In this document: piece by piece, positions 1 through 64,000 of the stretch
Numbering within the stretch: the stretch's first letter is position 1
How the letters are laid out: each line of letters opens with the position of its first letter
Assembly (NCBI RefSeq): GCF_003634585.1
Contig: NZ_RBLG01000001.1
Span: 496,001 to 560,000, forward strand
Source: Gillisia mitskevichiae
Lineage (GTDB): Bacteria; Bacteroidota; Bacteroidia; Flavobacteriales; Flavobacteriaceae
Direction: 5' to 3'
DNA length: 64,000 nt
Position numbers and translations under genes: made by a program
Notes under the pieces: generated by a model
Told to the model about the DNA's origin: nothing
Database searches by the model: none
The model's input: the letters and a program-made list of their open reading frames with translations, nothing else

Positions 1-108
1 TTTAAGAGGATCTATAACCTCTACATGATGATCTCTTTTTTTGGCTGCTTCAACAAGACGCCTAGTTGAATAAAGACTGCTATTTCTTGACAGTATTTTT
101 ATGTTCAT
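1..108 (-). CDS. rimK: RimK-type ATP-grasp ligase, N-terminal fragment (cut by window edge)
   Basis: Only the first 36 codons are present; the gene continues beyond the left edge. The translation starts MNIKILSRN and contains [11 protein letters not shown] and HVEVIDPL, which matches the N-terminus of RimK, the ATP-grasp enzyme that adds glutamate residues to the C-terminus of ribosomal protein S6. The ATG at 108 lies inside the end of the upstream retropepsin-like gene (29-nt overlap), so the two are probably translationally coupled. The catalytic ATP-grasp part is outside the window, so the assignment rests on the N-terminal signature only. Confidence 0.8.
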
Positions 109-529
109 TTAATTTTAAATTATAGGATACGTCTACTAGCTCAGGATCTACAATAAATTTTTTGGTAAGAAATTTTCGACCTATTAATACAGGGTAACGC
201 ATTTCTTGCCGAGCAGACAAAGAAAGGGAAATTTTATATAGTTTATCAAAAATCTTGATGGTGGATTGCACTTGGAATCGCTTCTGAATGATGCCATTAC
301 TACTCTTTACGAAAACTATATCGTAATCTTTAAAAATGATCTCTGTTCCATTATAAAGCGGATGTTCTTCATCTAGAAAAGTACAATGAATTGCATCTTC
401 TTGTTCCACAATATTGTTACAATGTATAGAGGAAGTATATGCTCCTGTATCAATTTTTATTGCGATATTTTCCATTTTCAACATTGGAAAATCGGCTTTA
501 TCGAACTTTCCTATTACTCTTTTCTCCAT
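80..529 (-). CDS. RimK-associated retropepsin-like zinc/aspartic protease (RimB-like, Pfam Zn_protease)
   Basis: This 149-residue protein carries [12 protein letters not shown] (Asp27-Thr-Gly-Ala), the retropepsin-type active-site signature, and PVLIGRKFL further on, both typical of the family annotated as ATP-dependent zinc protease (PF05618). Members are usually encoded beside RimK-type ATP-grasp ligases, and in some bacteria they trim the glutamate tail that RimK adds to ribosomal protein S6. Here it sits directly upstream of rimK and overlaps it by 29 nt. No signal peptide is seen, so it is probably cytoplasmic. Its role in S6 processing is inferred from family and context. Confidence 0.75.
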
Positions 530-712
530 GGCTGCAAGTTACAAAATTGATTAATGCGATATTTTGAGTTTGTAAAAAACCAATTTTATAAAACATTTGT
601 TTCAGAAAGGGGAGAACTTAAATTTAAAAACATTTTAGAAAGCTAGAAAAATTTAACATTTACAAGAACCTAAAGTTTAGTGCTCCCAGGAATATGTAAT
701 ATCTTTGAAAAA

Positions 713-2506
713 ATGGAAACTACGCCCCTAAAAATACAATTACAAACACTTCCCGACAGTCCGGGAGTTTATCAATATTACGATAAGAATGGTAAAATTC
801 TTTACGTAGGTAAAGCGAAGAATCTCAAGAAAAGAGTGTCCTCTTACTTCAATAAATCTCATGATAGCCATAGAATAGATGTGATGGTGAAGAAGATCCG
901 TGATATAAAACATATTGTGGTGAACTCTGAAACCGATGCGCTGTTGTTGGAGAATAATCTTATTAAGAAGTATCAGCCACGATTTAATGTGATGTTAAAG
1001 GATGATAAAACCTATCCTTGGATCTGCATAAAAAATGAGCGGTTTCCTCGAGTGTTTCCCACTAGAAGATTAATAAAAGATGGTAGCGAATACTATGGAC
1101 CATTTACCAGCTTTAAAACTGTAAATACCTTGTTGGATCTTATAAAAGGCCTTTATCAATTAAGAACCTGTAATTATGATCTTGCTGAAGAAAAAATAAG
1201 AAACGGAAAGTATAAAGTTTGTTTAGAATATCATTTGGGGAATTGTAAAGGCCCTTGCGAAGCACTGCAGGGGGAGAAAGAATACAACGAGAATATTGAA
1301 GCGATCCGAAATATAGTTAAAGGGAATTTTAAAGAGTCTTTGCAGTTATTTCATCAGCAAATGAGAGATCATGCAGATAAAATGGAGTTTGAAGATGCCC
1401 AAAGGATCAAAGAAAAGATCCATGTATTAGAAAATTATCAGTCTAAATCTACTGTGGTAAATCCAAAGATCAATAATGTAGATGTGTTCTCTATTGTAAG
1501 TGATGAAGGTTATGGATATGTAAATTTCTTACAGATCTCGCATGGAGCCATTATTCGTTCCCATACTATAGAGATGAAGAAAAAACTGGATGAGACGGAT
1601 AAAGAATTACTGGAACTTGGAATAATTGAAATAAGACAACGCTTTAGCTCTATGTCTAGAGAAATATATGTGCCATTTAAGGTAGATGTTGGAGAAGATA
1701 TTAAGATCACGGTACCACAATTAGGAGATAAAAAGAGTATTGTAGATCTCTCCCATAGAAACGCAAGGTATTACAGGCAGGAACAATTTAAACAAATGAA
1801 AATTGTAGATCCAGATAGGCATGTAAATAGGATCATGGCACAAATGAAGGAGGATTTGCGTTTAAGTGTGGAACCTAGACATATAGAATGTTTCGACAAT
1901 TCCAATATTCAAGGAACTAATCCAGTGGCTGCCTGTGTGGTTTTCAAGAATGGGAAAGCCAGTAAGAAAGATTATAGAAAATTCAATATAAAAACTGTAG
2001 AAGGGCCAGATGATTTTGCCTCTATGGAAGAAGTTGTATTCCGAAGATATAAACGATTGCTTAATGAAGATGAACCCTTGCCGCAATTAATAATTGTAGA
2101 TGGAGGAAAAGGACAACTTTCATCAGGAGTTAAAGCTTTAGAAGCATTAGGCTTAAGAGGTAAAATAGCGATCATTGGAATAGCAAAAAGGCTGGAAGAG
2201 TTGTATTATCCCGGGGACTCTATTCCTTTATACCTAGATAAAAAATCTGAAACTTTAAAGATCATTCAGCAACTGCGAAATGAAGCACATAGATTTGGAA
2301 TTACATTTCACAGAAATAAACGCAGTAGTGAGGCTTTAAATACAGAGTTAGAATCTATTGTGGGAATTGGAGATAAGACCGTTGTAGAATTATTGAAGCA
2401 ATTTAGGTCACTTAAGAGAGTAAAAGAGGCTACCTTAGAGGAATTAACACCCGTTATTGGACTTTCCAAAGCGAGTATTATCTATAATAAATATCATCCC
2501 GAATAA
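713..2506 (+). CDS. uvrC: UvrABC excinuclease subunit C
   Basis: UvrC makes the two incisions in nucleotide excision repair after UvrAB loading. The 597-residue product has an N-terminal GIY-YIG nuclease (LPDSPGVYQYY and ILYVGKAKNLKKR, about residues 13-95), a UvrB-binding UVR helix (MEFEDAQRIKEKI, about 215-250), the UvrC RNase-H-like endonuclease (IECFDNSNIQGT; LIIVDGGKGQL) and C-terminal helix-hairpin-helix repeats (IVGIGDKTVVELL). A GTG at 680 gives an 11-residue extension, but the ATG at 713 matches the normal UvrC start and is preferred. The stop is directly followed by the ATG of the patatin gene. Confidence 0.95.
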   Translation: METTPLKIQLQTLPDSPGVYQYYDKNGKILYVGKAKNLKKRVSSYFNKSHDSHRIDVMVKKIRDIKHIVVNSETDALLLENNLIKKYQPRFNVMLKDDKTYPWICIKNERFPRVFPTRRLIKDGSEYYGPFTSFKTVNTLLDLIKGLYQLRTCNYDLAEEKIRNGKYKVCLEYHLGNCKGPCEALQGEKEYNENIEAIRNIVKGNFKESLQLFHQQMRDHADKMEFEDAQRIKEKIHVLENYQSKSTVVNPKINNVDVFSIVSDEGYGYVNFLQISHGAIIRSHTIEMKKKLDETDKELLELGIIEIRQRFSSMSREIYVPFKVDVGEDIKITVPQLGDKKSIVDLSHRNARYYRQEQFKQMKIVDPDRHVNRIMAQMKEDLRLSVEPRHIECFDNSNIQGTNPVAACVVFKNGKASKKDYRKFNIKTVEGPDDFASMEEVVFRRYKRLLNEDEPLPQLIIVDGGKGQLSSGVKALEALGLRGKIAIIGIAKRLEELYYPGDSIPLYLDKKSETLKIIQQLRNEAHRFGITFHRNKRSSEALNTELESIVGIGDKTVVELLKQFRSLKRVKEATLEELTPVIGLSKASIIYNKYHPE

Positions 2507-4732
2507 ATGAAGAATTACCTGATACTTATTGCCATTTTACTATCCTTTTCAGGTTTTGCTCAGGATAAGGAAGAGGTGAAAGTAGGTTTGGTATTAAGTG
2601 GAGGAGGAGCGAAAGGTCTTGCGCATATTGGGGTTTTAAAGGTGATCGAGGAAGCGGGAATTAAAATAGATTACATTGGCGGAAGTAGTATGGGTGCTAT
2701 TATTGGTGGCTTATATGCTGCGGGTTATACCGCTCATCAGTTAGACTCTATTTTCCATGAGATCAACTTTAATATTCTTATTCAAGATAACGTTCCCAGA
2801 AGTTCTAAAACTTTTTATGAGAAGGAAGAAGATGAAAAATATGCATTAACATTACCCTTCGACAATTTTAATATTTCCTTTCCTTCAGGGCTCTCTAAAG
2901 GACAAAATATTTATAATTTAATGTCTAAACTCACTTGGCATTTAGGTGGAAATCAAGATTTTAGTAAGCTTCCAGTTCCTTTCTTTTGTATTGCGGCAGA
3001 TATTGAAACTGGCGAACAAGTTATATTGGAGAAAGGTTCTTTAGCAAAAGCAGTTTCTGCCAGTGGGGCTATCCCATCTATATTTAGTCCTGTAACTATA
3101 GATGGTAAAATATTAACAGATGGGGGAGTAGTAAATAATTACCCTGTTGCAGAATTAAGAAAACGAGGCGCAGATATAGTTATTGGGGTAGATGTTCAAG
3201 ATAGTTTAACAGACAGAAAGCACCTAAAAGGGGTTTTCGAAATACTTACCCAGATAAATAATTTTAGGACCATCGCACATATGGAAGAAAATATAGCATT
3301 AACAGATGTTTATATTAAGCCAAACATCAATGGATTTAGCGTGCTTTCATTTGAAAAAGGTTCAGCAATTATAGATTCTGGAGAGGTGGCAGCTAGAACT
3401 AAATTGAAAAATCTTAAACTAATTGCTTCAAAGCAAACCGGGGAAAGAAAACCACCTATAAAAGTAAAGAGGGTTGATACTATAAATATAGATGCCCTAG
3501 CAATAGAGGGAAATAGCAGTTACCCAAGAGCTTATATCTTGGGAAAACTAAATCTTAAATATGATTCTAATTATACCTTTGAAAATTTAACGGATGGAAT
3601 AAACAAACTCTCTGCAACCGGAAATTTCAATAAGATCAATTATAGTTTAACTCCCAAAAAAGATGCTTATACACTAGCTTTAAAACTGGAAGAAAGCCAA
3701 AGTAAGACCTTTTTAAGGCTCGCCATACATTATGATAATCTATATAAAAGTGGCGCCTTGATTAATATTACAAAGAAAAGTTCATTATTTACAAATGACG
3801 CAGCTTCTTTAGATGTAGTATTAGGGGATAATTTCAGATATAATTTTCAGTATTATATAGATAAAGGATATTATTGGAGTGTTGGAATAAAGTCCAGATA
3901 CAATACATTTAATAAGGGAATTCCATTTGATTTTGTTGATAGTTCCGCAGATGTAGACGGTATTGGAATTAATAATATTGAAGTAGATTATCAGGATTAC
4001 ACCAGTCAGTTTTATATAGAAACCCAATTTCAACAAGTATTTTCATTTGGTGTTGGTCTCGAGCATAAATTTCTGAAGGTTAGTACAGAGACCTTAGATA
4101 ATCTTTCTATGAGTGGGAACCCAAATGGGACATTTGAAAAAAGCAGTTATTATAGCGCGTTTGGATATTTAAAATTAGACAGCTTCGATAATAAACATTT
4201 TCCAACCAAAGGAGTTTATTTTGAAGGGGATTTTCATCTTTATGGATTCTCTTCAGATTATAATAACGATTTTGATGAATTCTCGATAGCCAAAGGAGCG
4301 GTAGGCTATGTCTTTAGTCCGTTTAATAAATTCACTACCAAAATATCTTCAGAAACAGGTTTTAGAATAGGGCAGGTAGGTCCTAATTCTTTAGATTTCT
4401 TTTTGGGAGGGTATGGGAACGATTTTATAAATAATTTCATTCCATTTTATGGTTATGATTTTATAAGCATATCTGGAGACAGTTATATAAAAGGGATGCT
4501 GGAATTGGATTATGAGATTTTCAGAAAAAACCATATAAGCCTTAGTGCGAATTTTGCGAATGTAGAGAACGATCTCTATTCTACTGGAAATTGGTTCTCC
4601 ACTCCAGATTATACGGGATATGCCATTGGTTATGGATTAGAAACATTTTTGGGGCCTTTGGAATTAAAATATTCTTACTCTCCGGAGATCAAACAAAATG
4701 AATGGTTTATTAGTATTGGATTTTGGTTTTAA
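2507..4732 (+). CDS. Patatin-like phospholipase with C-terminal Omp85-type barrel (PlpD-like, type Vd)
   Basis: This is a 741-residue secreted or outer-membrane esterase. A signal peptide (residues 1-19, ending FSGFAQ) is followed by a patatin domain with the oxyanion glycines SGGGAKG, the nucleophile elbow GSSMG (Ser61) and the catalytic DGG (Asp205). A POTRA-like segment (about 325-400, IDALAIEGNSSYPRAY) leads into a C-terminal 16-strand-type barrel ending in an aromatic residue (GFWF). This order matches type Vd autotransporters such as PlpD, in which a lipase is attached to an Omp85 barrel. The ATG abuts the uvrC stop with no gap, so the two are probably co-transcribed. The lipid substrate cannot be told from sequence. 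Confidence 0.88.
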   Translation: MKNYLILIAILLSFSGFAQDKEEVKVGLVLSGGGAKGLAHIGVLKVIEEAGIKIDYIGGSSMGAIIGGLYAAGYTAHQLDSIFHEINFNILIQDNVPRSSKTFYEKEEDEKYALTLPFDNFNISFPSGLSKGQNIYNLMSKLTWHLGGNQDFSKLPVPFFCIAADIETGEQVILEKGSLAKAVSASGAIPSIFSPVTIDGKILTDGGVVNNYPVAELRKRGADIVIGVDVQDSLTDRKHLKGVFEILTQINNFRTIAHMEENIALTDVYIKPNINGFSVLSFEKGSAIIDSGEVAARTKLKNLKLIASKQTGERKPPIKVKRVDTINIDALAIEGNSSYPRAYILGKLNLKYDSNYTFENLTDGINKLSATGNFNKINYSLTPKKDAYTLALKLEESQSKTFLRLAIHYDNLYKSGALINITKKSSLFTNDAASLDVVLGDNFRYNFQYYIDKGYYWSVGIKSRYNTFNKGIPFDFVDSSADVDGIGINNIEVDYQDYTSQFYIETQFQQVFSFGVGLEHKFLKVSTETLDNLSMSGNPNGTFEKSSYYSAFGYLKLDSFDNKHFPTKGVYFEGDFHLYGFSSDYNNDFDEFSIAKGAVGYVFSPFNKFTTKISSETGFRIGQVGPNSLDFFLGGYGNDFINNFIPFYGYDFISISGDSYIKGMLELDYEIFRKNHISLSANFANVENDLYSTGNWFSTPDYTGYAIGYGLETFLGPLELKYSYSPEIKQNEWFISIGFWF

Positions 4733-4747
4733 ATGCAATTGCATTGC
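4730..4747. promoter_or_regulatory. Palindromic operator, site 1, overlapping the -33 box of the efflux operon
   Basis: The core ATGCAATTGCAT (4733-4744) is a perfect 12-bp palindrome, and the right arm extends to TTGCATTGC. It covers the TTG of the promoter at 4739-4768, which is where a repressor would act. A related element occurs upstream of the P-type ATPase at 11414-11431. The two share the half-site pattern GCAnTGCAA centred on AATT. A Fur-family regulator encoded between the two units is the obvious candidate binder (inference). Confidence 0.55.
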
Positions 4748-4768
4748 ACGCAAAAAAAAGTACTTTTG
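4739..4768 (+). promoter_or_regulatory. Bacteroidota-type promoter for the metal efflux operon
   Basis: TTG (4739-4741), a 19-nt spacer and TACTTTTG (4761-4768) match the flavobacterial consensus TTG-N19-TAnnTTTG exactly. The ATG of the next gene lies only 7 nt after the -7 box, so the transcript may have little or no leader. Confidence 0.7.
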
Positions 4769-4774
4769 TAAATA

Positions 4775-5170
4775 ATGAATTTCATCACTTCCATATCACT
4801 AACATTTTTATTCCTTCTTCAAGGATTTGGGCTCACATTGGACCTATGTTGTGAATTACCGAAGATCTCTAATCTTTTTGAACATTATGAAGAGCATAAT
4901 GAAGCTTTTGGAGACTCTTTTATGGAATTTTTAGAAGAAGATTATTTTACTTTTGATGGTTCACAGGAACATCATGATAACTCAGAACATGAAGAATTAC
5001 CATTTCAAGGCAGTCATCATTGTTGTTCACATTCTTTAGTTTTTCAATCTGTAGATACAGAATTTGTGATCTCTCCAGAGATTGCAGAGTTAAAACCTCA
5101 ATACTCGTTTTATAATTCTGAGTTCTTTTCAGAATTTGTTGACTCTCCTTTTCAGCCTCCTCAAGTATAA
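4775..5170 (+). CDS. Small secreted His/Cys/Glu-rich protein, probable periplasmic metal-binding accessory
   Basis: This 131-residue protein has an N-terminal signal-like hydrophobic stretch (residues 1-20). The mature part is acidic and rich in metal ligands: LDLCCELP, HYEEHNE, QEHHDNSEHEEL and SHHCCSHS, with a C-terminal PFQPPQV. It is the first gene of the RND efflux unit, 121 nt before the pump. The composition and position suggest a periplasmic metal buffer or sensor. The CC and PP pairs recall the small Bacteroidota proteins grouped as HYC_CC_PP, but the N-terminal motif differs and I do not claim membership. The start is fixed by the signal peptide and lies just 7 nt from the promoter -7 box. 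Confidence 0.6.
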   Translation: MNFITSISLTFLFLLQGFGLTLDLCCELPKISNLFEHYEEHNEAFGDSFMEFLEEDYFTFDGSQEHHDNSEHEELPFQGSHHCCSHSLVFQSVDTEFVISPEIAELKPQYSFYNSEFFSEFVDSPFQPPQV

Positions 5171-5291
5171 TTTTTAGCAAGGGTTTTAGTCAGATAATTT
5201 AAAGCAGAACATTTGTTGTTGCTCTAAAATTATTTTGTCTTGAGAAAACCGAATTTTTCCATTCTTTTTTCAATTAATATTCAGCTTAATT

Positions 5292-8200
5292 ATGCTTAAT
5301 AGTATTATAAAATTTTCCATTACCAATAAATTGGTAATTGGCTTACTCACTTTTGGACTTATACTCTGGGGTGCATATTCCTTAAAACAATTACCGGTAG
5401 ATGCCGTGCCGGATATCACCAATAATCAAGTACAAGTAATTACTTCTTCTCCAAATTTAGCTGCGGTAGAAGTAGAAAGACTTATTACTTTCCCTATTGA
5501 GATTACGATGGCCACAATTCCTGAAATAGAGGAAATTCGTTCCTTTTCGAGATTTGGATTGTCCGTGGTTACCATCGTTTTTAAAGAAAATACAGATATT
5601 TATTGGGCCAGACAGCAAGTAAATGAACGACTTACTGAAGCACAATCACAGATCCCATCTTCAGCAGGGAAACCAGGGATCGCTCCGCTTTCTACAGGGC
5701 TTGGAGAAATATACCAATATGTGATCACTACCAAAGATGGGTATGAAGATCAATTTGATGATAGAGAATTACGAACTATTCAGGATTGGATAATTAGACG
5801 GCAGTTACTAGGAACCCCGGGAGTTGCAGATGTTAGTAGTTTTGGAGGGCACCTAAAGCAATATGAAATTGCAATAGCTCCAGAACGTTTAAATGCCATG
5901 GATATTTCTATAAGTGAAATTTTTAAGGCTTTAGAATCTAACAACGAAAATACTGGAGGAGCATATATTGAAAAAGGTAATAATGCTTTATTCATTAGAA
6001 GTGAAGGTTTAGTAGGTTCGCTAGAAGATATCGCAAATATTGTTGTGAAGAACAATCCCAGTGGAAGCCCTATTTTAATTAAAGATGTAGCTAAAGTTCA
6101 AATTGGAAGTGCGGTGAGATATGGCGCAACAACGCGTAATGGACAAGGGGAAGTAGTTAGCGCTATTGTCATGATGCTAAAAGGAGCTAATTCTGCTGAG
6201 GTTATAGAAAGGGTTAAGCTTAAAATGGAGGAGATCAAGAAAACACTTCCAGAAGGAGTAGTTATAGAGCCCTTTTTGGATAGAACAAAATTAGTAGATA
6301 AGGCATCGAGCACAGTAACAACAAATCTGGTAGAAGGAGCTCTAATTGTTATTTTCGTTTTATTACTCTTATTAGGAAACCTAAGGGCGGGGTTAATTAC
6401 CGCTTCGGTTATTCCATTAGCCTTACTTTTTGCATTTGGAATGATGCATGTGTTCGGGGTTTCCGCAAACCTTATGAGTTTGGGAGCTATAGATTTTGGA
6501 TTGATCGTAGACGGAGCTGTCATTATCGTGGAAGCCACACTTTTTCACTTAGGAGCTCTGAAATTTACCAGAAAGCTCACCCAGCAAGAAATGGACGAAG
6601 AGGTTTATCAATCTGCTAGTAAAATTAGAACATCTGCAGCATTTGGAGAAATAATTATCCTTATTGTATATCTGCCAATATTAGCTTTGGTAGGAACCGA
6701 AGGAAAGATGTTTGGCCCGATGGCGCAAACCGTGAGTTTTGCCATTTTAGGAGCATTCATTTTATCATTGACTTACGTGCCAATGATGTCTGCTTTGGTA
6801 TTAAGTAAAAACACGAATCACAAACCAAATATTTCAGACAAGATCATGGCTTTTTTCAATAGGATCTATTACCCATTGATAAAGCGCGCAATGAATTTTA
6901 GAATAGGTGTTTTATTGATCACTTTAGGTTTGTTTATAGCTTCTTTATTTGTTTTTCTGAATATGGGAGGAGAGTTTATCCCAACCTTAGAAGAAGGGGA
7001 TTTTGCAGTAGAAACTCGTGTATTGACGGGCAGTTCTTTAAATAACACCATTGCAGCAACCACTAAAGCCGAAAAGATTCTATTGGATAACTTCCCAGAA
7101 GTAGAGCAGGTGGTTTCCAAAATTGGATCTGGGGAGATCCCTACAGATCCTATGCCTATTGAAGCTGCCGATCTTATTATCATTTTAAAAGACAAAGACG
7201 ATTGGACCTCGGCTTCTTCCCGAGAGGAACTTGCAGATAAAATGAGCGAAGCTTTGGATGTGATCCCGGGGGTGACTTTTGGTTTTCAGCAACCTATACA
7301 AATGAGGTTTAATGAATTGATGACAGGAGTCCGGCAGGATGTAGCTATCAAGATCTATGGGGAAGATTTAGATGAACTATCCGATTATGCCCGCCAAATT
7401 GGAAGTATAGCCGAAAATGTTGAAGGCGCTACCGATATTTATATTGAAGAAGTAACTGGCGTTGCACAAATAGCTATCGATTTTAAAAGAGACCAGATAG
7501 CTAAATATGGATTGAATATTAGAGATGTAAATCAGAATATTCAAGCAGCATTTGCAGGGGCTTCGGCAGGATTGGTGTACGAAGGAGATAGAAGATTTGA
7601 CATGGTAGTGAGATTAGATAAGCAAAACAGGAACAATCTTGAAAGCGTTCAGAATTTATACTTATCTGCACCCGATGGGAGAGAGATTCCATTAAATCAA
7701 GTAGCTGAGGTTAGTATAGAAGATGGGCCTTACCAAATTCAGCGTGATGATACTCACAGAAGGATCGTAGTTGCTTTTAATGTTCGTAATAGAGATGTAG
7801 AAAGTGTTGTAGAGGAAATAAGTGCGAAGATAGATGAGGAAATTAGTTTTGCACCTGGGTATACCGTTGGTTATGGAGGACAATTTGAAAACCTTCAGGA
7901 AGCTACGAAAAGACTGAGTTATGCAGTGCCATTAGCATTATTGCTGATATTTATCTTATTGTATTTCACTTTTGGATCTATAAAACAAGGAATACTCATA
8001 TTTACCGCGATCCCACTATCCGCGATTGGTGGTGTATTTGCGCTTTATGTAAGAGATCTACCATTTAGTATCTCTGCAGGGGTTGGTTTTATTGCACTTT
8101 TTGGAGTTGCGGTACTTAATGGAATTGTCCTTATAGCCGAATTCAACCGACTTAAAAAAGATGGAGTAACAGATGTTTTTCAAAGAGTGTATCAAGGTAC

Positions 8201-9671
8201 AGCCACGCGTTTACGCCCGGTGATCATGACAGCCTCTGTAGCTTCTTTAGGATTTCTTCCAATGGCACTCTCAGGTTCGGCGGGAGCAGAAGTACAGCGC
8301 CCTCTGGCAACTGTAGTAATTGGAGGTTTAATTTCTGCCACCCTACTTACTTTAATAGTGCTTCCAGTATTGTACTATTATTTTGAAAAAGGATGGAGAA
8401 AAACTCCAAAAGCTACAATCTTACTTGTGATCTTTGGATTCGGTTTCGGGAATATTGGGTTTGCTCAAGAAAAAGATCCTATAAAAACCTATTCATCTTT
8501 AGAGGAATTAATTACAGCTGCAGTTCAGAATAATCCGGAAATAGAGGCGGCTAAATTCAAAACAAAACAAGTGGAAGCCTTGATCGGAAATTCTTGGAAT
8601 CTTCCTAAAACTGAATTTAACGGGGAGTATGGTCAAAATAATGGTATTTATAATGATGACCTTCGCTTAACAGTTAGTCAGCGATTTGAATTCCCTTCTG
8701 TTTATATAAATAGGTCTAAACTTAATAAAGCTGAAGAAAAAAGTAGTGAGATCTTGGAAGCTCAATCCAAAAACGAACTTATTGCGCAGGTAAAAGCGGC
8801 ATATTACATGCTTTTGATCGAAAAAGGTAGAAGAGAGGTCTTTTTAAAACAGGACAGTATCTATTCCAATTTTAATAGAGCAGCAGAGATAAGGTATAAA
8901 ACGGGAGAAAGCAATATTCTGGAACGCGCTACCGCAGGTTCCAGAGTTGCAGAAATTGAAGTGCAACAAGAAGAAAATCGAGTTGCAATTAGAAGTCATC
9001 AAAGAGAATTACAACAATTACTGAATATAGACCAATTGGTAGATGTACCTTTTTTAGCCACGAAATTTGTGGGAGGGCAGGAAAAAGTAGCGCTTCAAAA
9101 AGATTCTATAGACAATCCACGACTTGCTTATTTTGCAAAGCAAATTGAAGTCTCAGAGTTAGAAAGGAAAGTTGAACAAGCAAAACTTTTACCAGATCTA
9201 AGCATTGGTTATTTTAATCAATCTTCTAATGGTCTTGGACAAAATTTAGCGGGAGATAGAGTGATATATGACTCTTCCGATAGATTTTCGGGAGTCCTAT
9301 TTGGAATTTCACTTCCACTCTGGGCAAAACCTCAACTCTCTAAAATTAAGGCAGAAAGATTTAAGATTAAAGAAAGAGAAGCAAGCTATAAATCTGTAAG
9401 CAATAAGATGAATACTCATTATATTCTCTTACAGGAAAGATTAGCCCAGCTGCAATCAAGCCTTGAATCTTATAATGAACATGCGCTTCCGCAGGCCAAG
9501 TTGATCTTTAAACAGGCCCAAAGAGGCTTTAAGGAAGGAGAAATTGGCTATGTAGAATATATTCAAAGTTTGGATAGAGCAGCAAAAATAGAATTAGATT
9601 ATTTAGAGATTGTCAATAATTTCTATCAAACCAAAACAGATTTAGAATTCATAACCGGAAACCAACAATAA
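5292..9671 (+). CDS. CzcA-type heavy-metal RND pump fused to a TolC/CzcC-type outer-membrane factor
   Basis: This 1459-residue polypeptide joins two parts of a tripartite efflux system. Residues 1 to about 1036 are a full-length HME-RND proton/metal antiporter with 12 predicted TM helices. TM4 contains IDFGLIVDGAVIIVE (Asp401, Asp407), the pattern of CzcA-like Zn/Co/Cd pumps rather than Cu/Ag pumps. After TM12 comes a second hydrophobic stretch (about 1039-1055, FGNIGFAQ) that looks like a signal peptide, followed by an OEP domain (about 1060-1459) with long heptad-rich helices. The adaptor gene follows 10 nt downstream. Such fusions are known in Bacteroidota; whether the chain is cleaved at the internal AQ site is inference. 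Confidence 0.9.
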   Translation: MLNSIIKFSITNKLVIGLLTFGLILWGAYSLKQLPVDAVPDITNNQVQVITSSPNLAAVEVERLITFPIEITMATIPEIEEIRSFSRFGLSVVTIVFKENTDIYWARQQVNERLTEAQSQIPSSAGKPGIAPLSTGLGEIYQYVITTKDGYEDQFDDRELRTIQDWIIRRQLLGTPGVADVSSFGGHLKQYEIAIAPERLNAMDISISEIFKALESNNENTGGAYIEKGNNALFIRSEGLVGSLEDIANIVVKNNPSGSPILIKDVAKVQIGSAVRYGATTRNGQGEVVSAIVMMLKGANSAEVIERVKLKMEEIKKTLPEGVVIEPFLDRTKLVDKASSTVTTNLVEGALIVIFVLLLLLGNLRAGLITASVIPLALLFAFGMMHVFGVSANLMSLGAIDFGLIVDGAVIIVEATLFHLGALKFTRKLTQQEMDEEVYQSASKIRTSAAFGEIIILIVYLPILALVGTEGKMFGPMAQTVSFAILGAFILSLTYVPMMSALVLSKNTNHKPNISDKIMAFFNRIYYPLIKRAMNFRIGVLLITLGLFIASLFVFLNMGGEFIPTLEEGDFAVETRVLTGSSLNNTIAATTKAEKILLDNFPEVEQVVSKIGSGEIPTDPMPIEAADLIIILKDKDDWTSASSREELADKMSEALDVIPGVTFGFQQPIQMRFNELMTGVRQDVAIKIYGEDLDELSDYARQIGSIAENVEGATDIYIEEVTGVAQIAIDFKRDQIAKYGLNIRDVNQNIQAAFAGASAGLVYEGDRRFDMVVRLDKQNRNNLESVQNLYLSAPDGREIPLNQVAEVSIEDGPYQIQRDDTHRRIVVAFNVRNRDVESVVEEISAKIDEEISFAPGYTVGYGGQFENLQEATKRLSYAVPLALLLIFILLYFTFGSIKQGILIFTAIPLSAIGGVFALYVRDLPFSISAGVGFIALFGVAVLNGIVLIAEFNRLKKDGVTDVFQRVYQGTATRLRPVIMTASVASLGFLPMALSGSAGAEVQRPLATVVIGGLISATLLTLIVLPVLYYYFEKGWRKTPKATILLVIFGFGFGNIGFAQEKDPIKTYSSLEELITAAVQNNPEIEAAKFKTKQVEALIGNSWNLPKTEFNGEYGQNNGIYNDDLRLTVSQRFEFPSVYINRSKLNKAEEKSSEILEAQSKNELIAQVKAAYYMLLIEKGRREVFLKQDSIYSNFNRAAEIRYKTGESNILERATAGSRVAEIEVQQEENRVAIRSHQRELQQLLNIDQLVDVPFLATKFVGGQEKVALQKDSIDNPRLAYFAKQIEVSELERKVEQAKLLPDLSIGYFNQSSNGLGQNLAGDRVIYDSSDRFSGVLFGISLPLWAKPQLSKIKAERFKIKEREASYKSVSNKMNTHYILLQERLAQLQSSLESYNEHALPQAKLIFKQAQRGFKEGEIGYVEYIQSLDRAAKIELDYLEIVNNFYQTKTDLEFITGNQQ

Positions 9672-9681
9672 AAGCATCGAA

Positions 9682-10881
9682 ATGAAAAATATAATATCAA
9701 AATTAGCTTTAGCATTCCTTTTCATCTCTATGGTGAGTTGTGGCGAAACTTCTTCAGAAGAAAAAACAGAGGAGAATGCAGAGCAACATTCAGAAGACGA
9801 AAACCATATTGAACTAACTAACGAGCAGCTTAAGAACACCAATATAGAAATAGGAAAAGCCGAGATGCGCTCCTTGGGAAGTGAGATTAGTGTAAATGGA
9901 ATGATAGATGTTCCGCCACAAGGAAATATCTCCATTAATATCCCTTATGGTGGATTTCTAAAATATACAGAAATGTTACCCGGAACTAAAGTGAAAAAAG
10001 GACAATTGTTAGCGGTTGTAGAAAACCCTATGTTTATAGATATTCAGCAGAAATATTTAGAAACTTTAGCTGAAGGAGAATACTTAAAAACGGATTTCGA
10101 ACGTCAAGAAATCCTATATAAAGAGGAGGTTTCTTCAGCAAAAGTGTTTCAGCAAGCTAAAAGTGAATATAGTACCAATAAGGCTCAGATTAATGCCATG
10201 GAAGCTAAACTGCAATTAATAGGGGTGAATTTAAAAAGTTTAAAAGCTGGGAAAGTTAGTTCTGCAGTGAATATTTATTCTCCGGTTACGGGTCAGGTAC
10301 GTGAAGTTTTTAGCAATATTGGAAAATTTGTAGGCCCAGAAGATATAATCATGGATGTTACAGATGCAAAGGATCTTCATGTAGAACTTACCGTTTACGA
10401 AAGTGATATAACTAAAGTAAAAACAGGACAAAAAATAAGATTTAGCGTAGCCAATGAACCTGAAAACTGGAAAGAAGCGGAGGTATATTTGATTGGAAGT
10501 GGAGTTCGTGACGACAGAAGTATTACTGTGCACGGTCACTTATTAAAAGAGTATGAAGATTTATGGCCTGGAATGTTCGTAAATGCAAGGATTGAGACGG
10601 GAACATCTGATAGTTATACCCTTCCAGAAAATGCTGTGGTAAGATTTAATGCGAAAAACTATATTTTTATTAGTAAAGGAACCAAACAGGAAGATGGAGT
10701 TGAAAAGCATAACTTTGAAATGTTGGAAGTAAAAACAGGTTCTTCTGAAGCTGGGGTAATTCAAATAAATCCAGTTGGACAGGAGCTTGATTTTAAAAAG
10801 GTTTCTATTGTGCTAAAGGATGCAAACACCTTGTTAGCGACTGCCAAAAATAGTGACGATGGTGGTGGACACGGACATTAA
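9682..10881 (+). CDS. RND efflux periplasmic adaptor lipoprotein (CusB/CzcB family)
   Basis: This 399-residue membrane-fusion protein links the inner-membrane pump to the outer-membrane factor. It starts with a lipoprotein signal (FISMVSC, lipid-modified Cys20) and an acidic linker. The barrel-sandwich and hairpin domains follow (GGFLKYTEMLPGTKVKKGQ; IYSPVTGQVREVF), then a beta-barrel region (VELTVYESDITKVKTGQ). The C-terminus ends GGGHGH, a possible metal-binding tail as seen in some CzcB/CusB relatives. It is 10 nt downstream of the pump, so the operon order is small protein, pump-OMF fusion, adaptor. Zn/Co/Cd as substrate is inferred from the pump. Confidence 0.88.
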   Translation: MKNIISKLALAFLFISMVSCGETSSEEKTEENAEQHSEDENHIELTNEQLKNTNIEIGKAEMRSLGSEISVNGMIDVPPQGNISINIPYGGFLKYTEMLPGTKVKKGQLLAVVENPMFIDIQQKYLETLAEGEYLKTDFERQEILYKEEVSSAKVFQQAKSEYSTNKAQINAMEAKLQLIGVNLKSLKAGKVSSAVNIYSPVTGQVREVFSNIGKFVGPEDIIMDVTDAKDLHVELTVYESDITKVKTGQKIRFSVANEPENWKEAEVYLIGSGVRDDRSITVHGHLLKEYEDLWPGMFVNARIETGTSDSYTLPENAVVRFNAKNYIFISKGTKQEDGVEKHNFEMLEVKTGSSEAGVIQINPVGQELDFKKVSIVLKDANTLLATAKNSDDGGGHGH

Positions 10882-10992
10882 TTCCATCTTTGAGGCTTAA
10901 ATTATCCGTCCCAATAAATATTTGATTTTCTAAAACAGGGCTCAAATATTATCTTGGAAATTCCCCTTAGTTTCTTAATTAGACAAGCAAAA

Positions 10993-11412
10993 ATGATTAA
11001 AAATATTGATAATTTTTTGGAGCAAAAGAAAATAAGGCCCACCGCTATGCGGATCCTTATTTTCAAATATTTAGCAGAGCAAAATGTGGCGACTAGCCTT
11101 ACAGATATTGAAAATGCTTTTGATAAATCTGAACGCACTACTTTATATAGAACCCTTAAAACTTTTGAAGAAAACGGAGTGGTACATACTATAGATGATG
11201 GCTCTGGAGTTACAAAATATGCGCTTTGCGAAGAAAATTGCCGCTGCGATGTAGAATCAGATCTTCATCTTCACTTTCATTGCTCACAATGCAATGAAAC
11301 GGTTTGTTTGACCAATCATAAGATCCCACAAATAAATCTTCCAGAGGGATATTTAGCTGAAGATGTGAATTTGGTTGTAAAAGGCATTTGCGAGAAGTGT
11401 AATAGAATTTAA
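10993..11412 (+). CDS. Fur-family metalloregulator (Zur/Fur-like)
   Basis: The 139-residue protein has the Fur layout: an N-terminal winged helix (RPTAMRILIFKYL; SERTTLYRTLKTFEENG) and a C-terminal metal/dimer domain with LHLHFHCSQCNETVC and a final CEKC, the paired CxxC structural-zinc motif. A TTG at 10954 would add 13 residues, but the ATG at 10993 gives the usual Fur start and is used. It lies between the RND efflux genes and the P-type ATPase, so it probably senses the exported metal. Fur-family control of efflux rather than uptake would be somewhat unusual, and the sensed metal cannot be read from sequence. Confidence 0.87.
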   Translation: MIKNIDNFLEQKKIRPTAMRILIFKYLAEQNVATSLTDIENAFDKSERTTLYRTLKTFEENGVVHTIDDGSGVTKYALCEENCRCDVESDLHLHFHCSQCNETVCLTNHKIPQINLPEGYLAEDVNLVVKGICEKCNRI

Positions 11413-11413
11413 T

Positions 11414-11431
11414 GCACTACAATTGCAATGC
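11414..11431. promoter_or_regulatory. Palindromic operator, site 2, upstream of the P-type ATPase
   Basis: GCACTACAATTGCAATGC is an imperfect palindrome (7 of 9 positions per half-site) centred on AATT. It shares CAATTGCA(A/T)TGC with site 1 at 4730-4747. It lies directly after the stop of the Fur-family gene and about 10 nt before the -7 box TATTTTTG (11441-11448). Confidence 0.5.
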
Positions 11432-11440
11432 TATGGGCTG

Positions 11441-11448
11441 TATTTTTG
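11441..11448 (+). promoter_or_regulatory. -7 promoter element for the P-type ATPase gene
   Basis: TATTTTTG matches TAnnTTTG exactly. The nearest TTG (11423-11425) is only 15 nt upstream and falls inside palindromic site 2. Transcription would start near 11455, about 13 nt before the ATG at 11468. Confidence 0.5.
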
Positions 11449-11467
11449 TAAAATAAATATAGCATAC

Positions 11468-13405
11468 ATGTCAAATGAAAAGATTGTTTTAGAAGAAGCA
11501 AATCAAGATTGTTGCGGGTCTTGTGCTCCAACTACAGAAAAGTCCAAATTCAAACTTTATTTTCCAGCCTTATTCAGTTTTATAATGTTGAGTATAGGTT
11601 TAATTATCGATAATTTTTTAGAGACTAGCTTTTTTAATGGGTGGTTTAGAATTGGTTGGTACTTTTTAGCTTATCTTCCTGTAGGATATCCCGTATTGAT
11701 GATGGGGGTAAAGAACATCCTAAAAGGAAGTTTCTTTACAGAATTTTTCTTAATGTCTATCGCGGCTATAGGAGCTTTTGCAATTGGAGAATACCCAGAA
11801 GGGGTAGCAGTTATGTTATTTTATGCTGTTGGTGAATTGTTTCAAGAGTCTGCAGTTAAAAGCGCAAAATCTAATATTAAGGCGCTTTTAGATGTTAGGC
11901 CAAATATAGCTTCGGTTTGGAGAGAAAATCATTACATACAAGTACATCCAGAAAATGTAAAAATTGGCGAAAAAATTCAAGTTAAATCAGGTGAAAGAAT
12001 TCCTTTAGACGCGAAACTAATATCAGAAAAAGCGGAATTAAATACTTCAGCACTAACCGGAGAAAGTAAGCCAATAAGTGTAAAAAAAGGAGATTTGGTG
12101 CTAAGTGGTTCAATCAATTTAAATGCTGTGATTGAAGTAGAAACCACAAAATTATTTAATGAAAGTGCTGTTGCAAGAATTATAGAATTGGTGCAAAATG
12201 CGAGTTCCAGAAAGGCTAAAACAGAACTGTTTATACGGAAGTTCGCTAAAGTGTATACCCCATTTGTAGTGATCTCGGCAACTTTATTAACTTTCGTACC
12301 ATATTTAATCGTAGAAAATTATATTTTTTCAGATTGGCTTTATAGAGCTCTTATCTTTTTAGTAGTCTCTTGCCCTTGTGCTTTAGTGATCTCTGTACCT
12401 CTTGGGTATTTTGGAGGATTGGGAGCTGCTTCAAAAAACGGCATCTTGTTTAAAGGAGCTTCTTACTTAGATGAAATCACAAAAATAAACACCTTAGTTA
12501 TGGATAAAACCGGAACGCTAACTAAGGGAGTATTTAAAGTGCAGGAGATTGAAACAAAAGAAATTGAAAAAGAGGAATTTTTAAATTATTTAATTGCTTT
12601 AGAGAAAAAATCTACACATCCTATTGCCCGTGCAATCGTAGAAGGAACAACTAGTTCTCAAAATTTTTCTGTGGAAGAGGTCAAAGAGATTTCAGGAAAA
12701 GGATTAGAAGGAAAAGTAAATAATAAAAAAGTACTTGTTGGAAATGCAGGTTTACTAGAACAATATAAAGTAAAGTTTCCAGCTGTTATAAATTCTATTG
12801 TAGATACTACGGTATTAGTGGCGATAGATGGAATTTATGCGGGATATGTTACCGTAGCCGATGAATTAAAGGAAGATGCTAAGAAAAGTATTCTGGAATT
12901 GAAGAATTTCGGTATAAACAAGATCCTAATGTTGTCTGGAGATAAGGACTCTATTACTCAGAAAGTAGCAGTTGATCTAGGAATTGCTGAAGCAAAAGGA
13001 GACTTGTTGCCAGAAGATAAGTTAAATGAAGTCGAAGAGCTTAAAAATCAGCTAGGGCGAAAAGTTGCTTTTATTGGAGATGGAATTAATGATGCGCCGG
13101 TCTTAGCTGTGAGTGATGTTGGAATTGCTATGGGTGGTTTAGGGAGCGATGTAGCTATTGAAACTGCAGATGTGGTAATACAAACTGACCAGCTTTCTAA
13201 GATTTTAATGGGGATAAAAATTGGAAAATCTACAAGAAATGTAGTTTGGCAGAATATAGGTTTAGCTTTTGCCGTTAAAGCCGTTGTGTTAATTTTGGGA
13301 ACAGTAGGATTGGCAACTATGTGGGGAGCTGTATTTGCGGATGTAGGTGTAGCTTTATTGGCTATTTTGAATGCAGTTAGACTTCAGAAAATGAAATGGG
13401 ATTAG
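11468..13405 (+). CDS. P1B-type heavy-metal ATPase, Zn/Cd/Pb subtype (ZntA/CadA-like)
   Basis: This is a 645-residue metal-exporting ATPase of the inner membrane. Visible motifs are the actuator TGES, the CPC metal site in TM6 (Cys302-Pro-Cys304), the phosphorylated DKTGT (Asp346), the P1B-specific HP dipeptide (STHPIAR) and the hinge GDGINDAP. TM7 has a Lys (FAVKAVV) and TM8 has DVG, the signature of the P1B-2 Zn/Cd/Pb group. There is no N-terminal HMA domain; instead a short Cys motif DCCGSCAP (about 14-21) precedes TM1. A TTG at 11423 gives a longer frame but lies inside the operator/promoter, so the ATG at 11468 is preferred. It complements the CzcA-type pump for divalent metal resistance. 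Confidence 0.92.
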   Translation: MSNEKIVLEEANQDCCGSCAPTTEKSKFKLYFPALFSFIMLSIGLIIDNFLETSFFNGWFRIGWYFLAYLPVGYPVLMMGVKNILKGSFFTEFFLMSIAAIGAFAIGEYPEGVAVMLFYAVGELFQESAVKSAKSNIKALLDVRPNIASVWRENHYIQVHPENVKIGEKIQVKSGERIPLDAKLISEKAELNTSALTGESKPISVKKGDLVLSGSINLNAVIEVETTKLFNESAVARIIELVQNASSRKAKTELFIRKFAKVYTPFVVISATLLTFVPYLIVENYIFSDWLYRALIFLVVSCPCALVISVPLGYFGGLGAASKNGILFKGASYLDEITKINTLVMDKTGTLTKGVFKVQEIETKEIEKEEFLNYLIALEKKSTHPIARAIVEGTTSSQNFSVEEVKEISGKGLEGKVNNKKVLVGNAGLLEQYKVKFPAVINSIVDTTVLVAIDGIYAGYVTVADELKEDAKKSILELKNFGINKILMLSGDKDSITQKVAVDLGIAEAKGDLLPEDKLNEVEELKNQLGRKVAFIGDGINDAPVLAVSDVGIAMGGLGSDVAIETADVVIQTDQLSKILMGIKIGKSTRNVVWQNIGLAFAVKAVVLILGTVGLATMWGAVFADVGVALLAILNAVRLQKMKWD

Positions 13406-13446
13406 GTTCGAATACCAAATCCAGAGAACCAGATATTTGAACAATT

Positions 13447-13482
13447 AAAGGAGCGCGACCTTGTTGCACTCCTTTTACTTTT
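13447..13482 (+). terminator. Probable intrinsic terminator after the P-type ATPase
   Basis: AAAGGAGCGC pairs with GCACTCCTTT (one mismatch) around a 9-nt loop and is followed by a T-rich tract. Confidence 0.5.
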
Positions 13483-13603
13483 AAGGCTTCTTTAGTATAT
13501 TTTTGATAAAAAATAGCGATATTTGTTAGACTTGACAGTAAACTTCACACATATAAGTAGTAAACTTTAGTAACTGAAGTTTTTAACCTAAAACCGAGAT
13601 CTC

Positions 13604-14764
13604 ATGCCATTTTATCATAAGCTGGGGAAAATTCCACATAAACGCCATACCGTTTTTAAAAAACCAGATGGCAGCTTGTATTCTGAACAACTTTTTGGAA
13701 CTATAGGTTTCGATGGAATGTCTTCTAATTCTTATCACGAGCATAGACCTACACAGGTTAAGGAAATAAGAGGAAGCTATAGTGTTAAACCAAAAGTTGC
13801 TACAGCAAACAATATTAAATCCTATAGATTTAGAGGGTTCCAAGTAATACCACATCCAGATTATTTAGAAAGCAGAAAAGTGATGCTTACAAATAGTGAT
13901 GTAGATATTATTTTAGCTTCTCCACAACAATCCACAGACGACTATTTTTATAAAAATACAGATGCAGATGAGCTGATTTTTATTCATAAAGGAAGCGGAA
14001 AATTAAGAACCCATCTAGGGAATCTTGATTTTAAATATGGAGATTATTTATTGATCCCAAGAGGTGTTATTTATAAATTTGATTTTGATGACGAAAACAA
14101 CCGTCTTTTTATAGTAGAATCAAGAAGGCCTATTTATACGCCAAAAAGATATAGAAATTACTTCGGACAATTATTGGAGCATTCTCCATTTTGTGAGCGC
14201 GATCTAAGACAGCCTTATGAATTGGAAACTAATGATGAAAAAGGAGATTTCCTGATCAAAGTTAAAAAGCAGGGAGAAATTTTTGATATGATCTATGCTA
14301 CTCACCCTTTTGATGTGGTAGGTTATGACGGTTACAATTACCCATATGCTTTTTCTATTCACGATTTTGAACCGATAACGGGAAGAATACACCAACCGCC
14401 ACCAGTGCATCAAACTTTCGAGACCGATGCCTTTGTGGTTTGTAGTTTTTGTCCTAGAAAATACGATTACCATCCAGAAAGTATTCCAGCACCATATAAC
14501 CATAGTAATATAGATAGCGATGAGGTATTGTATTATGTTGATGGCGATTTTATGAGCAGAAATGATATAGAAGCAGGACATATTTCCTTGCATCCAGCGG
14601 GAATTCCTCATGGGCCACACCCAGGAGCTGTAGAGAGAAGTATTGGCCAGACTGAAACTGAAGAGCTTGCAGTAATGGTAGATACATTTAAACCATTAAT
14701 GGTAACAGAAGAGGCTATGAAAATAGCCGACGATACATATCATAAATCATGGTTAGATCATTAA
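13604..14764 (+). CDS. hmgA: Homogentisate 1,2-dioxygenase
   Basis: The 386-residue protein belongs to the bacterial homogentisate dioxygenase family, which opens the aromatic ring of homogentisate to maleylacetoacetate in tyrosine/phenylalanine breakdown. The N-terminus (GKIPHKRHTVFKKPDGSLY, SNSYHEHRPT) and the C-terminal cupin with iron ligands (HSNIDSDEVLYYVDGDF; PAGIPHGPHPG) are characteristic. The following gene, hpd, makes homogentisate, so the two encode consecutive steps and probably form one unit (105 nt apart). Fumarylacetoacetate hydrolase is not in the window. Confidence 0.93.
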   Translation: MPFYHKLGKIPHKRHTVFKKPDGSLYSEQLFGTIGFDGMSSNSYHEHRPTQVKEIRGSYSVKPKVATANNIKSYRFRGFQVIPHPDYLESRKVMLTNSDVDIILASPQQSTDDYFYKNTDADELIFIHKGSGKLRTHLGNLDFKYGDYLLIPRGVIYKFDFDDENNRLFIVESRRPIYTPKRYRNYFGQLLEHSPFCERDLRQPYELETNDEKGDFLIKVKKQGEIFDMIYATHPFDVVGYDGYNYPYAFSIHDFEPITGRIHQPPPVHQTFETDAFVVCSFCPRKYDYHPESIPAPYNHSNIDSDEVLYYVDGDFMSRNDIEAGHISLHPAGIPHGPHPGAVERSIGQTETEELAVMVDTFKPLMVTEEAMKIADDTYHKSWLDH

Positions 14765-14869
14765 TTTATGGATAAAAAGGAAAACATTTCTGTTCAAGCT
14801 AGAGCGATGTGGTAAATTAGATGCCCCAGATTGCGAAAAAGAGGTTGAATGAATTCAAAAATTAAAACA

Positions 14870-16030
14870 ATGAGCAAAAAGATAGAATCAGTAAATTACG
14901 GATTAGAGAAAATATTTGAAGGAGCGCAAGATTTCTTGCCACTTCAGGGAACAGATTATGTAGAATTGTATGTTGGAAACGCTAAACAAGCGGCCCATTT
15001 TTATAAAACTGCATTTGGTTTTCAATCACTAGCTTATAAAGGATTAGAGACTGGAAGCAGAGATACTGTTTCCTATGTTTTAAAACAGGATAAAATTAGA
15101 CTAGTACTTACTTCGCCATTGAATTCTGAACAAGAGATCAATAAACATGTTGTAAAGCATGGAGATGGAGTTAAAGTCGTGGCGCTTTGGGTGGAAGATG
15201 CTAGATCTGCTTATGAAGAAACTACTAAGCGAGGCGCTAAATCTTATTTAGAGCCAACGGTAGAAAAAGATGAAAACGGAGAAATTGTAAAAGCTGGAAT
15301 TTATACTTACGGTGAAACTGTGCATATGTTCATAGAGCGTAAAAACTTTAATGGAACATTCTTACCTGGCTATGTTAAGTGGGAGTCAGATTACAATCCA
15401 GAGCCAGTTGGGTTAAAATATATTGACCACATGGTGGGAAATGTAGGTTGGAACGAAATGAACATTTGGGTGAAATGGTACGAGGATGTAATGGGCTTTG
15501 TGAATTTCCTATCCTTTGATGATAAACAAATTCATACAGAGTATTCTGCTTTAATGAGTAAGGTAATGAGTAATGGGAACGGAAGAATTAAATTTCCTAT
15601 CAACGAGCCTGCTGAAGGAAAGAAAAGATCTCAGATTGAGGAGTATTTAGATTTTTATGAAGGTCCGGGAGTTCAGCATATTGCGATGGCTACAGATGAT
15701 ATCATAAAAGCGGTTACAGATCTAAGATCCCGTGGGATAGAATTTTTATCTACTCCTCCAGATGAATATTATAATGCAATTCCAGGAAGGTTGGAAGAAT
15801 TTAGTCATGAGCTGCGTGAAGATCTTGAAAGATTAAAAGGTCTAGGAATTATGGTAGATGCAGATGAAGAAGGTTATTTATTGCAGATTTTCACTAAGCC
15901 ATTACAGGACAGACCAACCTTGTTTTTTGAGATCATTCAACGAATGGGAGCAAAAGGTTTTGGTGCAGGGAACTTTAAGGCCTTATTTGAGTCTATTGAA
16001 AGAGAGCAAGAATTGCGAGGAACATTGTAG
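14870..16030 (+). CDS. hpd: 4-hydroxyphenylpyruvate dioxygenase
   Basis: The 386-residue enzyme converts 4-hydroxyphenylpyruvate to homogentisate, the substrate of the upstream hmgA product. It has two vicinal-oxygen-chelate modules: an N-terminal one (DYVELYVGNAKQAAHFYK) and a catalytic C-terminal one with the Fe(II) ligands His (KYIDHMVGNV), His (GVQHIAMAT) and Glu (LFFEIIQR). The C-terminal GFGAGNFKALFESIEREQ is the family's helical gate. An ATG at 14849 adds seven residues, but the ATG at 14870 after an A-rich stretch gives the usual start. Confidence 0.94.
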   Translation: MSKKIESVNYGLEKIFEGAQDFLPLQGTDYVELYVGNAKQAAHFYKTAFGFQSLAYKGLETGSRDTVSYVLKQDKIRLVLTSPLNSEQEINKHVVKHGDGVKVVALWVEDARSAYEETTKRGAKSYLEPTVEKDENGEIVKAGIYTYGETVHMFIERKNFNGTFLPGYVKWESDYNPEPVGLKYIDHMVGNVGWNEMNIWVKWYEDVMGFVNFLSFDDKQIHTEYSALMSKVMSNGNGRIKFPINEPAEGKKRSQIEEYLDFYEGPGVQHIAMATDDIIKAVTDLRSRGIEFLSTPPDEYYNAIPGRLEEFSHELREDLERLKGLGIMVDADEEGYLLQIFTKPLQDRPTLFFEIIQRMGAKGFGAGNFKALFESIEREQELRGTL

Positions 16031-16345
16031 AAATAATTAAAATAATAAGGACTTAATTAGATAAGAACCAAATAACTGCCGACTTGATAAATTTTGAGTT
16101 AAAGTTTATTTTAAGGTTGCAAAACAGATTAAATCTCAGGACTTTTGCACCGCATTTTTGGAGTGGTTACCAAGAATGAATTAAATTTTTTTTCATAATT
16201 TAAGTTTTAGTTGGTTAATAAGATAAAAACCCCATCATTAATTTGATGGGGTTTTTTTGTTTTATACATTTGGAATGGAAATTGTAATTCTTGAATATCA
16301 ATAAAAACTTAAAAAGTTCATAGGTGTTAATTAAAACCCCATTAC
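16031..16345. other. Intergenic region with a terminator and a possible small transcript
   Basis: These 315 nt hold no convincing ORF. There is a strong hairpin terminator at 16225-16258. Upstream, TTG (16117-16119), 20 nt and GACTTTTG (16140-16147, one mismatch to TAnnTTTG) could form a promoter. If so, a roughly 105-nt RNA would end at that terminator. Confidence 0.35.
16225..16258 (+). terminator. Intrinsic terminator downstream of hpd
   Basis: AAAACCCCATCA and TGATGGGGTTTT form a perfect 12-bp stem with a short AT loop and continue into a T run. The A run on the other side could also let it work in reverse. Confidence 0.85.
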
Positions 16346-17122
16346 ATGAAAAATAGATTTACAATTCTTTGTCTCCTCTTATTTGTTTTGCCGTTAAGTT
16401 CTTTTTCCCAGAAAGCCTTTCAAGATGGCGAGTGGTTTAAATTTAGAATACATTACGGCCCTTTTAATGCTAGTTTTGCTACTATTGGTGTAAATGAAAC
16501 AAGCCTTAATAATAAAAAAGTATATCATATAGTTGGTAAGGGGAAATCTACAGGATTACTGCATTTGTTTTTTAAGGTAGATGATAATTATGAGACTTAT
16601 ATAGATAAAAGAACAGGATTGCCATATAGATTTATTAGGAAAATAGATGAAGGTGGGCATACTAAAAATCTTCAAATTGAGTTTGATCAAGACAATAATA
16701 AGGCCGTAGTATTTGATAAAAAGCATAACGAAAATAAAACCTTTACTACAGAGAAGAATGTGCATGATATGTTATCTGCATTTTATTTTGTTAGAAATGA
16801 TATCAATCCAAGTAGTTTAAACGTTGGAGATGAGCTTCATTTAAACATGTTTTTTGATAAGGAAAATCATGATTTTAAATTAAAGTTCCTCGGAAAGGAA
16901 GTTTTAAGCACAAAATTTGGTAAAATTGCCACTTTGAAATTCAGGCCATATGTAATGGCCGGAAGAGTTTTTAAAGAGCAAGAAAGTCTTACTTTTTGGA
17001 TAAGTGATGATAAAAATAAGATCCCGGTAAAAATTGAAGCAGATCTTGCGGTGGGTTCACTCGCAGCAGATCTGGAAGAATTTAAAGGATTAAAGCATCA
17101 GTTAAAAATTATAATGAATTAA
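16346..17122 (+). CDS. DUF3108 domain-containing secreted protein
   Basis: A 258-residue protein with a signal peptide (residues 1-21, ending SSFSQ). The mature part starts with FQDGEWFKFRIHYGPFNAS, the opening strand pattern of DUF3108. Later features such as GLPYRFIRKIDEGG and EQESLTFWISDDKNKIPVKIE also fit that beta-rich, lipocalin-like envelope family. The function of the family is unknown. It is 3 nt upstream of the tryptophan dioxygenase gene, so they are likely co-transcribed, though no functional link is evident. Confidence 0.8.
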   Translation: MKNRFTILCLLLFVLPLSSFSQKAFQDGEWFKFRIHYGPFNASFATIGVNETSLNNKKVYHIVGKGKSTGLLHLFFKVDDNYETYIDKRTGLPYRFIRKIDEGGHTKNLQIEFDQDNNKAVVFDKKHNENKTFTTEKNVHDMLSAFYFVRNDINPSSLNVGDELHLNMFFDKENHDFKLKFLGKEVLSTKFGKIATLKFRPYVMAGRVFKEQESLTFWISDDKNKIPVKIEADLAVGSLAADLEEFKGLKHQLKIIMN

Positions 17123-17125
17123 AGA

Positions 17126-18088
17126 ATGAACGAAATTAAACCCGAGATCGCTGAGAGAATTTTGTTGCTTGAAGAAAAATTCAAGAATTCTGGTCAGGAT
17201 ATGGGTTCTTACTTAGATGGGCTTTTATATGATAAATATCTTACTTATTGGGATTACATTGGTTTAGATACCTTATTAAGTCTACAGAATCCTAAAACTC
17301 ATTTTCCAGATGAGGAAATATTTGTTACCTACCACCAAATTACTGAGCTTTATTTTAAGCTTATTTTGCATGAACAAAAGCAAATAATTGCTGAGGTGAA
17401 TCTAACCGGTTCTTATTTTATTGAAAAATTAACCCGACTAAATAGGTATGTTAGAATACTAATAAATTCTTTTGATGTGATGATCAAGGGGATGGAGCGG
17501 GAGCAATTTCTTCAGTTTAGAATGGCATTATTACCAGCTAGTGGATTCCAATCTGCGCAATTCCGAATGATCGAGATTAACGCGACTCCACTTCAGCATT
17601 TAATCCCATTTAAGGAGCGTCATAATTTTTCTTCAGAAAATACTATTGAAGAGCTTTATGAGAATATTTATTGGAAAAAGGGCGGGATCGATCTTTCGAC
17701 AGGAGAAAAAACACTTACTCTTAAACAATTTGAAATTAGATATACCTCAAGATTCTTGAGAATTGCAAATCAAGTTAAAGGGAAAACCTTATATCACCAA
17801 TATCTTCAACTTCCAGAAGAAGAAAAAAGTAATCCGTTATTAATTGAAGGTCTGCGTAAGTTCGATACCAATATTAATATAAATTGGTTGTTAATGCACA
17901 TGGGAGCAGCACATAGATATCTTAATAAGGATAATAAAACCATTTCTGCTACTGGAGGAACCAACTGGAAAGAATTTTTACCTCCAAGTTTTCAGAAAAA
18001 TAGTTTTTTCCCAAATCTATGGAGCGAAGAGGAGTTTGATAATTGGGGTAAAGAATGGGTTGAGCACATGTATAATTCACAAAAATAG
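17126..18088 (+). CDS. Tryptophan 2,3-dioxygenase family protein
   Basis: The 320-residue protein follows the heme enzyme that converts tryptophan to N-formylkynurenine, the first step of the kynurenine route. YLTYWDYIGLDTLLSLQNP, TYHQITELYFKLILHE and the arginine-containing FRMALLPASGFQSAQFR match family substrate-site segments. HMGAAHRYLNK and ATGGTNWKEFL correspond to the C-terminal heme-ligand and GTGG region, with GTGG changed to ATGG. Substrate specificity is therefore not certain. No other kynurenine gene is adjacent, though aromatic catabolism genes lie just upstream. Confidence 0.82.
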   Translation: MNEIKPEIAERILLLEEKFKNSGQDMGSYLDGLLYDKYLTYWDYIGLDTLLSLQNPKTHFPDEEIFVTYHQITELYFKLILHEQKQIIAEVNLTGSYFIEKLTRLNRYVRILINSFDVMIKGMEREQFLQFRMALLPASGFQSAQFRMIEINATPLQHLIPFKERHNFSSENTIEELYENIYWKKGGIDLSTGEKTLTLKQFEIRYTSRFLRIANQVKGKTLYHQYLQLPEEEKSNPLLIEGLRKFDTNININWLLMHMGAAHRYLNKDNKTISATGGTNWKEFLPPSFQKNSFFPNLWSEEEFDNWGKEWVEHMYNSQK

Positions 18089-18090
18089 CA

Positions 18091-19335
18091 TTGAAATTGA
18101 AGAATATAAAATATTTGCTTTTATTGGTAGTTGCATTTACAGCATGCAATAATGAAGATGATAGTAAAAAAGAAATTAGTGAAGTTAAAGTAGAAAAGGT
18201 TATTCCTATAATTAAGGAATATGGTTTTGTGCTGAATGATTATAATGTTATTAGGGATACAATACGATCTGGGGACAGTTTTGGAGAACTTTTAGATAAC
18301 CAAGGTGTTAGCAGGTCTAAAGTCTATGAGATCACAGAGCAAGTGAGCAATGAAACCTTTAACCCTACAAAGTTAGTGGTAGGGAAGCCTTATGTTATTT
18401 TAAAAGCGAAAGATTCTTTAGGTACTCCAGAGTACTTCATCTATGAGAATGATAAAATTGATTATACCGTTGTAAATATTGGGGATAACATTGCTGCATT
18501 CAAATCTCAAAAACCGGTTACCATAAAAAGGAAGACCGTTTCTGGGGTAATTGTAAGCAATTTATCGGAAGCCATGTCTAATCAAGGTTTAAGTGTATTG
18601 TTGTCTCATGAGTTAAGCAGTATTTACCAGTGGAGTATAGATTTTTGGAAACTTCAAAAAGGAGATCAGTTTAAAATGGTATATAATGAGCGTTATATTA
18701 ACGATAGTATATATGCCGGGATTGAAAATATTGAAGGTGCCGTTTTTGTACATCAAGGTAAACCATATTATGCATTTGATTATATGGCAGATCCAGAAAA
18801 AGGAGATGTAGATTTTTATGATGAAGAAGCACGACCATTACAAAGTTTCTTTTTAAAGGCGCCGTTAAATTTTAGTAGGATCTCCTCTAGATTTTCAGGA
18901 AATAGATATCATCCTGTTCAAAAAAGATGGAAAGCCCATAAAGGAACAGATTATGCAGCTCCTCATGGTACCCCGATCTGGTCTACAGCTAACGGAACCG
19001 TAATTGCCTCTAGTTATACGGGAGGAAATGGGAACTATGTTAAAATAAAACATAACGAAACGTATACAACCCAATACCTGCATATGTCCAAGCGAAATGT
19101 AAGAGTTGGGCAACGAGTAAAACAAGGAGATGTTATTGGATATGTGGGAAGTACCGGTCTTGCTACGGGACCACACGTGTGTTATAGATTTTGGGTGCGA
19201 GGAAAACAAGTAGATCCTTTTCGCCAAAACTTACCAGCAGCAGAGCCTATCGCAGACAATTTAAGAGAAGATTATTTTGCTTCTATAAAATTGACAAAAA
19301 CAAAATTAGATAAAATCCCATTCAAAGAAATTTAG
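18091..19335 (+). CDS. M23 (LytM-like) metallopeptidase lipoprotein
   Basis: A 414-residue envelope protein. It begins with a lipoprotein signal (LLLVVAFTAC) if translation starts at the TTG at 18091; a second TTG at 18097 is equally possible and no ATG is available. The N-terminal half (about 55-230) resembles the OapA/LysM-type region of DipM/MepM-like peptidases. The LytM domain (about 265-390) has HKGTDYAAP (His283, Asp287) and the second motif GPHVCYRF (His362-Val-Cys364), where most M23 enzymes have HxH. It probably cuts peptidoglycan cross-links, provided Cys364 can serve as a zinc ligand. It lies between the dioxygenase and pgi with 2-nt gaps. Confidence 0.83.
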   Translation: MKLKNIKYLLLLVVAFTACNNEDDSKKEISEVKVEKVIPIIKEYGFVLNDYNVIRDTIRSGDSFGELLDNQGVSRSKVYEITEQVSNETFNPTKLVVGKPYVILKAKDSLGTPEYFIYENDKIDYTVVNIGDNIAAFKSQKPVTIKRKTVSGVIVSNLSEAMSNQGLSVLLSHELSSIYQWSIDFWKLQKGDQFKMVYNERYINDSIYAGIENIEGAVFVHQGKPYYAFDYMADPEKGDVDFYDEEARPLQSFFLKAPLNFSRISSRFSGNRYHPVQKRWKAHKGTDYAAPHGTPIWSTANGTVIASSYTGGNGNYVKIKHNETYTTQYLHMSKRNVRVGQRVKQGDVIGYVGSTGLATGPHVCYRFWVRGKQVDPFRQNLPAAEPIADNLREDYFASIKLTKTKLDKIPFKEI

Positions 19336-19337
19336 AG

Positions 19338-20969
19338 ATGCTGAATATAGACCCTACAACCACTCTTGCTTGGAGAAAATTACAAGAACATTTCGAAGAG
19401 ATAAAAGAAGTAGAAATGAGGCAACTTTTTTCTAAAGAGCCTCAACGATTTCAAGATTTTAGTATTCATTGGGAGGATTTTTTAGTTGATTTCAGCAAAA
19501 ATAGGATCACTACAGAAACGCAACAACTTTTAGGAGATCTTGCAGAAGAGTGTGGTTTGGGAGAAGCGATCGATTCTTATTTTGGAGGAAAAAGCATTAA
19601 TAGAACCGAAAATAGACCTGTCTTGCATACAGCTTTGAGAGCAAAAAACTCAGATAGCATACTTGTGGATGGTGTGAATGTGATCCCTGAGGTGTTCGAG
19701 GTGAAAGCTAAAATGGAGGCATTTACAGATGCTATTATCTCTGGGAGTGCAAAAGGATATTCTGGATTAGCATTTACAGATGTGGTTAATATAGGAATTG
19801 GAGGTTCAGACCTTGGGCCTGCCATGGTTACTGAAGCTTTAAAATTTTATAAGAATCATCTTAATATACATTATATTTCTAATGTAGATGGGGACCATGT
19901 TCATGAGACCTTAAAGCCCTTAAATCCTGAAACAACTCTATTTGTAATTGTTTCTAAAACTTTTACAACTCAAGAAACCTTGAGCAATGCCATTACTTCA
20001 AGAAAGTGGTTTTTACAATCAGCTTCACAGGAAGCCGTTCAAAAACATTTTGTTGCTGTTTCTTCGAATGTTTCGAAAGTGGAAGATTTTGGAATTTCAA
20101 AAGAAAACATATTCCCAATGTGGGAGTGGGTTGGAGGAAGATTTTCTTTATGGAGCGCCGTAGGCTTATCTGTAAGTTTAGCTGTTGGATTTCAGAAATT
20201 CGATGAGCTTCTAATGGGAGCTAATAAAATGGACGATCATTTTAGAAATGAAAAATTCAGCAACAATATACCGGTTCAGTTAGCAATGCTAAGTATTTGG
20301 TATAATAATTTTTTTAAAGCTGAAAGTGAAGCAGTGATTCCATATTCTCAATATCTTCAAAAATTGCCAAGCTATCTTCAGCAGGCAATAATGGAAAGTA
20401 ATGGAAAGAGTGTAGATAGAAATGGGAAACCTGTTACTTATGAAACTGGTAATATAATTTGGGGAGAACCCGGCACCAATTCTCAGCATGCCTTTTTTCA
20501 GTTAATACATCAAGGTACTAAGTTGATCCCTGCAGATTTCATTGGTTTTAAGAGATCTTTATTTGAAGATAAGGATCATCATGATAAATTAATGGCTAAT
20601 TATTTTGCTCAAACAGAAGCGCTCTTAATGGGTAAATCTGAAGATGAGGTGAAAAAGGAATTAACCAATCAAGGACTTACCACTACAGAAATTGAAAAGT
20701 TAATTGCATTTAAAGTTTTTAAAGGAAATAAGCCAACTACATCTCTTTTAATTGAGAAGTTAACACCTGAAAGTTTAGGGAAATTAATCGCTATGTATGA
20801 GCATAAGATCTTTGTGCAAGGGGTGATATGGAATATATATAGTTATGATCAATGGGGAGTGGAATTAGGAAAACAATTAGCTTCCAAGATTCTTAATGAA
20901 ATTGATAGTTCTAAGGTCTCTAATCATGATAATTCTACTACAGAATTGTTAAAATCTTATTTAAATTAA
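19338..20969 (+). CDS. pgi: Glucose-6-phosphate isomerase
   Basis: A 543-residue glycolytic enzyme interconverting glucose 6-phosphate and fructose 6-phosphate. Family motifs are plain: VVNIGIGGSDLGPAMV, the phosphate-site VSKTFTTQET, FSLWSAVGL, the active-site ESNGKSVD with the catalytic Glu, GEPGTNSQHAFFQLIHQG with the ring-opening His, and a C-terminal QWGVELGKQLA with the catalytic Lys. The length is normal. It starts 2 nt after the peptidase stop. A weak 8-bp hairpin (20966-20987) overlaps its stop codon. Confidence 0.97.
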   Translation: MLNIDPTTTLAWRKLQEHFEEIKEVEMRQLFSKEPQRFQDFSIHWEDFLVDFSKNRITTETQQLLGDLAEECGLGEAIDSYFGGKSINRTENRPVLHTALRAKNSDSILVDGVNVIPEVFEVKAKMEAFTDAIISGSAKGYSGLAFTDVVNIGIGGSDLGPAMVTEALKFYKNHLNIHYISNVDGDHVHETLKPLNPETTLFVIVSKTFTTQETLSNAITSRKWFLQSASQEAVQKHFVAVSSNVSKVEDFGISKENIFPMWEWVGGRFSLWSAVGLSVSLAVGFQKFDELLMGANKMDDHFRNEKFSNNIPVQLAMLSIWYNNFFKAESEAVIPYSQYLQKLPSYLQQAIMESNGKSVDRNGKPVTYETGNIIWGEPGTNSQHAFFQLIHQGTKLIPADFIGFKRSLFEDKDHHDKLMANYFAQTEALLMGKSEDEVKKELTNQGLTTTEIEKLIAFKVFKGNKPTTSLLIEKLTPESLGKLIAMYEHKIFVQGVIWNIYSYDQWGVELGKQLASKILNEIDSSKVSNHDNSTTELLKSYLN

Positions 20970-21040
20970 CAATTCTTTTATTGTTAATAAATTCTTAATA
21001 GGTTTAAGATCTTCACTGATAATCATTTGTGTAAAAATGT

Positions 21041-21048
21041 TATGTTTG
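21041..21048 (+). promoter_or_regulatory. -7 promoter element upstream of the TonB receptor gene
   Basis: TATGTTTG matches TAnnTTTG, but no TTG lies at the expected spacing. It would give a 5' leader of about 100 nt. Confidence 0.45.
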
Positions 21049-21157
21049 TTGCGGGTAAATGTTAAATTCTGAAATCTTAACATTAAGTTAAAGTATGTTT
21101 TTCAGAAAATGACGTTTTTTGCCGCGAATTATAAACTAATACACAAACAATTAAAGC

Positions 21158-23710
21158 ATGAGGAGATTATTAGCCCTAGCATTGTTTTTAACCACTGCTA
21201 CAATTTTTGCTCAAGGAACCCTTACCGGTACGGTAATGGATTCTGACATGAATGCACCTTTGCCTGGAGCAACTGTGATGGTAGTTGGTACAAACAATGG
21301 AACGACTACAGATTTTGACGGTAAATTTTCGTTGAATGTTAAAGCAGCTTCTGGAACAGTAGAAATCAGTTTTATTGGTTTTGAAAAGAAGTCTATGCAA
21401 TTCGTTGTTGCAAATGGAGCAACAAAAGATTTAGGAAGCATTGTGTTAAATGCAGATGCAAATGCATTGGATGAGATCGTAGTTACAAGTTTTTCTCTTG
21501 CTATAGATCGTAAAACGCCAGTTGCTGTTTCTACAATTAGTGCAGAAAAAATTGAAACTAAAATTGGAAATCAAGAATTTCCAGAAATCCTTAAATCAAC
21601 TCCTGGAGTTTATGCAACTAAATCTGGAGGTGGATTTGGAGATGCTGAATTAAGACTTAGAGGTTTTAACTCTGAGAATATTGCTGTTATGATAAACGGT
21701 GTTCCAGTAAACGACATGGAAAATGGTCGTGTATATTGGAGTAACTGGGCTGGGCTTACAGATGTAACTAGAACTATGCAAGTACAAAGAGGACTTGGTG
21801 CTTCTAAAGTTGCTGTACCTTCTATTGGAGGAACGGTAAACATTGTTACTAAATCTACCGATATGGAAGAAGGTGGTAACGTATTTGGATCTGTTGGAAA
21901 CGATGGTCTTCAGAAATTTGGATTCACTGTATCTACAGGGAAATCTGATAATGGATGGGCTGCTACAATTGCTGCATCTAAAACAAGCGGAGAGCGTTTT
22001 GCAGATGGACTTCAATTTGAAGGGTATAGCTATTTTGTAAACGTAGCAAAAGAGATTAATGAAGATCATTTATTATCTCTTACTGCTTTTGGTGCACCAC
22101 AACGTCACGGTCAAAGAGAAACTCAGTATTCTATAGAAGATTACCAGAGAAGTGATAGAGATATCAAATTCAACGGAGACTGGGGTTACAAGAATGGAGA
22201 AGTAGTTAACGTGCAAGATAACTTCTACCACAAACCACAAATCTCATTAAATCACTATTGGAACATTTCTGATAAAACAGATCTTTCTACTGCTGCCTAT
22301 GTATCTTTTGGTACTGGTGGTGGAGGTGGTTACACTGGAGATGCTAACTTAAGAAATGCAACTGGTAGTGCATATAGATTTGCAGATTACCAACCTTTAC
22401 AATTAGATCGCGTTCAGGCAGAAAATGCTGCGAATGGAGCAGATGGTTCTGGAACTATTCTTTATGATTCTAGAAACGACCATAACTGGTATGGAGCTTT
22501 ATCTACCTTAACTACTAAAATCACAGATGATATTGAATTAAGTGGTGGAGTAGATCTAAGATATTATAAAGGAAAACACTTTAGAGAAGTTAAAGATCTT
22601 TTAGGTGGACAGTACTGGGCTGATAATAATAATGACAACAATCCCAACAACTTAACTCAAGTTGGTGATAAAATGGCATATAATAATGATGGTGTAGTTC
22701 TTTGGGAAGGATTATTTGCTCAAGCAGAATATTCTAGAGATGATCTTTCAGCTTTCATATCTGTTGCAGCATCTAATACATCTTATAAAAGAATAGATTA
22801 CTTCCAATATTTAGACAGTGATCCTAATCAAGAAACAGATTTCGTTAACTTTTTTGGATATAGCGCAAAAGGTGGAGCAAACTACAACGTGAGTTCAAAA
22901 AGTAACTTTTTTGCAAATGTTGGGTATTTTGAAAAAGCACCATTCTTAAATGCTGTTTTTCTTAATAACACAAATGAAATTAACGAAGGTGCAGAGAATC
23001 AAAAGATCTTTAGTGCTGAGTTAGGATATGGATTTAGAACTGCAGACTTTAGAGCTAACGTAAATATTTATAGAACTTCTTGGCAGGATAGAACATTCAT
23101 TAAGTCTATTCAAGGACAAGGTGATGAATTCTTTACAGCTAACATTTTAGGAGTAGACGCTATTCACCAAGGTTTAGAAATAGATCTTGATTATAGAGCT
23201 ACAGATAGGCTTACTTTAACTGCTATGGCATCTATTGGAGATTACCAATGGGCTAATGATGTAACAGACGTTGTGATCTTTGATGAAAATAATGATCCAA
23301 TTAATGCAGATGATCCTATTGATATTTACATTAAGGATACTCCAGTTGGAGATGCTGCTCAAACTACAATGGCTTTAGGAGTTAATTACGAAGTTTTTCC
23401 TAGAACTTACTTACGTGCAGACTTTACTTACAATGACAGATACTTCGCAGATTTTGAGCCTACAGATAGAACTACACCAGATGTAGCAGATCCATGGCAA
23501 GCACCAGATTATGGTTTATTAGATTTTGGAGTTACTCACAAATTTGAGTTTGGACCATTTGACGCTACACTTAATGCCAACTTATTTAATGCTTTAGATA
23601 CAGAATATATTGCTGATGCTAGAGATGGAAGAGATCACGATGCTAATTCTGCATCTGTTTGGTATGGTTTCGGTCGTACGTATACTGTTGGAGCTAAAAT
23701 TAAATTTTAA
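21158..23710 (+). CDS. TonB-dependent outer-membrane receptor with CarboxypepD_reg domain
   Basis: An 850-residue outer-membrane receptor: signal peptide (ending TTATIFAQ), N-terminal carboxypeptidase-regulatory-like domain (about 20-105, GTLTGTVMDSDMNAPLPGA), plug domain (about 115-240, GVYATKSGGGFGDAELRLRG; GGTVNIVTK) and a 22-strand-type barrel ending KIKF. It is not of the long SusC type. The next gene, 12 nt downstream, encodes a lipoprotein with internal repeats, in the position a SusD-like surface partner would take, but it does not resemble SusD. The substrate is unknown; a secreted nuclease gene follows in the next transcription unit. Confidence 0.9.
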   Translation: MRRLLALALFLTTATIFAQGTLTGTVMDSDMNAPLPGATVMVVGTNNGTTTDFDGKFSLNVKAASGTVEISFIGFEKKSMQFVVANGATKDLGSIVLNADANALDEIVVTSFSLAIDRKTPVAVSTISAEKIETKIGNQEFPEILKSTPGVYATKSGGGFGDAELRLRGFNSENIAVMINGVPVNDMENGRVYWSNWAGLTDVTRTMQVQRGLGASKVAVPSIGGTVNIVTKSTDMEEGGNVFGSVGNDGLQKFGFTVSTGKSDNGWAATIAASKTSGERFADGLQFEGYSYFVNVAKEINEDHLLSLTAFGAPQRHGQRETQYSIEDYQRSDRDIKFNGDWGYKNGEVVNVQDNFYHKPQISLNHYWNISDKTDLSTAAYVSFGTGGGGGYTGDANLRNATGSAYRFADYQPLQLDRVQAENAANGADGSGTILYDSRNDHNWYGALSTLTTKITDDIELSGGVDLRYYKGKHFREVKDLLGGQYWADNNNDNNPNNLTQVGDKMAYNNDGVVLWEGLFAQAEYSRDDLSAFISVAASNTSYKRIDYFQYLDSDPNQETDFVNFFGYSAKGGANYNVSSKSNFFANVGYFEKAPFLNAVFLNNTNEINEGAENQKIFSAELGYGFRTADFRANVNIYRTSWQDRTFIKSIQGQGDEFFTANILGVDAIHQGLEIDLDYRATDRLTLTAMASIGDYQWANDVTDVVIFDENNDPINADDPIDIYIKDTPVGDAAQTTMALGVNYEVFPRTYLRADFTYNDRYFADFEPTDRTTPDVADPWQAPDYGLLDFGVTHKFEFGPFDATLNANLFNALDTEYIADARDGRDHDANSASVWYGFGRTYTVGAKIKF

Positions 23711-23722
23711 AAAATACTCAAG

Positions 23723-24886
23723 ATGAAAAACACTTTTTATTATTTAGCTATTTTCTTAGGGCTAGCACTTACAAGTTGTGAGCCTATGGAAGATATCCAT
23801 GACGATATCAACTCTAAATTAGAGAATGAAAGAGCTGTTGGAGATATAGTTTATACTTTAACAGAAGATGATTATGATGATTTAGGATTAAATTTCCCGA
23901 ATTTTAATTCTGTAGATGATGCAAAGAGTTTATTGCCTGCATTTTTAGAGGATAATTACCCTAATTATGGTGCTAAGTCATCGGCAAAATTAACTTTTGA
24001 TATTTATGCACCGCAATCAACTGAGAAGTTTTTAAAGGTATATACTGTTACTACAGAGGATTATGATGCATATCCTGAAACAGAAGAGTATAATAATTTT
24101 GATGACAATAGCCAGATCTATGCTTTTTTAAATGACAAGTTTCCAGATCTAGAGAATCGTACTTTAGTTTCTTTAACTTACAAGTTCTATGATGGTTCAT
24201 TAAAAACCTTAAACAACGGGTTTCTTTATGTTAATGATGAATTTCAATTCATCCCAGGTTTAACAGATGATGAATATGAATTAGTTGGGGAAGGTTTCCC
24301 TAATTTCTCTACGGAAGATGAAGCAGATGTGAAACTTCCATTATTGTTAAAGGAAAAGTACAAGTTTGAAATTCTTGAAGCAGGAGATATTAAATCTATT
24401 ATGTACAAACTTTACACTACAGATGTTCAAGATGTAGATGGTGATGGTAGTATTACAGATAGAGCTACTTATAGCTACGTAAAATACTTTATTTACGACG
24501 GAGCTAAGTTTTCTCCTTATAACAATACTTTAAGTCAAAGCATTCAATTTGGAAATATAGATGGTGTTTGGATTCCAGACAATACTATAAGATATACTTT
24601 AGCTGGTTCTGATTATTCATTAGTTGGAAGTGAGTTTTTGGCTACTTACCCTGGTCCTGCAGATAATGTTGGAAACTTCTCAAGTTTTGATGTAAGAGAA
24701 TCATCTAGTAACTTATGGAAACCAGAAATGTTAATTGAAGCTATGAATGTAGTTTTAGATAACCTTATGCCAAATGCTGAAGAAGGACAACAATATGTAG
24801 TTACTTTCGATGTATACAATGGCTCTGTAGTTAGCCAAGAGTTAAGCTTAATTAAAACTAATGGAGTTTGGGTTATTAACGAATAA
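23723..24886 (+). CDS. Lipoprotein with four internal repeats, partner of the TonB receptor
   Basis: A 387-residue lipoprotein (GLALTSC, Cys20) that I do not recognise by name. It contains about four divergent copies of a unit beginning with a D-Y motif: LTEDDYDDLGLNFPNF (near 48), TTEDYDAYPETEEYNNF (near 112), LTDDEYELVGEGFPNF (near 178) and LAGSDYSLVGSEFL (near 293). Each is followed by a helix-like stretch such as LLPAFLEDNYP, YAFLNDKFPDL or LLLKEKYKFEIL. The protein is very acidic. It is co-transcribed with the receptor and ends before a strong terminator, so a surface-exposed binding partner is the natural inference. Confidence 0.7.
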   Translation: MKNTFYYLAIFLGLALTSCEPMEDIHDDINSKLENERAVGDIVYTLTEDDYDDLGLNFPNFNSVDDAKSLLPAFLEDNYPNYGAKSSAKLTFDIYAPQSTEKFLKVYTVTTEDYDAYPETEEYNNFDDNSQIYAFLNDKFPDLENRTLVSLTYKFYDGSLKTLNNGFLYVNDEFQFIPGLTDDEYELVGEGFPNFSTEDEADVKLPLLLKEKYKFEILEAGDIKSIMYKLYTTDVQDVDGDGSITDRATYSYVKYFIYDGAKFSPYNNTLSQSIQFGNIDGVWIPDNTIRYTLAGSDYSLVGSEFLATYPGPADNVGNFSSFDVRESSSNLWKPEMLIEAMNVVLDNLMPNAEEGQQYVVTFDVYNGSVVSQELSLIKTNGVWVINE

Positions 24887-24908
24887 CACAACTTTATACA
24901 TTATACAA

Positions 24909-24946
24909 AACCTCTTATCCATGCTTTTGGATAAGAGGTTTTTTTA
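24909..24946 (+). terminator. Intrinsic terminator after the receptor/lipoprotein unit
   Basis: CCTCTTATCC and GGATAAGAGG form a perfect 10-bp stem around ATGCTTTT and are followed by seven T residues. Confidence 0.9.
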
Positions 24947-24993
24947 TTCTTTGAATTATGTGATATTTGCAACATCCTAAATTAATACAACTT

Positions 24994-26340
24994 ATGAAAA
25001 AATTCATCTATATTTTAATAGCAGTTTTTATAGTTTCCTGTAGCACAGATGATGGTGGTACTACAGAAAAACCAACTCCTCCCGTGTCTCAAGATAAACC
25101 TGTAGCGCTTAATGATACAGCAGAAACAGTTGAAGATGAAAGTGTAGTGATCTCAGATCTATTAAGTAATGATACTGTTACTACAGGTGCAAGGATCACT
25201 TCAGCAGATACAAATAGTTCAAAAGGTGGATCTGTTACAGATAATAGAAATGGTAGTTATACTTATACTCCTACCAAAGATTTTGTAGGTGAAGAAACTT
25301 TTACCTATAAACTATGTGATCAAGATTCTAACTGTTCTACTGCTACTGTTACCATCACTGTGAATGATGCTGGATCTCCAGATGCCGTGGATGATGAAGT
25401 TAAGACGGTAACTTCGGTTTCGTTAACGATTACCAATTTAGCATCAAACGATGATATTACAGATGATGCTACTATAACTTCTGTAGATGGTTCTGCTTCT
25501 TCTGGAACAGTTACTCTAAATAGCAATGGAAGTGTTACCTACGTGCCAGCAAATGGTTTTAAGGGAGAAGATAGTTTTACTTATTCTCTTTGTGATGATG
25601 ATGAAGTTGCTACTTGTTCTACAGCTACAGTTAAGGTTACTGTTTTAGACCCTGTTGCTCTTAATATTCCTAACAATTTAAAATCTTATTATGAAGATCT
25701 TGCTATCACTATAGATGGGGATCTTAATTATGAATTCGTTTCAGATCATACTATAAAAAATCATACTACTATCCTCTCTTACGGGCAAAGACATGAATAT
25801 CTTTATAATGCCGATGCAGATCTAACAAATTCAGATAATGTGATTCTTATGTATACTGGTGAGAGTAGATATTATAAAGAATATACTTCGGGATCAAACT
25901 CTTATAGTCCACAAACATTTAATACCGAGCATATTTTCCCTCAGTCTAAATTAAATTCAGAAGGTGCGGTTACAGATCTTCATCATTTAAGATCTGCAGA
26001 TGCAGATATCAACTCATTAAGAAGTAATTATGAGTATACCGATGGAAGTGGTTCTTACAAACTAATAAATGAAAATTCTTGGTTTCCAGGGGATGAATGG
26101 AAAGGTGATGTAGCCAGAATGGTGTTATATTTAAATGTACGTTATGGTGAGGAGTTCGTGAAAGTTGGAGGATTGGATCTGCTTCTAAAATGGAATAGAG
26201 AAGACCCTGTTTCGGCTTTCGAGATGCAACGAAATGAGGTTATTTATGCTGCCCAAGGAAATAGAAATATTTTTATAGATAATCCATATATTGCTACATT
26301 AATATGGGGAGGAGCTTCAGCAGAAAATAAATGGGATTAA
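24994..26340 (+). CDS. Secreted endonuclease I-family lipoprotein with two cadherin/Ig-like repeats
   Basis: The 448-residue protein begins with a lipoprotein signal (LIAVFIVSC). Two tandem domains of about 90 residues (DTAETVEDESVVISDLLSND and DDEVKTVTSVSLTITNLASND, each ending in a CS.ATV.VTV strand) resemble the Ig/cadherin-like repeats of bacterial surface proteins. The C-terminal half is an endonuclease I/NucM-type nuclease: TEHIFPQSKLN (family EHxxPQS, His-Glu-metal site), TDLHHLRSADADINSLRSN, and a late EDPVSAFEMQRNEVIYAAQGNRNIFIDNP. It probably degrades extracellular DNA or RNA at the surface. A TTG at 24967 gives a longer frame; the ATG at 24994 restores the signal peptide. Its own promoter likely lies after the terminator at 24909-24946. 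Confidence 0.87.
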   Translation: MKKFIYILIAVFIVSCSTDDGGTTEKPTPPVSQDKPVALNDTAETVEDESVVISDLLSNDTVTTGARITSADTNSSKGGSVTDNRNGSYTYTPTKDFVGEETFTYKLCDQDSNCSTATVTITVNDAGSPDAVDDEVKTVTSVSLTITNLASNDDITDDATITSVDGSASSGTVTLNSNGSVTYVPANGFKGEDSFTYSLCDDDEVATCSTATVKVTVLDPVALNIPNNLKSYYEDLAITIDGDLNYEFVSDHTIKNHTTILSYGQRHEYLYNADADLTNSDNVILMYTGESRYYKEYTSGSNSYSPQTFNTEHIFPQSKLNSEGAVTDLHHLRSADADINSLRSNYEYTDGSGSYKLINENSWFPGDEWKGDVARMVLYLNVRYGEEFVKVGGLDLLLKWNREDPVSAFEMQRNEVIYAAQGNRNIFIDNPYIATLIWGGASAENKWD

Positions 26341-26376
26341 ATTATTAATCAATAGATATCTAACACCGCAATTATT

Positions 26377-26814
26377 ATGTACGAAACTATTCAATTTATA
26401 CACTCTTATTGGGCATATTTAGTGCTTATTGTGCTCGTTGTAGCATCAGTAAATGCAATTATAGGGTATAGCAGCAATAAGGAATATGGAGCAACCAATT
26501 TTAGAATTGCCTTGTTTACCCTAATTGTTTCACATTTACAACTGCTTATTGGGTTCGTATTATACTTTACCACTCCTTACTTTAAAATGTGGGGTGAAGT
26601 TGGAATGGGCGGAGTGATGAAGGATTCTGTTCTTAGATTATATAATGTAGAGCACCCAATAGTGATGATCTTAGCCATCGTTTTTATAACTATGGGATAT
26701 TCTAAACACAAAAAGAAACTTACCTCTAAACCAAAGTTCAAGATCCTAGCTATATTTTATACACTAGCTTTAATTTTAGTGCTTTCAAGAATTCCATGGA
26801 GCGCTTGGTTTTAG
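26377..26814 (+). CDS. Four-TM membrane protein, cytochrome-b-like, function unknown
   Basis: The 145-residue protein has four predicted membrane helices. Conserved-looking histidines sit within or at the ends of three of them (FIHSYWAYLV, LIVSHLQLLIG, NVEHPIVMILA), a pattern compatible with heme b ligation. Homologues in Flavobacteriia are small membrane proteins of unknown role. Two arginine/tryptophan residues near the C-terminus (SRIPWSAWF) are a further mark. The gene stands alone, followed by a bidirectional terminator. Heme binding is inference only. Confidence 0.6.
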   Translation: MYETIQFIHSYWAYLVLIVLVVASVNAIIGYSSNKEYGATNFRIALFTLIVSHLQLLIGFVLYFTTPYFKMWGEVGMGGVMKDSVLRLYNVEHPIVMILAIVFITMGYSKHKKKLTSKPKFKILAIFYTLALILVLSRIPWSAWF

Positions 26815-26833
26815 TAGAAAGACCAATAGATAT

Positions 26834-26867
26834 AAAAAAAGCCTTACTTTCTAGTAAGGCTTTTTTT
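26834..26867. terminator. Bidirectional terminator between convergent genes
   Basis: AAAAAAAGCCTTACT and AGTAAGGCTTTTTTT form a long perfect stem with A and T runs on its two sides. It serves the 4-TM gene and the convergent HD hydrolase gene. Confidence 0.9.
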
Positions 26868-26870
26868 ATG

Positions 26871-27524
26871 CTAAGCTTTTCCGTTCCATTCTGCATAGAA
26901 TTGCTCTAAAAAATCTTGCATATACTTATGTCGCTGTTCTGCAATTGTCTTCCCAGTTTCTGTATTCATTCTATCTTTAAGCAATAAAAGTTTCTCGTAG
27001 AAATGATTTATAGTTGGTGCAGTAGAGGCTTTGTATTCTTCTTTGCTCATTTTAAGATTCACTTGAATCTCCGGATCATATAAACCTCTTCCTTTAAATC
27101 CGCCATAATTAAAGGCTCTAGCTATTCCTATCGCACCAAGGGCATCTAGCCTGTCTGCATCCTGAACAACTGCTAGTTCATTAGAATGAAATAATTGGTT
27201 GCTGTTTCCTCCTTTAAAGGAGATGTTTTCAATGATATTAACTACATGAGCAATTACCTCTTCCGTAACATTTTGAGTGCTTAGAAAGGCTCTTGCTACT
27301 TTTGGTCCAACTGTTTCATCTCCATTATGGAATTTAGAATCTGCAATATCATGAAGTAGGGCTCCCAACTCTACCGTTAAAAGATCAACATTTTCTGTTG
27401 CAGCGATCAGTTTAGAATTATTTAAAACCCTAAGAATATGAAACCAATCATGTCCGCCTTCAGCATTTTTCAAAGTTTCCTGAACGAACTTAATAGTGTT
27501 TTCTACAATTTTTTCTGAATTCAT
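26871..27524 (-). CDS. HD-domain metal-dependent phosphohydrolase
   Basis: The 217-residue protein is of the stand-alone HD-hydrolase type (YedJ-like). The metal site is visible as GGHDWFHILRV (first His), LLHDIADSKFH (the HD pair) and a later DADRLDALGAIGIAR (Asp). The substrate is unknown; relatives act on nucleotides or other phosphoesters in the cytoplasm. It lies 17 nt downstream of the acyltransferase gene on the same strand, so the two are likely co-transcribed. Confidence 0.85.
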   Translation of the reverse strand: MNSEKIVENTIKFVQETLKNAEGGHDWFHILRVLNNSKLIAATENVDLLTVELGALLHDIADSKFHNGDETVGPKVARAFLSTQNVTEEVIAHVVNIIENISFKGGNSNQLFHSNELAVVQDADRLDALGAIGIARAFNYGGFKGRGLYDPEIQVNLKMSKEEYKASTAPTINHFYEKLLLLKDRMNTETGKTIAEQRHKYMQDFLEQFYAEWNGKA

Positions 27525-27541
27525 ATTAGGTATGTTGATTT

Positions 27542-28273
27542 CTAAAGAATATCTGCAGTGATGGTTCGTTCCACTTTCGCAATAATGCTACTTGCATCAT
27601 CAGAATTTGCCAATATTGGTTGATGGATCTTCATTTTAATATTATGACCAATACCTAAAGGAAAACTCCCATATTCAAACAACTTCCATGAATTATTGAT
27701 GGTGATAGGCACCACCAACGCATGAGGCATTTTTTTGAGCATGATCTGTAAACCAGTTTCAGCAAATTTCTTTGGTCTTCCATCCCTACTGCGTGTGCCT
27801 TCAGGAAATATTACTGCGGAATAGTTATTCTTATTTAGATAATCTGCAAATTTTGAGATCGTAACAACCGCTTGCTTAGGGTCTTTTCTATCTATAAGAG
27901 CAGAACCTCCATGCCTAAGATTATATGAAATCCCAGGGATCCCTTTACCTAACTCTTTTTTACTAATGAATTTTGGATAATGTTTTCTAAGATACCAAAT
28001 GATGGGTGGAATATCATAGAGGCCTTGATGATTAGAAACGAAAATGCAAGGCACATCTGTTGGGATATTATGCTGGTTGTCTACTGTAAAAGTTGTTCCT
28101 AAAATATTTAGACATCTCATTAGTGTGAGATTAAAAATATCTACAGATCTTTTATGTGCTTCCTTTCCAATAAAAGTAAAGCAGAACCATTGGATTCCGT
28201 GAAATACCACTAAAGTTAAAAAGAAAAAAAAGTAAGATAAAATCGAAAGAGGATATGCGAGTATTTTCTTCAT
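27542..28273 (-). CDS. 1-acyl-sn-glycerol-3-phosphate acyltransferase (PlsC family)
   Basis: The 243-residue membrane-associated enzyme would acylate lysophosphatidic acid in phospholipid synthesis. It has an N-terminal hydrophobic helix, the acyltransferase motif SNHQGLYD (HX4D) and FPEGTRSRDGRPKKF (phosphate-binding EGTRS). An ATG at 28294 gives seven extra residues, but a -7 promoter box (28292-28299, minus strand) overlaps it, so the ATG at 28273 is preferred. Confidence 0.9.
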   Translation of the reverse strand: MKKILAYPLSILSYFFFFLTLVVFHGIQWFCFTFIGKEAHKRSVDIFNLTLMRCLNILGTTFTVDNQHNIPTDVPCIFVSNHQGLYDIPPIIWYLRKHYPKFISKKELGKGIPGISYNLRHGGSALIDRKDPKQAVVTISKFADYLNKNNYSAVIFPEGTRSRDGRPKKFAETGLQIMLKKMPHALVVPITINNSWKLFEYGSFPLGIGHNIKMKIHQPILANSDDASSIIAKVERTITADIL

Positions 28274-28291
28274 CTTTATATAGAATTGAAG

Positions 28292-28299
28292 CAAAAATA
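28292..28299 (-). promoter_or_regulatory. -7 promoter element for the acyltransferase gene
   Basis: On the minus strand the sequence is TATTTTTG, a full match to TAnnTTTG. It would place the transcript start near 28285, about 12 nt before the ATG at 28273. Confidence 0.5.
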
Positions 28300-28420
28300 C
28301 ATTTTTATTGAACTATTAAAAACCTTTAATCCCTCATTGAAGGTTTAATTCCTCAAGCTCACTTTTAATTTATAAAAGTATTTTCCTATTCTTAGCTTTG
28401 TTATTACTTCCGAGGTGGAT

Positions 28421-28801
28421 CTAATCTATTTTAACGCAGTTGCCATCTATACAATTAATGTTTTGGGGAGGAGGGACAATACTGCAATCGCTTATTATCC
28501 CGTTTTGTTGATTGTATGTATCTTCAGCTTTGGTGTAATTATCTACTAGAGTTCTGAGTTTTACGGTATCTACATCTGAAGAAAAAACCAAATACCCCTT
28601 TGGGCCACCGCAAGCTTTACTTCCGTAGGCCATATAACTGCATTGCGAGCTATCGCTGCAATTTTGTGTGGCGACTAAATTAGTGATCGCTTCAAATTGC
28701 AAGTCTAGGTCTTTAGAGCTTATTTCCTGATCATCTTCAGAACGATCGCAACTCCCAGCCGTCCCTGCCAATAATAGCACCAGAATTAAAAATTTCATCA
28801 T
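28421..28801 (-). CDS. Small Cys-rich lipoprotein, unknown function
   Basis: The 126-residue protein begins with a lipoprotein signal (LLAGTAGSC, Cys18). The mature part has a spaced cysteine pattern: ATQNCSDSSQCSY, GSKACGGPKGYLVFS, ISDCS and NINCIDGNCVKID. The many cysteines suggest disulfides in the periplasm or on the surface. I do not recognise a named family, although similar Cys-spaced lipoproteins occur in Bacteroidota. It stands alone between the acyltransferase and bacilliredoxin genes. Confidence 0.6.
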   Translation of the reverse strand: MMKFLILVLLLAGTAGSCDRSEDDQEISSKDLDLQFEAITNLVATQNCSDSSQCSYMAYGSKACGGPKGYLVFSSDVDTVKLRTLVDNYTKAEDTYNQQNGIISDCSIVPPPQNINCIDGNCVKID

Positions 28802-28858
28802 TTATAGATTTTTCAGAATTAAAAATAAAGTTATCAAAAAATCAGCTAAATATAGCGT

Positions 28859-28891
28859 ATAAAAAAAGCCGATCTTATTAAGACCGGCTTG
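28859..28891 (-). terminator. Terminator of the bacilliredoxin gene
   Basis: On the minus strand AAGCCGGTCTT pairs with AAGATCGGCTT (one mismatch) around a 3-nt loop and is followed by a run of seven T. Confidence 0.75.
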
Positions 28892-28911
28892 AATTATTTA
28901 GAGATTTTGAA

Positions 28912-29322
28912 TTAACAAAACTCGTTGAAAGCACTTGTTAAGTTATCTGCGATCATTTCTGCAGGACGTCCTTCAATGTGATGACGCTCTAACATATGAA
29001 CTAATTCTCCGTCTTTAAATAAAGCCATACATGGAGAAGAAGGAGGAAAAGGGATCATATAACCACGAGCCTTATCTGTAGCCTCACTATCTACACCTGC
29101 AAAAACAGTTACTAGATTGTCTGGAGTTTTAGTGTTTTGTAAAGAGATACGAGCTCCTGGACGTGCATTAGCTGCAGCACAACCACAAACTGAATTCACA
29201 ACCACTAGAGTTGTTCCCTTTTTTTCCATGGCAGCATCTACATCTGCAACGGTATGTAATTCTTGAAAACCTATATTTGTAAGGTCTTCTCTCATTGGTT
29301 TAACTAAATCTGCTGGATACAT
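28912..29322 (-). CDS. Bacilliredoxin, BrxA/BrxB (YphP) family
   Basis: The 136-residue cytosolic thioredoxin-fold protein has the family's CGC active site (VVNSVCGCAAANARPGA, Cys46-Gly-Cys48), in place of CxxC. In Firmicutes such proteins remove bacillithiol from mixed disulfides; Bacteroidota homologues are thought to do the same or act on another low-molecular-weight thiol. The gene is monocistronic, with a -7 box at 29354-29361 and a terminator at 28859-28891. Confidence 0.9.
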   Translation of the reverse strand: MYPADLVKPMREDLTNIGFQELHTVADVDAAMEKKGTTLVVVNSVCGCAAANARPGARISLQNTKTPDNLVTVFAGVDSEATDKARGYMIPFPPSSPCMALFKDGELVHMLERHHIEGRPAEMIADNLTSAFNEFC

Positions 29323-29353
29323 ATATAGAGTTTTTATTATAATTTATAAAGGG

Positions 29354-29361
29354 CAAAGATA
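29354..29361 (-). promoter_or_regulatory. -7 promoter element for the bacilliredoxin gene
   Basis: The minus strand reads TATCTTTG, a full match to TAnnTTTG, about 32 nt upstream of the ATG at 29322. Confidence 0.55.
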
Positions 29362-29474
29362 CAAATTAAGTTTAGCTCTGCATATCTCAATTTCCTATAT
29401 GCTAATAGGTTCTTCTTATAGATGAGATAAAGAAGTTTATAAGATATGGCCTGTCTTATACTTATTCAAAATAG

Positions 29475-29482
29475 TATATTTG
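29475..29482 (+). promoter_or_regulatory. -7 promoter element for the TerB-DnaJ gene
   Basis: TATATTTG matches TAnnTTTG and lies 21 nt before the ATG at 29504. No clear TTG is seen at 19 nt spacing. Confidence 0.5.
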
Positions 29483-29503
29483 CCTCTTATCAAGTAGGAA
29501 TTT

Positions 29504-30235
29504 ATGTTTAAATGGATATTAGCCTTTGCTGGCTATATGTTTTTCAGATACCCGGGAGCAGTACTTGGGTTTATATTAGGAACTGTAATAGATAATTGGA
29601 ATCGTTCTTCAGGCGGATTTAACTCGGTTTTTAAAACTGAAAGCAATTCTGTGTCGCCAGGCGATTTTGAATTGAATCTTCTTTCATTAGCTTCTTTAGT
29701 TATAAAGGCAGATGGGCAAGTGTCTCAATCTGAAATGGATTATGTGCGCACCTATTTTGTGCGCGCTTATGGGAAGGAGCGTGCAAATGCCACTTTTCGT
29801 ACTTTTAATGAAGTTATTAAGAATAGGGAGATCTCTGCGCAGCGCATAGGTGTATATCTTCAACAGCGTACAAAATATGAGGTGAGATTACAGATCTTAC
29901 ATTTCTTATTTAACATTGCAAATGCAGATGGAAATGTTTCTAATTCTGAATTGTCACAACTCCAATCTATCGCAGGATTTTTAGCTTTAAACACTAGAGA
30001 TTTTGAAAGTATAAAAGCAATGTTCTTTAAAAGTGCCGATAATGCTTACAAGATCCTAGAGATCGAAAAATCTGCTACAGATGCGGAAGTAAAGAAGGCA
30101 TTTAGAACCATGGCAAAGAAATACCATCCAGATAAGCTACAACATATGGATGAAGCTTACAGAAATGGCGCTGAAGAAAAATTCAGAATGGTTCAGGAAG
30201 CTTACGAAAGCATTCAAAAGGAAAGAGGGATATAG
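29504..30235 (+). CDS. DjlA-like co-chaperone: TM segment, TerB domain, J domain
   Basis: The 243-residue protein begins with a membrane-embedded glycine-rich helix (FAGYMFFRYPGAVLGFILG). A TerB-type helical domain follows (about 50-170, LASLVIKADGQVSQSEMDYV and FNIANADGNVSNSEL). The C-terminal J domain (about 180-243) has KKAFRTMAKKYHPDKL, including the HPD tripeptide that stimulates DnaK. This order is that of DjlA, an inner-membrane J protein facing the cytoplasm. The partner substrates are unknown. Confidence 0.88.
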   Translation: MFKWILAFAGYMFFRYPGAVLGFILGTVIDNWNRSSGGFNSVFKTESNSVSPGDFELNLLSLASLVIKADGQVSQSEMDYVRTYFVRAYGKERANATFRTFNEVIKNREISAQRIGVYLQQRTKYEVRLQILHFLFNIANADGNVSNSELSQLQSIAGFLALNTRDFESIKAMFFKSADNAYKILEIEKSATDAEVKKAFRTMAKKYHPDKLQHMDEAYRNGAEEKFRMVQEAYESIQKERGI

Positions 30236-30241
30236 TAGCTG

Positions 30242-30721
30242 TTATTTTGATAGAATTCTATAGAGTTGTTCTACATTCAAATATTGAAAATAACGTGCGG
30301 TAGCCTTAAAGTTTTCATCTAAAAGGACAAGAGCTGGTAATGAAAATGCTCTATTTTTTTGTCTCGCCATTAACATAGGGATCTGGTGTATGGGGTTTCT
30401 TCGGTTAGCCCTTTCGTTCACAAATAGTTGCTCTCCGAAATAGATAGTATCGGTAGTTTCTACATTCATCTTTACGGCATAATAATCCTTATTTAATTTC
30501 TGAATAATTTTTGGATCGGTAAACACCTCTTTTTGCATTCGTATACATGGTCCACACCAATCTGCATAAAAGTCTATAAAAACCTTTTTAGGACTTAGCA
30601 TCAGGGAATCTTGCAATTGTTCAAAATTGAGCCAGGTCACCTGTTTATCATTTTGTGAAAAAGCTGAACTACCAAAAAATAAAAAACAAAATGGAAATAA
30701 AATTAAAAGGACTTGTTTCAA
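30242..30721 (-). CDS. Secreted thioredoxin-family protein
   Basis: The 159-residue protein has a signal peptide (residues 1-23, FGSSAFSQ) and a thioredoxin fold with FYADWCGPC (Cys56, Cys59), as in periplasmic DsbD-gamma/TlpA-like reductases. The cis-Pro region is visible as AFSLPALVLLD. It is co-transcribed with the upstream TonB receptor (3-nt gap), whose plug contains a CxxC pair, so the receptor may be one of its targets. That link is inference. Confidence 0.82.
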   Translation of the reverse strand: MKQVLLILFPFCFLFFGSSAFSQNDKQVTWLNFEQLQDSLMLSPKKVFIDFYADWCGPCIRMQKEVFTDPKIIQKLNKDYYAVKMNVETTDTIYFGEQLFVNERANRRNPIHQIPMLMARQKNRAFSLPALVLLDENFKATARYFQYLNVEQLYRILSK

Positions 30722-30724
30722 AAT

Positions 30725-33031
30725 TTATAAAGATTTAATTTTTAATCCAACAAAAATGGTTCGTGGCGCTGCAGGGCCATATATATAATTGCTATCGCGA
30801 TTTTTACCAATATCAAAATCCTCTTGATAACTGTTGGTTACATTTTTAACTCCTCCAGAAAGTTCCAAGCCCGTACTAATATTTGGCAAGTCAAAATCAT
30901 AGGCCATTCGAAAACTCAATTCTGTAAAAGTGGGTGTTACATAATATTCATCTACTAATTGACCTGTATTTTCCCCGCCGAAATGTGCAATATCCATATG
31001 ACCGGTATAAACCAAATTGGCACTCACATTCAATTTTTTAGTAGGTGAATAAGTAAGGGTTGCATATCCATAATCATTAGGAGTTCGCAAAAATTCACGC
31101 TTTACGGGAAGACCTTCAATATTTTCTACTGGTTCATCAAACAAACTGGATTGTATGGTGAAACCAGCCTCTAGTTCTAGTATGTAGTCATAATTGGTTC
31201 GGAATTCCATGGTAAAACCTTTAACCGTGGCTCCGCTGCCATTTCGCTTTTCAAAGCGTTCTCCAAATTGATCTTCACCTAGCGGATATTGATAAAAGGC
31301 GTCATCCAAATGAGTATAAAATCCTTCTAAGGTAAAACCGGCTATAAAATGCTCTGTGGCTTTGTCATAATTTATGGAAGCAGTGAAGCTATTTGAACGT
31401 TCTTCTTTCAAATCCTCTGCTAATGAGATCCTGGAAATTCCACCTCCAGCAAAGGCAATGTGCAAATCGGTATCAAAGGCTTGTGGCGCTCGAAAACCTG
31501 TACCCCAACCTAATCTAAATTGGGTTGTTTCCTTCAATTTATAGAGTAGGGAAGCACGGGGACTAAAAATAGCATAATTAACCAAATTGTGTTTGTCTAT
31601 ACGAAAGCCAGAAAGAAAATTCAGGTTCTTAGTGATATCCCAATCGTTCTGAACGAAAACACCTAAATTTCTTGTAGTCTGGTCTATTAGGTAATTGTAA
31701 GTGTCAATTTCATCGTACACTGCATCATAAACATATTCTGCTCCAGCAGTTAATACGGTCTTTCCGCCTAAGAATTTATCGAATCTCTGATTGTATTGAG
31801 TCCCACCTTGGTGCGTGGTTACTTCTGAAGTTCCGTAAGGTGGGGCTGCAAAAAAGACTTGTTTTTCTGCTTCTTCATCAGGTATTATTCCGGTATAATG
31901 ATCTCTATCTGTGCGTTGGCCACCATAATAAAGAATGAGAGAGCTTTTATCCTGGTTAAAATTGATTTGATAATCTAAACTTCCCATCAATACATTATGT
32001 GTTCGTTCTTCGCTTTGCTGTGCCAAATAAGCTGGTTTATCAACAATTTCACCTCCATAACGGTATTCATTTAGACTACTAACACTCAGTTCTAATTTCG
32101 AATCTTCAGAAGGAAGGTAAAAAGCATTTACACCAAAAGAATTATCTTTTAACTGAGGTAGTTCAGAAAAATTATCAGCATTAGCATCGTAAGCTTCTCT
32201 TTTACGATTATTTACAAAGAAATTGGCACCTGCGTTATAATCCTCACTCACCACAGTTGCATTTCCGTTTATAAGGTTTTGATTAGCGCTTCCGTCTATA
32301 TTTTGAAAAGAGTAACCTAGGCTATAGGCATTTTTCTTTGGTATCTTGGTGATCACATTTACCGTACCTCCAATTGCGCTGGAGCCATAAAGTGCAGAGA
32401 CCCCACCGCGAACTACCTCTATACGTTCAATCATATTTACAGGAATTTGTTCTAAACCATACAAACCTGTTAACGGACTGAATATTGGGCGACCATTAAT
32501 GAGGATCTGCGAATAACCACCCTGCAAACCATTCATACGAATCTGGCTGTAATTACATGTTTGGCAGTTCATCTCTACTCGAAGACCCGGTTGAAAACGA
32601 AGTCCTTCAGAAAGGTCTGTAGCCACAACTTGCTCCAAGGTTTCACTGCTAATTAAATTCACGATAACTGGAGAGTCTGTTCTGCGCTTTTCTGTTCTGG
32701 TACCAGTAATCACCACTTCATCTAGAGCTTCATTGCCTTCTTCAAGATCAAAATTTAGCAGTTTGGTATTGCCTTCGGTTATGATGAAAGTTTTTGTAAG
32801 TGATTTATATCCTTGGGACTGGGCAACGAGGCTTATCTCCCCAGGAAAAATATTAAGTTGATACTTGCCATTAGCATCTGCATTTGTTCCCGATGCTCTT
32901 CCTTTTATGTAGATGGAAGCAAATGGAACGGGATTCCCCTTGGAGGTTACAGTACCAGAAACACTGGTTTCAATATCCTGCGCAAAGGAGAAAGAAGTAA
33001 TTAAAAACGTGCAGAGTATTAAGTATTTCAT
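30725..33031 (-). CDS. TonB-dependent receptor, probable metal/chelate uptake, with CxxC in the plug
   Basis: This 768-residue outer-membrane receptor has a signal peptide (SFSFAQ), a CarboxypepD_reg domain (about 20-100), a TonB-box-like stretch DEVVITGTRTEKR, a plug (about 120-235, IERIEVVRGGVSALYGSSAIGGTVNVIT) and a barrel ending LKIKSL. The plug carries MNCQTCNYSQIRMNGLQ (Cys156, Cys159). It is transcribed divergently from a DtxR-family metal regulator, with a 20-bp inverted repeat between them, and next to ZIP and Feo transporters. A metal or metal-chelate substrate is therefore likely, but the ion is not evident. A secreted thioredoxin follows in the operon. Confidence 0.87.
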   Translation of the reverse strand: MKYLILCTFLITSFSFAQDIETSVSGTVTSKGNPVPFASIYIKGRASGTNADANGKYQLNIFPGEISLVAQSQGYKSLTKTFIITEGNTKLLNFDLEEGNEALDEVVITGTRTEKRRTDSPVIVNLISSETLEQVVATDLSEGLRFQPGLRVEMNCQTCNYSQIRMNGLQGGYSQILINGRPIFSPLTGLYGLEQIPVNMIERIEVVRGGVSALYGSSAIGGTVNVITKIPKKNAYSLGYSFQNIDGSANQNLINGNATVVSEDYNAGANFFVNNRKREAYDANADNFSELPQLKDNSFGVNAFYLPSEDSKLELSVSSLNEYRYGGEIVDKPAYLAQQSEERTHNVLMGSLDYQINFNQDKSSLILYYGGQRTDRDHYTGIIPDEEAEKQVFFAAPPYGTSEVTTHQGGTQYNQRFDKFLGGKTVLTAGAEYVYDAVYDEIDTYNYLIDQTTRNLGVFVQNDWDITKNLNFLSGFRIDKHNLVNYAIFSPRASLLYKLKETTQFRLGWGTGFRAPQAFDTDLHIAFAGGGISRISLAEDLKEERSNSFTASINYDKATEHFIAGFTLEGFYTHLDDAFYQYPLGEDQFGERFEKRNGSGATVKGFTMEFRTNYDYILELEAGFTIQSSLFDEPVENIEGLPVKREFLRTPNDYGYATLTYSPTKKLNVSANLVYTGHMDIAHFGGENTGQLVDEYYVTPTFTELSFRMAYDFDLPNISTGLELSGGVKNVTNSYQEDFDIGKNRDSNYIYGPAAPRTIFVGLKIKSL

Positions 33032-33046
33032 GAAAATTTATTTTTA

Positions 33047-33054
33047 CAAATATA
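33047..33054 (-). promoter_or_regulatory. -7 promoter element for the TonB receptor gene
   Basis: The minus strand reads TATATTTG (full match), 16 nt upstream of the ATG at 33031. The expected -33 position falls inside the inverted repeat at 33062-33081. Confidence 0.55.
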
Positions 33055-33061
33055 TAATTAA

Positions 33062-33081
33062 TTTTTAGACTACTCTAAAAA
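33062..33081. promoter_or_regulatory. Candidate DtxR/MntR-family operator between divergent genes
   Basis: TTTTTAGACTACTCTAAAAA is a 20-bp inverted repeat with 18 of 20 positions symmetric. A further TTTTTTTAG half-like sequence follows at 33085-33093. It overlaps the -33 region of the TonB receptor promoter and sits about 50 nt upstream of the DtxR-family gene, fitting metal-dependent repression of both. Confidence 0.5.
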
Positions 33082-33132
33082 TAGTTTTTTTAGAATAAAA
33101 AATGTAGTTTAGCAAGATTAAAACATGAGTTT

Positions 33133-33789
33133 ATGTTCAGCCTCTCTGAAGAAAATTATTTAAAAGCGATCTTTCATCTGGAAAGGTCATTTCCAACAGG
33201 CGTTAGTACCAATGCTTTGGCAGAAGAAATGAGTACGAAAGCTTCTTCTGTTACAGATATGATCAAGAGATTATCTGAGAAAAAATTGGTGGCTTATAAA
33301 AAATATCAAGGTGTAAAACTTAGCAAAATTGGTAGAGAAGCAGCTGTAGATATAATTAGGAAACATCGTCTTTGGGAGGTGTTCTTGGTTGATAAACTAG
33401 GATTTGCTTGGGATGAGGTACATGAAGTCGCAGAACAATTGGAGCATATTAAATCTGATAAATTAATAAAAGAACTTGATAGATTTCTAGATTTTCCGAA
33501 ACGGGATCCTCACGGGGATCCTATTCCGGATTCAAAGGGGAATTTTGCAATCTCTAACAAAGTACTCTTAGCCGAATTGAAGAAAGGAGAGTCTGGAATT
33601 TGTATTGGTGTTAAAGATTCTACGCCAGAATTCCTGCAATACTTAGATAAAAATAATATTGCTTTAGGAAAAGAGATTAGCATCTTAGAAATAGAATCCT
33701 TTGATCAGTCAATGTTGATCAACTTAAATGGCAAAGAACTAAAGATCTCTAATGTGATCTCAAGTAATTTATATATAAAAACTTCTTAA
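33133..33789 (+). CDS. DtxR/MntR-family metal-dependent repressor
   Basis: The 218-residue regulator has an N-terminal winged helix (SLSEENYLKAIFHLERSF; TKASSVTDMIKRLSEKKLV), a metal-binding/dimerisation domain with HRLWEVFLVDKLGF, VHEVAEQLEHI and FPKRDPHGDPIP, and a C-terminal FeoA-like SH3 domain (about 145-218). That is the full-length DtxR/IdeR layout. Such proteins bind Fe(II) or Mn(II) and repress uptake genes. It is co-transcribed with a ZIP transporter (2-nt gap) and divergent from a TonB receptor. Confidence 0.92.
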   Translation: MFSLSEENYLKAIFHLERSFPTGVSTNALAEEMSTKASSVTDMIKRLSEKKLVAYKKYQGVKLSKIGREAAVDIIRKHRLWEVFLVDKLGFAWDEVHEVAEQLEHIKSDKLIKELDRFLDFPKRDPHGDPIPDSKGNFAISNKVLLAELKKGESGICIGVKDSTPEFLQYLDKNNIALGKEISILEIESFDQSMLINLNGKELKISNVISSNLYIKTS

Positions 33790-33791
33790 CT

Positions 33792-34616
33792 ATGATGAAC
33801 GATATTATCGCCTATCTTGAAAGTATAGATCCTATATTAGCCGCTTTATATGCTACCCTATTTACTTGGGGGGTCACAGCACTTGGGGCTTCATTAGTTT
33901 TTTTCTTTAAAAAAATGAACCGAGCCTTGTTCGACGGAATGTTGGGCTTTACGGGCGGGGTAATGGTTGCAGCAAGTTTTTGGAGTTTGTTGGCACCTGG
34001 AATAGAGATGAGTCCTGGAGAAGGATTTATTAAAGTAATGCCAGCTGCTATTGGCTTTTTTCTTGGAGCACTCTTTATTTTTGGTTTAGATAAAATTTTA
34101 CCTCACTTACATGTAAATTTCAAGATGGATGAGAAAGAGGGTATTAAAACTCCTTGGCATAAATCTGTACTCTTAACCTTAGCAATAACTTTGCATAATA
34201 TTCCTGAAGGATTAGCAATTGGGGTTCTATTTGGTGGAGTAGCTGCAGGATTTGATGGTGCTACCATTGGAGGAGCTGTAGCTTTGGCAATTGGTATAGG
34301 TTTACAGAATTTTCCTGAAGGTTTTGCAGTAGCAATGCCGCTAAGAGGACAAGGCTTAAGTAGGTGGAAAAGTTTTAATTACGGGCAGCTTTCTGCTGCA
34401 GTAGAGCCTATCGCTGCTGTTTTAGGAGCATGGGCGGTAATGACGTTTCAGCCAATCTTACCTTATGCGCTTGCTTTTGCTGCAGGAGCAATGATCTTTG
34501 TGGTTGTAGAAGAGGTGATCCCAGAATCCCAGCGAGATAAATTTACAGATATTTCTACAATGGGCTTTATAGGAGGTTTTATACTCATGATGACTTTGGA
34601 CGTTGCTTTGGGCTAA
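33792..34616 (+). CDS. ZIP-family metal transporter
   Basis: The 274-residue inner-membrane protein has eight predicted TM helices. TM4 contains the ZIP signature LHNIPEGLAIGVLFGG and TM5 has QNFPEGFAVAMPLRG, both metal-site helices of the family (one HNIPEG, one NFPEG as in ZupT/GufA-type members). A His-containing loop (PHLHVNFKMDEKEG) lies before TM4. It would import Zn, Fe or Mn. It follows the DtxR-family repressor gene by 2 nt, so it is likely under metal control. Confidence 0.92.
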   Translation: MMNDIIAYLESIDPILAALYATLFTWGVTALGASLVFFFKKMNRALFDGMLGFTGGVMVAASFWSLLAPGIEMSPGEGFIKVMPAAIGFFLGALFIFGLDKILPHLHVNFKMDEKEGIKTPWHKSVLLTLAITLHNIPEGLAIGVLFGGVAAGFDGATIGGAVALAIGIGLQNFPEGFAVAMPLRGQGLSRWKSFNYGQLSAAVEPIAAVLGAWAVMTFQPILPYALAFAAGAMIFVVVEEVIPESQRDKFTDISTMGFIGGFILMMTLDVALG

Positions 34617-34664
34617 ATTTTGCAACATTCAAATGTATTTAGAGTCTTTAAATTAAAATAGAAT

Positions 34665-35072
34665 ATGAAATATTACTTTGCTTTTATTTTTGCCTTATTC
34701 CTAAGTTCATCTTATGCTCAAGAAAAGGATTCAATAGTAAATTTTAATGCAGAGCTCGATCTTGGAGAGTTATTTTCTTTTGATAATAGATCCATTCAAT
34801 TTAAAAAGGTGATCTCAGATTCTAGATGTCCCACAGATGTTACCTGTATTTGGGCTGGGGAAGCAAAAGTCTTAATTGCAGTAATGCAGAATGGAAGACA
34901 AGTAGAGGAAAAGATCATTTCTTTAAAACAAACCAAAGGATTTAGTTTTGGGCTCTCCGATTCAAAAAATAGTTATTCCTTGGACGCCCTAGATCTATAT
35001 CCTTTCCCAAAATCTACCCACAAAATAGCAGATTCAGAATATTGCTTAAAGATTCGGCTTAGTAAAAGTTAA
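34665..35072 (+). CDS. Small secreted protein with CPxxVxCxWxG motif, unknown function
   Basis: The 135-residue protein has a signal peptide (residues 1-18, SSSYAQ). The only strong marker is DSRCPTDVTCIWAGEAKV, a two-cysteine motif seen in many small secreted bacterial proteins of unknown role, probably forming a disulfide. It is 48 nt after the ZIP gene, so it may belong to the same unit. Confidence 0.62.
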   Translation: MKYYFAFIFALFLSSSYAQEKDSIVNFNAELDLGELFSFDNRSIQFKKVISDSRCPTDVTCIWAGEAKVLIAVMQNGRQVEEKIISLKQTKGFSFGLSDSKNSYSLDALDLYPFPKSTHKIADSEYCLKIRLSKS

Positions 35073-35081
35073 AATGAGTGG

Positions 35082-35231
35082 TTAACTACAACCACATCCT
35101 GAAACTCCACATGCTTTTTCGGCTTCCTTTTTAGTTTTTAGAAACGCTGGCTTCCACACAAATTTTGTGATCACATATCCAACAGCGATCAAAAACGTGA
35201 TAAATACTAGTATGTTTTGTAATACGTCCAT
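35082..35231 (-). CDS. FeoB-associated small Cys-rich membrane protein
   Basis: This 49-residue protein has one N-terminal membrane helix (NILVFITFLIAVGYVITKF), a basic stretch (KTKKEAEKA) and a C-terminal cysteine cluster ACGVSGCGCS. The layout matches the small Cys-rich proteins often encoded downstream of feoB in Bacteroidota. It starts 39 nt after the feoB stop on the same strand. The cysteines may hold Fe(II) or an Fe-S cluster during import; the exact role is unknown. Confidence 0.82.
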   Translation of the reverse strand: MDVLQNILVFITFLIAVGYVITKFVWKPAFLKTKKEAEKACGVSGCGCS

Positions 35232-35269
35232 GATACTTAATTAAGTCGGTTTACAATTATAATCTTACA

Positions 35270-37363
35270 TTATTTTAAAACTTGAAACGCTATCAGTGCA
35301 ACTAGATAGGCAAAGGCACTCATAATTACAAGTTGCAATATTGGCCATTTCCAAGAGTTCGTTTCTTTTTTCACAATGGCCAAAGTGCTCATGCACTGCA
35401 TTGCAAAAGCATAGAATAAGAGTAAACTTATTCCGCTGGCAAAGGTGAATAATGGACCACCCAATACCGGGTTCACTTCTGCTGCCATTCTGTTTTTAAT
35501 AGTTTCTTCTTCATCACTACCAACACTATAAATTGTAGCCAAGGTTCCAACGAAAACCTCCCGTGCTGCAAAAGAGCTCACAATAGCGATCCCAATTTTC
35601 CAATCGTAGCCTAAAGGCGTTACGGCAGGTTCAATTCCTTTTCCAAGTATCCCTATATAAGAATGCTCCAGTTTATAGGCAGCAATTTCTTGTTCCAAAT
35701 TAGAATCAGCATTTGCAATATGTTTGGATGTAACGATTTCTTCAGCTTTATTAAAATTATCGCCGGGACCATAGCTGGCTAAAACCCATAAAATAATAGA
35801 TATTGCAAGAATGATCTTTCCTGCTCCAAGAACAAAGGCTTTTGTTTTTTCAACTACATTAATGGCAACATTCTTAACCATTGGTAGTTTATAATTGGGC
35901 ATTTCAATCACAAAATAACTTTTGCTTTTTATCTTAAGGATCTTATTTAAGATCCAAGCAGAGACTAATGCAGTTCCAAATCCTAATAAATATAAAAGCA
36001 TTAAAGTTAATCCTTGAAGATTAAACCCTAAGAAGCTCTCATCTGGAATTACCAATGCTATAATTATAAGATATACAGGTAATCTTGCAGAACAGGTGGT
36101 AAAGGGAACAACCAGAATAGTTATAAGGCGTTCTTTCCAATTTTCGATATTTCTTGCTGCCATTACAGCAGGAATCGCACAGGCAGTACCAGATACCAAG
36201 GGCACTACACTTTTACCGCTTAGTCCAAATCTTCGCATAATTCTATCCATCAAGAAGACCACACGGCTCATATAGCCGCTTTCTTCTAATAAGGAGATGA
36301 AAAAGAAAAGAAATGCGATCTGCGGAATAAAAATTACAATTCCACCAAGTCCAGGGATAATTCCTTCAGAAATTAGATTTGTGAAAGGTCCCGCGGGCAT
36401 CATGTTTTTTGTCCATTCACTTAAGGAAGCAAAACTGGAATCTATGAAATCCATTGGGTAACTAGACCAATTATAGATCGCCTGAAAGATAATTAACAAG
36501 ACCATAAAAAAGATCACATAACCCCAAACTCGATGTGTTAAGATCCTGTCTAATCGTATTCTAAGATCTGTGGCAGAGTTTAAGTCTATTTTTAGACCTT
36601 CTTTTAGTAATCCATTTATAAACTGATATCTTAAAATGGTTTCTTTTTGCTGAAGTCTTTTAAGGTCGCTGTTACTTTTTGTGTGGAAACTATTATCGTC
36701 GTTTAAAGAATGTCTGTTTACATTTCCAAAATTTACATCTTGTGTAATAACTAACCATAATTTGTATAAAGACTGATTTGGAAAAGCCTTCCTTAATCTC
36801 CCAAAATATTCGGGATCCATGATGGAGGCATGTAAACAAGGTTCTGTAGAAATTTGGCGGTAATTAAGGATCAATTCTTTTAGTTCCTCTATTCCAGTAT
36901 TTTTTCTGGCACTTACCAGTGCGATCTTGGTATTTAATTTAGCTTCTAAAATACCAATGTCTAGTGAAATCCCTTTACGTTCCATCCTATCTGCCATGTT
37001 AATAACAAGAATGGTAGGTATTTCTAGATCTTTGATTTGAGTAAAAAGTAGTAAATTTCGTTTTAGATTCTCCACATCACTAACTACTACTGCAACGTCT
37101 GGGAAGTCCCTGTCGTTTTTATTCAGCAATAGTTCTATTACTACATTTTCATCTAGAGAAGAAGCATTTAAGCTGTAGGTTCCTGGGAGGTCTAAAATAT
37201 GTGCTTTAAGACCTCGTGGAAGTTTACAAATTCCCTCTTTTTTTTCTACAGTAATCCCCGGGTAATTCCCAACTTGCTGGTTTAGGCCAGTAAGTTGATT
37301 GAAAACTGAAGTTTTACCAGTATTTGGGTTTCCAATTAACGAAACATTAATTTGTTTCCCCAT
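35270..37363 (-). CDS. feoB: Ferrous iron transporter B
   Basis: The 697-residue inner-membrane Fe(II) importer has an N-terminal GTPase with G1 GNPNTGKTS (residues 11-19), G3 DLPGTY (58-63) and G4 NMAD, a helical GDI-like segment, and a membrane part with Gate motifs (PLVSGTACAIPAVMAAR; PFTTCSARLPVYLI), including the Cys seen in family pores. The start lies 4 nt after the feoA stop. With feoA and the downstream Cys-rich peptide it forms a three-gene operon. Confidence 0.96.
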   Translation of the reverse strand: MGKQINVSLIGNPNTGKTSVFNQLTGLNQQVGNYPGITVEKKEGICKLPRGLKAHILDLPGTYSLNASSLDENVVIELLLNKNDRDFPDVAVVVSDVENLKRNLLLFTQIKDLEIPTILVINMADRMERKGISLDIGILEAKLNTKIALVSARKNTGIEELKELILNYRQISTEPCLHASIMDPEYFGRLRKAFPNQSLYKLWLVITQDVNFGNVNRHSLNDDNSFHTKSNSDLKRLQQKETILRYQFINGLLKEGLKIDLNSATDLRIRLDRILTHRVWGYVIFFMVLLIIFQAIYNWSSYPMDFIDSSFASLSEWTKNMMPAGPFTNLISEGIIPGLGGIVIFIPQIAFLFFFISLLEESGYMSRVVFLMDRIMRRFGLSGKSVVPLVSGTACAIPAVMAARNIENWKERLITILVVPFTTCSARLPVYLIIIALVIPDESFLGFNLQGLTLMLLYLLGFGTALVSAWILNKILKIKSKSYFVIEMPNYKLPMVKNVAINVVEKTKAFVLGAGKIILAISIILWVLASYGPGDNFNKAEEIVTSKHIANADSNLEQEIAAYKLEHSYIGILGKGIEPAVTPLGYDWKIGIAIVSSFAAREVFVGTLATIYSVGSDEEETIKNRMAAEVNPVLGGPLFTFASGISLLLFYAFAMQCMSTLAIVKKETNSWKWPILQLVIMSAFAYLVALIAFQVLK

Positions 37364-37367
37364 AATA

Positions 37368-37595
37368 TTATATTAATTCTATTTCTATAAGCAATGCAGT
37401 CTCTTTGCGAATTGCTAAATGACTCCCGTTAATGTTCAAGTACATAGGGTCTCTAAAAGGTGCAGTTTGTACCAACTCTACTAGATTTCCTGGTAAGCAG
37501 CCCATTTCTAAGAGTTTTAAAGGAATTTTATCTACGATTAATTCCTTAATGATCCCTCGCTGGCCGCGCTGTAAATGAGCAATAGTTAGCTTCAT
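37368..37595 (-). CDS. feoA: Ferrous iron transport protein A (SH3-like)
   Basis: The 75-residue protein is a single FeoA SH3-like domain (LLEMGCLPGNLVELVQTAPFRDP; LAIRKETALLIEIE). FeoA is a small cytoplasmic partner thought to bind and tune the FeoB GTPase. It is the first gene of the feo operon, with a promoter at 37623-37651. Confidence 0.93.
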   Translation of the reverse strand: MKLTIAHLQRGQRGIIKELIVDKIPLKLLEMGCLPGNLVELVQTAPFRDPMYLNINGSHLAIRKETALLIEIELI

Positions 37596-37622
37596 TTTTA
37601 TTTAGATTGATTTTAAACAAGG

Positions 37623-37651
37623 CAAAAATAGTTTAAAAATAAGTCTTACAA
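37623..37651 (-). promoter_or_regulatory. Promoter of the feoA-feoB operon
   Basis: On the minus strand, TTG (37651-37649), an 18-nt spacer and TATTTTTG (37630-37623) match the Bacteroidota consensus. The predicted start is about 20 nt upstream of the feoA ATG. Confidence 0.6.
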
Positions 37652-37677
37652 AAGTTTCGGCTAGAAAAGTATAATTA

Positions 37678-38346
37678 CTAGTATTCAGCTTTTAAAATTT
37701 CAATGTCTTGTAAAAGATCATCTATGGCTTCTGCATCTGTACCATCATAAAAACCACGAATTCTTTTCTCTTTATCTACAAGAATGAAATTTTCGGTATG
37801 TATCATATCATAAGGTCCGCCATCTCCATCTGTTTTAGTAGCTAAATAGGATTTTCTCGCCAACTCGTAAATTTGCTTTTTATCTCCTGTCACTAAATTC
37901 CATTTAGCATCATTCACTCCTTTTTCTAAAGCGTATTTTTTAAGCTGAGGCACACTGTCTGCCACGGGGATCACGGTGTGAGAAAGCAGTAGCACCTCTG
38001 GATCATCTTTTAATTTTTCTTGAATTTCTAACATATGTCCTGTCATTATAGGGCAAATTGTTAGGCAGGTCGTAAAGAAAAAATCGGCAACATAGATCTT
38101 ATCCTTGTAAGTATCTTGGGTAATTGTTTCTCCGTTTTGGTTTAATAGTTCAAAATCTGCGATCTTATGATATTTCCTCACATATTGAACTGTGGTATCT
38201 ACTAATTCTGAATTCACCATATCTGGTTGAAAAACAGGTAATTTTTTTTCAGGATTTAATAAGGTATAAATGCTGTAGATAATAACGACAGAAAGAATTG
38301 CCATTACAATAGCAAGCGGTTTGAATTTAGAGAAAAAATGAAGCAT
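37678..38346 (-). CDS. SCO1/SenC-family copper chaperone, membrane anchored
   Basis: The 222-residue protein has an N-terminal TM anchor (about 10-30) and a periplasmic thioredoxin-like domain. The copper site is visible as FTTCLTICP (Cys94, Cys98) plus a later conserved His (DMIHTENFILVD). SCO proteins deliver copper to, or reduce cysteines of, the CuA site of cytochrome oxidase. The gene is monocistronic, with a -7 box at 38363-38370. Confidence 0.9.
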   Translation of the reverse strand: MLHFFSKFKPLAIVMAILSVVIIYSIYTLLNPEKKLPVFQPDMVNSELVDTTVQYVRKYHKIADFELLNQNGETITQDTYKDKIYVADFFFTTCLTICPIMTGHMLEIQEKLKDDPEVLLLSHTVIPVADSVPQLKKYALEKGVNDAKWNLVTGDKKQIYELARKSYLATKTDGDGGPYDMIHTENFILVDKEKRIRGFYDGTDAEAIDDLLQDIEILKAEY

Positions 38347-38362
38347 TATAAGTAATTTGTCA

Positions 38363-38370
38363 CAAAATTA
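38363..38370 (-). promoter_or_regulatory. -7 promoter element for the SCO gene
   Basis: The minus strand reads TAATTTTG, a full match to TAnnTTTG, 17 nt upstream of the ATG at 38346. Confidence 0.5.
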
Positions 38371-38466
38371 AAGCCTTCTAACTAAATACGAGCAAGGGAA
38401 GTACTAAATTTTCTATGAGGTAGATTCCGGTAGCCATTTATACTTTTTTAGGAGCTATTAAAAGGT

Positions 38467-38474
38467 TACTTTTG
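38467..38474 (+). promoter_or_regulatory. -7 promoter element for rseP
   Basis: TACTTTTG matches TAnnTTTG. It overlaps a TTG (38472) that would otherwise extend the rseP frame, which supports the ATG at 38502 as the start. Confidence 0.5.
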
Positions 38475-38501
38475 TGCGATTTAAAATTTGAAGCAGAGAG
38501 A

Positions 38502-39818
38502 ATGGATCCATTTTTAATAAAAGCAATACAGTTACTTCTTAGTTTATCCTTATTAATCGTTCTACACGAGTTTGGACACTTTATACCAGCGAAATTATTT
38601 AAAACAAGAGTAGAGAAATTCTACCTGTTTTTTGATGTAAAATTCGCTCTTTTTAAGAAAAAAATTGGTGGAACTGAATATGGTTTAGGTTGGTTGCCGC
38701 TTGGAGGATATGTAAAAATATCCGGAATGATAGATGAGAGTATGGATAAGGAGCAAATGGCGCTTCCTCCAAAACCTTGGGAGTTTAGAAGCAAGCCTGC
38801 TTGGCAACGTCTAATCATTATGTTAGGTGGAGTTACTGTTAATTTGGTTCTTGGTTTCCTTATTTACATGATGGTATTGTTCGTTTGGGGAAGCTCTTTT
38901 GTTGGCCCAGATGATATGCCACAAGGATTTGCTGTTGCAGATGAATTTAAGGCCTTTGGTTTTGAAGATGGGGATAGAATTCTTTCAGTGAATGGTGAAG
39001 AGTTTGAAAATAGCGTAGATGTAAACCGCTACCTTTTTATGCGTGATGTAAATAACATTACTGTGATTCATCAATCTGGGGAAGAAGAAACTATTTCTAT
39101 TCCAGAAGATATAGGGTCTCAAATGTTTCAAGAAGGAGTTATGCAACCCTTTGTACCTATTCAAAATGCGGTATTAGATACTGTTGTTGCAGATCTTGCG
39201 GCATCTAAAGCAGGATTGAAAAAAGGAGATAGTTTGATCTCTGTTAATAAACAGGAAATTGGATACTGGCATGAGTTAGCTCCAATAACTGCTGAAAATA
39301 AAGAGAAAGAAGTAGAGGTAGTTTTTAAAAGAGATGGAAAAATTATGAGCCTTATGGTAACTCCAGATGAAGATGGATTACTTGGGGTTTCCTCAAAACG
39401 AGACTTTAATGTGCAAACAAGAAAGTATGGTCTTGGTGAAAGTATAGAAGCTGGTTTTAGCTATGGTTACTGGACGCTACACGATTATGTTGCTCAATTT
39501 AAATATGTTTTTACCGCGAAAGGGGCTACCCAAGTTGGTGGTTTTGGAGCAATAGGAGGCCTTTTTCCAGACGCTTGGGATTGGCAAGGCTTCTGGTTAG
39601 CAACGGCTTTAATCTCTATCATATTAGCCTTCATGAATATCCTGCCAATTCCAGCATTGGATGGAGGACATGTAATGTTCTTACTTTACGAGATCATTAC
39701 TGGGAAAGCGCCAAATGAGAAGTTTATGGAATATGCACAAATGCTCGGGTTCTTTATATTGATCGCATTGGTGTTATTTGCTAATGGAAATGACTTATAT
39801 CGCTGGTTGTTCGAATAA
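38502..39818 (+). CDS. rseP: RseP-type site-2 metalloprotease
   Basis: The 438-residue inner-membrane protease has the zinc site HEFGH in TM1 (His22, Glu23, His26), two PDZ-like segments (about 120-280, AFGFEDGDRILSVNGE and KAGLKKGDSLISVN) and the second metal motif NILPIPALDGGH in a late TM helix. RseP enzymes cut anti-sigma factors or other TM substrates inside the membrane. No sigma/anti-sigma pair is adjacent, so the substrate is not known. A TTG at 38472 gives a longer frame but sits in the promoter. Confidence 0.93.
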   Translation: MDPFLIKAIQLLLSLSLLIVLHEFGHFIPAKLFKTRVEKFYLFFDVKFALFKKKIGGTEYGLGWLPLGGYVKISGMIDESMDKEQMALPPKPWEFRSKPAWQRLIIMLGGVTVNLVLGFLIYMMVLFVWGSSFVGPDDMPQGFAVADEFKAFGFEDGDRILSVNGEEFENSVDVNRYLFMRDVNNITVIHQSGEEETISIPEDIGSQMFQEGVMQPFVPIQNAVLDTVVADLAASKAGLKKGDSLISVNKQEIGYWHELAPITAENKEKEVEVVFKRDGKIMSLMVTPDEDGLLGVSSKRDFNVQTRKYGLGESIEAGFSYGYWTLHDYVAQFKYVFTAKGATQVGGFGAIGGLFPDAWDWQGFWLATALISIILAFMNILPIPALDGGHVMFLLYEIITGKAPNEKFMEYAQMLGFFILIALVLFANGNDLYRWLFE

Positions 39819-39885
39819 TAGCAGCCGACTAAAATGCAGACAGAAAAAATTATTAAAAATTCGTAAAAAAAAGTCGATTTTTGTT

Positions 39886-39916
39886 TTGTAAGCATTTAAA
39901 AATTGATTTATATTTG
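39886..39916 (+). promoter_or_regulatory. Promoter upstream of tRNA-Asn
   Basis: TTG (39886-39888), a 20-nt spacer and TATATTTG (39909-39916) resemble the Bacteroidota consensus. The precursor would carry a leader of about 97 nt before the tRNA. Confidence 0.55.
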
Positions 39917-40019
39917 CAACCGCAAAAGAGAAATATTTAAGTCTCTAATGCAGGTCCAGATTAAGAGTTAGGATCTTTAAAGTAGTAACACGTTCTTTTA
40001 GAATTATATAGATACAGTT

Positions 40020-40093
40020 TCCTCCTTAGCTCAGTTGGTTAGAGCATCTGACTGTTAATCAGAGGGTCCTTGGTTCGAGCCCAAGAGGAGGAG
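40020..40093 (+). tRNA. tRNA-Asn (anticodon GTT)
   Basis: A complete cloverleaf can be drawn: acceptor TCCTCCT/AGGAGGA, D arm with AGCTCAGTTGGTTAGAGC, anticodon stem TCTGA/TCAGA with loop CTGTTAA (anticodon GTT), and T arm with GGTTCGAGCC. The discriminator is G and no CCA is encoded. Its 3' end overlaps the first copy of a 54-bp direct repeat. Confidence 0.95.
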
Positions 40094-40141
40094 CAAAACT
40101 AAGCCAGACAGTAATGTCTGGCTTTTTTGTTTTTAAGAATT
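40088..40141 (+). repeat. 54-bp direct repeat, copy 1 (tRNA 3' end plus terminator)
   Basis: It runs from GAGGAGC, the last nucleotides of tRNA-Asn, through the terminator hairpin (40101-40134) to AAGAATT. It is identical to 40512-40565, 424 nt downstream. Confidence 0.95.
40101..40134 (+). terminator. Terminator of tRNA-Asn
   Basis: AAGCCAGACA and TGTCTGGCTT form a perfect 10-bp stem with a GTAA tetraloop, followed by a T-rich tract. Confidence 0.9.
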
Positions 40142-40193
40142 GTTGAAAATCTTACGATTGTCTGTATCTTGATCTACTCTCAATAGATCCAAC

Positions 40194-40481
40194 ATGCATT
40201 TTGTTTACATATTATATTCTAATTTCTCAGATAAAAACTATGTTGGAGAAACTTCAAATCTTGAAATCAGATTAGATAATCATAAAAGTGGATTTTATAG
40301 TAATTCCTTTACTACAATTGCGAAGGATTGGGAATTGTTCTTTAAAATAGAATGCAAAAATGTTTCGCAGGCGAGAAAAATTGAAAAACACATTAAATCA
40401 ATGAAAAGCAGAAAATACCTTTTAAATTTGGGTAGTTCTCCAGAGATATCGGAACGTTTATTAAATACATATAATTCATGA
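40194..40481 (+). CDS. Single-domain GIY-YIG nuclease
   Basis: The 95-residue protein is one GIY-YIG domain: FVYILYS (GIY equivalent), NYVGETSNLEIRL (YIG equivalent and Arg) and a C-terminal helix with ARKIEKHIKSMKSRKYL. The compact type, related to UPF0213/YhbQ, is frequent in Bacteroidota. The gene lies exactly between two 54-bp direct repeats next to tRNA-Asn, so it looks like cargo or driver of a small insertion. Whether it cuts DNA is not known. Confidence 0.85.
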   Translation: MHFVYILYSNFSDKNYVGETSNLEIRLDNHKSGFYSNSFTTIAKDWELFFKIECKNVSQARKIEKHIKSMKSRKYLLNLGSSPEISERLLNTYNS

Positions 40482-40493
40482 AAGTTCGATCCA

Positions 40494-40511
40494 TCCCGAT
40501 AGCTATCGGGA
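40494..40511. repeat. 18-bp perfect palindrome
   Basis: TCCCGATAGCTATCGGGA is fully self-complementary and abuts the second 54-bp repeat. There is no T run, so it is not a terminator. It may be a repetitive extragenic palindrome or a cleavage/recombination site. Confidence 0.85.
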
Positions 40512-40565
40512 GAGGAGCAAAACTAAGCCAGACAGTAATGTCTGGCTTTTTTGTTTTTAAGAATT
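40512..40565 (+). repeat. 54-bp direct repeat, copy 2
   Basis: It is identical to 40088-40141, including the terminator hairpin (40525-40558). Just upstream, GTTCGATCC (40484-40492) resembles the tRNA T-arm GTTCGAGCC, so this copy may be the remnant of a second tRNA-Asn 3' half interrupted by the palindrome. Confidence 0.95.
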
Positions 40566-40707
40566 AAGCAAATTCTCAATAATTTGTTTCTGCAGGATTT
40601 GAATAATTTAAAAGAGTGGGGTTTAGCTAAATGGATATTCTAATTTTTTTCAATATTAGATCCATACATTTTAGTAATTGTATTTTAAGGTGATCTATAG
40701 TTTCTAG

Positions 40708-41289
40708 TTAACCGTGAATAGTTTCATGTTTACCATAACTTTTTATTAATTCCCCTTCAAATTCCACTAGTTCTTTCCAGCGGGAATCCACATCGATATC
40801 TTTTCCGTATTTACGTGCAAAGCTTATAAAAGTGGTGTAATGACCTGCTTCACTTATCATTAAATCATGATAAAATTTAGATAGTTCTGGATCGTTGATT
40901 TCTTTGGAAAGCAATTTGAAACGTTCACAACTTCTTGCTTCTATCATTGCAGAAAACAGGAGCCTATCTACCATAGAATTCAATCTACTGCCACCTTTGT
41001 TCATGAATTTATATAACTCATTAACATAGCTGTCCTTTCTCTCTCGCCCCAATTTAAAGCCTCGTTTTTTAATGATCTCATGAACCATTTCAAAATGTTC
41101 CAATTCTTCTTTTGCAAGTTCCAATAATTCTGTAACCAAGTCTGGATATTCAGAATTTAATGTGATAATAGTGATGGCATTGGTTGCTGCCTTCTGTTCA
41201 CACCAAGCATGATCGGTAAGAATTTCTTCTATATTGGATTCAACAATATTTACCCATCGGGGATCTGTTTCTAACTTTAGATGAAGCAT
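40708..41289 (-). CDS. miaE: tRNA-(ms2io6A)-hydroxylase
   Basis: The 193-residue protein is a ferritin-like di-iron hydroxylase that hydroxylates the isopentenyl group at A37 of certain tRNAs. The carboxylate and His ligands are visible in AKEELEHFEMVHEII, SAMIEARSCERFKLL and SEAGHYTTFISFAR, and DHAWCEQKAA is a typical early helix. It has its own -7 box (41304-41311, minus strand TATCTTTG). Confidence 0.92.
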   Translation of the reverse strand: MLHLKLETDPRWVNIVESNIEEILTDHAWCEQKAATNAITIITLNSEYPDLVTELLELAKEELEHFEMVHEIIKKRGFKLGRERKDSYVNELYKFMNKGGSRLNSMVDRLLFSAMIEARSCERFKLLSKEINDPELSKFYHDLMISEAGHYTTFISFARKYGKDIDVDSRWKELVEFEGELIKSYGKHETIHG

Positions 41290-41303
41290 TATCTATTTTT
41301 TTT

Positions 41304-41311
41304 CAAAGATA
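41304..41311 (-). promoter_or_regulatory. -7 promoter element for miaE
   Basis: The minus strand reads TATCTTTG, a full match to TAnnTTTG, 15 nt upstream of the ATG at 41289. Confidence 0.5.
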
Positions 41312-41440
41312 CTTAAAGATTGGATTGTATTTCTAAGCACAGAGTTAAGTCTCTAAAATTACAGCGAAGTGAAATTCATTAAAAATTAGATAAGAAATTT
41401 CAGACCCAAAATCATCAGCTTTTTAACTATATCTACATTT

Positions 41441-42148
41441 TTATCCGACGTTTGTACTAAATAAATATCCTACGAATGCGGTTAGACCCATTGCTGCGGT
41501 TCCCCAAAATGTGATTCTAAGAATGGCAATTCCAATACTGGAGCCTCCTGTTTTAGCAGCTAATGCACCTAATATTATTAGAAACAAGGTTGCAAATCCA
41601 TATAAATAATACTCCATAAATAAAAGTGGAAGAAAAAGGACCACTAAAAGTGGAAGTAGGCCTCCAACGGTAAAAGAGGCTCCCGAAGCCAATGCGGCTT
41701 GAATAGGATTGGCCTGACTTATTTCATTTATTCCTAATTCATCTCTAACATGAGCGGCTAGAGCATCGTGCTCGGTTAATTCTTTAGCCACTATTAGAGC
41801 AGTTTCTTTCCTTAAACCTCTGTTCTCATATATTTCAGCTAGGCGTTGAAGTTCTATTTCTGGGGTTTCCTCTAATTCTATTTTTTCTCTTTCAATATCA
41901 GCTCTTTCAATATCTGTCTGGGAACTTACAGAAACATATTCTCCTGCTGCCATAGATAAAGCTCCAGCAACTAATCCAGCAAGAGTAGCCAATATAATGG
42001 GTTCTCTCATGTCGGTTGCTGCAGCAACACCAATAGCAAGACTTGCAGTAGATAAAATTCCATCGTTAGCACCAAGAACAGCTGCTCGTAACCAATTACT
42101 TCTATGGATGTAATGATTATCTAAATATTCATCTGGTTGATCATTCAT
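41441..42148 (-). CDS. VIT1/CCC1-family Fe/Mn transporter
   Basis: The 235-residue membrane protein has the family opening (HYIHRSNWLRAAVLGANDGILSTASLAIGVAAA) with the conserved ANDG(I/L)xxT in TM1, then MAAGEYVSVSSQTDIERADIE and a Glu-rich cytoplasmic helix pair that binds metal in VIT1. Three more TM segments follow. Members move Fe(II) or Mn(II) out of the cytosol. It neighbours the di-iron enzyme gene miaE without evident co-transcription. Confidence 0.9.
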   Translation of the reverse strand: MNDQPDEYLDNHYIHRSNWLRAAVLGANDGILSTASLAIGVAAATDMREPIILATLAGLVAGALSMAAGEYVSVSSQTDIERADIEREKIELEETPEIELQRLAEIYENRGLRKETALIVAKELTEHDALAAHVRDELGINEISQANPIQAALASGASFTVGGLLPLLVVLFLPLLFMEYYLYGFATLFLIILGALAAKTGGSSIGIAILRITFWGTAAMGLTAFVGYLFSTNVG

Positions 42149-42493
42149 TGCAATGACTTTAAGGATACTATTTAATTTTGTTATCTATTATATTACAAAA
42201 TAGGATTATTAGCTGTATTTCTGTCATATAAAATTTAATAGACTTTCAATTTAATTCTTTCTGCATTAGGGAATTGAGAGGTTTAAGTATTTTAGCTAGT
42301 AAGTTTAATTGTATCTACTTTAAGAGTTATACTAATATTTCGTCATCCTGAATTTATTTCAGGATCTCAATTTATAGTATTCACTTAGATATTTACAGAT
42401 TTAAAAATCTCGAGGCCCCGGGGAAGAATGATATCAATTTTCAGTTTATGACACTTCATTTATAATTTATGCCGTTTATAGCTTTTAAATGAA
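42149..42493. other. Intergenic region with a REP-like hairpin
   Basis: No ORF is supported in these 345 nt. The only marked element is the hairpin ATCCTGAA/TTCAGGAT with loop TTTAT (42345-42365), inside CGTCATCCTGAA...TTCAGGATCTC, a sequence type often repeated between genes in Bacteroidota. A GC-rich CCCCGGGG follows at about 42415-42422. Confidence 0.5.
42345..42365. repeat. REP-like inverted repeat
   Basis: ATCCTGAA and TTCAGGAT form a perfect 8-bp stem with a 5-nt loop. No T run follows, so it is not a typical terminator. Confidence 0.5.
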
Positions 42494-43597
42494 TTAATTG
42501 GTCAAGATTATTTTTAAAGCTTTTTCTTCCGCAGCATTGCCAAATACTTCATAAGCACGAATGATCTCATCTAATTTAAAATGATGAGTGATCAATTTTT
42601 CTGCTTGAATTTTTCCTGAAGTTAATGTTTTTAAAAGCATAGGGGTGGTGTTGGTATTAACTAGTCCCATGGTAATGGTGATATTCTGAATCCATAGATC
42701 CTGAATTTGAAGATCTACACTTTTTCCATGGACACCAATATTGGCAATATGGCCTCCAGGTCTAACTATTTGCTGACAGATATCGAAGGTTGCAGGTGCA
42801 CCAACGGCTTCTATAGCTACATCTACACCATCTGCTGTTTCAGAAAGGATCTTTTTGGCAGCATCTTCAGATCCTGAATTAATAGAATCTGTAGCACCCC
42901 ATTTTTTTGCCAATTCTAAACGGTTATCATCTAAATCTATCATATAGATCTTAGCGGGAGAGTAAAATTGTGCGGTAAGTAGAGCAGACATCCCAATTGG
43001 CCCTGCACCCACAATTGCAATTGTATCCCCGGGTTTTACACAGCCATTAATAACTCCCATCTCGTGGCCTGTTGGTAAAATATCACTTAACATAACCAAA
43101 GCTTCATCATTTATATCTTCTGTTGCGATATAAAGACTATTATCTGCATGAGGGATACGCACATATTCAGCTTGGGTTCCATTTATTAGATTTCCTAATA
43201 TCCAGCCTCCGTCTTTACAGTGCCCATACATTTGCTTCTTGCAATATTCACAAGAACCACATGCAGTAATACAGGAAATTATCACCCGATCGCCTTTTTT
43301 AAAATGTCCTACACCAGCGCCTACTTCTTCAATTATTCCAACACCTTCATGACCTAATGTAGTTCCAGGTTTTACACTAGGTGTTTTACCATGTAAAATT
43401 CCTAGATCGGTTCCGCAGATTGTAGTTTTAATTATTTTCACAATCGCATCTGTCGGTTTTTTTATCTCAGGTTTTGGGACTTCCTTATATTCTATTTTTC
43501 CTGGCCCATTATATACAAGGCCTTTCATATTAATTGTTTTTTCTGAAGAAGAATCTTTTGAGAGATTTTTTTTAGCTGGAACATTTGTATTTATCAT
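42494..43597 (-). CDS. Zinc-dependent alcohol dehydrogenase (MDR family)
   Basis: The 367-residue medium-chain dehydrogenase has catalytic zinc ligands in TICGTDLGILHG and GHEGVGIIEEVG, a structural-zinc lobe CGSCEYCKKQMYGHC, and a Rossmann motif AIVGAGPIGMSALL with an acidic end (YMIDLDDNR) favouring NAD. The substrate is probably a short alcohol, but related formaldehyde or sorbitol enzymes are possible. The ATG at 43597 gives a 23-residue lead before MKGLVYNGPG, where most family members begin (ATG at 43528), so the shorter start is also possible. Confidence 0.88.
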   Translation of the reverse strand: MINTNVPAKKNLSKDSSSEKTINMKGLVYNGPGKIEYKEVPKPEIKKPTDAIVKIIKTTICGTDLGILHGKTPSVKPGTTLGHEGVGIIEEVGAGVGHFKKGDRVIISCITACGSCEYCKKQMYGHCKDGGWILGNLINGTQAEYVRIPHADNSLYIATEDINDEALVMLSDILPTGHEMGVINGCVKPGDTIAIVGAGPIGMSALLTAQFYSPAKIYMIDLDDNRLELAKKWGATDSINSGSEDAAKKILSETADGVDVAIEAVGAPATFDICQQIVRPGGHIANIGVHGKSVDLQIQDLWIQNITITMGLVNTNTTPMLLKTLTSGKIQAEKLITHHFKLDEIIRAYEVFGNAAEEKALKIILTN

Positions 43598-43898
43598 CTT
43601 TAATAGAATTTAAGTATAATTGATTATTAAGAGTATACCTATAACAATAGTAAGTGAAGATTAGGAGTTATAATATGACCCTTATCACTTATGCAATCTA
43701 TTCTGAAAAAGCTTTATGACACTCAGGATCTTAACGTTTTAAACTTTTGCATATAATAACTATTTACAGCGGTGATAATAAGTGCAATCCACTTTCTTAG
43801 GATTTGCAAACCTCCATCCTCAAACCTCAAACCTGCAACCTAAAAATTGTTTTACCTTATTTTCGTAATTTCACCTGCTCATAATAACTATAGCATTT
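43598..43898. other. Divergent intergenic region, no gene seen
   Basis: These 301 nt separate the dehydrogenase from pncB. I see only a short run of AACCT-type direct repeats (43809-43842) and no clear operator or full promoter match. Confidence 0.4.
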
Positions 43899-45302
43899 AT
43901 GATTAATTTTACTGCTACTTACACAGATCAGTACCAGCTTTCCATGGCTCAAGTATATTTTGAAAATGGACAAAAAGAACATCCTGCAGTTTTCGATTAC
44001 TATTTTAGAAAATTACCTTTTGATGGAGGTTATGCTATATTTTCTGGCTTAGAGGATCTTTTGGAAATTCTGGAGAACCTTAAATTTAGTGAAGAAGATC
44101 TTGCTTATTTAAAGGATCAGAATTATTCTGAAGCGTTTCTAGATTACCTAAAAAACTTTAAATTTTCTGGGAATATCATGGCGGCAAAAGAAGGAGATGT
44201 TTTATTTCCTAATAGACCCATACTTCAAGTAGAAGCTACTATTATTGAAGCTCAGCTTATAGAAACGATACTGCTTAATTTATTAAATTTTCAAACCTTA
44301 ATAGCCACAAAAGCTAGTAGAATGAGATTGGTGGCAAAAGATAGTGTTTTACTTGAATTCGGCTTAAGACGGGCGCATGGTCCTGGTGGATATTATGCAA
44401 GTAGAGCGGCAATAGTTGGGGGATTTGATGGTACAAGTAATGTGGTAGCGGGTAAAAATTTTGATATCCCGGTTTCGGGAACTATGGCACATTCTTTTAT
44501 TCAAAGCTATGATGATGAAATAACAGCTTTTAGAGCCTTCTCCCAAGTCCGACCAAAAGATTGCGTGCTACTTGTAGATACGTACGACACGCTTAAAAGC
44601 GGGCTTCCTAATGCCATTAAGATAGGTAAGGAAATGGAAGTGCTAGGAGAAAAATTAGCTGGGATTAGATTAGACAGTGGCGATTTGGCTTATTTGGCAA
44701 GGGAAAGTAGAAAAATGCTGGATGATGCTGGTCTTAATTACGTGAAAATTGCAGCATCCAATCAATTAGATGAATATGTGATCAAGAGTTTGTTGGAGCA
44801 AAATGCGCCCATAGATATTTTTGGAGTTGGTACTAATTTGGTGACTGGAGATCCAGATGCCGCATTAGATGGAGTTTATAAGTTAACAGCTTCTAACGGT
44901 ATTCCAAGATTGAAGATCTCTGAAAGTCTTTCTAAAGTAACCATTCCGCATAAAAAGCAAGTATACAGGTTGATGAATGCAAAAGGAGAACTTATAGGTG
45001 CCGATGCTATAACAATGAGAGAGGAGGAAGAGGTTTCAAGGATTTATGATCCGCAGGAAATATTAAAATCTTTGCCAGTGAAGAGTTATAAAACCGAAGT
45101 CTTGCTTCATTTAGTAATGAAAAATGGGAAAAGAACCGAAGAGTCCCGAAGTTTAAAAGAGATAGCGGCCTACTCACGAGAACGATTGGACAGTCTTCCT
45201 ATGGAATATAAACGTTTTGATAATCCTCATATATATAAAGTGGGGATAAGTAAAATGCTGAAGAAGGAACGAGAAAAGTTGATGAAGAAATACAAAAAAT
45301 AA
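43899..45302 (+). CDS. pncB: Nicotinate phosphoribosyltransferase
   Basis: The 467-residue enzyme condenses nicotinate with PRPP to nicotinate mononucleotide in NAD salvage. Family features are the N-terminal TDQYQLSMAQVYFENG, FGLRRAHGPGGYYASRAAIVGGFDGTSNV with the phospho-site region, GTMAHSFIQSYDDE, LVDTYDTLKSG, GIRLDSGDLAYLAR and FGVGTNLVTG for the PRPP/product site. The nicotinamidase gene follows after 2 nt, so the pair supplies and uses nicotinate. Confidence 0.95.
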   Translation: MINFTATYTDQYQLSMAQVYFENGQKEHPAVFDYYFRKLPFDGGYAIFSGLEDLLEILENLKFSEEDLAYLKDQNYSEAFLDYLKNFKFSGNIMAAKEGDVLFPNRPILQVEATIIEAQLIETILLNLLNFQTLIATKASRMRLVAKDSVLLEFGLRRAHGPGGYYASRAAIVGGFDGTSNVVAGKNFDIPVSGTMAHSFIQSYDDEITAFRAFSQVRPKDCVLLVDTYDTLKSGLPNAIKIGKEMEVLGEKLAGIRLDSGDLAYLARESRKMLDDAGLNYVKIAASNQLDEYVIKSLLEQNAPIDIFGVGTNLVTGDPDAALDGVYKLTASNGIPRLKISESLSKVTIPHKKQVYRLMNAKGELIGADAITMREEEEVSRIYDPQEILKSLPVKSYKTEVLLHLVMKNGKRTEESRSLKEIAAYSRERLDSLPMEYKRFDNPHIYKVGISKMLKKEREKLMKKYKK

Positions 45303-45304
45303 GA

Positions 45305-45913
45305 ATGAAAGCATTAGTGATAATAGATATGCAAAATGATTTTATTCCAGGCGGGTCTTTGGCTGTTGCCGATGGAGATGAAATTCTTCCGATCATTAAT
45401 GAGCTTCAGAATAAATTCGATTTGGTAATTGCAACCCAAGATTGGCATCCATTAGATCATTCTAGTTTCGCTATAAATCATCCAGGGAAGAAGGAATTTG
45501 AAATCCTCAAATTGAATGAAATAGATCAGGTTTTATGGCCAGTTCATTGTGTGCAAAATTCAGAAGGAGCAGAATTTCACCAGGAATTGAATTCAAATAA
45601 AATTGAAGCCATTTTCAGAAAAGGAACCAATAAGGAAATAGATAGTTATAGCGGGTTTTATGATAACGCGCACTTAAAATCTACAGGGCTTGCTGGTTAT
45701 TTTAAAGATAAAGGAGTAAGTACCCTTTATTTTTGTGGACTTGCAGCAGATTACTGTGTGTATTTCTCCATTATCGATGCTCTAAAGGAAGGTTTTGAGG
45801 CCATTTTAATTGAAGATGCCACAAAAGCCATTTCTCAGGAAAATTTTGAAAAAGCTAAAATAGAGATCCTTCATGCTGGAGGAAAAATAATTAGATCTTC
45901 AGATCTAACTTAA
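45305..45913 (+). CDS. pncA: Nicotinamidase
   Basis: The 202-residue cysteine hydrolase deamidates nicotinamide to nicotinate for pncB. It shows the catalytic Asp in VIIDMQNDF (Asp8), metal ligands in ATQDWHPLDHSSF, a catalytic Lys in IFRKGTNKEIDSYSGF and the nucleophile in FCGLAADYCV. Its stop (45911-45913) overlaps the stop of the convergent aminotransferase gene (45910-45912) in the sequence TTAA. Confidence 0.95.
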   Translation: MKALVIIDMQNDFIPGGSLAVADGDEILPIINELQNKFDLVIATQDWHPLDHSSFAINHPGKKEFEILKLNEIDQVLWPVHCVQNSEGAEFHQELNSNKIEAIFRKGTNKEIDSYSGFYDNAHLKSTGLAGYFKDKGVSTLYFCGLAADYCVYFSIIDALKEGFEAILIEDATKAISQENFEKAKIEILHAGGKIIRSSDLT

Positions 45914-47133
45914 AAGATCTCTTTAAAGGCCGCTATTAAATTCTTAACTTCTTCCAAAGTATTATAATGCGCTAAACTCACTCTAACGACACCTTCATAT
46001 TGTTCCAAGTCCAGATCTTTAATTAACTGTTTCGCATAAAAATCTCCATATCTAATCCCAATGTGCTTTTTGTCTATGAACTCAACTATTTCTGAACTCT
46101 TGAATTTTGAATGAATAAAGGAAATAGTAGGTACTCGAAGGGAAGCATCTGCACTCGAAGCTCCAATGATTTTAATATCTTCTACAGATCTTAGATAGCT
46201 TAATAAAGCCTGAGCCAACTGAGCCTCGTAAGCAGCTATCAACTCAAAACTAGCATCCAGCTTTTCGTTTCTACTAAATTTATTATTAGAAAAATGATGA
46301 TCATATATCCCGATCATATAATCTGGAATAGCTTTTAAACTGTAGGTAAGTTCAAAATTATAATTCCCCGGCTGAAATTTATAGGGTACATCTTCTGGTT
46401 TAAAAAATTGGTGATTAATTCCGGGCATATCAATAAGCAAAGGCAATTTTCCATACATCACCGCTAAATGTGGTCCAAACACTTTATACCAGCTAAACAC
46501 ATAAAAATCTATATCTAATTCTTGCACGTTTACTCGTCTATGTGGTGCAAACGCAACGCCATCTACACAAATAAGTGCTCCAGCTTCATGTACTATTTTG
46601 GAAATCTCTTTTATAGGATTAATGCTTCCTAAAACATTCGAGCAATGTGTTACCGCTACTAATTTTGTCTTGTTGGAAAGTAAATTAGAAAGTTCATTTA
46701 ACTCCAATTCAAAAGAACTTGGATTCACTTTCCAGATCTTGATTTTAATGCCTTTGTTTTCTAAATCTTTCCAACATGAAACATTGGCTTCATGATCTGT
46801 ATTAGTTATAATAATCTCGTCTCCGGCTTTCCAGCTATGGCTAATACAAATACTCAGGATCCTTAACAGCATTGTAGAAGATGGCCCAATAATGACTTCT
46901 TTGGGATTGAAAACATTTAGATATTCTGCAATCTTCTCTGTTGAATGTGACAAGGCCTTTCCGGCATTTGCTGAAACTTCATAGGAGGCACCTAATTGTA
47001 CGTTATAGTTCAAAAAATACTCCGAAATACAATTGATGCTACTCCCTAAAATTTGTGAACCACCTGCATTATCCATGAATGTGTATCCTTTTTTAAGGGA
47101 AGGGAATTGTTCTCGTATATAATCAATGTCCAT
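45910..47133 (-). CDS. Class V aminotransferase, cysteine desulfurase-like
   Basis: The 407-residue PLP enzyme has FMDNAGGSQI, ITNTDHEANVSCW, AVTHCSNVLGSINPI and the PLP Lys in FYVFSWYKVFGPHLAVMYG. It falls in the cysteine-desulfurase-like group of class V aminotransferases rather than true IscS/SufS: the active-site Cys loop of SufS is not evident (the C-terminal part reads RVPTISFIHSKF and IGIRYGDFYAKQLI). The substrate is not predictable. It is convergent with pncA, sharing a 4-nt overlap. Confidence 0.82.
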   Translation of the reverse strand: MDIDYIREQFPSLKKGYTFMDNAGGSQILGSSINCISEYFLNYNVQLGASYEVSANAGKALSHSTEKIAEYLNVFNPKEVIIGPSSTMLLRILSICISHSWKAGDEIIITNTDHEANVSCWKDLENKGIKIKIWKVNPSSFELELNELSNLLSNKTKLVAVTHCSNVLGSINPIKEISKIVHEAGALICVDGVAFAPHRRVNVQELDIDFYVFSWYKVFGPHLAVMYGKLPLLIDMPGINHQFFKPEDVPYKFQPGNYNFELTYSLKAIPDYMIGIYDHHFSNNKFSRNEKLDASFELIAAYEAQLAQALLSYLRSVEDIKIIGASSADASLRVPTISFIHSKFKSSEIVEFIDKKHIGIRYGDFYAKQLIKDLDLEQYEGVVRVSLAHYNTLEEVKNLIAAFKEIF

Positions 47134-47352
47134 ATTGCTAATTTTAAAAATGATCTAGAGTGAATGTAATAATAAAAATATACAGTTTTTATAAGGCTCG
47201 ATAATAAAGCGATTTTTAATATAGAATGATACCAAAGAATACATTTATTATTGCAAAAACTATTTAGATTTAATTTTTTTATTCACCTGATTTTTAACTA
47301 ATTAAGAGTGCGTAGTTGGTTTTAATTTGCTTAGTTTTACATATAACTAAAA

Positions 47353-47360
47353 TAATTTTG
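47353..47360 (+). promoter_or_regulatory. -7 promoter element for the DUF5602 lipoprotein gene
   Basis: TAATTTTG matches TAnnTTTG and ends only 4 nt before the ATG at 47365, so the transcript may be leaderless. Confidence 0.5.
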
Positions 47361-47364
47361 CGTC

Positions 47365-48195
47365 ATGAAGAAATTTAAAACTTTCAAACTGTCGCCTCAA
47401 AGTCTAAGCCCCCTTTTATACCTACTATTATTACTAATCTTTATTAGTTGTGAAACCGACCAGGTTTCTGAAGAAGCATCACAATCTTTAACCTCAAACA
47501 ATTCTAAAGCTCCAAATTCTTCTGGGAAAATGAACACTTTTTATGGCCCCGCCAAGCAAATGGGAGATGGAGTCTTAAAGAGTATGGTTGTAATGAAGCA
47601 TGATGGAACTCCGGAGGCAATAGGACTGCGGATCTCGGAAAAAGTTTTGACGGGATTACCTCATGAAGAACTAAACATCACCCTAGACTTGTCCAGCAAA
47701 ATGAAGGGAATGGCTTTCGATCATATAGATTTTGGTTGGAATCCACATGGGCATGAACCACCTGGGATCTATGATATCCCTCATTTCGACATTCATTTTT
47801 ATATGGTCTCTGTAGATTATAAGAATACTATTCTGGATCCTGCCTTAATAGAAACTCCTCCAGATGCTAAATATATTCCGGAAGGCTATTTTACTCCAGG
47901 CGGATTAGTTCCTTATATGGGGGAACATTGGCTAGATCTTAATGCGGCCGAACTACAACCCGGAGGTGTATTTACCAGAACATTTATCTATGGATCATAT
48001 GATCAGGAATTCATATTCTATGAACCTATGATCACTTTGGCGTATCTACAGCAAAAAGGAAAAGAGCAAATTGCTATTCCTCAGCCGGCAGAATTCCAAA
48101 GAACAGGATTATACTATCCTACCACGTACAGTATTAATTATGATGCTGTTAAAAAAGAATACCTAATAACATTGGAAAATTTGGTTTTAAGATGA
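47365..48195 (+). CDS. DUF5602 (TTHB210-like) lipoprotein
   Basis: The 276-residue lipoprotein has a signal ending LLIFISC. The core has a striking His-rich stretch, GWNPHGHEPPGIYDIPHFDIHFYMVS, split by prolines, plus PYMGEHWLDL, which are hallmarks of the DUF5602/TTHB210-like family. The histidines probably bind a metal. No enzymatic function is established. The gene is flanked by its own promoter and a terminator. Confidence 0.78.
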   Translation: MKKFKTFKLSPQSLSPLLYLLLLLIFISCETDQVSEEASQSLTSNNSKAPNSSGKMNTFYGPAKQMGDGVLKSMVVMKHDGTPEAIGLRISEKVLTGLPHEELNITLDLSSKMKGMAFDHIDFGWNPHGHEPPGIYDIPHFDIHFYMVSVDYKNTILDPALIETPPDAKYIPEGYFTPGGLVPYMGEHWLDLNAAELQPGGVFTRTFIYGSYDQEFIFYEPMITLAYLQQKGKEQIAIPQPAEFQRTGLYYPTTYSINYDAVKKEYLITLENLVLR

Positions 48196-48220
48196 TCCTT
48201 TCTTTATAATAGATGTTTAG

Positions 48221-48248
48221 AAAACCGCTATTTTTAGCGGTTTTTTTA
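48221..48248 (+). terminator. Terminator of the DUF5602 gene
   Basis: AAAACCGCTA and TAGCGGTTTT form a perfect stem around a TTTT loop, followed by further T residues. Confidence 0.88.
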
Positions 48249-48307
48249 TTGGATCTCCATACTTTCTTATTGATATATACCTACAATTCAGTTTCATCAA
48301 AAAAAGA

Positions 48308-48315
48308 TATATTTG
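48308..48315 (+). promoter_or_regulatory. -7 promoter element for the M28 peptidase gene
   Basis: TATATTTG matches TAnnTTTG. A TTG at 48313 that would extend the frame lies inside it, supporting the ATG at 48346 as the start. Confidence 0.5.
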
Positions 48316-48345
48316 AAGAACTTAGAATTAACTAAACACTATTTT

Positions 48346-49893
48346 ATGAAAAACAAGTTCTTATTCATTATTTCCCTATGTTTCTCTACAGTCCTATTTG
48401 CGCAAGATCAGGATGTAGTTATTAAAAACATTATTAAAGAAGCTTCAGATAATTCTCAACTGGAAAAGCTAGGTCATGAACTTTTAGATGTAGTTGGTCC
48501 CAGATTAGTTGGTACCCCAGAAATGAAACAAGCCAATGATTGGGCTGTTAATAAATATAAAGAATGGGATATTTCTGCAGAAAATCAGCAATGGGGAGAA
48601 TGGAGAGGTTGGAAACGCGGAATCACACATATAGATCTAATAGAACCTAGAGTTAGATCACTTTCTGGAATGCAGTTGGCTTGGAGTCCTAATTCTGGAA
48701 AAAAACCTATTGTAGCTGAAGTAGTTATTTTACCAGAAGCTACAGATTCTTCTAATTTCGCAAAGCTATTGTCTGGGGTAAAAGGTAAATTGGTAATGAT
48801 CTCTATGCCGCAAATGACCGGAAGGCCAGATTATAATTGGGAAGAATTCGCTACAGATTCTTCTCTTGTTAAAATGAAAGAAGATAGAAAAGCACAGTCT
48901 GACGCGTGGTCAGATAGAATGACCAAAACAGGATATACAAATAGAAATATTTCTGAAGCTTTAGAAAAAGCTGGGGCAGCAGGAATTATCACCTTAAACT
49001 GGTCTAGAGGATTTGGAGCAAATAAGATTTTCTCTGCTTCCACTAAAAAGATCCCAACTATAGAGCTTTCTTTAGAAGATTATGGAATGGTTTATAGATT
49101 GGCTGAGTATGGAGATAAACCTAAATTAAGATTAGTTGCAGAATCTGAAGAATTGGGAGTTGTACCAACATTTAATACGATAGCAACCATTAAAGGAACA
49201 GAAAAGCCTGAGGAATATGTAATTCTTTCAGCACATTTTGATTCTTGGGATGGAGCAACAGGAGCTACAGATAATGGAACTGGTACTATGGTGATGATGG
49301 AAGCAATGAGAATTCTTAAAAAAATGTATCCAAATCCAAAGCGTACTATAATTGCAGGACATTGGGGTAGTGAAGAGCAAGGTTTAAATGGGTCTAGAGC
49401 CTTTGTAAAAGATCATCCAGAAATCGTAGACAATGTTCAGGCATTATTCAATCAGGATAATGGAACAGGAAGAGTAGTAAATCTTTCTGGAGGAGGATTT
49501 TTAAATTCGTACGATTATCTAGGAAGATGGTTGGAAGCAGTGCCAGAAGAAATTTCTGGTCAAATTGAAACTACCTTTCCTGGGATTCCTGGTGGTGGCG
49601 GATCTGATTATGCATCATTCCTTGCTGCTGGAGTTCCTGCTTTTAGTCTAAGTTCTATAAGCTGGTCTTATTGGAATTATACCTGGCATACCAATTTGGA
49701 TACCTATGATAAAATTGTGTTTGATGATGTTCGTAGCAACGTGATACTTACCGCAATTATGGCATATATGGCAAGTGAAGATCCTGAAAAGACTTCAAGA
49801 GAAAAAAGAGTTTTACCAATTAGCAAGAGATCTGGTGAGCAAATGACTTGGCCAGAGGCTAGAGATGCTACTAGAAAAGGCGGATTGGATTAA
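48346..49893 (+). CDS. Secreted M28-family aminopeptidase
   Basis: The 515-residue exopeptidase has a signal peptide (STVLFAQ), a PA-type insert (about 105-245) and an M28 catalytic domain with the two-zinc ligands in SAHFDSWDGATGATDNG, GHWGSEEQGLNGSR, NQDNGTGRVV and YTWHTNLDTYDK. It probably trims peptides in the periplasm or outside the cell. The upstream TTG at 48313 is in the promoter. Confidence 0.92.
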   Translation: MKNKFLFIISLCFSTVLFAQDQDVVIKNIIKEASDNSQLEKLGHELLDVVGPRLVGTPEMKQANDWAVNKYKEWDISAENQQWGEWRGWKRGITHIDLIEPRVRSLSGMQLAWSPNSGKKPIVAEVVILPEATDSSNFAKLLSGVKGKLVMISMPQMTGRPDYNWEEFATDSSLVKMKEDRKAQSDAWSDRMTKTGYTNRNISEALEKAGAAGIITLNWSRGFGANKIFSASTKKIPTIELSLEDYGMVYRLAEYGDKPKLRLVAESEELGVVPTFNTIATIKGTEKPEEYVILSAHFDSWDGATGATDNGTGTMVMMEAMRILKKMYPNPKRTIIAGHWGSEEQGLNGSRAFVKDHPEIVDNVQALFNQDNGTGRVVNLSGGGFLNSYDYLGRWLEAVPEEISGQIETTFPGIPGGGGSDYASFLAAGVPAFSLSSISWSYWNYTWHTNLDTYDKIVFDDVRSNVILTAIMAYMASEDPEKTSREKRVLPISKRSGEQMTWPEARDATRKGGLD

Positions 49894-49915
49894 AAAAAAT
49901 AATTACTTAAGATTT

Positions 49916-49956
49916 GCAAACCAACTAAAAGACTATTTATTTTTTAGTTGGTTTGC
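49916..49956. terminator. Long perfect hairpin at the 3' end of the DUF3095 gene
   Basis: GCAAACCAACTAAAA and TTTTAGTTGGTTTGC form a perfect 15-bp stem with an 11-nt loop. The right arm lies within the last codons of the minus-strand gene. On the minus strand a T run follows after a short gap, so it may terminate both convergent genes. Confidence 0.55.
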
Positions 49957-51087
49957 TGCTTTTGTATACCCACCTCCAGCACCATCTACAAAATGAATAT
50001 GGTCATCTTTCTTCATATCTCTAACATAACAAGACATTACACTTTGTTCACTTACATGAAGCCCATATTTTATCTTTCCTTTTTCCTCTAAGTGATTTAG
50101 GTAAGAGGTCAAAGATTCTCGTTGCTGCGGAGTTCCAGTAATCACGGTATTAATTCTCCCATCAATCGTTAACGTATCTGTTAGTTCTACTAGCTTCTGT
50201 AGATAGGTTTTTCCTGCTGTAGTATTTTTTAAATAATATTTACCAAATTTTGTAGTCAACCAATTCTTAAAGAGGTAGAAGGCGTCGTATCTGCCTAATT
50301 TGGTGCGCATTTCATCGTTCAATTTTCTAAGACTTGCCTTAAGTTTTAATCGTTTTACTGAGATAGGTTTTCTACTATTTACGGAACCATAAATAGTATC
50401 TATATTCTTTAAAACTTTAGAAAACACCTCTGAAGGATCTACTTCATTACAGGCTATTACTATCAGACTAACAACTTCCTGATTTGATTCTGGCGGATTT
50501 ATTTTATCCCACTTACACTCCATGCCTTCTAAATTTAGAAGATCAGGAATTTTTTTGCTTTCGTTACTGGAATCTTTAAAATCGGCTTTTATTTGTCTTT
50601 CTGCATACTGAAGACCTTCCCCAAGAACTATTGGAATTGTTAGAATATCATTTATTTTAACTTTTGAGATCTGCAACTCGATCTCTTTGCTATAGATCTC
50701 CTTTATGGAAAGCATTCCAATTTTTAGTTCAAATCCAAAATTCTCCAGAGTGTTTATTCTATGCTGATTTAAAGCTGCCATTGAGCCGTTCATTAATTCC
50801 GAAGGTATTAGCATAGTAGCACCATCACCTCCAAAGAAAAAAGGGATGGTTATTTTTTTTGAATATGCTAAATTTAAAATAGCAATAACACTTCCGGTTG
50901 CTACTAAATTAACCTGATCGTGATTACCATTTTTAATAGCATCAGTAGAATTCTTTATATCTGCAGCAATTACATACCAATCTTCAGGAACTTTAGAAAA
51001 AAGTGATTTATTGGCAACCAGATCACTAATAGAAATTGTTTGTAAGTCTAGCCTGGAGTAAAAGTTCAGACTGGTTGAGGTTGCCAT
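49933..51087 (-). CDS. DUF3095 protein, class III cyclase-like fold
   Basis: The 384-residue protein belongs to DUF3095. The N-terminal domain has the nucleotide-cyclase-like pattern YVIAADIKNSTDAI and FFFGGDGATMLIP, equivalent to the two metal-binding segments of class III adenylyl/guanylyl cyclases. LNDEMRTKLGRYDAFYLFKNW and a C-terminal HVSEQSVMSCYVRD follow. Cyclase activity has not been shown for this family as far as I know. No signal peptide; probably cytoplasmic. Confidence 0.75.
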   Translation of the reverse strand: MATSTSLNFYSRLDLQTISISDLVANKSLFSKVPEDWYVIAADIKNSTDAIKNGNHDQVNLVATGSVIAILNLAYSKKITIPFFFGGDGATMLIPSELMNGSMAALNQHRINTLENFGFELKIGMLSIKEIYSKEIELQISKVKINDILTIPIVLGEGLQYAERQIKADFKDSSNESKKIPDLLNLEGMECKWDKINPPESNQEVVSLIVIACNEVDPSEVFSKVLKNIDTIYGSVNSRKPISVKRLKLKASLRKLNDEMRTKLGRYDAFYLFKNWLTTKFGKYYLKNTTAGKTYLQKLVELTDTLTIDGRINTVITGTPQQRESLTSYLNHLEEKGKIKYGLHVSEQSVMSCYVRDMKKDDHIHFVDGAGGGYTKAANQLKNK

Positions 51088-51188
51088 ATTTAATTTTAGA
51101 ATTTTAGTCGATCGGATAACCGTAAAATTTCCCCTTCTATATTTTTACTGAAATAATATAAGAGGGGATATAATAGGTTATTTACAGT

Positions 51189-51551
51189 CTAGTTTAAATC
51201 TGCTCCAACTGGTTTAGAACAATCATGTCCTGGTTGCCCGTGTGGTGGATTTACTGCAGGAGTATCTCCTCCATTAACTCTCACAGGAGAAACATTTGGA
51301 TTTTGAATTGTGCCATTTTGCTGAAGGCTTGTGCTGGCAGCTTGATCTAAAGGAGCGCCTACAGGAAGATCGCAACGGTGTCCTGGTTCTCCATGAACGG
51401 GGTTTAATGCAGCCGTAGTTTTGGAATTGTCTTTAGCTTCTACTTCTAAATTAGCCGGTGATGCCTCAACTTCTTTATTTTCGTCTTTACAAGCGATCAT
51501 TGTACTTAAACTTAATGCAATGATGGTAATATTTAAGAGTCTATTTCTCAT
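51189..51551 (-). CDS. Small lipoprotein with two PxHGxPGHxC repeats
   Basis: The 120-residue lipoprotein (LSLSTMIAC, Cys21) is mostly low-complexity but carries two copies of a His/Cys motif: LNPVHGEPGHRCDLPVGAPL and VNPPHGQPGHDCSKPVGADL. Each has two His and one Cys, with the order H-x4-H-x-C, suggesting a metal or heme site. Similar short motifs occur in other Bacteroidota lipoproteins, but no function is assigned. Confidence 0.65.
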   Translation of the reverse strand: MRNRLLNITIIALSLSTMIACKDENKEVEASPANLEVEAKDNSKTTAALNPVHGEPGHRCDLPVGAPLDQAASTSLQQNGTIQNPNVSPVRVNGGDTPAVNPPHGQPGHDCSKPVGADLN

Positions 51552-51591
51552 AATTATAGTTTTTAAATTCAGTAAAAATCTATTTAAGTAT

Positions 51592-52590
51592 CTAATTTAC
51601 AATCTTATTTAATTCTTCTTGACTTACATTTAGTAATCCAGAGGCGGGTAGTCTCAAGGTCATTGTTCTCCAATTATCTTCTGCTTCAAATATAGCTTTA
51701 AATATAGGGATAGCTTCCTCGAACCTTTTACTATTTGCAAGTGCAACCGCTTTCCAATATCTCATTTCTAAATTATCAGGAAATAATTTTTCAGCACTTC
51801 CATATTGCTTTAAAGCTTCGTCTACATCTTCTGCTTCCATTGCTAGATCTCCCTTATTCATGAATTCATAAGCCCTTGCTACAGTTAAGAGCCTTTCTAG
51901 CTCTACTAAAGGTTCTGCATTATCATCTACTCTAAGATCTATTATTTTATCTTCCCAAGAATTCTCTACTTTATTTGCTCCTACTACAATTAAGGCAGCA
52001 GATTGTTTTCCCCGAATATCCCCTCCTGCATTTTGTGCAGCTTGTAGCACCTTAACCACTCTCTCTGCAAGAGGAAGTTCAGAATGTTCCAAAAAGGCAG
52101 CTTTCATTGCCGGTACTACTTTATCGTTAAGCATCATATTTGCTTGTACAGAGTAATTTTTTCCAGTATAATGAAAAGCAGATTCCACACAACTGCTACC
52201 TGTATGCGCAGCTGTTCTTCCAGAAGAATCCAAAAATGCAACTTGTCTATATTCTTCTCCCTCATCTTCAGCAACTAATTTCTCTAAAGCCTGAGAAGCA
52301 GATTTTCCTTCTTCCATAAGTTTTAAGCCGTTTGGACCATAAGCTGGATTAACGAAAGATTGAGTAGCAACAACTCCAACCCCAGATTTTCCCCAAGCCA
52401 CCAATGGCCCTACAGAGAACCAATGACTTTGAACACCCACGGCCATTTCTCCAGTTACAGAATCTCGGGCAACTATAGAAAATGTATGTGCAAAGGGGTC
52501 TTTCATAATAGGATGGGTTTGGGCAGTTATAGTCCCTAAGAACATTAAGCCTATTAGGAATATAAGTGTGTGTTTATAATTTTGGATCAT
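51592..52590 (-). CDS. DUF1028 domain protein (Ntn-hydrolase-like) with C-terminal TPR-like part
   Basis: The 332-residue protein has a signal peptide (GTITAQ). The DUF1028 domain (about 30-235) begins AHTFSIVARDSVTGEMAVGVQSHWFSVG and includes GVGVVATQSFVNPAYGPNG and GGDIRGKQSAALIVV, as in this Ntn-hydrolase-like family. The last 95 residues form TPR-like helices (EAEDVDEALKQYGSAEKLFPDN; KRFEEAIPIFKAIFEAE). The substrate is unknown. Confidence 0.85.
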   Translation of the reverse strand: MIQNYKHTLIFLIGLMFLGTITAQTHPIMKDPFAHTFSIVARDSVTGEMAVGVQSHWFSVGPLVAWGKSGVGVVATQSFVNPAYGPNGLKLMEEGKSASQALEKLVAEDEGEEYRQVAFLDSSGRTAAHTGSSCVESAFHYTGKNYSVQANMMLNDKVVPAMKAAFLEHSELPLAERVVKVLQAAQNAGGDIRGKQSAALIVVGANKVENSWEDKIIDLRVDDNAEPLVELERLLTVARAYEFMNKGDLAMEAEDVDEALKQYGSAEKLFPDNLEMRYWKAVALANSKRFEEAIPIFKAIFEAEDNWRTMTLRLPASGLLNVSQEELNKIVN

Positions 52591-52727
52591 ACTTCATATT
52601 TTATTTAAAAATAGTAAAATTATACCTATTTACTACTGAACTTGATTCTACAAGCAATAGAGGGAATAAGAATATAGATGATTTATTTAATACCTTATAA
52701 GTTATACATTTATATAACATAAAAATT

Positions 52728-52799
52728 GGCCTCGTAGTTCAACGGATAGAATAGAAGTTTCCTAAACTTTAGATCCAAGTTCGATTCTTGGCGAGGTCA
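52728..52799 (+). tRNA. tRNA-Arg (anticodon CCT)
   Basis: A cloverleaf can be drawn: acceptor GGCCTCG/CGAGGTC with one G-U pair, anticodon stem GAAGT/ACTTT with loop TTCCTAA (anticodon CCT), T arm with AAGTTCGATTCTT, discriminator A. No CCA is encoded. The D arm is short, giving 72 nt. Confidence 0.88.
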
Positions 52800-52908
52800 C
52801 AACCTATTTAAATATCTATTTATCAACATTATAACAATGGGTTAACAAAATTTAATTTCTTCATTATTTAATTTTGTAATGTATTAACCACTAAACAGAA
52901 ATCAAATT

Positions 52909-53505
52909 ATGGAAGCTATTGAAAAAAAGATTAGTCATGGCTTGTTCATCCTGTTATTGATACTATCATTTGGTAGTATCAAAGCACAAACTGAGGATGA
53001 CGAAATGGACATGAAAAGTGAAAATCATATAGAAAATATGCAGGATCATGAGAAGCTTATAAATGATGCCAATGAGGCTAAAACTATTTTCATGAATAGT
53101 AATGCTGAGGTTAAAACCTTATTTAATTCTTCTGCAGGATATGTTATTTTTCCAAATGTGGGAAAAGGCGCATATATTGTTGGTGGAGCGGCTGGTAATG
53201 GCGTAGTTTTCGAAAATGGGGATATTGTTGGTTTGGCTAAGTTGAAACAGATTGATATTGGGTTACAGTTGGGTGGTCAAGCTTTTAGACAAGTGATCTT
53301 TTTTGAAACCCAAGAACAACTAAATGAATTTAAAAAAGGGAATTTTGAACTTTCTGGAAATGTTTCTGCAGTAGTTGTGGAGGAAGGGAAAGCAAAAAGT
53401 ATAGATTTCACAAATGGTTTGGCTGTGGCAACCATGCCCAAAGCTGGTGCCATGATTGAAATAGCCGTGGGCGGTCAAAAATTTGAATATGAAGCGCTCC
53501 CGTAA
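52909..53505 (+). CDS. SYLF-domain (YSC84-like) secreted protein, paralogue 1
   Basis: The 198-residue protein has a signal-like N-terminus (LILSFGSIKAQ) and a SYLF/YSC84 lipid-binding domain with FNSSAGYVIFPNVGKGAYIV, LKQIDIGLQLGGQAFRQVIFF, FELSGNVSAVVVEEG and PKAGAMIEIAVGGQKFEYE. Family members bind phosphoinositides in eukaryotes; the bacterial role is unknown. A close paralogue lies at 54811-55356, after the LacI regulator. Confidence 0.88.
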   Translation: MEAIEKKISHGLFILLLILSFGSIKAQTEDDEMDMKSENHIENMQDHEKLINDANEAKTIFMNSNAEVKTLFNSSAGYVIFPNVGKGAYIVGGAAGNGVVFENGDIVGLAKLKQIDIGLQLGGQAFRQVIFFETQEQLNEFKKGNFELSGNVSAVVVEEGKAKSIDFTNGLAVATMPKAGAMIEIAVGGQKFEYEALP

Positions 53506-53534
53506 TTAAATAAATTATTCAAATTCATAAAGAA

Positions 53535-53567
53535 CTCCGAATTTTTATCTAAAATTCGGGGTTTTTT
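53535..53567 (+). terminator. Terminator of SYLF gene 1
   Basis: CTCCGAATTTT and AAAATTCGGGG form an 11-bp stem (one G-U) around TATCT, followed by six T residues. Confidence 0.8.
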
Positions 53568-53662
53568 ATGGGAAAAACCTAAATTCTGAATAATTTAAAG
53601 TATAAACGAGGCGTAATTACTAGAACTTCTTTAATTTTAAATTTCAAGTAATTATTACGCTT

Positions 53663-54679
53663 ATGAGATCCAAGATCACCCTAAAAGATTTGGCCAAATT
53701 ATTAAATGTTTCAGTTTCCACAGTCTCAAAATCACTGAATGGAAGCCCAGAAATAAGCGAGAATACAGTAAAAAGAGTAAAGGAATTAGCAGAGTTGCAT
53801 AATTATAGCCCTAATCTTACTGCGGTTAATCTCAAGCGAAAGAGCACAGGAAATATCGCAGTGATCGTTCCTAATATTTCAAATACGTTTTTCGCAAAAG
53901 TATTAGGTGGAATAGAGAATGAAGCTAGAAAAAATGGATATCAGTTAATAACCTACATCACTAATGAGTCTTTAACAGTTGAAAAACAAATCATGGAATT
54001 GATCTCTAATGGATTGGCAGATGGGGTGTTAATGTCTGTTTCTGCAGAAACTCAAAAATCAAAAAATTACGAGCATATATATAGGTTCACCGAATATGAG
54101 ATCCCTGTGGTATTATTTGACCGAATTAATGTGGATCTTAGCTTAGATAAAGTGGGGGTAGATGATATGCAAAGTATTTATAATGCCGTCCAATATCTAA
54201 AATCTAAAGGTCTTAGTAAAATAGGTTTGGTTTGTAGTATTGGAGATCTTGGTCTTGCCCAAGCTAGAATAGATGGATATAAGGCTGCTATGAGCGAACC
54301 AAGTATTGCATTTCCAGAGGAGTTTTTGATCGTGTCTAACGATCCCGAGAACTTAAAAAAGCAACTTAGTCTTGTATTGGAAAATAATGTAATGGAAGCC
54401 TTTGTAACCTTAGATTATTTAAGCACACTTTTAACCTCAAGAGTAGTACAGGAAAAAGCATTAAATATTCCAAAAGATATTAAGATAATTGGATATGTTA
54501 ATGAAGATTTCGCACCATTTCTTTGGCCCTCAATTTCATATATAGATCAGCATCCACTAAATATAGGGGAAACTGCTACAAAATTACTGGTTAAAAGAAT
54601 TAAAGAACCTCAGCCAAAAGAGACTGTAGAAAAGGTTTTAAAAACAGAGATCATTCATTTAGATTCTACACTTTTATAA
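53663..54679 (+). CDS. LacI-family transcriptional regulator
   Basis: The 338-residue regulator has an N-terminal LacI helix-turn-helix (KITLKDLAKLLNVSVSTVSKSLNG), the hinge helix (NLTAVNLKRKSTGNIAV) and a periplasmic-binding-protein-like effector domain (VIVPNISNTFFAKVLGGIE; YVNEDFAPFLWPSISYIDQH). Effectors are usually sugars. It lies between two SYLF genes with its own intergenic spaces, so its targets are not obvious from context. Confidence 0.92.
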   Translation: MRSKITLKDLAKLLNVSVSTVSKSLNGSPEISENTVKRVKELAELHNYSPNLTAVNLKRKSTGNIAVIVPNISNTFFAKVLGGIENEARKNGYQLITYITNESLTVEKQIMELISNGLADGVLMSVSAETQKSKNYEHIYRFTEYEIPVVLFDRINVDLSLDKVGVDDMQSIYNAVQYLKSKGLSKIGLVCSIGDLGLAQARIDGYKAAMSEPSIAFPEEFLIVSNDPENLKKQLSLVLENNVMEAFVTLDYLSTLLTSRVVQEKALNIPKDIKIIGYVNEDFAPFLWPSISYIDQHPLNIGETATKLLVKRIKEPQPKETVEKVLKTEIIHLDSTLL

Positions 54680-54810
54680 TCGCAAAAACACATATCTCGA
54701 TCTAATAGTTTCACTAGGTTCTCCTAATTAAAAGTGAAATAACAGTCACTTAACATAAAGGCATTATAGCAGTAATTATCTTTGTTTTACAAACCAAAAT
54801 AAAGAGAATT

Positions 54811-55356
54811 ATGAAAATATTTAAATCGAATTTATTAAAACCTGTCTTAGCTTTATTGGTAGTAGTAATGTCTAGTTGTGGAGCTACTCAAACTACTTCT
54901 GCAGATATTATGGCAGATTCCAGAGACGCAAAAGCTACAATTTCTAAAAGCCATCCTCAGGTAGCAGAATTATTTGACACCTCAGTTGGTTATGTGATCT
55001 TTCCTAATGTAGGAAAAGGAGCCTATATAATTGGAGCAGCTTCAGGACATGGGACGGTTTATCAAAATGGCGCCTTAATAGGATATTCTAGTATGAAACA
55101 GGTGGATGTTGGATTACAAGCAGGTGGGAAATCGTACATAGAGGTTATATTCTTTCAAACTCAAGATGCTTTAAATAGATTTAAAAGCGGTAGTTACGAA
55201 CTGTCTGGTAATGCATCTGCAGTACTTTTAGAGGAGGGAGTTTCTAGAGATGTAGAATTTAGAGATGGTGTTGGTGTTGTTACCAAACCAAAAGCTGGAG
55301 CCATGGCAGGAATTTCTGTTGGTGGACAAAAATTTGAATTTGATGCTATTCAATAA
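54811..55356 (+). CDS. SYLF-domain (YSC84-like) lipoprotein, paralogue 2
   Basis: The 181-residue lipoprotein (LVVVMSSC) carries the same SYLF domain as 52909-53505: FDTSVGYVIFPNVGKGAYII, MKQVDVGLQAGGKSYIEVIFF, YELSGNASAVLLEEG and PKAGAMAGISVGGQKFEFD. Unlike paralogue 1 it has a lipobox, so it is probably membrane anchored. A terminator follows. Confidence 0.88.
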   Translation: MKIFKSNLLKPVLALLVVVMSSCGATQTTSADIMADSRDAKATISKSHPQVAELFDTSVGYVIFPNVGKGAYIIGAASGHGTVYQNGALIGYSSMKQVDVGLQAGGKSYIEVIFFQTQDALNRFKSGSYELSGNASAVLLEEGVSRDVEFRDGVGVVTKPKAGAMAGISVGGQKFEFDAIQ

Positions 55357-55376
55357 ATAGTACTCCAAAATATCTT

Positions 55377-55413
55377 AAAACCGATCCTTGATATTGTAAG
55401 GGTCGGTTTTTTT
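55377..55413 (+). terminator. Terminator of SYLF gene 2
   Basis: AAACCGATCCTT and AAGGGTCGGTTT form a stem with one mismatch, followed by a T run. Confidence 0.85.
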
Positions 55414-55449
55414 ATTTATTAAATTTGAATACTTATAAAATAGATAGTC

Positions 55450-56124
55450 ATGAACATTAGACCAAAATTATTGATTTTTGATGTCAATGAAACATTGCTA
55501 AATATGGAACCTTTAAAGAACTCTATAAATGAGTCTTTAAAAGATGAAAGAGCTTTTGATATCTGGTTTCCTACTTTATTGCAATATTCATTAGTGGAAA
55601 CTATTACTAAAAATTATAAGGATTTTTCTGAAATTGCTGAATCAACTTTAAAAATGACAGCTCACCAACTGGATGTTTCATTGACAGCCGCACAGATAAA
55701 GAGTGTCTTAAGTCCGATTACAAAATTATCGGCATATCCTGAGGTTTCAAATACTCTTGAAGTTTTAAAAGAAAAGGGATTTAAACTCGTTGCGCTTTCC
55801 AATGGAAAACCGCAGGTTGTAGATGAACAATTAAAATATGCAAAGATCCATCACTTATTCGATAAAGTATTGAGCATAGAGGAAGTTAAAAATTATAAGC
55901 CACATGTTTCTACCTATCATTGCGCCTATTCATTAATGAATGTATTACCAGAGGACACTATGTTAATTGCAGCCCATGGTTGGGACATTGCAGGTGCAAA
56001 AAGAGCGGGAATTCAAGCAGCTTTTATAGCTAGACCTGGAAAATCATTATATCCTTTAGCATTAAAGCCAGATATTACAGGATCTAATCTTAATGAGATT
56101 ACAACTTTATTGTTAGCTCTGTAA
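55450..56124 (+). CDS. Haloacid dehalogenase type II family hydrolase
   Basis: The 224-residue HAD enzyme has motif I IFDVNETLLNM (nucleophile Asp10), motif II VALSNGKPQ, a motif III Lys in VKNYKPHVSTYHCA and motif IV MLIAAHGWDIAGAKRAG. This matches haloacid dehalogenase type II (L-2-haloacid dehalogenase-like) proteins: the family's N-terminal FDVNETL and HGWDIAGA are clear. Dehalogenation is family-based; many members act on other substrates. Confidence 0.88.
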   Translation: MNIRPKLLIFDVNETLLNMEPLKNSINESLKDERAFDIWFPTLLQYSLVETITKNYKDFSEIAESTLKMTAHQLDVSLTAAQIKSVLSPITKLSAYPEVSNTLEVLKEKGFKLVALSNGKPQVVDEQLKYAKIHHLFDKVLSIEEVKNYKPHVSTYHCAYSLMNVLPEDTMLIAAHGWDIAGAKRAGIQAAFIARPGKSLYPLALKPDITGSNLNEITTLLLAL

Positions 56125-56183
56125 TGCAACAATTAGCATTCATATAAATTAATTGACTTTTAAAGCTAAGATATATTAAAAAT

Positions 56184-56226
56184 AAAAAAGCGAAGCCAGA
56201 GCTATTAGATCTGGCTTCGCTTTTTA
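56184..56226. terminator. Bidirectional terminator between convergent genes
   Basis: AAAAAGCGAAGCCAGA and TCTGGCTTCGCTTTTT form a perfect 16-bp stem with A and T tracts on the two sides. It separates the dehalogenase and the large minus-strand gene. Confidence 0.92.
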
Positions 56227-56245
56227 ACTTGAAAAATTGTTCGAT

Positions 56246-59200
56246 TTAGAACTTAAATCCGAAGGTGAACACTACTCTGTTTCCTTCTTCACTTGTATAG
56301 TATCCTACATTTCCTGTAAAAGCACTAAATCCGTTTATAAATACAGAACCACCATAACTGGTGTGCCAATCTTTAGAGTTATCATTATTTACCCAGACTC
56401 TTCCATAATCAAAACCTCCAGTTAATCCGAATCTTAAAGGTATGAATGAAGTTTTTATCTTCCCTAATCCTATTCTAAGATCGGTACTTTGATAAAAACT
56501 ACTTTTACCATTAAAACGTTGATTCCTAAAGGCTCTTAAATTATCATTTCCACCTAACATGGCAGCGTGGTAAAATTCATATTTATCACTAATAATAACC
56601 TCTCCACCAATTTTAGTAGCAAGTACAATTATTCCGCTACTGTGTAATGGGTAATCTATAGAAATAGACGGTTTAACGTAACCTAGCTCATTATCATTAT
56701 CGTCTATATTAATCTTATACCCCGCAGTAAGATCAAACTCCATCCCTAATGTTGGATATGCTGGGTTTTTCCTTTTATTTAAATAATTGTAATTAACTTC
56801 TGCTCCTGCATAGATCTGATCTTCAAATACATCGTTATTTGCTTGGAATCTATCTCCTATAAATCTTTTTGTATCTCTTTCAACTTCTAAAGATTCTAGC
56901 ATAGTACTGAATTGGAATCTGCTTCCTCTTCTGTTTGTCCAGATTAATGAGGGTGCAAAATGCCATTGTTCTATGTTCACTCTGTTGTAATCTAGATCTA
57001 CATCACTATCATCATATACAGTTTCATTCCCACTTCCAAAGTAATTCAGAGTAAAATTTGGACTTGTGTAGTATGCATCTATTCCAAGATTCCAATTGTA
57101 GAAAATATGAGCAAATTCTCCGAAATAGCTTAATTCTAATCCCTGAGTATCAAAAAAGTAATTCACTCCTAAAGTATGCTGAGTTGTAAAAGGGTTTTTA
57201 ACCAGGCCGTAAGTGGTATAGGTATCTGAAACTCCAACATTAACGCCAGCATCAGAACTAAAACCAACTACTGGAAAAATGCTGTTCTGGGTAGTTTTGC
57301 GCTTGGTGAAATTGTAATTATTGATTTCGTAAGAGTCTACTAACCATTTTTTACCAGCTTTTTCTATAGTATTGTCCTTAGACTTATAATCATATAGTTT
57401 AGTTTTTCTGGAATTCTCGAAATTATAAATGTCGTTTTCTTCGCCTCCTAAAACTTTCAATTTTATTAGGTCGTTTCCTTTTCCTTCAATTTTAAATTCA
57501 TCGTCTCCATCTAGACCATAGATCCAAATCTCTTTAGTTTCCTTGGAATTATAGCTATTTTCAAAAACAACTTCATCCTTACTCGATATCTGAATATCTG
57601 TAATTCCGTCTTTCTTTCGAGTAATAAGGAATTTATCTTCTTTATCTGTTCCTGTTATAACATTAAATTTATTTAAATACTCATAATAATTCCGAGCAAC
57701 AGCCATTAAATTATCCCGACGAATTTTCAAATTCTTTTTGATGTTCACTATACTTTCATCTTGCACTTCTTCAGGAACATTGTTAAATGCGTCTTCAATT
57801 TTAGCATCGGTGATATTTGCTTGAATAAATTTTACTTGCTCTTCCCAATCCTGCCAACTAGAAGTTTGAATGATCATATTATCCATGGGATATCCCGCAG
57901 TATTAAACCATTTAACACTCTTTATTGAAGAATTGAATGATTGCATTGCTCTAAACGGTGGGAAGCCTAATTTTAATAGAGAAATTATTGGACCATCATA
58001 TTTAGAAAAAGCTTGATCTCTGTCTCTTGGAATTACTTTATATACTTTTTTATCATCCTCCTCTTGAAATTCTGCCCATCTAAACTGGTCGTCATGTCTA
58101 TCCCAATCTCCTACCAACATATCAAAGATTCTAGATTTAATATATTCCCTTTCATCTACGCTTGCATCCTTAGATTCCAACAATTCTAGTCTAAGGTCTG
58201 AAGAGCTTAAAATATCATCGGGAGTTCCAAAGATCTCCATATTTTTATTTTCATCTCCCACGTGTTCTTCCAGCATATATAACTCATCTCCATACTCATC
58301 ATTAAATACACCTAATGCTTCTTGTTTTGGCACGTAATATATTTTCGGACTCACATGAAGAATATCTACATCGTCCATTAGATCATTTAATGCGTAGGGT
58401 GCGTAAGGATGTGCAGTAGTATAATAATCCATCACAATTCTTTCAGCGACAGTATTCTCTACAATATCTCCTAAATAATGCTCTTTTACATTATTCTGAA
58501 TAAAACGAATTGCGCTTTTTCTTAGAGCTCTTAGCGTATATTCATTTTCGCTATCATTTATTAGTCTTAGAGATCTAGATTGATGTCCACCGCCTTCAGT
58601 AATTGGTTTCACATTTCCTGGCAGATCATCCAAGAATAATACTGGAGCATTAATTGGTTTACTATAAATATCACGGTAATGCTCTCCCCAAACCCATTTG
58701 TATAATCCAGTTTTATCTGTTTCTTCTTTTGTGTATACTGAAGAAACCGCAGTTTTACCATAAGTGTCTTTAGGCTTATAAGAAACTTCATCTAATGAGG
58801 TTCGTTTTCTCTGAATCTCTTTTTCGAACAAGAATTTGGAATCTGTGGCTGTAGACTCATAAAACCTAACGAGAGAACTACCATCTTTAAATAAGATGAG
58901 TTTTGCATATCCATTTTTATCTGAAGCAAAATGTCCTTTTTTCTCTGCTCTAGCATTTTGAGTTTTAGCTGCTGCTCCACTTATAATTTGTGGCACTTCA
59001 TGATGATCTAAATATTGAAGATTTTTATCGTTCCCAGAAACAAAAATTACGTCATCAAATTCACGCGCAGTAGCTTCCAATATATTATGTAGTTTACTCT
59101 GTTCTGCATTTTGATAGGTTTGATCTGAAAAACCTGCAACTTTTTTAATGAAACCGTATTTGGTACTGCTCAAAATAGGGTGATGCACTGCTACAATAAC

Positions 59201-59854
59201 AGTTTTACCATAGTTGTCCTTTAATTCATCTCTAAACTCTGCAAAGAACTGCTCTCTAGTTTTAATTTCACATTTATTATTAATGTAAGGGTGATCATCC
59301 CAATTTTCTAAATACCATTGAGAATCTATCATGATAAGCGCTACATCGTCGTTAATCTCTTCGCTTTCAATAGGACAGCCATCATTTGGCCAAAATTTCG
59401 CTTTGCTGTTATCTTGTAAAAAAGATTCCAGATCGTCTATGCTAATATGTCCTTTTTTATTCCATTCATTCACCCCAGGAGTGAAGATCACATTCCCATT
59501 AAATTTATCTATTGGATCTAATAATGAATTCTTTAGGTATGCTTCTGTCTTCTTTTGAGCATCGTCTTTAGATGGATAGCCTTTTTTTGTAATATTTCCT
59601 ACAATTAATAAAGTCGCGTCTTTGTCTTCTTCTGAAGACTTAATGATCCCATTTAATACCTCTTGCGAGGTCTTATCATTTTTATCCAAAGCAGTATTGG
59701 CTGTGATATAAAAGGTATGGGCAACTTCTTTTCCTTGAGTCGCACTTTTGTCTTGTGCAAAACCTGAAGAAAAAATGCTGAAAAGAAATAAAAGACTGAA
59801 GTTCGAGAAGTTAAAAATTCGGTGGGAACTTCTTAAAGTAGTAGACTTGTGCAT
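56246..59854 (-). CDS. Outer-membrane protein: degenerate metallophosphoesterase, kinase-like domain, Omp85-type barrel
   Basis: This is a 1202-residue protein with a signal peptide (about 1-34, FSSGFAQ). Residues 45-330 follow the calcineurin-like phosphoesterase fold (conserved MIDSQWYLENWDDHP; VAVHHPILSS), but most metal-ligand motifs are changed: GN at 86-87 for GD, PGVNEW (126-131) for PGNHDW, SGNDKN (273-278) for SGHxHN. Residues 420-700 look like a kinase fold: a glycine-rich GGGHQSRS (421-428), LRALRK (441-446), hinge-like LYMLEE (525-530), GDWDRHDDQ (582-590) and PRDRDQAF (609-616). Residues 850-1202 are a surface-antigen barrel ending FTFGFKF. Catalysis by either domain is inference. 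The usual annotation would be metallophosphoesterase. Confidence 0.75.
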   Translation of the reverse strand: MHKSTTLRSSHRIFNFSNFSLLFLFSIFSSGFAQDKSATQGKEVAHTFYITANTALDKNDKTSQEVLNGIIKSSEEDKDATLLIVGNITKKGYPSKDDAQKKTEAYLKNSLLDPIDKFNGNVIFTPGVNEWNKKGHISIDDLESFLQDNSKAKFWPNDGCPIESEEINDDVALIMIDSQWYLENWDDHPYINNKCEIKTREQFFAEFRDELKDNYGKTVIVAVHHPILSSTKYGFIKKVAGFSDQTYQNAEQSKLHNILEATAREFDDVIFVSGNDKNLQYLDHHEVPQIISGAAAKTQNARAEKKGHFASDKNGYAKLILFKDGSSLVRFYESTATDSKFLFEKEIQRKRTSLDEVSYKPKDTYGKTAVSSVYTKEETDKTGLYKWVWGEHYRDIYSKPINAPVLFLDDLPGNVKPITEGGGHQSRSLRLINDSENEYTLRALRKSAIRFIQNNVKEHYLGDIVENTVAERIVMDYYTTAHPYAPYALNDLMDDVDILHVSPKIYYVPKQEALGVFNDEYGDELYMLEEHVGDENKNMEIFGTPDDILSSSDLRLELLESKDASVDEREYIKSRIFDMLVGDWDRHDDQFRWAEFQEEDDKKVYKVIPRDRDQAFSKYDGPIISLLKLGFPPFRAMQSFNSSIKSVKWFNTAGYPMDNMIIQTSSWQDWEEQVKFIQANITDAKIEDAFNNVPEEVQDESIVNIKKNLKIRRDNLMAVARNYYEYLNKFNVITGTDKEDKFLITRKKDGITDIQISSKDEVVFENSYNSKETKEIWIYGLDGDDEFKIEGKGNDLIKLKVLGGEENDIYNFENSRKTKLYDYKSKDNTIEKAGKKWLVDSYEINNYNFTKRKTTQNSIFPVVGFSSDAGVNVGVSDTYTTYGLVKNPFTTQHTLGVNYFFDTQGLELSYFGEFAHIFYNWNLGIDAYYTSPNFTLNYFGSGNETVYDDSDVDLDYNRVNIEQWHFAPSLIWTNRRGSRFQFSTMLESLEVERDTKRFIGDRFQANNDVFEDQIYAGAEVNYNYLNKRKNPAYPTLGMEFDLTAGYKINIDDNDNELGYVKPSISIDYPLHSSGIIVLATKIGGEVIISDKYEFYHAAMLGGNDNLRAFRNQRFNGKSSFYQSTDLRIGLGKIKTSFIPLRFGLTGGFDYGRVWVNNDNSKDWHTSYGGSVFINGFSAFTGNVGYYTSEEGNRVVFTFGFKF

Positions 59855-60155
59855 ATTATAATAGTTGTTAAGATCTTATTTTATTAGTTTAATACATAGG
59901 GAAAACCGCTAAAAGCAAGCAAGATTCAAAAAAAATAACATATGTAAATAAATTTTAACGTACTATAACATTTTTGATAACTTCGAGTTAAACGCTCGTT
60001 TCAAATTAGTATAGAATTCATTTTTTTTGAATTTTTTATTATTCAATAGAATTGGGGTTAATTTTTATTAATAGGATCAAGTTTTCTAAATAGCTTTTAT
60101 ACTTTCAACTGATTTATTGTGGAATAAAATTTAAATTAGCTTCAAAACCATAATC
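59855..60155. other. Divergent intergenic region, no gene seen
   Basis: These 301 nt are very AT-rich and separate the large barrel protein from the regulator gene. I see no exact TAnnTTTG box with good spacing, no palindrome of note and no ORF. Confidence 0.4.
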
Positions 60156-62936
60156 TTGAGATTTTTCTTCTTTATAATTGCTTTATATACTTTTTCTGGA
60201 TTTTCACAGGAATTGCCCCCAGTGATCAATTATAGTTCCACAGTCTATGATGCGGGAAATCAAAATTGGATGATCTCCCAATCAGAAAATAAGAATTTAT
60301 ATATCGCAAATGGAACTGGACTTCTAGAATTTAATGGAGCTGAATGGAGTTTGTATCCAGTACCTAATAATACTATAGTAAGATCTGTGAAAGCTGTTGG
60401 AGAAAAGATCTTTACTGGTGCATATATGGAAGTAGGGTATTGGGAGAAAAATGATTTTGGCACATTAGATTATACCAGTTTATTAAATAAGTTTCCAGAT
60501 AAAGTTAAAGATGGAGAACAGTTTTGGCATATAGAGAATAGTGAAGATATTATGATCTTTCAAAGTTTTGAAAAATTGTATTTATATAATCTTCTCACAG
60601 ATAAGGTGACCACTGTAAAAACTGATAATTCTTCGCCAATCACCAACCTTTTTAAAGTAGATGAGAATATCTACTTTCAACAAGAAGGCTTAGGAATCTT
60701 CCAAATTAAAAATGGGAAACCAGTATTGGTGATTCCTCCTGAAATTATTGGAAATTTAGAAGTGGTAAATCTCTCATTAAATGAAAATGACCTTAGAATA
60801 ATATCTAAGTCTGGTAAATTCCATACTTGGGATGGAGCTCAATTAATTGCTTTTAATGAAGAATTAACCAAGGTCCTTAATGGGCTAAGTATTTTTTGTG
60901 CGCTGAATCTAGCGGATGAGTCGTTGATTCTAGGAACGGTTGAGAATGGAGTTTATCAAGTTAACTCAAAGGGGGAAGTTTTGCAAAATTTTAATCAGAC
61001 CAATGGTCTATTAAATAATACAGTACTTAGTTTATTCGAAGATGTAGATAGAAATCTCTGGGCTGGATTAGATAATGGGCTTGGTGTGATAAATCTTAAT
61101 TCAGATTTCGAAATATTTCAGGATAAGAATGGTAAAATCGGTTCTGTTTACACTTCACTTAAGGAAAAGGAATATTTATATCTAGGTACAAATCAAGGTT
61201 TATATTACAAAAAGGATGGAGAAAGCGCATATACTTTTATTCCAGGAACCAACGGTCAAGTGTGGAGTTTGCAGAATATAGATGATATTATATTTTGCGG
61301 TCACAATACTGGAACATTTATAGTGAAAGATGGTATAGCTAATAAAATTGCTGATAGATCTGGTACGTGGAAAGTTGTAAAACTGGAGCAGTATCAGGAT
61401 GTGTATCTACAAGGACATTATAATGGGCTAAGTGTTTTAAAACTTACTGGAGACAAATTAATAGCATCTCCTATGTTAAAAGATTTTCCACATTCCTCTA
61501 AATCCATTGTTTCTAATAAAAATGGAGATGTATGGATTGGAAATGAGCATAAAGGAGTTTTTAAAATTAGATTGAACGATTCCCTAACTAAAATAAGTAA
61601 AATCAAAAACTATCCTTTTAAAGGAGTTTCGGGAATTACATCAAGTATTTTTAAATTTAATGACACTCTATATTATTCTACAAGAGCAAATATATTTCAA
61701 TACATTCCGAGTTTAGATAAATTCAATTCGCAGAACGAGTTGTCAAAGATCACAGCTAATTTCAATAAAGTTTCGGGTACTATTATAAATGATGGGGTAG
61801 ATAAGATCTGGGGATTTACCGAAAGTTCAATTTTTAACGTTGGCCTTTCCAAATTGAGATCTGGCTATAATTTAACGCCCATTTATCTTCCTAAAGAACT
61901 TAGAAATATTACTATTGGACATGAAAATATTACTGTGCTGGATAATGACAAATATATAATTGGAGTTTCCAATGGGTATTTAATTTATAATCAAAGGGCA
62001 ATATTAGATCATGAGTATGAGATAAAAATTAACAAATTAAGCAATGCAACGGTAGAGAATAATCCAATTTTAGTTCCTTTAAACCGGAAATCAGTTTTCC
62101 CGTATAAGTCCAATAACATTAATATAGAATATAGCGTAGCAGAATTTGAAAAATTTATTTCTCCGGAATATAGTTATAGACTTATAGGTTTAAATTCCAA
62201 TTGGAGTAGATGGAGCAAAAATCCTATTGCAACTTTCAAAAACTTGTCTTTTGGAGATTATGAATTTCAAGTAAAAGGAAAGATTGGAGCTAATACTACA
62301 GAAACGATATCCTACTTTTTTAAAATTTCAAGGCCTTGGTATTTAAGTTGGATAGCATTAACTAGTTATGTATTACTTTTTCTAACTATCCTGTGGTTAA
62401 TTCATAGAGCAAATTTGAGGCATCATAGAAAGATTAATTTAGAAAATGAGAAGGAACTCAAAATGAAAAATCTTGAAGCCGAACAAAAGATCATTAAGCT
62501 TCAAAATGTTCAATTGGAAATGGACATGTCTAATAAGAATAAAGAACTCGCTGTCTCTACAATGAGCTTAATTAAAAAGAATGAATTTCTTACTAACATA
62601 AAAGATCAATTAAAAGAATCTGAATCTTCTAAAGTAAAATCTGTTATTAAAACAATAGACAAAGATATCAATGAAGAAGATAACTGGAATTTGTTTAGAG
62701 ATGCTTTTAATAATGCAGATAAGGAGTTCTTTAAAAAGATAAAATCTAAGCATCCAGATCTTACTTCTAATGATCTTAAGTTATGTGCATATTTAAGATT
62801 GAATCTCTCATCAAAAGAGATCGCTCCGCTTCTCAACATTTCCGTGAAAAGTGTAGAAATTAAACGATATCGTTTGCGTAAAAAAATGCTTTTAAACCGA
62901 GATGTGAATCTTGTGGAGTATATTCTCGCAGTTTAA
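60156..62936 (+). CDS. Propeller/Y_Y_Y sensor with C-terminal LuxR-type HTH
   Basis: The 926-residue membrane regulator has a signal peptide (YTFSGFSQ), then two-component-regulator-type propeller repeats (about 20-620, NGLLNNTVLSLFEDVDRNLWAGLDNGLGVI is one). A Y_Y_Y domain (about 660-730), one TM helix (about 735-755), a coiled coil (about 770-840) and a LuxR/GerE-like HTH (about 865-926, LSSKEIAPLLNISVKSVEIKR) follow. There is no kinase or receiver, so it likely couples periplasmic ligand to DNA directly. Its position upstream of a SusC-type gene suggests control of that glycan locus. The start is a TTG; no closer ATG fits the signal peptide. Confidence 0.87.
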   Translation: MRFFFFIIALYTFSGFSQELPPVINYSSTVYDAGNQNWMISQSENKNLYIANGTGLLEFNGAEWSLYPVPNNTIVRSVKAVGEKIFTGAYMEVGYWEKNDFGTLDYTSLLNKFPDKVKDGEQFWHIENSEDIMIFQSFEKLYLYNLLTDKVTTVKTDNSSPITNLFKVDENIYFQQEGLGIFQIKNGKPVLVIPPEIIGNLEVVNLSLNENDLRIISKSGKFHTWDGAQLIAFNEELTKVLNGLSIFCALNLADESLILGTVENGVYQVNSKGEVLQNFNQTNGLLNNTVLSLFEDVDRNLWAGLDNGLGVINLNSDFEIFQDKNGKIGSVYTSLKEKEYLYLGTNQGLYYKKDGESAYTFIPGTNGQVWSLQNIDDIIFCGHNTGTFIVKDGIANKIADRSGTWKVVKLEQYQDVYLQGHYNGLSVLKLTGDKLIASPMLKDFPHSSKSIVSNKNGDVWIGNEHKGVFKIRLNDSLTKISKIKNYPFKGVSGITSSIFKFNDTLYYSTRANIFQYIPSLDKFNSQNELSKITANFNKVSGTIINDGVDKIWGFTESSIFNVGLSKLRSGYNLTPIYLPKELRNITIGHENITVLDNDKYIIGVSNGYLIYNQRAILDHEYEIKINKLSNATVENNPILVPLNRKSVFPYKSNNINIEYSVAEFEKFISPEYSYRLIGLNSNWSRWSKNPIATFKNLSFGDYEFQVKGKIGANTTETISYFFKISRPWYLSWIALTSYVLLFLTILWLIHRANLRHHRKINLENEKELKMKNLEAEQKIIKLQNVQLEMDMSNKNKELAVSTMSLIKKNEFLTNIKDQLKESESSKVKSVIKTIDKDINEEDNWNLFRDAFNNADKEFFKKIKSKHPDLTSNDLKLCAYLRLNLSSKEIAPLLNISVKSVEIKRYRLRKKMLLNRDVNLVEYILAV

Positions 62937-63177
62937 ACCTTTACATTTCGTATTTAAAACTATACATAAACTCTACAAACAGCAGTTTTAGGATGAATTA
63001 TTAAAGGAATGTAACTACCTTTTAATAAGCATATTCCAATTATACACCTAGCTATTACTAGGCTTCAGAATTTATCTACATATTAATATTCATCTGTATA
63101 TATTTTGTAAAGGTGGATTTTCTCAATTCTTAAGACTCTATTAATATATTGCTAATGCAATTTTAACAAATTTTCAA

Positions 63178-64000
63178 ATGAAAAGATTTACATGTTTATT
63201 AATTGTCCTTTTTGGGGGAATTGTTTCTATGTTTTCGCAATCGATTGCGGTACAAGGAACCGTCACCGATGAGAATAATGTTCCACTATTAGGAGTAAAT
63301 GTATTAGTGAAGAATGAATCGCGTGGAACGACCACCGATTTTGATGGTAATTTTAAGATAGAGAATGTAAAATCAGGAGATATTCTTCAATTTTCTTATA
63401 TCGGATTTTTACCAAAAGAGTTTACAATTACCGGTAATCAGTCTTTGAATGTTCAATTATTAACCGATTCAGAATCTTTAGAGGAGGTAGTAGTAATTGG
63501 ATATGGGACACAGGCTAAAAAGGAAATAACTGGAGCTGTAAGTGTAGTAGGGTCTAAAACTATTGAAGAGCTTAATCCAGTTAGAGTGGAACAAGCGCTG
63601 CAGGGAAGAGTTGCCGGTGTAAATATTACATCTACTTCTGGTTCGCCAGGTAGTGCTGCTACAATTAGTATTAGAGGGATTTCTACCAACGGAGATTCCA
63701 GACCTTTAATTTTGGTAGATGGCGCAGTTATAGAGGATCTAAGTGTAATTAATCCAAATGATATAGAAAGTATTAGTGTTCTAAAGGATGCTACTGCTGG
63801 TATCTATGGGGTAAGAGCAGCAAATGGTGTTATTTTAATTACAACAAAAGGTGGTCAGAAAAACACTGATCTTAGAGTTGAAGTCGATACTTATACTGGC
63901 GTTCAGGAAACAAGTAGAAAATTACCTGTATTAAATGCTACAGAATATGCAGTGATAATAAATGAAGCTTTTGCGGCTGGCGGTCAAACTCCTCCGTTCA
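63178..64000 (+). CDS. SusC/RagA-family TonB-linked outer-membrane protein, N-terminal part (cut by window edge)
   Basis: The frame is open from the ATG at 63178 to the window end (274 codons). It has a signal peptide (GIVSMFSQ), a CarboxypepD_reg domain (GTVTDENNVPLLGVNVLV; GTTTDFDGNFKI), the SusC TonB-box-like LEEVVVIGYGTQAKKEITG and a plug with ALQGRVAGVNITSTSGSPG and LKDATAGIYGVRAANGVILITTK, all diagnostic of SusC/RagA. Such receptors import oligosaccharides or peptides captured by a SusD lipoprotein, expected just beyond the edge. The regulator upstream is the probable controller. Confidence 0.93.
   Translation, partial: MKRFTCLLIVLFGGIVSMFSQSIAVQGTVTDENNVPLLGVNVLVKNESRGTTTDFDGNFKIENVKSGDILQFSYIGFLPKEFTITGNQSLNVQLLTDSESLEEVVVIGYGTQAKKEITGAVSVVGSKTIEELNPVRVEQALQGRVAGVNITSTSGSPGSAATISIRGISTNGDSRPLILVDGAVIEDLSVINPNDIESISVLKDATAGIYGVRAANGVILITTKGGQKNTDLRVEVDTYTGVQETSRKLPVLNATEYAVIINEAFAAGGQTPPF

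Follow-up and report, generated by a model that had tools for sequence, protein, structure and literature searches.

A GIY-YIG nuclease gene between tRNA-Asn repeats in Gillisia mitskevichiae probably belongs to a large family of minimal mobile elements that target tRNA genes in Bacteroidota

The window, by which we mean the whole 64,000-nucleotide stretch of Gillisia mitskevichiae DNA that was analysed (RefSeq assembly GCF_003634585.1, contig NZ_RBLG01000001.1, positions 496,001 to 560,000 of the forward strand), holds an intact tRNA-Asn gene with its terminator, followed by a small GIY-YIG nuclease gene, a palindrome and a second copy of the tRNA 3' end and terminator (Table 1). An earlier note made from the DNA letters alone had described these features, and every one of them was recovered in place. 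The two 54-bp copies are identical and lie 424 nt apart, an exact repeat that is far beyond chance; the nuclease gene is the sole open reading frame (ORF) of at least 50 aa between them (PF01541, E 1.4e-12); and both the perfect 18-bp palindrome TCCCGATAGCTATCGGGA, which we take as the right end of the unit, and the T-arm GTTCGATCC were seen on reading the sequence. Scanning with Rfam returned the tRNA alone above the gathering score and nothing else. Because a tRNA-Asn anticodon-arm pattern allowing at most 2 mismatches matched the genome only once, the unit appears to sit at the only tRNA-Asn gene. The next gene downstream (window positions 40711-41289, minus strand) encodes a MiaE-family tRNA hydroxylase (PF06175, E 2.8e-45), and several relatives (L080, L081, L083) have another gene behind the tRNA.

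Table 1. Features of the tRNA-Asn locus, in window coordinates.
Feature	Position	Strand	Basis
Intact tRNA-Asn (GTT), landing-site gene	40020..40094	+	ARAGORN; Rfam RF00005, 69 bits
54-bp direct repeat, upstream copy: last 7 nt of the tRNA plus intrinsic terminator (stem 40101-40124)	40088..40141	+	Sequence, terminator fold
Inter-repeat sequence; with one repeat copy it makes the 424-bp unit missing at empty sites	40142..40511	+	Empty sites in G007, G004, G002, G005, G008
GIY-YIG nuclease ORF, 95 aa, type A; Y5, Y16, R26, H30 and E64 present	40194..40481	+	Pfam, conservation, structure model
Pseudo-tRNA-Asn remnant (T-arm GTTCGATCC)	40484..40492	+	Sequence; longer homologues in L020, L021, L022, L114, L116
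Perfect 18-bp palindrome TCCCGATAGCTATCGGGA, abutting the second repeat	40494..40511	+	Sequence, fold
54-bp direct repeat, downstream copy: tRNA 3' end plus terminator	40512..40565	+	Sequence

Together, the Pfam match, the catalytic Tyr, Arg and Glu residues and the modelled fold place the ORF product in the GIY-YIG superfamily, whose members considered here split by sequence into two subfamilies, type A (window-like) and type B (YhbQ-like). The structure model (mean pLDDT 91.3) has a GIY-YIG fold followed by two C-terminal helices, and the nearest solved structures are UPF0213/YhbQ-like proteins (1zg2, profile search, E 6.3e-6), Slx1 (6seh, TM 0.61) and I-TevI, with a best Foldseek E of 1.9e-3. 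Of these, Slx1 is a branched-DNA nuclease of eukaryotes, and the UPF0213 proteins are cellular, with no tRNA linkage that we know of. Comparison of sequences indicates that the active site is conserved and under purifying selection: among 152 distinct type A proteins R26 is found in all 152, H30 in 151, and Y16 and E64 in 150 each, with Y5 also near-invariant, and dN/dS is about 0.2 (roughly 0.15-0.3) in the least saturated pairs. The window protein matched nothing in 50,697 phage records nor in PHROGs, and the plasmids, phages and viral contigs searched likewise gave no match, so that no vehicle between cells is known.

To be a minimal mobile or homing-like unit, as the earlier note had suggested, the insert should be missing from the same site in some relatives, and such empty sites exist. 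The rseP/tRNA-Asn locus was obtained from 13 of 16 Gillisia genomes, 11 of them with the tRNA-Asn, and these 11 comprise three filled sites (the source genome, G001 and G010), five clear empty sites, one relic with a hairpin-bearing pseudo-tRNA and no gene (G003), one site with an integrase-type ORF (G006) and one that could not be scored as the contig ends there (G012). The empty sites carry a terminator homologous to that of the upstream repeat copy, and the four genomes nearest by RseP (91-95% identity) all lack the gene at this position. Mixed alleles were also found at the tRNA-Val/murF locus, obtained from all 16 genomes: five have the gene within the stretch and G009 has a unit farther off, six are empty (the source genome included), two have no tRNA-Val, and two are relics, with a gene fragment in G007 and only a tRNA 3' end and terminator in G002. 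Present and absent alleles at the same site, as expected of a homing gene, thus occur at both tRNA-Asn/rseP and tRNA-Val/murF.

The integrase-type ORF that follows the tRNA-Asn in G006 (L079, 3313-4308; PF13102, PF17293) is another element using the same site, and it lends something to the idea that the GIY-YIG unit is itself the scar or cargo of a conventional integrase-borne island. tRNA 3' ends are classic integrase sites, and integrase-borne integrative elements enter within the tRNA gene and bring a substitute for its 3' end, a likeness that the GIY-YIG units share. The units differ in having no integrase, with a single ORF of at least 50 aa in 424 bp, which does not make an integrase island, in recurring as tandem arrays, in a repeat that extends through the terminator, and in a hairpin at the junction, and we therefore regard passenger status as very improbable.

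Extending the comparison beyond Gillisia revealed type A genes in 86 of the 249 family genomes and in 162 of the 395 phylum genomes (cut-off E 1e-14), and most of those inspected lie beside a tRNA. Among the best-scoring matches listed, which were not a random draw, blastn found tRNA-like sequence no more than 350 bp away at 113 of 122 deduplicated type A places and none at the remaining 9, and at the level of units the blastn matches listed for type A are always on the gene's strand, 127 upstream and 126 downstream. ARAGORN, which calls intact tRNAs of normal isotype, placed one within 300 bp of the gene at 99 of the 122 listed places (51 upstream only, 41 downstream only, 7 both). The partners of the relatives' GIY-YIG genes are Asn, Val, Met, Phe, Pro, Ser, Arg, Asp, Ala, His, Leu and Lys tRNAs. 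A second sample, reached by another route and drawn from Flavobacterium, Saprospiraceae, Chitinophaga, Niabella, Mucilaginibacter, Marinoscillum, a Paludibacteraceae MAG and a MAG labelled Candidatus Dojkabacteria, showed the linkage in 49 of 52 loci, two of which are Gillisia genomes already counted, and the best loci of a phylum scan showed it in 25 of 27. These counts carry the caveats that the blastn tRNA library was derived from the same loci that it tested and that profile A1 was made after the tRNA link had been noticed in several of its rows. As a control, type B units had tRNA-like sequence in 0 of 19. The expectation that further GIY-YIG genes would be found with tRNA repeats and the same palindrome is thus amply met, hairpins at the junctions included. 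Paralogues without tRNA repeats, which the note would have counted as refutation, do occur, three of them in the source genome, but only in the other subfamily, type B. The Dojkabacteria-labelled MAG holds a type A gene with pieces of tRNA-Ser (L264), which is either spread outside Bacteroidota or a misbinned contig.

The units share an anatomy, which usually runs from an intact tRNA through the gene to a pseudo-tRNA in which one arm is swapped for a TCCCGA...TCGGGA hairpin, and on to a copy of the tRNA tail and terminator. Where an intact tRNA lies upstream (51 listed units, Ser and odd tRNA calls excluded), the 3' part of that tRNA is copied after the gene in 43, and the point at which the copy starts is typical of the isotype: position 46 for Val (7 of 16), mostly 43-45 for Arg, mostly 41 for Met, 62 for Phe, and mostly 51 or 67-69 for Asn. 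A hairpin with a stem of at least 5 bp stands directly 5' of the copy in 33 of the 43 units, against a mean of 3.6 and a maximum of 9 in 200 shuffled sets, and these 33 hairpins include 17 of the form TCCCGA...TCGGGA and 6 of the form CCCCGA...TCGGGG. Because tRNA sequence from further 5' precedes the hairpin, the downstream piece is a pseudo-tRNA with a replaced arm, and the gene's stop codon often falls within tRNA sequence (TAGCTCAG, TAATCAG). The suggestion that the window's T-arm is what is left of a tandem tRNA-Asn copy gains support here, since relatives hold a longer downstream piece, GACTGTTAATCAGAG followed by the hairpin and then TTGGTTCGAGCC, that is a pseudo-tRNA-Asn. The order is reversed, with pseudo-tRNA, gene and then intact tRNA and with the 5' part repeated, in most Arg, Pro and Ala places and in some Asp and Met places. 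Tandem arrangements occur in 34 of the 122 best-scoring type A places listed, with arrays of 5-7 near-identical units in three single-contig genomes (G210, G176 and G580), and the ends of several units coincide with contig ends.

Pseudo-tRNAs were also seen in other settings. In Gillisia limnaea (G001; L085, about 2930-3350) a pseudo-tRNA-Asn of about 141 bp that contains CCCGATAGCTATCGGG is repeated three times in tandem upstream of the real tRNA, without any GIY-YIG gene, and ARAGORN calls two of the three as tRNA-Asn. Tandem hairpin-bearing pseudo-tRNA-Pro copies stand between a GIY-YIG gene and the real tRNA-Pro in L065 (about 1730-2130, reverse strand). Downstream of the genes in L027 (1730-1807) and L029 (1729-1805, reverse strand) the pseudo-tRNAs are called tRNA-SeC (TCA), and they are a likely source of false selenocysteine tRNA annotations.

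How far the repeat runs past the tRNA bears on the origin of the flanking sequence. Among the 43 units it extends at most 10 nt in 15 and at least 32 nt, with terminators alike, in 28 including the window; in these 28, in-place duplication and conversion are equally possible. Terminators vary between species and match within a locus (the window and G010), which points to continued recombination between the repeats. In two cases, chosen because the two terminators differ, the filled allele could be compared with empty ones, and the terminator on the pseudo-tRNA side is that of the empty site (G015 against the source genome, with AAAAGCCTTCCATTTATGGAGGGCTTTTTTT identical; G008 against G014 and G011), whereas the sequence behind the intact tRNA, in both G015 and G008, is unlike that of empty sites. 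The claim that insertion regenerates the tRNA terminator was thus half right: in these two cases the copy after the pseudo-tRNA is indeed the host's, and it is the sequence behind the intact tRNA that came with the element. Host terminator behind the pseudo-tRNA is what would be predicted by insertion inside the tRNA gene with the element supplying a replacement tRNA 3' end.

Much of this could in principle arise without mobility, from a resident gene beside a tRNA whose repeats arose when a tRNA tandem slipped or underwent unequal crossing-over, and whose loss by recombination left the empty sites. The alike terminators in 28 of 43 units would fit such a history, as would the tandem tRNA copies that are common at the Gillisia tRNA-Asn and tRNA-Val sites, and most Gillisia Val-site proteins cluster together on the protein tree, such that spread there may be largely vertical with losses. 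The wider tree speaks against it. Over 119 type A proteins (best-scoring matches listed; 92 columns, many open forks) the tRNA isotype changes 26 times, compared with a mean of 78.0 on shuffling and with none of 200 shuffles as low, a comparison that tests clustering only. Twelve isotypes are involved and the lineages track isotype across genera, while several lineages occur within one genome or genus (genus code g19, for example, has Asn, Pro, Arg, Val, Met and Asp); the Pro and Ser labels are partly mixed because some units lie between tRNA-Ser and tRNA-Pro. A resident gene would also leave unaccounted for the junction hairpins, the occurrence of the intact tRNA on either side of the gene, the two cases in which the host terminator lies beyond the insert and the patchy occurrence (86 of 249 genomes), and we consider it unlikely while not dismissing it.

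The hairpins themselves raise a different possibility. The 16-bp core of the window palindrome, CCCGATAGCTATCGGG, has 13 copies in the source genome (L005-L017), compared with 0 for a reversed control pattern, and most of these copies replace the loop of a REP-like hairpin, that is, TGTCA plus a stem with a loop of GAGC...GTCGA or similar, much as the hairpin replaces an arm in the pseudo-tRNAs. The three type B paralogues of the source genome (C1:1003241-1003552, C1:796303-796608 and C2:956194-956478; L002, L003 and L004) also lie among REP-like hairpins. Across type B loci (including L309-L338), a TGTCA hairpin lies within 300 bp in 26 of 30 and on both sides in 16, at a density of 3.93 per kb, compared with 0.29 farther away, 0.16 at control loci and 0.11-0.51 for permuted tags. 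A rule with 6-bp stems found only 3 of 30 and was too strict; the rule with 4-bp stems and permuted-tag controls was picked after reading the sequences, so that the result is a description more than a blind test. A simpler motif search, also written after seeing examples, gave 13 of 19 type B units and 5.18 versus 0.30 per kb. The same simple motif is absent from the window and occurs in just 1 of the 181 type A units, which leaves type A outside the REP link, and TGTCA hairpins at type A loci (19 of 181) are near the permuted-tag controls (13-18 of 181).

These patterns allow that the GIY-YIG enzyme uses the hairpin as a terminal signal for transposition, comparable to IS200-type enzymes on REP hairpins, with the tRNA arm serving as the target hairpin. 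Such a process would suit a hairpin that lies exactly at the junction of element and host, the exchange of TCCCGATAGCTATCGGGA for REP-like hairpin loops elsewhere in the source genome, the sister subfamily's place among REP-like hairpins and a nearest fold that includes the branched-DNA nuclease Slx1. GIY-YIG enzymes hydrolyse, however, and we know of none that joins strands; type A does not carry the TGTCA hairpins, and several different hairpin sequences occur at its junctions. We hold hairpin-linked transposition to be doubtful, if worth keeping in view. The resemblance to REPs and RAYTs, in short palindromes linked to a small nuclease gene and hairpins at element borders (PMC3733652), stops at the enzyme, since RAYTs are HUH tyrosine enzymes of the IS200/IS605 type (PMC3733652) and the sole ORF of our units is a GIY-YIG gene; neither GIY nor TGTCA turned up in a term search of that source. 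It is possible that type B is the nuclease partner of Bacteroidota REPs. More tentatively, and with the balance of our judgement against it, types A and B might form one hairpin-recognising GIY-YIG system that moves hairpin-tipped units, B within REPs and A within tRNA arms by isotype. If that were true, it would describe a class of mobile elements under 500 bp driven by a GIY-YIG nuclease, and the missing enzyme of the Bacteroidota REPs.

With these alternatives weighed, we favour, with moderate confidence, the reading that the window unit belongs to a large family of minimal mobile elements that target tRNA genes on Bacteroidota chromosomes and are homing-type and isotype-specific, cleavage and movement being inferred. 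What sequence data can establish for this reading is the isotype lineages, the same-strand tRNA linkage, the tRNA and terminator repeats, the arrays, the junction hairpin, the filled, empty and relic alleles and the conserved active site; cleavage, excision or transfer by the units has not been observed. Each element would consist of one small GIY-YIG gene and its own piece of tRNA gene with an inserted hairpin. By analogy with the phage enzyme SegB, the nuclease may cut within the tRNA gene or close to it, and the anatomy suggests that the break would then be repaired by homologous recombination with a unit that ends in tRNA sequence, the 3' part on the left and the 5' part with the hairpin on the right. 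A crossover 3' of the hairpin would give an intact tRNA upstream and a hairpin pseudo-tRNA downstream (Asn, Val, Phe and others), and one 5' of it a pseudo-tRNA upstream and an intact tRNA downstream (most Arg, Pro and Ala). tRNA function would be retained either way, conservation of tRNAs would permit homing across species, and repeated cutting could build tandem arrays. Recombination between the repeats might in turn excise the unit, which would fit the relics and empty sites. Both polarities, the tandem arrays and the presence of the host terminator on the side of the hairpin would thus have a single break-repair explanation. The hairpin is probably there either to remove the target from the pseudo-copy or as a structured recognition site of the nuclease.

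Two features sit less easily with homing. In the filled allele the pseudo-tRNA is disrupted by the hairpin and an intact tRNA is still present, such that an enzyme of the classical homing kind would be expected to cut the allele that carries it, unless its target spans a junction or cutting is tolerated. In the window unit the 3' tRNA piece is moreover only 7 nt, too short in its present form for homing by tRNA homology, so that either the terminator supplies the homology or the unit has decayed.

The closest precedent, SegB of phages T4 and T6, is a free-standing GIY-YIG homing endonuclease encoded beside tRNA-Tyr that cuts inside tRNA genes at the motif RAWTSGAAC (PMC13096335), which by our own reading is the reverse complement of GTTCSAWTY, the T-loop. 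Its activity is required for tandem tRNA-segB repeats to form by recombination, and these repeats show microhomology between the tRNA 5' end and the gene 3' end (PMC13096335). The type A units resemble it in a GIY-YIG gene adjoining tRNA genes and in tandem repeats of tRNA plus nuclease gene. They differ in that SegB is phage-borne while type A has no phage, plasmid or viral-contig matches, in lineages that follow isotype where the SegB source reports no isotype preference, and in a hairpin pseudo-tRNA and terminator repeat that the sections consulted do not describe for SegB (PMC13096335). SegB also suggests a host-serving role, in which the extra tRNA pieces would serve as decoys for tRNA-cleaving toxins or buffer the tRNA dosage against them, and the nuclease would drive the amplification. 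Phage T6 is protected from the tRNA-cleaving Septu system by SegB-driven amplification (PMC13096335), and tandem arrangement is frequent (34 of 122 listed places). We give this little credence, since pseudo-tRNAs lacking a normal anticodon or T arm, with no intact tRNA added, do not raise dosage, and the only match to a defence library was a weak PADLOC match to a 2TM effector.

On the homing reading, the units join the free-standing GIY-YIG homing genes linked to tRNAs, and there is a fair prospect that they form a class of their own. No description of such tRNA-linked GIY-YIG units was found in the open-licence literature, which is not proof of absence, and they are apparently an undescribed, widespread family of minimal mobile elements that land in tRNA genes. 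The units would explain why some tRNAs are misannotated, as in false tRNA-SeC and extra tRNA-Asn calls, and why contigs end at tRNA genes. Being compact and with a tRNA-isotype preference, the enzyme, its cleavage being inferred, would also be a testable site-specific nuclease. If the homing reading is right, an overlooked selfish element made of one nuclease domain and a piece of tRNA is present in about two in five of the Bacteroidota genomes sampled. Its homing gene would use a highly conserved sequence both as target and as homology arm and could for that reason cross species, and the arrays would be natural chromosomal counterparts to SegB-driven tandem amplification.

Follow-up and report, generated by a model that had tools for sequence, protein, structure and literature searches.

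The window, a 64,000-nucleotide stretch of the Gillisia mitskevichiae genome, carries a gene for a predicted outer-membrane protein in which an Omp85 barrel follows a phosphatase-like and a kinase-like domain (Table 1). The gene stands alone. Its convergent neighbour (55450-56124) was read from the sequence as a HAD-type hydrolase gene, and its divergent neighbour (60156-62936) is a Y_Y_Y/LuxR-type regulator gene. Comparison of the gene neighbourhoods around loci encoding proteins of the same type (window-type proteins) revealed no partner gene conserved across the clade. Two Ysc84/SYLF-domain genes (52909-53505 and 54811-55356) also lie in the window, close together on the same strand with a LacI-type regulator gene between them. 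AF2 modelling of the mature protein at full length (mean pLDDT 89.5, pTM 0.86) places, after the signal peptide, a pseudo-phosphatase domain, a kinase-fold domain, a small all-beta domain and the Omp85 barrel, in that order. A Pfam and NCBIfam scan of the protein gave no kinase or phosphatase match, and the NCBIfam model Omp85_fam matched with an E-value of 4e-12, under its curated cut-off. All of the motifs quoted in an earlier note on this DNA are present in the 1202-aa translation at, or adjoining, the residues given for them.

Table 1. Features of the window protein and its gene, in window coordinates.
Feature	Position	Strand	Basis
Whole gene, 1202 aa	56246..59854	(-)	ATG start; open reading frame without internal stop
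Signal peptide, ~residues 1-34, no lipobox cysteine	59753..59854	(-)	Sequence
Pseudo-phosphatase domain, residues 42-352, purple acid phosphatase fold	58799..59731	(-)	AF2 model against PDB
Metal ligand 1 lost, Asp replaced by N53	59696..59698	(-)	Alignment with canonical relatives
Metal ligand 2 lost, Asp replaced by N87 (G86-N87)	59594..59596	(-)	Same alignment, window clade against canonical
Lost GNHD motif, V128-N129-E130 (PGVNEW, 126-131)	59465..59473	(-)	Alignment
Retained His pair, H224-H225	59180..59185	(-)	Alignment
Lost SGHxH histidines, N275 and K277 (SGNDKN, 273-278)	59024..59032	(-)	Alignment
Kinase-fold domain, residues 401-728	57671..58654	(-)	AF2 model and structural matches
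Glycine-rich loop GGGHQSRSL, residues 421-429	58568..58594	(-)	No variation at G421-G423 in full-length or standalone homologues
R442..K446 at beta-3, basic residues that may bind phosphate	58517..58531	(-)	Both invariant in every group compared
Hinge-like LYMLEE, residues 525-530	58265..58282	(-)	Conservation of E529
Catalytic-loop-like GDWDRHDDQ, residues 582-590	58085..58111	(-)	Alignment to CotH catalytic loop
Metal-binding-loop-like PRDRDQAF, residues 609-616, D611 and D613	58007..58030	(-)	Both invariant; CotH profile alignment
Small all-beta domain, residues 730-838	57341..57667	(-)	AF2 secondary structure
16-stranded Omp85 barrel, residues 854-1200	56255..57295	(-)	AF2 model and structural match

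The C-terminal barrel proposed in the earlier note was recovered with 16 strands in the AF2 model, and comparison with PDB structures matched it to TamA (4n74, Z 26.9) and BamA (Z ~26). No POTRA domain precedes the barrel in the model: the domain that sits where Omp85 proteins usually have POTRA is all-beta and lacks the beta-alpha-alpha-beta-beta pattern. Omp85 subfamilies with non-POTRA N-termini have been described (PMC4104836). The signal peptide and the Omp85 barrel together indicate an extracytoplasmic location, and since the barrel is of the Omp85 type, the phosphatase-like and kinase-like domains most likely face the periplasm. The suggestion that these domains lie outside the inner membrane was supported, and they are most likely periplasm-facing rather than at the cell exterior.

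The AF2 model of the N-terminal domain has the fold of purple acid phosphatases (PDB 2bq8, Z 29.6, rmsd 2.7, 268 aligned). Active calcineurin-like and purple acid phosphatases carry the ligand set D, D, N(H/D), H and HxH, and this set is incomplete in the window protein: other residues stand in place of two Asp, of the Asn in GNHD and of the two His in SGHxH. The pattern is clade-wide, as was seen when 31 window-type proteins were aligned with 79 canonical full-length ones. The N53 position is Asn in 29 of the 31 window-type proteins (one His, one gap) and Asp in 78 of the 79 canonical proteins (one gap), and the N87 position is Asn in 30/31 and Asp in 78/79 (one gap), respectively. The GNHD position reads N/H/D in 79/79 canonical proteins compared to a varied residue followed by N and E in the window clade, the Asp being changed to Glu in 30/31; both SGHxH His are kept in 79/79 canonical proteins. 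PF00149 has no Pfam match in the window protein and matches at 3.6e-10 in a 42% identical canonical paralogue encoded in the same genome (G000:C3:194445-197969). Since the replacements are themselves conserved, the phosphatase-like domain looks maintained rather than decaying, and the loss is not private to the window protein. Alignment with canonical relatives therefore bore out the earlier reading of a calcineurin-type scaffold with a lost metal site, although the pseudo-phosphatase is confined to the window clade. The related remark that residues 50-57 hold no clear first Asp motif was right about the Asp, but the motif is not missing; it has undergone a consistent Asp-to-Asn change.

The middle domain was also modelled alone, together with 80 relatives, and the resulting AF2 model (pLDDT 92.3, pTM 0.91) was compared to solved structures. 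The best VIA-align matches were CotH (Z 14.6, 250 aligned), PI4K-II (14.4) and CtkA (12.9), followed by actin-fragmin kinase (11.5), PI3K (11.5) and HipA (11.4), and kinase-fold entries made up 50/50 of the matches listed. The first Foldseek matches include CtkA, PI4K-II, COQ8 and Rio2, with modest TM-scores of 0.35-0.51 to the best kinases. The region taken for kinase-like in the earlier note (residues 380-720) is thus modelled as a two-lobed kinase fold of the CotH/PI4K-II/HipA group, with Z-scores of up to 14.6. Among the families that had been put forward for comparison, CotH and HipA were recovered, but Fam20C was absent among the VIA-align matches listed. Judged by the model, the nearest kinase structures are those of CotH and PI4K-II.

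Comparison of sequence profiles with hhalign in local mode gave a P-value of 0.0016 against a profile of all CotH sequences, with control values of 0.47 for the N-domain, 0.24 for the barrel and 0.68 for the reversed sequence. The alignment puts DWDRH and PRDRDQAF on the CotH catalytic loop and DxD...F motif, suggesting a link to CotH that is weak but correctly placed. The same comparison with HipA gave no signal (P 0.26). Pfam kinase cut-offs were passed by 0/37 family members, and no Pfam model recognises the kinase-like domain. Sub-threshold Pfam matches were to HipA_C in 6/37 members and to Fam20C and CotH once each, with best E-values among the 37 of 0.017 (HipA_C, PF07804), 0.037 (Fam20C, PF06702) and 0.039 (CotH, PF08757); since matches to unrelated families appear in the same list at similar E-values, these echoes are supporting only. 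Searches of PDB sequences with the middle domain, by phmmer and by profile, returned chance matches only, one of them to HDAC6.

Conservation of the active site was compared across 32 window-type and 79 canonical proteins (111 full-length) and 13 standalone proteins. G421, G422, G423, R442, K446, D578, D585, R586, H587, Q590, D611 and D613 are invariant in all three groups, and D589 is likewise invariant in 111/111 full-length homologues, as are D585, R586, H587 and Q590. Only 29 of the ~386 domain positions are invariant in the mixed alignment (A1). The hinge-like residue E529 is present in 31/32 window-type, 77/79 canonical and 13/13 standalone proteins. Both a catalytic-loop Asp and a DFG-type Asp were found, D585, D611 and D613 being aligned with the CotH motifs. 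The metal-binding Asn expected five residues after the catalytic Asp is absent, its place being taken in all groups by the invariant Gln, Q590. Mutation of CotH D228 or D251 inactivates CotH (PMC7821199), and D585 and D611 are the presumed counterparts of these two residues. The ordered kinase-like motifs had been recognised, and K446, D585 and D613 named, before any alignment was made, and the three residues then proved invariant in 111/111 full-length and 13/13 standalone homologues, which argues that the motif reading is more than chance. Neither of the two outcomes that the earlier note gave as refuting its reading was seen. Two of the assignments shifted. D613 stood as an invariant residue of the putative metal-binding site in PRDRDQAF, but by the alignment D611 is likelier the DFG-type Asp, in a DxD that resembles that of CotH; K446 is invariant, but R442, which lies in strand beta-3, is equally conserved, and either may be the base that contacts ATP.

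The window-type proteins group as a single clade in the middle-domain tree (32/32 tips, FastTree support 0.84). A lipobox-like motif was detected in 0/29 proteins of this clade compared to 76/78 canonical relatives. All ten sampled genomes that carry a window-type copy also carry a second full-length copy. In the window's own genome, the canonical paralogue probably combines a working phosphatase with this kinase fold. The protein query matched 91/120 genomes of the window's own family, and the kinase-fold domain was found in 142/395 sampled Bacteroidota genomes; no relative was found on viral contigs. Besides the phosphatase-kinase-beta-barrel architecture (~1240 aa), there are kinase-beta-barrel proteins (~880 aa), kinase-beta proteins without a barrel (~540 aa) and standalone membrane-anchored versions (~425 aa). 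The common denominator of the family is thus the kinase fold, not the phosphatase.

Some relatives have a broken kinase-like site. Tandem kinase-fold copies in two distant Bacteroidota genomes (L159:4501-7851 and L167:2129-7148) have intact GDWDRH loops beside one GDWSRREDQ copy and look like sets of active kinases and pseudokinases. A further relative (L045:2644-5118) keeps the barrel but no longer has the phosphatase domain or the kinase-like motifs. These copies indicate that the kinase fold can lose its active-site residues. In the window clade the phosphatase ligands were lost and the kinase-like residues kept in the same proteins, suggesting selective retention of the kinase-like site. 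Since the fold tolerates loss of the site, its retention beside a dead phosphatase points to selection acting on it.

Omp85 barrels combined with PF00149 were named the 'Metallo' subfamily by Heinz and Lithgow (2014, PMC4104836), who call PF00149 a metalloprotease and make no mention of a kinase-like domain in the main text; in 2024 metalloprotease-type Omp85 proteins were counted among those not well characterised (PMC11116518). The window protein shares with this subfamily the barrel and the lack of POTRA, and its N-terminal domain, judged by fold, is probably of the PF00149 type. The window clade differs in having neither the PF00149 metal site nor the lipid anchor, and some related proteins consist of the kinase fold and barrel without PF00149. 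With the spore-coat kinase CotH (PDB 5jda, PF08757) it has in common the fold, the catalytic-loop Asp and, by profiles, the DxD...F motif. In contrast to CotH, to which it is 13% identical without a Pfam CotH match above cut-off, the window protein is fused to Omp85, and the RHxxQ and GGGxQxxS loops are specific to its family. Type II phosphatidylinositol 4-kinase (PDB 9hhm, 5i0n) is likewise similar in fold but is a eukaryotic lipid kinase of 8-10% identity; its catalytic-loop and DFG-type motifs are presumably similar in shape to those of the window protein. HipA and CtkA share the fold and, for HipA_C, the weak echoes below the Pfam cut-off, but have no outer-membrane fusion. Purple acid phosphatase and Plasmodium GAP50 (Z 27.8) share the N-terminal fold, whereas the window copy is without the ligands that hold the metal in the active enzymes. 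The patatin-Omp85 protein PlpD also has an enzyme-like domain N-terminal to the barrel, which was shown to stay in the periplasm (PMC11116518), but this domain has another fold, and PlpD has POTRA where the window protein has the all-beta domain. A limited search, outside subscription papers, preprints and AlphaFold-based databases, found no paper linking Omp85 with a kinase domain. The kinase-shaped part belongs to a family widespread in Bacteroidota whose likeness to kinases has, as far as we found, gone unrecognised.

Collectively, the model and the conserved residues suggest that the window protein belongs to the CotH/PI4K-II/HipA-like kinase fold group, is anchored in the outer membrane with this domain facing the periplasm, and is probably catalytic. 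We consider it reasonably probable that this Omp85 'Metallo' protein uses a periplasmic kinase fold to phosphorylate an outer-membrane substrate, perhaps an envelope lipid, glycan or protein, and that the dead phosphatase domain has been retained as a scaffold or for binding the substrate. In such a mechanism D585 would be the catalytic base, a metal would be held by D611 (with D613) and Q590, R442 and/or K446 would bind the phosphates of a donor, and the window copy would have become kinase-only. The main objection concerns the phosphoryl donor, since the periplasm is thought to lack ATP, as stated for PlpD (PMC11116518); this lends weight to readings as a pseudoenzyme or as an enzyme of other chemistry. 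The Gln at the metal-Asn position, the absence of any member above a Pfam kinase cut-off and the modest Foldseek TM-scores also count against the main reading. A wider picture, of periplasmic, envelope-anchored kinase-fold enzymes operating across the phylum without cytosolic ATP and built on a kinase-fold core that may or may not carry the barrel and the phosphatase, with the kinase-only window clade descending from a bifunctional phosphatase-kinase, is tentative and in our view somewhat doubtful.

As a pseudoenzyme, the kinase fold would bind a nucleotide, phospholipid or phosphosugar and gate or regulate the barrel or a partner without performing chemistry. The lack of a periplasmic ATP source fits this reading, as do the Gln at the position of the metal-binding Asn of most kinases, the adjoining phosphatase-like domain that is itself a pseudoenzyme and the existence of relatives with GDWSRREDQ or degenerate sites. 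We nevertheless regard it as rather unlikely, since D585, D611 and D613 do not vary among the 111 full-length and 13 standalone homologues, a domain that only binds a ligand rarely requires all three, and the fold can do without them, as the broken copies demonstrate. Kinase-fold enzymes such as SelO and SidJ carry out other chemistry, and the window protein may similarly catalyse nucleotidyl or glutamyl transfer or use a non-ATP donor such as polyprenyl phosphate, polyphosphate or a phospholipid headgroup. This would suit the unusual RH..Q catalytic loop and a compartment thought to be without ATP (PMC11116518), but no donor or reaction is directly supported, and we judge it unlikely to a similar degree.

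The Omp85 identity of the barrel could also mean that the protein assembles or secretes outer-membrane proteins, with the N-terminal domains merely replacing POTRA as a periplasmic scaffold. This is improbable, as the standalone membrane-anchored and barrel-less versions keep their catalytic residues, which suggests that the kinase-fold domain works without a barrel. Passage of the N-terminal domains through the barrel, for action on the cell surface or after release, was first suggested for PlpD and later raised as one option for the 'Metallo' subfamily (PMC4104836). It appears very improbable here given the periplasmic retention of the PlpD enzyme domain (PMC11116518), the large size and folded state of the phosphatase-like and kinase-like domains, and the canonical relatives, which look like N-terminally tethered lipoproteins.

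The conserved kinase-like site offers a biochemical hypothesis that can be tested for the poorly characterised 'Metallo' subfamily. If an outer-membrane kinase-fold enzyme is confirmed, one would have to ask what donates phosphoryl groups in a compartment where ATP is thought absent. The family itself supplies natural controls, since copies with a dead phosphatase or a dead kinase-like site occur alongside intact copies and some versions have no barrel.

Several other genes recur near members of the family. A gene with HD and PycTM (Pycsar effector) domains adjoins the canonical paralogue at L002:5257-6468 and in 44/58 canonical loci (for example L079:2581-3756, a locus of the laboratory model Flavobacterium johnsoniae), lying upstream on the opposite strand in 41 loci and often within ~50 bases; it is not kept beside window-type copies. 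In 45 loci the canonical paralogue adjoins a gene whose product looks secreted and has SdiA-regulated/NHL matches (for example L107:7634-8629). In two genomes a CotH-family gene lies ~2 kb from a kinase-beta-barrel gene (G189:C10:20508-24674 and G138:C15:16534-19924).
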